Shown here in pieces: positions 1 through 5,934 of a stretch of 5,934 nucleotides of DNA. Below the pieces are notes generated by a model. The model ran no database searches and had not been told where the DNA came from. It saw only the letters and a list, made by a program, of their open reading frames with translations. The position numbers were made by a program, and so were the translations under genes. The stretch comes from Gammaproteobacteria bacterium (GTDB lineage: Bacteria > Pseudomonadota > Gammaproteobacteria > Granulosicoccales > Granulosicoccaceae). The stretch covers positions 1 through 5,934 of the forward strand of contig JAHQVR010000174.1 of the NCBI GenBank assembly GCA_019634245.1, in the 5' to 3' direction. Position 1 is the stretch's first letter; each line of letters starts with the position of its first letter.

Positions 1-1
1 A

Positions 2-127
2 GAGGCGTCTGCAACGTATCTCCAGATGGCCAATGATGCTGCCTGGGGCAGAATGAAGGAACGCCTCGACAAAATGGGTGGCGACAACGCCTACGATGAG
101 CTTCGTAAGCTGTATTTCGGTGAATAA
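2..127 (+). CDS. TRAP transporter substrate-binding protein, C-terminal end (partial)
   Basis: The frame from position 2 is open for 41 residues and ends at TAA 125-127; the start lies outside the window. The visible tail (…ATYLQMANDAAWGRMKERL… ending LRKLYFGE) is a charged amphipathic helix, as is common at the C-terminus of periplasmic DctP-type solute-binding proteins. The main support is context: the next two genes on the same strand are the small and large TRAP membrane subunits, and P-Q-M is a usual order. In such systems the P protein binds an organic acid in the periplasm and delivers it to the QM permease, driven by a sodium gradient. The fragment has no family-defining motif, so the identity is an inference from position. 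The codon pattern and stop make it a real coding end. Confidence 0.7.
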   Translation, partial: EASATYLQMANDAAWGRMKERLDKMGGDNAYDELRKLYFGE

Positions 128-310
128 AACTGGTTGAAAGCAACTTGGTGAAATCAACATATTGAATTATAAATATTAAGCACCTATTCAACCGACTTTT
201 TCATTCAGTATGATTAAGTCGAAATTGTTGGCGGGGTCTGAGCAACCTTAGACCCCGCTATTTACTGTAGGATATTCGCTTTTAACCAACCCACACTGAT
301 CCAAGCGGCT
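128..310 (+). other. 183-bp dctP-dctQ intergenic region
   Basis: No gene is seen here. Besides the GC-rich hairpin at 231-258, the region has a 7-bp inverted repeat, GGTTGAA (132-138) with TTCAACC (187-193), spaced by an AT-rich segment. It could form a long-range mRNA stem just after the upstream stop codon. No convincing sigma70 promoter pair was identified, and the sequence before dctQ (AAGCGG at 303-308) is only a weak ribosome binding site. Confidence 0.5.
231..258 (+). terminator. GC-rich hairpin between the dctP-type gene and dctQ (attenuator or processing hairpin)
   Basis: GCGGGGTCT (231-239) and AGACCCCGC (250-258) form a perfect 9-bp stem around a 10-nt loop. The following bases, TATTTACTG, contain only an interrupted T-tract, so this may be a leaky rho-independent terminator or an mRNA-stabilising 3' hairpin. 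It lies 103 nt after the upstream stop and 52 nt before dctQ. A structure here would allow higher expression of the binding protein than of the membrane subunits, which is a common arrangement in binding-protein transport operons. Confidence 0.6.
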
Positions 311-805
311 ATGCGCCTTATCGATAAATTATGTAACCTGCTGGCAGTGCTTGCCGGGATATATCTGGTCGTGATCATGATTGCGATCGTCTTTCAGGCC
401 AGCGCCAGAACGTTGGGTTACTCAGGATCATCGCATTTTTTCACTTTTTCCGAATACGGACTCTTGTATATAGTCATGGCAGCGTCACCATGGCTGGTTC
501 GCCTTAAAGGCCATGTGTATATCGAGATGCTGACAGCAGCATTACCCGACTCTTTGGCTCCAGGTTTCTCGCGACTGGTAACACTTTTGTGTGTCATCAT
601 CTGTTTGTTACTGGTTTGGTATACCGGTGAAGCCACACTTAAGGCGTTCAATCGCGCAGACTTTGACATGCGTTCCCTCGACATGCCCAAATGGTTATTG
701 CTTATTCCTATGCCAATCTGCTTCTTTTTAATGGCAAGTCAATTTATGCGGTTTGTGGTCGGTCCGGATACGCTGCACACCGGTGAAGCTGGCGTTCACG
801 AATGA
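311..805 (+). CDS. dctQ: TRAP transporter small permease subunit (DctQ type)
   Basis: The gene encodes 164 residues, the usual size for the small membrane subunit of a tripartite ATP-independent periplasmic (TRAP) transporter. Four hydrophobic segments are visible at about residues 10-30, 45-63, 87-105 and 128-147, matching the family's four-helix topology. Family-like positions include Glu48 in the second helix, then Arg64 and GHV at 67-69 followed by Glu72, and a Pro-Lys-Trp (126-128) leading into the last helix. The protein sits in the inner membrane, pairs with the large subunit encoded next and helps dock the substrate-loaded periplasmic protein. ATG 311 is chosen because it places the first helix at the normal distance from the N-terminus; its Shine-Dalgarno is weak. 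Two tandem stops (TGA TGA, 803-808) end the gene. The symbol is a family label; the substrate cannot be read from this subunit. Confidence 0.93.
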   Translation: MRLIDKLCNLLAVLAGIYLVVIMIAIVFQASARTLGYSGSSHFFTFSEYGLLYIVMAASPWLVRLKGHVYIEMLTAALPDSLAPGFSRLVTLLCVIICLLLVWYTGEATLKAFNRADFDMRSLDMPKWLLLIPMPICFFLMASQFMRFVVGPDTLHTGEAGVHE

Positions 806-861
806 TGATTCGAAAAACAATTCTAACCCGCACGTTGCAGGTCACTAGCCTTCACATTACC

Positions 862-934
862 TGATGGAGTGGTTCTAGTGAAGTCATTGTTAGTGGGGTC
901 AACGTTGGTGGAGTCAAACTAGTGGAGTGGTATT
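862..934 (+). repeat. Degenerate 15-bp tandem repeat running into the dctM start
   Basis: Five imperfect units of 14-15 bp start at 862, 876, 891, 906 and 920. Each has a core like TAGTGGAGTCA or TGGTGGAGTGG. The last unit contains the GTG start of dctM, and the unit beginning at 906 provides its Shine-Dalgarno (GGTGGAG, 907-913, 8 nt before the start). The first unit contains ATG GAG TGG TTC TAG, which mimics the true dctM N-terminus (Met-Glu-Trp-Tyr) but stops at once. This suggests that the start region was duplicated repeatedly by slippage. Confidence 0.6.
869..922 (+). CDS. Possible 17-codon leader peptide overlapping the dctM start (speculative)
   Basis: A GTG at 869 opens a 17-codon frame that ends in TAG 920-922, which shares its last base with the dctM GTG start (TAGTG). 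Such one-base overlaps allow translational coupling. The predicted peptide has three pentads, VLVKS, LLVGS and TLVES, because the DNA repeat is 15 bp and stays in phase. In-frame GTG codons at 878, 893 and 908 offer further starts. There is no clear Shine-Dalgarno before 869, so this may only be a by-product of the repeat; it is recorded because it decides how dctM could be translated. Confidence 0.2.
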   Translation: MVLVKSLLVGSTLVESN

Positions 935-2259
935 GGGCACTGGCGTTTTTGTTGGGCATGATTTTGTTTTTCATGTTCATAGGCGTACCAGTAGCGCTGG
1001 CTTTTTTGGCAGCGAACATGATTGGTGCAACAATTTTTATGGGTGGTAACGGAGACCTCTCGACTCAAATGTCACGCGGTATCGGGCAACTCGCCAATAA
1101 TGCTGTTCAGACAGTTACCACGTTTAATCTTATGCCTGTGCCCATGTTCCTGCTAATGGGCGAGATTTTTTTCTTCACCGGACTTGCCAATCGAATGTTT
1201 AGCGCGATTGACAAACTGATGGGACGCATACCCGGTCGCTTGTCATTTGTTACCGTTGCCGGTGGTACCGCTTTTGCGACTTTGTCCGGTTCATCTATGG
1301 GGTCAACAGCGCTGCTCGGTTCTCTGATGGTTCCCGAGATGCAAAAACGCGGTTACAAAAAACACATGGCCATCGGCCCTATTCTCGGTACCGGTGGACT
1401 TGCCATGTTAATCCCCCCCTCAGCCCTGGCGGTACTGTTAGCAACGCTCGCCAACCTCGATGTTGGTCGCCTATTGATTGCCGGCATTGTGCCGGGACTG
1501 TTACTGGCTGTTTTTTACGTGGTATTGATTCTGGTGATGTGTCTTATCGATCCTGATGCTGCACCCGCATATGAAGTTGAAAAAGTCAGCTGGGCGACAC
1601 GATTTAAGCTGGTTGTATTCGATGTAATGCCAATGATGTCTGTTGTTATAGGCGTAATTTTATTCATACTTAATGGCTGGTCAACGCCATCAGAGTCCGC
1701 AGCATTCGGTTGCGTCGGAGTACTACTCCTGGCGGCAGCTTATCGAAAACTCACCGTTAAAAATATCATCGCATCGGTAGAAGGAGCGTTACGAGTCACG
1801 GTAATGGCATTGTTGATCATATTCGGGTCTGCCACATTCTCTGCGTTATTGGCCTTTTCAGGGGCCAGCGCCGGACTCATCAACTGGGCAACCGGATTTG
1901 AGCTCGCACCAATAGTGATGCTGCTGATCATGTTTGGCATCCTGCTGATTCTAGGAATGTTTATGGACCAACTGTCAATGATGCTATTGACAGTACCAAT
2001 CTTTTTTCCTCTGGCGCACACTCTGGATTTTGATTTAATCTGGTTTGCTGTAATTACCTTACTTGCACTCGAAATCAGTTTCACCACACCGCCATTTGGT
2101 TTGCTTTTGTTTGTGATGAAAGGTGTGTCTGCACCCGGTACAACGATGCGAGATATTTACGTGGCTGCCCTACCTTTTATGGCGTGTGCAATTCTACTGG
2201 TCGGCCTGCTAATCATCTGGCCAGACATTGCGCTATGGTTGCCTAATCTTGGAAAGTAG
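922..2259 (+). CDS. dctM: TRAP transporter large permease subunit (DctM type)
   Basis: The gene encodes 445 residues, close to the usual 425-440 for the large TRAP membrane subunit, which forms the sodium-coupled transport channel. The protein is hydrophobic throughout with about a dozen predicted helices. Family signatures include GVPVALAFLAAN near residues 21-32, a glycine/serine-rich re-entrant segment GGTAFATLSGSSMGS (114-128), GPILGTGGLAMLIPPS (152-167), NGWSTPSESAAFG (251-263), GMFMDQLSMMLLTVPIFFP (345-363) and a C-terminal TPPFG (389-393). GTG 922 is the only standard start in its frame after the in-frame TGA at 862-864, and it has GGTGGAG 8 nt upstream. The gene lies 116 bp after dctQ, an unusually long gap for this pair, filled by a tandem repeat. 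The substrate is not readable from this protein; the neighbouring enzymes suggest a small carboxylate or amino-acid-like compound. Confidence 0.96.
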   Translation: MEWYWALAFLLGMILFFMFIGVPVALAFLAANMIGATIFMGGNGDLSTQMSRGIGQLANNAVQTVTTFNLMPVPMFLLMGEIFFFTGLANRMFSAIDKLMGRIPGRLSFVTVAGGTAFATLSGSSMGSTALLGSLMVPEMQKRGYKKHMAIGPILGTGGLAMLIPPSALAVLLATLANLDVGRLLIAGIVPGLLLAVFYVVLILVMCLIDPDAAPAYEVEKVSWATRFKLVVFDVMPMMSVVIGVILFILNGWSTPSESAAFGCVGVLLLAAAYRKLTVKNIIASVEGALRVTVMALLIIFGSATFSALLAFSGASAGLINWATGFELAPIVMLLIMFGILLILGMFMDQLSMMLLTVPIFFPLAHTLDFDLIWFAVITLLALEISFTTPPFGLLLFVMKGVSAPGTTMRDIYVAALPFMACAILLVGLLIIWPDIALWLPNLGK

Positions 2260-2385
2260 TGCTACGGAATTTTCCAATCACAGCAGCGGACTTCATTGAT
2301 TCGTGAACTTTAGCGGTTGTATCGATTCCAGAACAATCTCTATTTGAATCTGGGTGAAAATCAACTCCAGAACTAGCGATTGTGG

Positions 2386-2412
2386 TGAAAAATATATTAT
2401 CGATATATTTCA
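2386..2412 (-). terminator. AT-rich dyad, possible weak terminator for the minus-strand gene
   Basis: AAATATAT (2390-2397) and ATATATTT (2403-2410) form an 8-bp inverted repeat with a 5-nt loop; with a two-base bulge the flanking TGA/TCA extends the arms. Read on the minus strand, the stem is followed by two more T residues. With no G or C in the stem it would be unstable as RNA, so terminator function is doubtful. It lies about 110 bp beyond the minus-strand stop. Confidence 0.25.
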
Positions 2413-2450
2413 GCTCTGTCTACAGATGGTGTTTCGTACCAAACTTGAAG

Positions 2451-2485
2451 CCACTAAATAAGCAACTAAATAAGCAACTAAATTG
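2451..2485. repeat. 12-bp tandem repeat, about three copies
   Basis: Three consecutive units read CCACTAAATAAG, CAACTAAATAAG and CAACTAAATTG. The middle unit differs from the first by one base, and the third is shortened and diverged at its end. The array lies in the convergent intergenic gap, 38 bp beyond the stop of the minus-strand gene. It resembles a slippage-generated microsatellite-like tract, and no function is evident. Confidence 0.75.
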
Positions 2486-2522
2486 TTTTTTGATTAAACA
2501 CGAAATTACTCTACAACAAACA

Positions 2523-3326
2523 TCAAGCAGCCGGTACTAGTGCCAGCGCTCTGAGCGGACTGCCTGTTCCATGCTCTATTTTAAGTGGTGCTGCAATTAA
2601 CAGCGCACCCTTAGGCGGTAGTTTATCCAGGTTAGTAAGACTGGCCAAACCAAAACAATTATCCCGATGCAGGAAATTGTGCGCCGGATACGGCGGACTC
2701 ATTTTACCTGCCATACCGGCATCGGTCCCAATACATTGTGTGCCCCAGCCGACAATTCCCTTTGACAACAAATATTCAATGCACTCCGGTGTGGGGCCGG
2801 GACTGTGTGAACCGTCTTCATGTGGGTCTGGATCTTCGTTTAAAAACAGTTCCTCATCGTGCGCGCGCTTGTCCCAGTCGGTACGCATGACCACCCATTC
2901 ACCAGCACCGATTTTACCGTATTGATTTTCCCATTCCTTTACCGCTTTGGCGGTCAGAAGAAAGTCGGCATCTTCTGCAGCCTGTACGGAGCAATCAATC
3001 ACGTTAGCTGGCGCCATGAGTCGTTGGACATCGAGCGTGTCGGTAAAACCATCGGGAAAGTCTTTACCGGATATCCAGTGGTGTGGCGCATCGAAGTGCG
3101 TGCCCGAGTGCTCACCCAGCTTCATCCAGTTCCACGCAAAGAACGGCCCATCGGCATCGTACTCACTGATTTTATGTATCTCGACTTTAGGCGTGTTTCG
3201 GGCAAAGTCTTCCGGTAGTCGCAGGATTGGCGTTTTTGGTCCAAGCACGCCGGTGCAATCGACGACTGTTATCTGACCACTGAGCAAGTGAGCACCAAAA
3301 TCATTGAGCAAGTCTTTCGATGACAT
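2523..3326 (-). CDS. Cyclase-family hydrolase possibly translated alone from an internal start
   Basis: Met427 of the fusion frame (ATG 3326-3324) begins a complete 267-residue cyclase-family protein ending at the same TGA (2525-2523). It is preceded by AAGGGG (3340-3335) at 8-nt spacing, the best ribosome binding site in the window and much better than the one at 4604. The N-terminus then reads MSSKDLLNDFGAHLLSG…VVDCTGVLGP, a natural start. The metal site is H499/H503/D505 with H508-H509 in fusion numbering; other likely conserved blocks are DGPFFAWNW (485-493), WVVMRTDWDKR (570-580) and HSPGPTP (600-606). At about 265 residues it is longer than the roughly 210-residue KynB formamidases and closer in size to isatin hydrolases. 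That favours isatin-hydrolase-type activity, but I cannot run the comparison. This entry is an alternative product of the same frame, not an extra locus. Confidence 0.55.
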   Translation of the reverse strand: MSSKDLLNDFGAHLLSGQITVVDCTGVLGPKTPILRLPEDFARNTPKVEIHKISEYDADGPFFAWNWMKLGEHSGTHFDAPHHWISGKDFPDGFTDTLDVQRLMAPANVIDCSVQAAEDADFLLTAKAVKEWENQYGKIGAGEWVVMRTDWDKRAHDEELFLNEDPDPHEDGSHSPGPTPECIEYLLSKGIVGWGTQCIGTDAGMAGKMSPPYPAHNFLHRDNCFGLASLTNLDKLPPKGALLIAAPLKIEHGTGSPLRALALVPAA

Positions 3327-4604
3327 CGGTGTTTCCCCTTTTTTGGATTTATTTTGACTGGATTCACTGGAACTGGCTTTACTTGTGTCGCCGTTACTTA
3401 TATTGACATTTCCGATCTTGTTTGGACCCTGCCCCGCAAAGCGCCGCTGACGCCTTTGCATAACAGTGTCGATGAGATCGAACGCTTCATCGATACTGTC
3501 TTCATCGGTTACGTAGCCCGGTGAGAGTCTGATCAGCGGACCACGAAAGTCGATTGAATAGCCTTCAATGCCCAACGCACCAACAGCTGATGCAGCTTCT
3601 GGTTTGTTTGGCATGCGCAACATCATTGAACCACCGCGCTGTGCACCCTCACGAGGACTGTGTAATGGCAAACCCAATTTATCGGCTCGCGCAATGATGC
3701 GATCAACCAGACGAAGGTTATCTGCGGCAAGTTGTGCGTGATCTTGTTGGCAGTGCCACTGTAACGCTGGTACCGATGCTATAGCTGCCATTGATCCCGG
3801 GGTACCTTTGTCGAATCGTCGAATATCGGGTGCGTATTCAAATTTGTCCAAGTCCCATGAAAACGGATTGTTCTGCGAAAACCAGCCGCGAATCTCCGGT
3901 GTAAGATCACTGATCAGTGGTTTATCAACATAGAATATACCGGCACCTGGAGTACCGCACATCCACTTAAGGCTTGTGGAAATGACAAAATCAACGCGCG
4001 GGTTCATCACGTCAAACGGTATTAGGCCCGCCGCCTGTGTGATATCTACGCACATTAAACTGCCCATCGAACGACCGTGTGCCACCAGCGCATCGAGATC
4101 GCATCTGGCAGAGGCCGTTGATGTGACCCAGGTAATCAGGGCAAGCCCAACATCAGCACCCCACCTGTCTATGTAAGACTCTGTCTCAACCCATGATGCA
4201 CCTTCAGGCACACTGACCGTATCGAGTGTAAAACCCATACGAGGTGCAAGGCCTGCCAATAAAAAATGCAACGACGGAAAGCAATCACCGGCAACCAGTA
4301 CCCGTTTACCTTCTAGACTATTTTCAGGCAACGATCGCAACAGACTGTGAAAGCCGCCGGTGACACTGTCGCAGGTTGTCAACGATCCTTTTGGGGCGTT
4401 AATAATCCGGCGCCAGTAGTCGATAAAGTCCTGACGCTTCTGCAGCACGTATCCCCATTGCTTGTCATTGGGTGCCGCCCAGGTAGCGGCAAACTCGTGC
4501 ATGGCATCTTTGAGTTCCCGTTCCTTACCGGGATACTGTCCAATTGAATGGTATAGAAAATATCCGGCTGGATTAGCAACAACATCGTGGTTCGGCAACT
4601 GCAT
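2523..4604 (-). CDS. Kynureninase-like PLP enzyme fused to a cyclase-family metal-dependent hydrolase
   Basis: A single uninterrupted frame of 693 residues holds two enzymes. Residues 1 to about 388 form a PLP-dependent class V (fold type I) domain closest in layout to kynureninase: Asp187 (CVDITQ) for the cofactor pyridine nitrogen, Lys213 (TSLKWMCGTPG) as the presumed Schiff-base lysine, GW at 240-241, a GTP loop at 267-269 and Arg359 (LIRLSPG) for the substrate carboxylate. Residues 391-426 are a Ser/Lys/Asn-rich linker. Residues 427-693 are a cyclase-family hydrolase with the metal-binding signature HSGTHFDAPHH (499-509). Known relatives hydrolyse N-formylkynurenine or isatin, while kynureninase makes anthranilate and alanine, so the halves could act in sequence. 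Each half matches a normal stand-alone enzyme length, so neither seems truncated. The start ATG 4604 has a modest AGAGAA upstream. Exact substrates are inferred; family assignment is firm. Confidence 0.9.
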   Translation of the reverse strand: MQLPNHDVVANPAGYFLYHSIGQYPGKERELKDAMHEFAATWAAPNDKQWGYVLQKRQDFIDYWRRIINAPKGSLTTCDSVTGGFHSLLRSLPENSLEGKRVLVAGDCFPSLHFLLAGLAPRMGFTLDTVSVPEGASWVETESYIDRWGADVGLALITWVTSTASARCDLDALVAHGRSMGSLMCVDITQAAGLIPFDVMNPRVDFVISTSLKWMCGTPGAGIFYVDKPLISDLTPEIRGWFSQNNPFSWDLDKFEYAPDIRRFDKGTPGSMAAIASVPALQWHCQQDHAQLAADNLRLVDRIIARADKLGLPLHSPREGAQRGGSMMLRMPNKPEAASAVGALGIEGYSIDFRGPLIRLSPGYVTDEDSIDEAFDLIDTVMQRRQRRFAGQGPNKIGNVNISNGDTSKASSSESSQNKSKKGETPMSSKDLLNDFGAHLLSGQITVVDCTGVLGPKTPILRLPEDFARNTPKVEIHKISEYDADGPFFAWNWMKLGEHSGTHFDAPHHWISGKDFPDGFTDTLDVQRLMAPANVIDCSVQAAEDADFLLTAKAVKEWENQYGKIGAGEWVVMRTDWDKRAHDEELFLNEDPDPHEDGSHSPGPTPECIEYLLSKGIVGWGTQCIGTDAGMAGKMSPPYPAHNFLHRDNCFGLASLTNLDKLPPKGALLIAAPLKIEHGTGSPLRALALVPAA
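3327..3434 (-). other. Low-complexity interdomain linker (residues 391-426 of the fusion)
   Basis: The 36 residues between the PLP domain and the hydrolase are rich in Ser, Lys, Asn, Gln and Gly, with no predicted hydrophobic core. The DNA includes a 9-bp direct repeat, TTGACTGGA (3354-3362) and TTCACTGGA (3363-3371) on the plus strand. It ends in the Shine-Dalgarno for the internal ATG. This is what a former intergenic spacer would look like after loss of the upstream stop codon. Confidence 0.6.
3335..3340 (-). promoter_or_regulatory. Internal Shine-Dalgarno at the fusion junction
   Basis: On the minus strand AAGGGG lies 8 nt before ATG 3326-3324, inside the coding frame of the 693-residue fusion, where it encodes part of Lys-Lys-Gly. 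A near-consensus site at this exact domain boundary is unlikely to be chance. It suggests that the hydrolase was once a separate downstream gene and may still be initiated independently. Confidence 0.7.
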
Positions 4605-4688
4605 CAGGGTTCTCTACAATTTAGTACCGGATTTGTTATAAAGGTTAGGATATACCCAATTATTGTAAACATAAAGTCCGAACACTCT
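4605..4688. promoter_or_regulatory. 84-bp divergent intergenic region, expected to hold both promoters
   Basis: The minus-strand fusion gene and the plus-strand reductase gene diverge from this AT-rich segment, so both promoters, and any shared operator, should lie here. Several TATA-like words are present, such as TATACC at 4651-4656 on the plus strand and TATAAC on the minus strand within 4635-4640. No -35/-10 pair with proper spacing could be assigned with confidence. No clear long palindrome for a regulator was found. Confidence 0.5.
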
Positions 4689-5934
4689 ATGAACACCAGC
4701 GCCAAACTTAGCTTACAGGACAACCCGGTGATCACCGGCCTATGGCAAGTCGCCGATCTTGAACGCAATGGCGTAGCCCTCGATCAGCAAGTGGCATCTG
4801 ACTCATTACTCGAGTATGTAGACGATGGCTTCACCTGTTTTGACATGGCTGATCACTACGGCAGTGCTGAAATTATTGCAGGTGTTGCCAAAAAGCGGCT
4901 TAGTGCTACACACCATCCATTGGCTGACAAACTCAGACTGTATACAAAATGGTGTCCTGAACCAAATGAAACGACGTTTGAATTGGTAAAGGCCGGAATA
5001 ATGAAACGCCTGGAAAGGCTGGATGTCGACTGCATTGATTTGTTGCAACTACATTGGTGGACGTTTGATCACCCAGGCTATATCGATGTCATGGATCACC
5101 TTCATCGATTGCAGCAGGACGGACTCATTCGGCATATTGGCGTAACCAACTTTGATACAGACCATCTGCACGTGCTGCAATCATGTGGTTTTAACATTGT
5201 CAGTAATCAGGTTTGTCTTTCTGTTCTCGATCGCCGTGCACTTGGAGACATGAGCCAGCTGTGTCAGGCCACCGGAGTCAGGCTGTTGTGCTACGGAACC
5301 CTTGCTGGCGGCTTCATTAGTGAACGTTGGCTCGGAGCAGAAAAACCTGAACAGATAGAAGATTGGTCAAAGATGAAGTATCTGCGCTTTATTGATGCAA
5401 CTGGGGGTTGGTCTGTGTTTCAGGCACTATTACAAACACTGAATACAATTGCGCAGCAACGCAACGTTTCAATAGCTAATGTTGCAACCAGTTGGGTATT
5501 ACAACAACCGTCAGTCGCTGGGATTATCGTTGGCGCGCGTGTTACACAAAACCAACACCGCAACAGTAACAAAGCCTTGTTGCAGTTAAAGCTTACTGAT
5601 GATGACATTGCCCAGATCGATCAACACGAACAGATGCTTGCCGTTGTTCCCGGTGATTGTGGCTCGGAATATCGTCGCCCTCCATTTTTAACTGCCTCTG
5701 GGGATCTCAGCCACCATCTGGATGCACTGCCGACAGTTTATCAACGCGAAGCAATTGCGGGTTTTAAGCAACGCTTTCGAATCAGTTCAGGCAGCGAATT
5801 TGAACCCGTATGTGGCTATAGCCGAGGCATCCGTGAAGGCAATCGAATACTGATAAGCGGTACAACAGCAACACATGGTGAAAGCCGCACTATAGGCAAT
5901 GACCCGCATGCGCAGACCGAGCGCCCTGTCGGCA
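4689..5934 (+). CDS. Aldo/keto reductase fused to a RidA/YjgF-family domain (partial, runs off the window)
   Basis: The frame from ATG 4689 is open to the last base (415 codons plus one base) with no stop. Residues about 12-315 are an NAD(P)H-dependent aldo/keto reductase TIM barrel. The catalytic tetrad is visible as Asp52 and Tyr57 (FDMADHYG), Lys87 (LYTKW) and His122 (DLLQLHWW). IGVTNF is at 150-155 and the cofactor-binding C-terminal pattern GIIVGARVTQNQ is at 278-289. A conserved-looking tail, GDCGSEYRRPPFLTASGD, follows (322-339). From about residue 363 the sequence changes to a RidA/YjgF-type N-terminus (FEPVCGYSRGIREGNRILIS, GTTATHG), a family that hydrolyses reactive enamines/imines made by PLP enzymes. 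The RidA active-site arginine would lie beyond the window. There is no strong Shine-Dalgarno, but 4689 is the first ATG and fits the family N-terminus. The gene is divergent from the PLP fusion. Substrates are unknown. Confidence 0.9.
   Translation, partial: MNTSAKLSLQDNPVITGLWQVADLERNGVALDQQVASDSLLEYVDDGFTCFDMADHYGSAEIIAGVAKKRLSATHHPLADKLRLYTKWCPEPNETTFELVKAGIMKRLERLDVDCIDLLQLHWWTFDHPGYIDVMDHLHRLQQDGLIRHIGVTNFDTDHLHVLQSCGFNIVSNQVCLSVLDRRALGDMSQLCQATGVRLLCYGTLAGGFISERWLGAEKPEQIEDWSKMKYLRFIDATGGWSVFQALLQTLNTIAQQRNVSIANVATSWVLQQPSVAGIIVGARVTQNQHRNSNKALLQLKLTDDDIAQIDQHEQMLAVVPGDCGSEYRRPPFLTASGDLSHHLDALPTVYQREAIAGFKQRFRISSGSEFEPVCGYSRGIREGNRILISGTTATHGESRTIGNDPHAQTERPVG

Follow-up and report, generated by a model that had tools for sequence, protein, structure and literature searches.

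A kynureninase-like PLP domain fused to an isatin hydrolase: a candidate bifunctional enzyme in the breakdown of tryptophan-derived compounds

Introduction

Kynureninase cleaves the Cβ–Cγ bond of γ-keto amino acids and is capable of retro-aldol chemistry. Isatin hydrolase B of Labrenzia (Roseibium) aggregata (PDB 4j0n/4m8d) is a free-standing enzyme. According to the available portion of PMC6117287, isatin hydrolases are recognised by a metal motif, a GLAS or GLQC signature and an aromatic pocket, whereas in the arylformamidase KynB the position of GLAS is occupied by an I(L/I)E motif.

Isatin and isatinic acid have been reported as intermediates of the iad auxin-degradation locus of Variovorax, for which the IorAB-type genes serve as markers in the available sections of PMC9613470. 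A preprint, PMC12633357, revises the iad route and, in its accessible part, annotates IadI as a kynurenine formamidase. The word kynureninase does not occur in the main text of either paper. The IorAB-type proteins IadA/IadB, the regulator MarR and the two intermediates isatin and isatinic acid (PMC9613470, same sections) are what the iad locus has in common with the system described here, but its substrate is indole-3-acetic acid, unlike that of the route proposed below.

Our survey of the open-licence literature found no paper on a fusion of a kynureninase-like domain with an isatin hydrolase, none that treats isatin hydrolase together with kynureninase or dihydrokynurenine together with kynureninase, and no description of the isatin-making route that we propose. 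The architecture is already present in databases under mixed names, for example 'kynurenine formamidase/selenocysteine lyase/cysteine desulfurase'.

Results

A genuine fusion of two complete domains

The stretch of DNA analysed in this work (the window, 5,934 nucleotides) carries on its minus strand a gene (2523..4604) for a protein of 693 aa, which consists of a kynureninase-like PLP domain, a linker and a putative isatin hydrolase domain. The start codon is ATG and a single open frame runs across both domains. Pfam places PF00266 at residues 66-311 (52.6 bits, cut-off 21.5) and PF04199 at residues 468-629 (109.1 bits, cut-off 23.1), in agreement with the earlier note on this DNA, which had read one open frame through two complete domains. 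The kynureninase-like fold-type I PLP domain comprises residues 1-390 (3435..4604, minus strand) and contains Lys213 in the context TSLKWMCGTPG (3966..3968, minus strand), the expected PLP lysine by homology. The isatin hydrolase B domain comprises residues 427-693 (2526..3326, minus strand) and contains the metal-site motif HSGTHFDAPHH at residues 499-509 (3078..3110, minus strand). The lysine and the metal site lie exactly where the note had put them.

Of 7,990 candidates scored in a protein search, 700 had an E value within 0.001; we examined the best 120 of these 700. All 120 contain both PF00266 and PF04199, with lengths of 648-711 aa. In the alignment of these 120 relatives with the window protein, Lys213 is invariant in 121/121 sequences, as is each fixed residue of the metal motif (H499, G501, H503, D505, P507 and H509). 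The fusion of a kynureninase-like with a cyclase-family domain, as first noticed in the sequence, is genuine. An assembly error, which had been feared for this gene, is very unlikely given the fused relatives that the domain-architecture check returned (120/120 of the best 120).

The linker (residues 391-426; 3327..3434, minus strand) is little conserved and partly made of gaps in most relatives in the same alignment, and its residues 393-424 have a model confidence below 50 in the predicted structure of the whole protein. This model, which has a mean pLDDT of 70.3 and in which the isatin hydrolase half is poorly modelled, was used solely to rank relatives. A Shine-Dalgarno-like AGGGGA (3334..3339, minus strand) stands ahead of Met427 and, together with this methionine, may be left over from an independent gene start. 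Met is found at column 427 in 85 of the 121 sequences; the other 36 have no Met there, so that their hydrolase has to be made within the fusion or from another start.

A search of genome contigs found 201 relatives, and 80 loci were kept for comparison. The two halves are adjacent on one strand in 33 of the 80, four of which (L027, L028, L030 and L031) are short or interrupted. Within the DNA examined for each locus, 40 of the 80 have the PLP half only and 7 the hydrolase half only.

The second half is very probably an isatin hydrolase

The end-to-end match of residues 427-693 to L. aggregata isatin hydrolase B (4j0n) has 481.8 bits and an E value of 5.4e-144. Both the GLAS signature and the metal motif HxG[T/A]HxDxPxH are present in the window and in 120/120 of the best 120 of 700 relatives. 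Of the four residues of the aromatic pocket (Phe63, Trp65, Trp84 and Phe209 of LaIHB), three are identical in the window (Phe489, Trp491 and Trp510), and Phe209 is replaced by Tyr639, which is still aromatic (alignment to 4j0n, residues counted by hand). The Labrenzia enzyme is free-standing, whereas the window copy forms the C-terminal half of a fusion. KynB has the cyclase superfamily in common with this half, but against the KynB model TIGR03035 the cyclase half scored only 30.3 bits (cut-off 223.05), and it carries GLAS in place of the KynB motif. From its homology and signatures we are confident that the second half is an isatin hydrolase, predicted to be Mn-dependent.

The first half departs from kynureninase at constant residues

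Kynureninase (TIGR01814; 1qz9, 3e9k) shares with the PLP half its fold, the PLP lysine, Asp187, Trp241 and Arg359. The top solved relative by both sequence and fold rank is kynureninase 1qz9, but the identity to it is only 20-22%, and the score of 49.9 bits against TIGR01814 is far below the curated cut-off of 246.4. Against the SufS cysteine desulfurase model TIGR01979, the PLP half scored 40.4 bits (curated cut-off 475.1). A structure model of the PLP half has a mean pLDDT of 85.3. In the fold ranking, 1qz9 reached a Z of 34.7 versus 34.4 and below for cysteine desulfurases, a tie within 1 Z unit, and the modelled fold thus does not discriminate between the reactions of these two kinds of enzyme.

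We compared 74 PLP halves (34 fused ones, including the window, and 40 unfused) with 12 kynureninases, which were the best-scoring ones from a search of the fusion genomes. The PLP lysine, Asp187, Arg354 and Arg359 are retained in 74/74 PLP halves; Lys213 aligns with the kynureninase PLP lysine, and Arg359 with an Arg, in 12/12. Three other constant positions differ. Just before the PLP lysine, 74/74 PLP halves have Leu212 where 12/12 kynureninases have Tyr; three residues past the PLP-site Asp, 74/74 have Gln190 where 12/12 have His; and Gln244 replaces a further constant His of kynureninase in 74/74. We take the Arg359-type arginine to be the binder of the substrate α-carboxylate in kynureninase, and the constant Tyr before the PLP lysine and the constant His after the PLP-site Asp to be catalytic residues of that enzyme; the open-licence literature searched did not yield the roles of these residues. 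Since fused and unfused copies carry the same replacements, they probably catalyse the same reaction.

The genomes themselves also bear on the identity of this half. A separate kynureninase above the family cut-off is found in 16 of the 19 fusion genomes searched, and a tryptophan 2,3-dioxygenase match in 14 of the 19, many of these being metagenome genomes. A panel of 295 genomes of one family contains kynureninase in 238 (E 1e-60), 237 of them above the family cut-off. It is present in 33/37 panel genomes that carry the PLP half, compared with 205/258 of the others, which is no significant link (p 0.19; the test ignores shared ancestry).

The pair KynU plus KynB, which the earlier note had proposed, is not supported: we reject it on the family scores and motifs of both halves, and for the first half the separate kynureninases also speak against the name KynU. 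A diverged ordinary kynureninase would still be conceivable: the PLP half would convert kynurenine to anthranilate and alanine, and the isatin hydrolase half would serve a parallel source, the two would meet at a common anthranilate/2-aminobenzoyl-CoA hub, and neither would hand an intermediate to the other. The rank of 1qz9 and the conserved PLP lysine and Arg359 agree with this, as does one locus (L038), in which genes for a tryptophan 2,3-dioxygenase and for a member of the benzoate-CoA-ligase family are neighbours of the PLP gene. But a family score so far below the cut-off, the exchange of Tyr, His and His for Leu212, Gln190 and Gln244 in all copies, and a kynureninase encoded separately in most of these genomes and not significantly linked to the PLP half make it unlikely.

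Gene neighbourhoods suggest an imported amino acid and a route through aminobenzoyl-CoA

In the window, the fused gene is accompanied on the plus strand by the small and large subunits of a TRAP transporter, DctQ (311..805; PF04290, 52.6 bits) and DctM (922..2259; PF06808, 233.4 bits), and by a divergent aldo/keto reductase with a C-terminal RidA domain (4689..5933; PF00248), which is cut by the window end. On the cut tail, PF01042 (RidA) scored 17.2 bits, below its cut-off of 27.3. Relatives of this reductase include Granulosicoccus, Hoeflea and Stappia among the matches listed. We recognised no iadCDE oxygenase genes in the window, and identified no oxygenase for making dioxindolylalanine near the fused gene.

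An IorA-like sequence lies directly downstream in 10 of the 33 fused loci (in L008 as fragments); within the DNA examined, neither the window nor the closest locus, L001, contains IorAB. Among the unfused loci, L043, L044 and L057 bring together the PLP gene, IorB, IorA, MarR, an FAD oxidoreductase and an isatin hydrolase that is cut by the locus end, and in L058 and L059 the PLP gene and the isatin hydrolase are divergent neighbours. A salicylyl-CoA-hydroxylase/ABMR-like gene, which we read as a 2-aminobenzoyl-CoA monooxygenase/reductase, is found in 8 of the 40 unfused loci; that of L057 scored 1,260.8 bits against the salicylyl-CoA 5-hydroxylase/oxidoreductase model (cut-off 1,078). Such neighbours suggest a downstream route of the aminobenzoyl-CoA type. 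A lactonase-like metallohydrolase, whose best solved match is an N-acylhomoserine lactonase (E 3.4e-24), occurs with an aminotransferase near 9/33 fused and 2/40 unfused copies (metallohydrolase matches of at least 57%).

A polar-amino-acid ABC permease is encoded in 16/40 unfused loci, and 13 of these genes end at most 70 bases from the PLP match, which makes an imported amino acid the likely substrate. The transporters vary, with TRAP in the window and branched-chain-type and polar-amino-acid ABC systems elsewhere, and the PLP half might act on another compound, such as a halogenated or ring-hydroxylated tryptophan derivative, from which the hydrolase would open a substituted isatin or another lactam. 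The hydrolase pocket stays near that of the isatin enzyme, with one Phe changed to Tyr and the others kept (residue names from the available portion of PMC6117287), and we consider such a substrate improbable. Also improbable is a β-eliminating lyase that would convert oxidised tryptophan to oxindole or a related ring plus aminoacrylate/pyruvate and ammonia, with a separate oxidoreductase making isatin for the hydrolase, as fusions of aldo/keto reductase and RidA are common (PF01042 in 120/120 listed relatives of the window's reductase), the aldo/keto reductase beside the fused gene of L002 has no RidA domain by Pfam, and none of the 33 fused loci has a match to the FAD oxidoreductase.

Distribution and co-occurrence with isatin hydrolase

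Most of the kept loci belong to Rhodobacteraceae and related groups. The locus with the best match, L001 (77%), comes from a Granulosicoccaceae metagenome genome, and among 48 genomes searched of its order the fusion is found in this one alone. Together with Granulosicoccus among the listed relatives of the window's reductase, this locus makes it probable that the fused gene of the window comes from a related gammaproteobacterium. A tree was built from 78 PLP halves, after four short rows had been set aside, and 12 kynureninases. The 38 fused rows fall into a single group, which requires one change, with an SH-aLRT of 89, below the 95 mark. The window branches beside P0001 and P0002, followed by L001 and kin. 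It appears most likely from this tree that the two halves were joined once, within Rhodobacterales-like bacteria, and that the fused gene was transferred afterwards. In the plasmid database PLSDB, 340 records match the fusion query, and none of the 340 has a place covering 80% of it.

Of the 295 panel genomes, 37 have the PLP half (at E 1e-60), 59 an isatin hydrolase (at E 1e-40) and 71 an IorA-like gene (at E 1e-100); this last gene is present in 59/59 genomes with isatin hydrolase. Isatin hydrolase occurs in 34/37 genomes with the PLP half versus 25/258 without it (Fisher p 4e-25), and in 22/25 versus 25/258 when the 12 fused genomes are excluded (p 8e-17); both tests ignore shared ancestry. 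In all 34 genomes that have both, the hydrolase is of the B type (identity of at least 58%), and the 9 genomes with only an A-type isatin hydrolase all have no PLP half. Among the 22 unfused genomes with both genes, 11 carry them on one contig, 8 of these at most 12 kb apart. A second, unfused isatin hydrolase B is present in 6 of the 12 fused genomes, so the fused copy looks dedicated to its PLP half. As 16 of the 50 genomes with isatin hydrolase B have no PLP half, the hydrolase receives isatin from other sources as well and has further uses.

Discussion

The association of genes described above suggests that the first half probably feeds the isatin/isatinate branch and not the ordinary kynurenine pathway. 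For the whole protein we tentatively favour, at somewhat less than an even chance, an enzyme with two catabolic activities that belongs to the isatin branch in the degradation of tryptophan-derived compounds and whose PLP half would convert dioxindolylalanine to isatin and alanine. Dioxindolylalanine itself is a possible substrate that we name with reserve. In the available part of PMC11301627, dioxindolyl-L-alanine is a known compound, an inhibitor bound by the PLP enzyme tryptophan indole-lyase; titles and opening lines of abstracts in the open-licence literature on dioxindolylalanine mention no catabolic pathway.

In the first step of the proposed mechanism, the PLP half would bind an imported amino acid, likeliest dioxindolyl-L-alanine (3-hydroxy-2-oxindolyl-alanine), a product of tryptophan oxidation, and would cleave its Cβ–Cγ bond by kynureninase-like retro-aldol chemistry. 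The γ carbon of this compound bears a hydroxyl, so the cleavage known from kynureninase would release isatin and L-alanine. In the second step, for which the homology is strong, the manganese isatin hydrolase half would open isatin to isatinate. Thirdly, an IorAB-like oxidoreductase, with its genes adjacent to the fused gene or at another place, may convert isatinate to 2-aminobenzoyl-CoA; this step is suggested by gene association and borrowed from the iad locus. A monooxygenase/reductase and enzymes of the β-oxidation type would then degrade 2-aminobenzoyl-CoA. One might also speculate that the lactonase-like metallohydrolase beside some copies first opens the lactone of dioxindolylalanine.

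If the PLP half does make isatin, this would explain its association with isatin hydrolase and with amino acid transporters, and an amino acid substrate such as dioxindolylalanine would explain why the presumed α-carboxylate arginine is kept while residues near PLP are altered. The earlier note had called the order of the halves reversed. The PLP half does come first, but no reversal is needed if it acts before the hydrolase, since the domain order would then be the order of the reactions. Its idea that the fusion could channel an intermediate remains sensible, though not for KynU and KynB: the fusion would hold reactive isatin near its hydrolase.

A point against the proposed function is found in three of the 37 panel genomes with the PLP gene, which have no isatin hydrolase at the thresholds used. 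Two of them, the isolates Ruegeria spongiae (G020; L033) and Marimonas lutisalis (G021; L034), also have no IorA-like gene, and their PLP genes belong to the unfused copies that lie nearest the fused clade in the tree; the third is G184. The neighbours of the PLP gene in L038, which also fit the conversion of kynurenine to anthranilate, are another such point.

Tryptophan is prone to oxidation by light and radicals, and to our knowledge little is known about the fate of the oxidised products in water. Nor do we know of a clear natural source of isatin for isatin hydrolases outside auxin breakdown. The fusion is built from known kinds of domain, and the new reaction that we propose for it is plausible. 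It might, though this is rather doubtful as yet, represent a pathway by which bacteria, many of which are marine, degrade oxidised tryptophan, and in which a dioxindolylalanine lyase of a distinct kynureninase-like subfamily, joined covalently to isatin hydrolase, leads through IorAB to 2-aminobenzoyl-CoA and bypasses kynurenine, free anthranilate and auxin. If so, a single protein would turn dioxindolylalanine into isatinate and alanine, and an isatin-producing enzyme would give isatin hydrolases a metabolic purpose. The labels kynureninase and kynurenine formamidase may be wrong for genes of these families.

Gene neighborhoods of the fused and unfused genes

Genes of an aminobenzoyl-CoA-type breakdown adjoin the unfused PLP gene, the free-standing counterpart of the first half of the fused gene, at two loci (L057:1458-5732 and L040:533-5992), where they encode a two-domain monooxygenase/reductase, an enoyl-CoA hydratase, a 3-hydroxyacyl-CoA dehydrogenase and a thiolase. 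In Rubellimicrobium roseum, a tryptophan 2,3-dioxygenase gene (L038:3513-4301) adjoins the PLP gene, and a kynureninase scoring above the TIGR01814 cut-off is encoded on a different contig. Neither an isatin hydrolase nor an IorA-like gene was found at the search thresholds used in genomes G020 and G021, which carry the PLP gene at L033 and L034; our reading of the PLP enzyme as a source of isatin leaves its presence there unexplained.

Some fused genes are adjoined by a pair encoding a lactonase-like metallohydrolase and an aminotransferase (L019:1890-3830 and similar loci). This metallohydrolase is closest to AHL lactonases, and 4-pyridoxolactonase was also matched.

Within the window, positions 4689-5933 (+) encode an aldo/keto reductase with a fused RidA domain, truncated by the window end. 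This architecture is common, as both domains occur in all 120 of the 120 relatives listed.

Judged by eye, positions 1-127 (+) resemble the 3'-terminal part of a gene for a TRAP substrate-binding protein. If so, the TRAP transporter would be complete together with DctQ and DctM.
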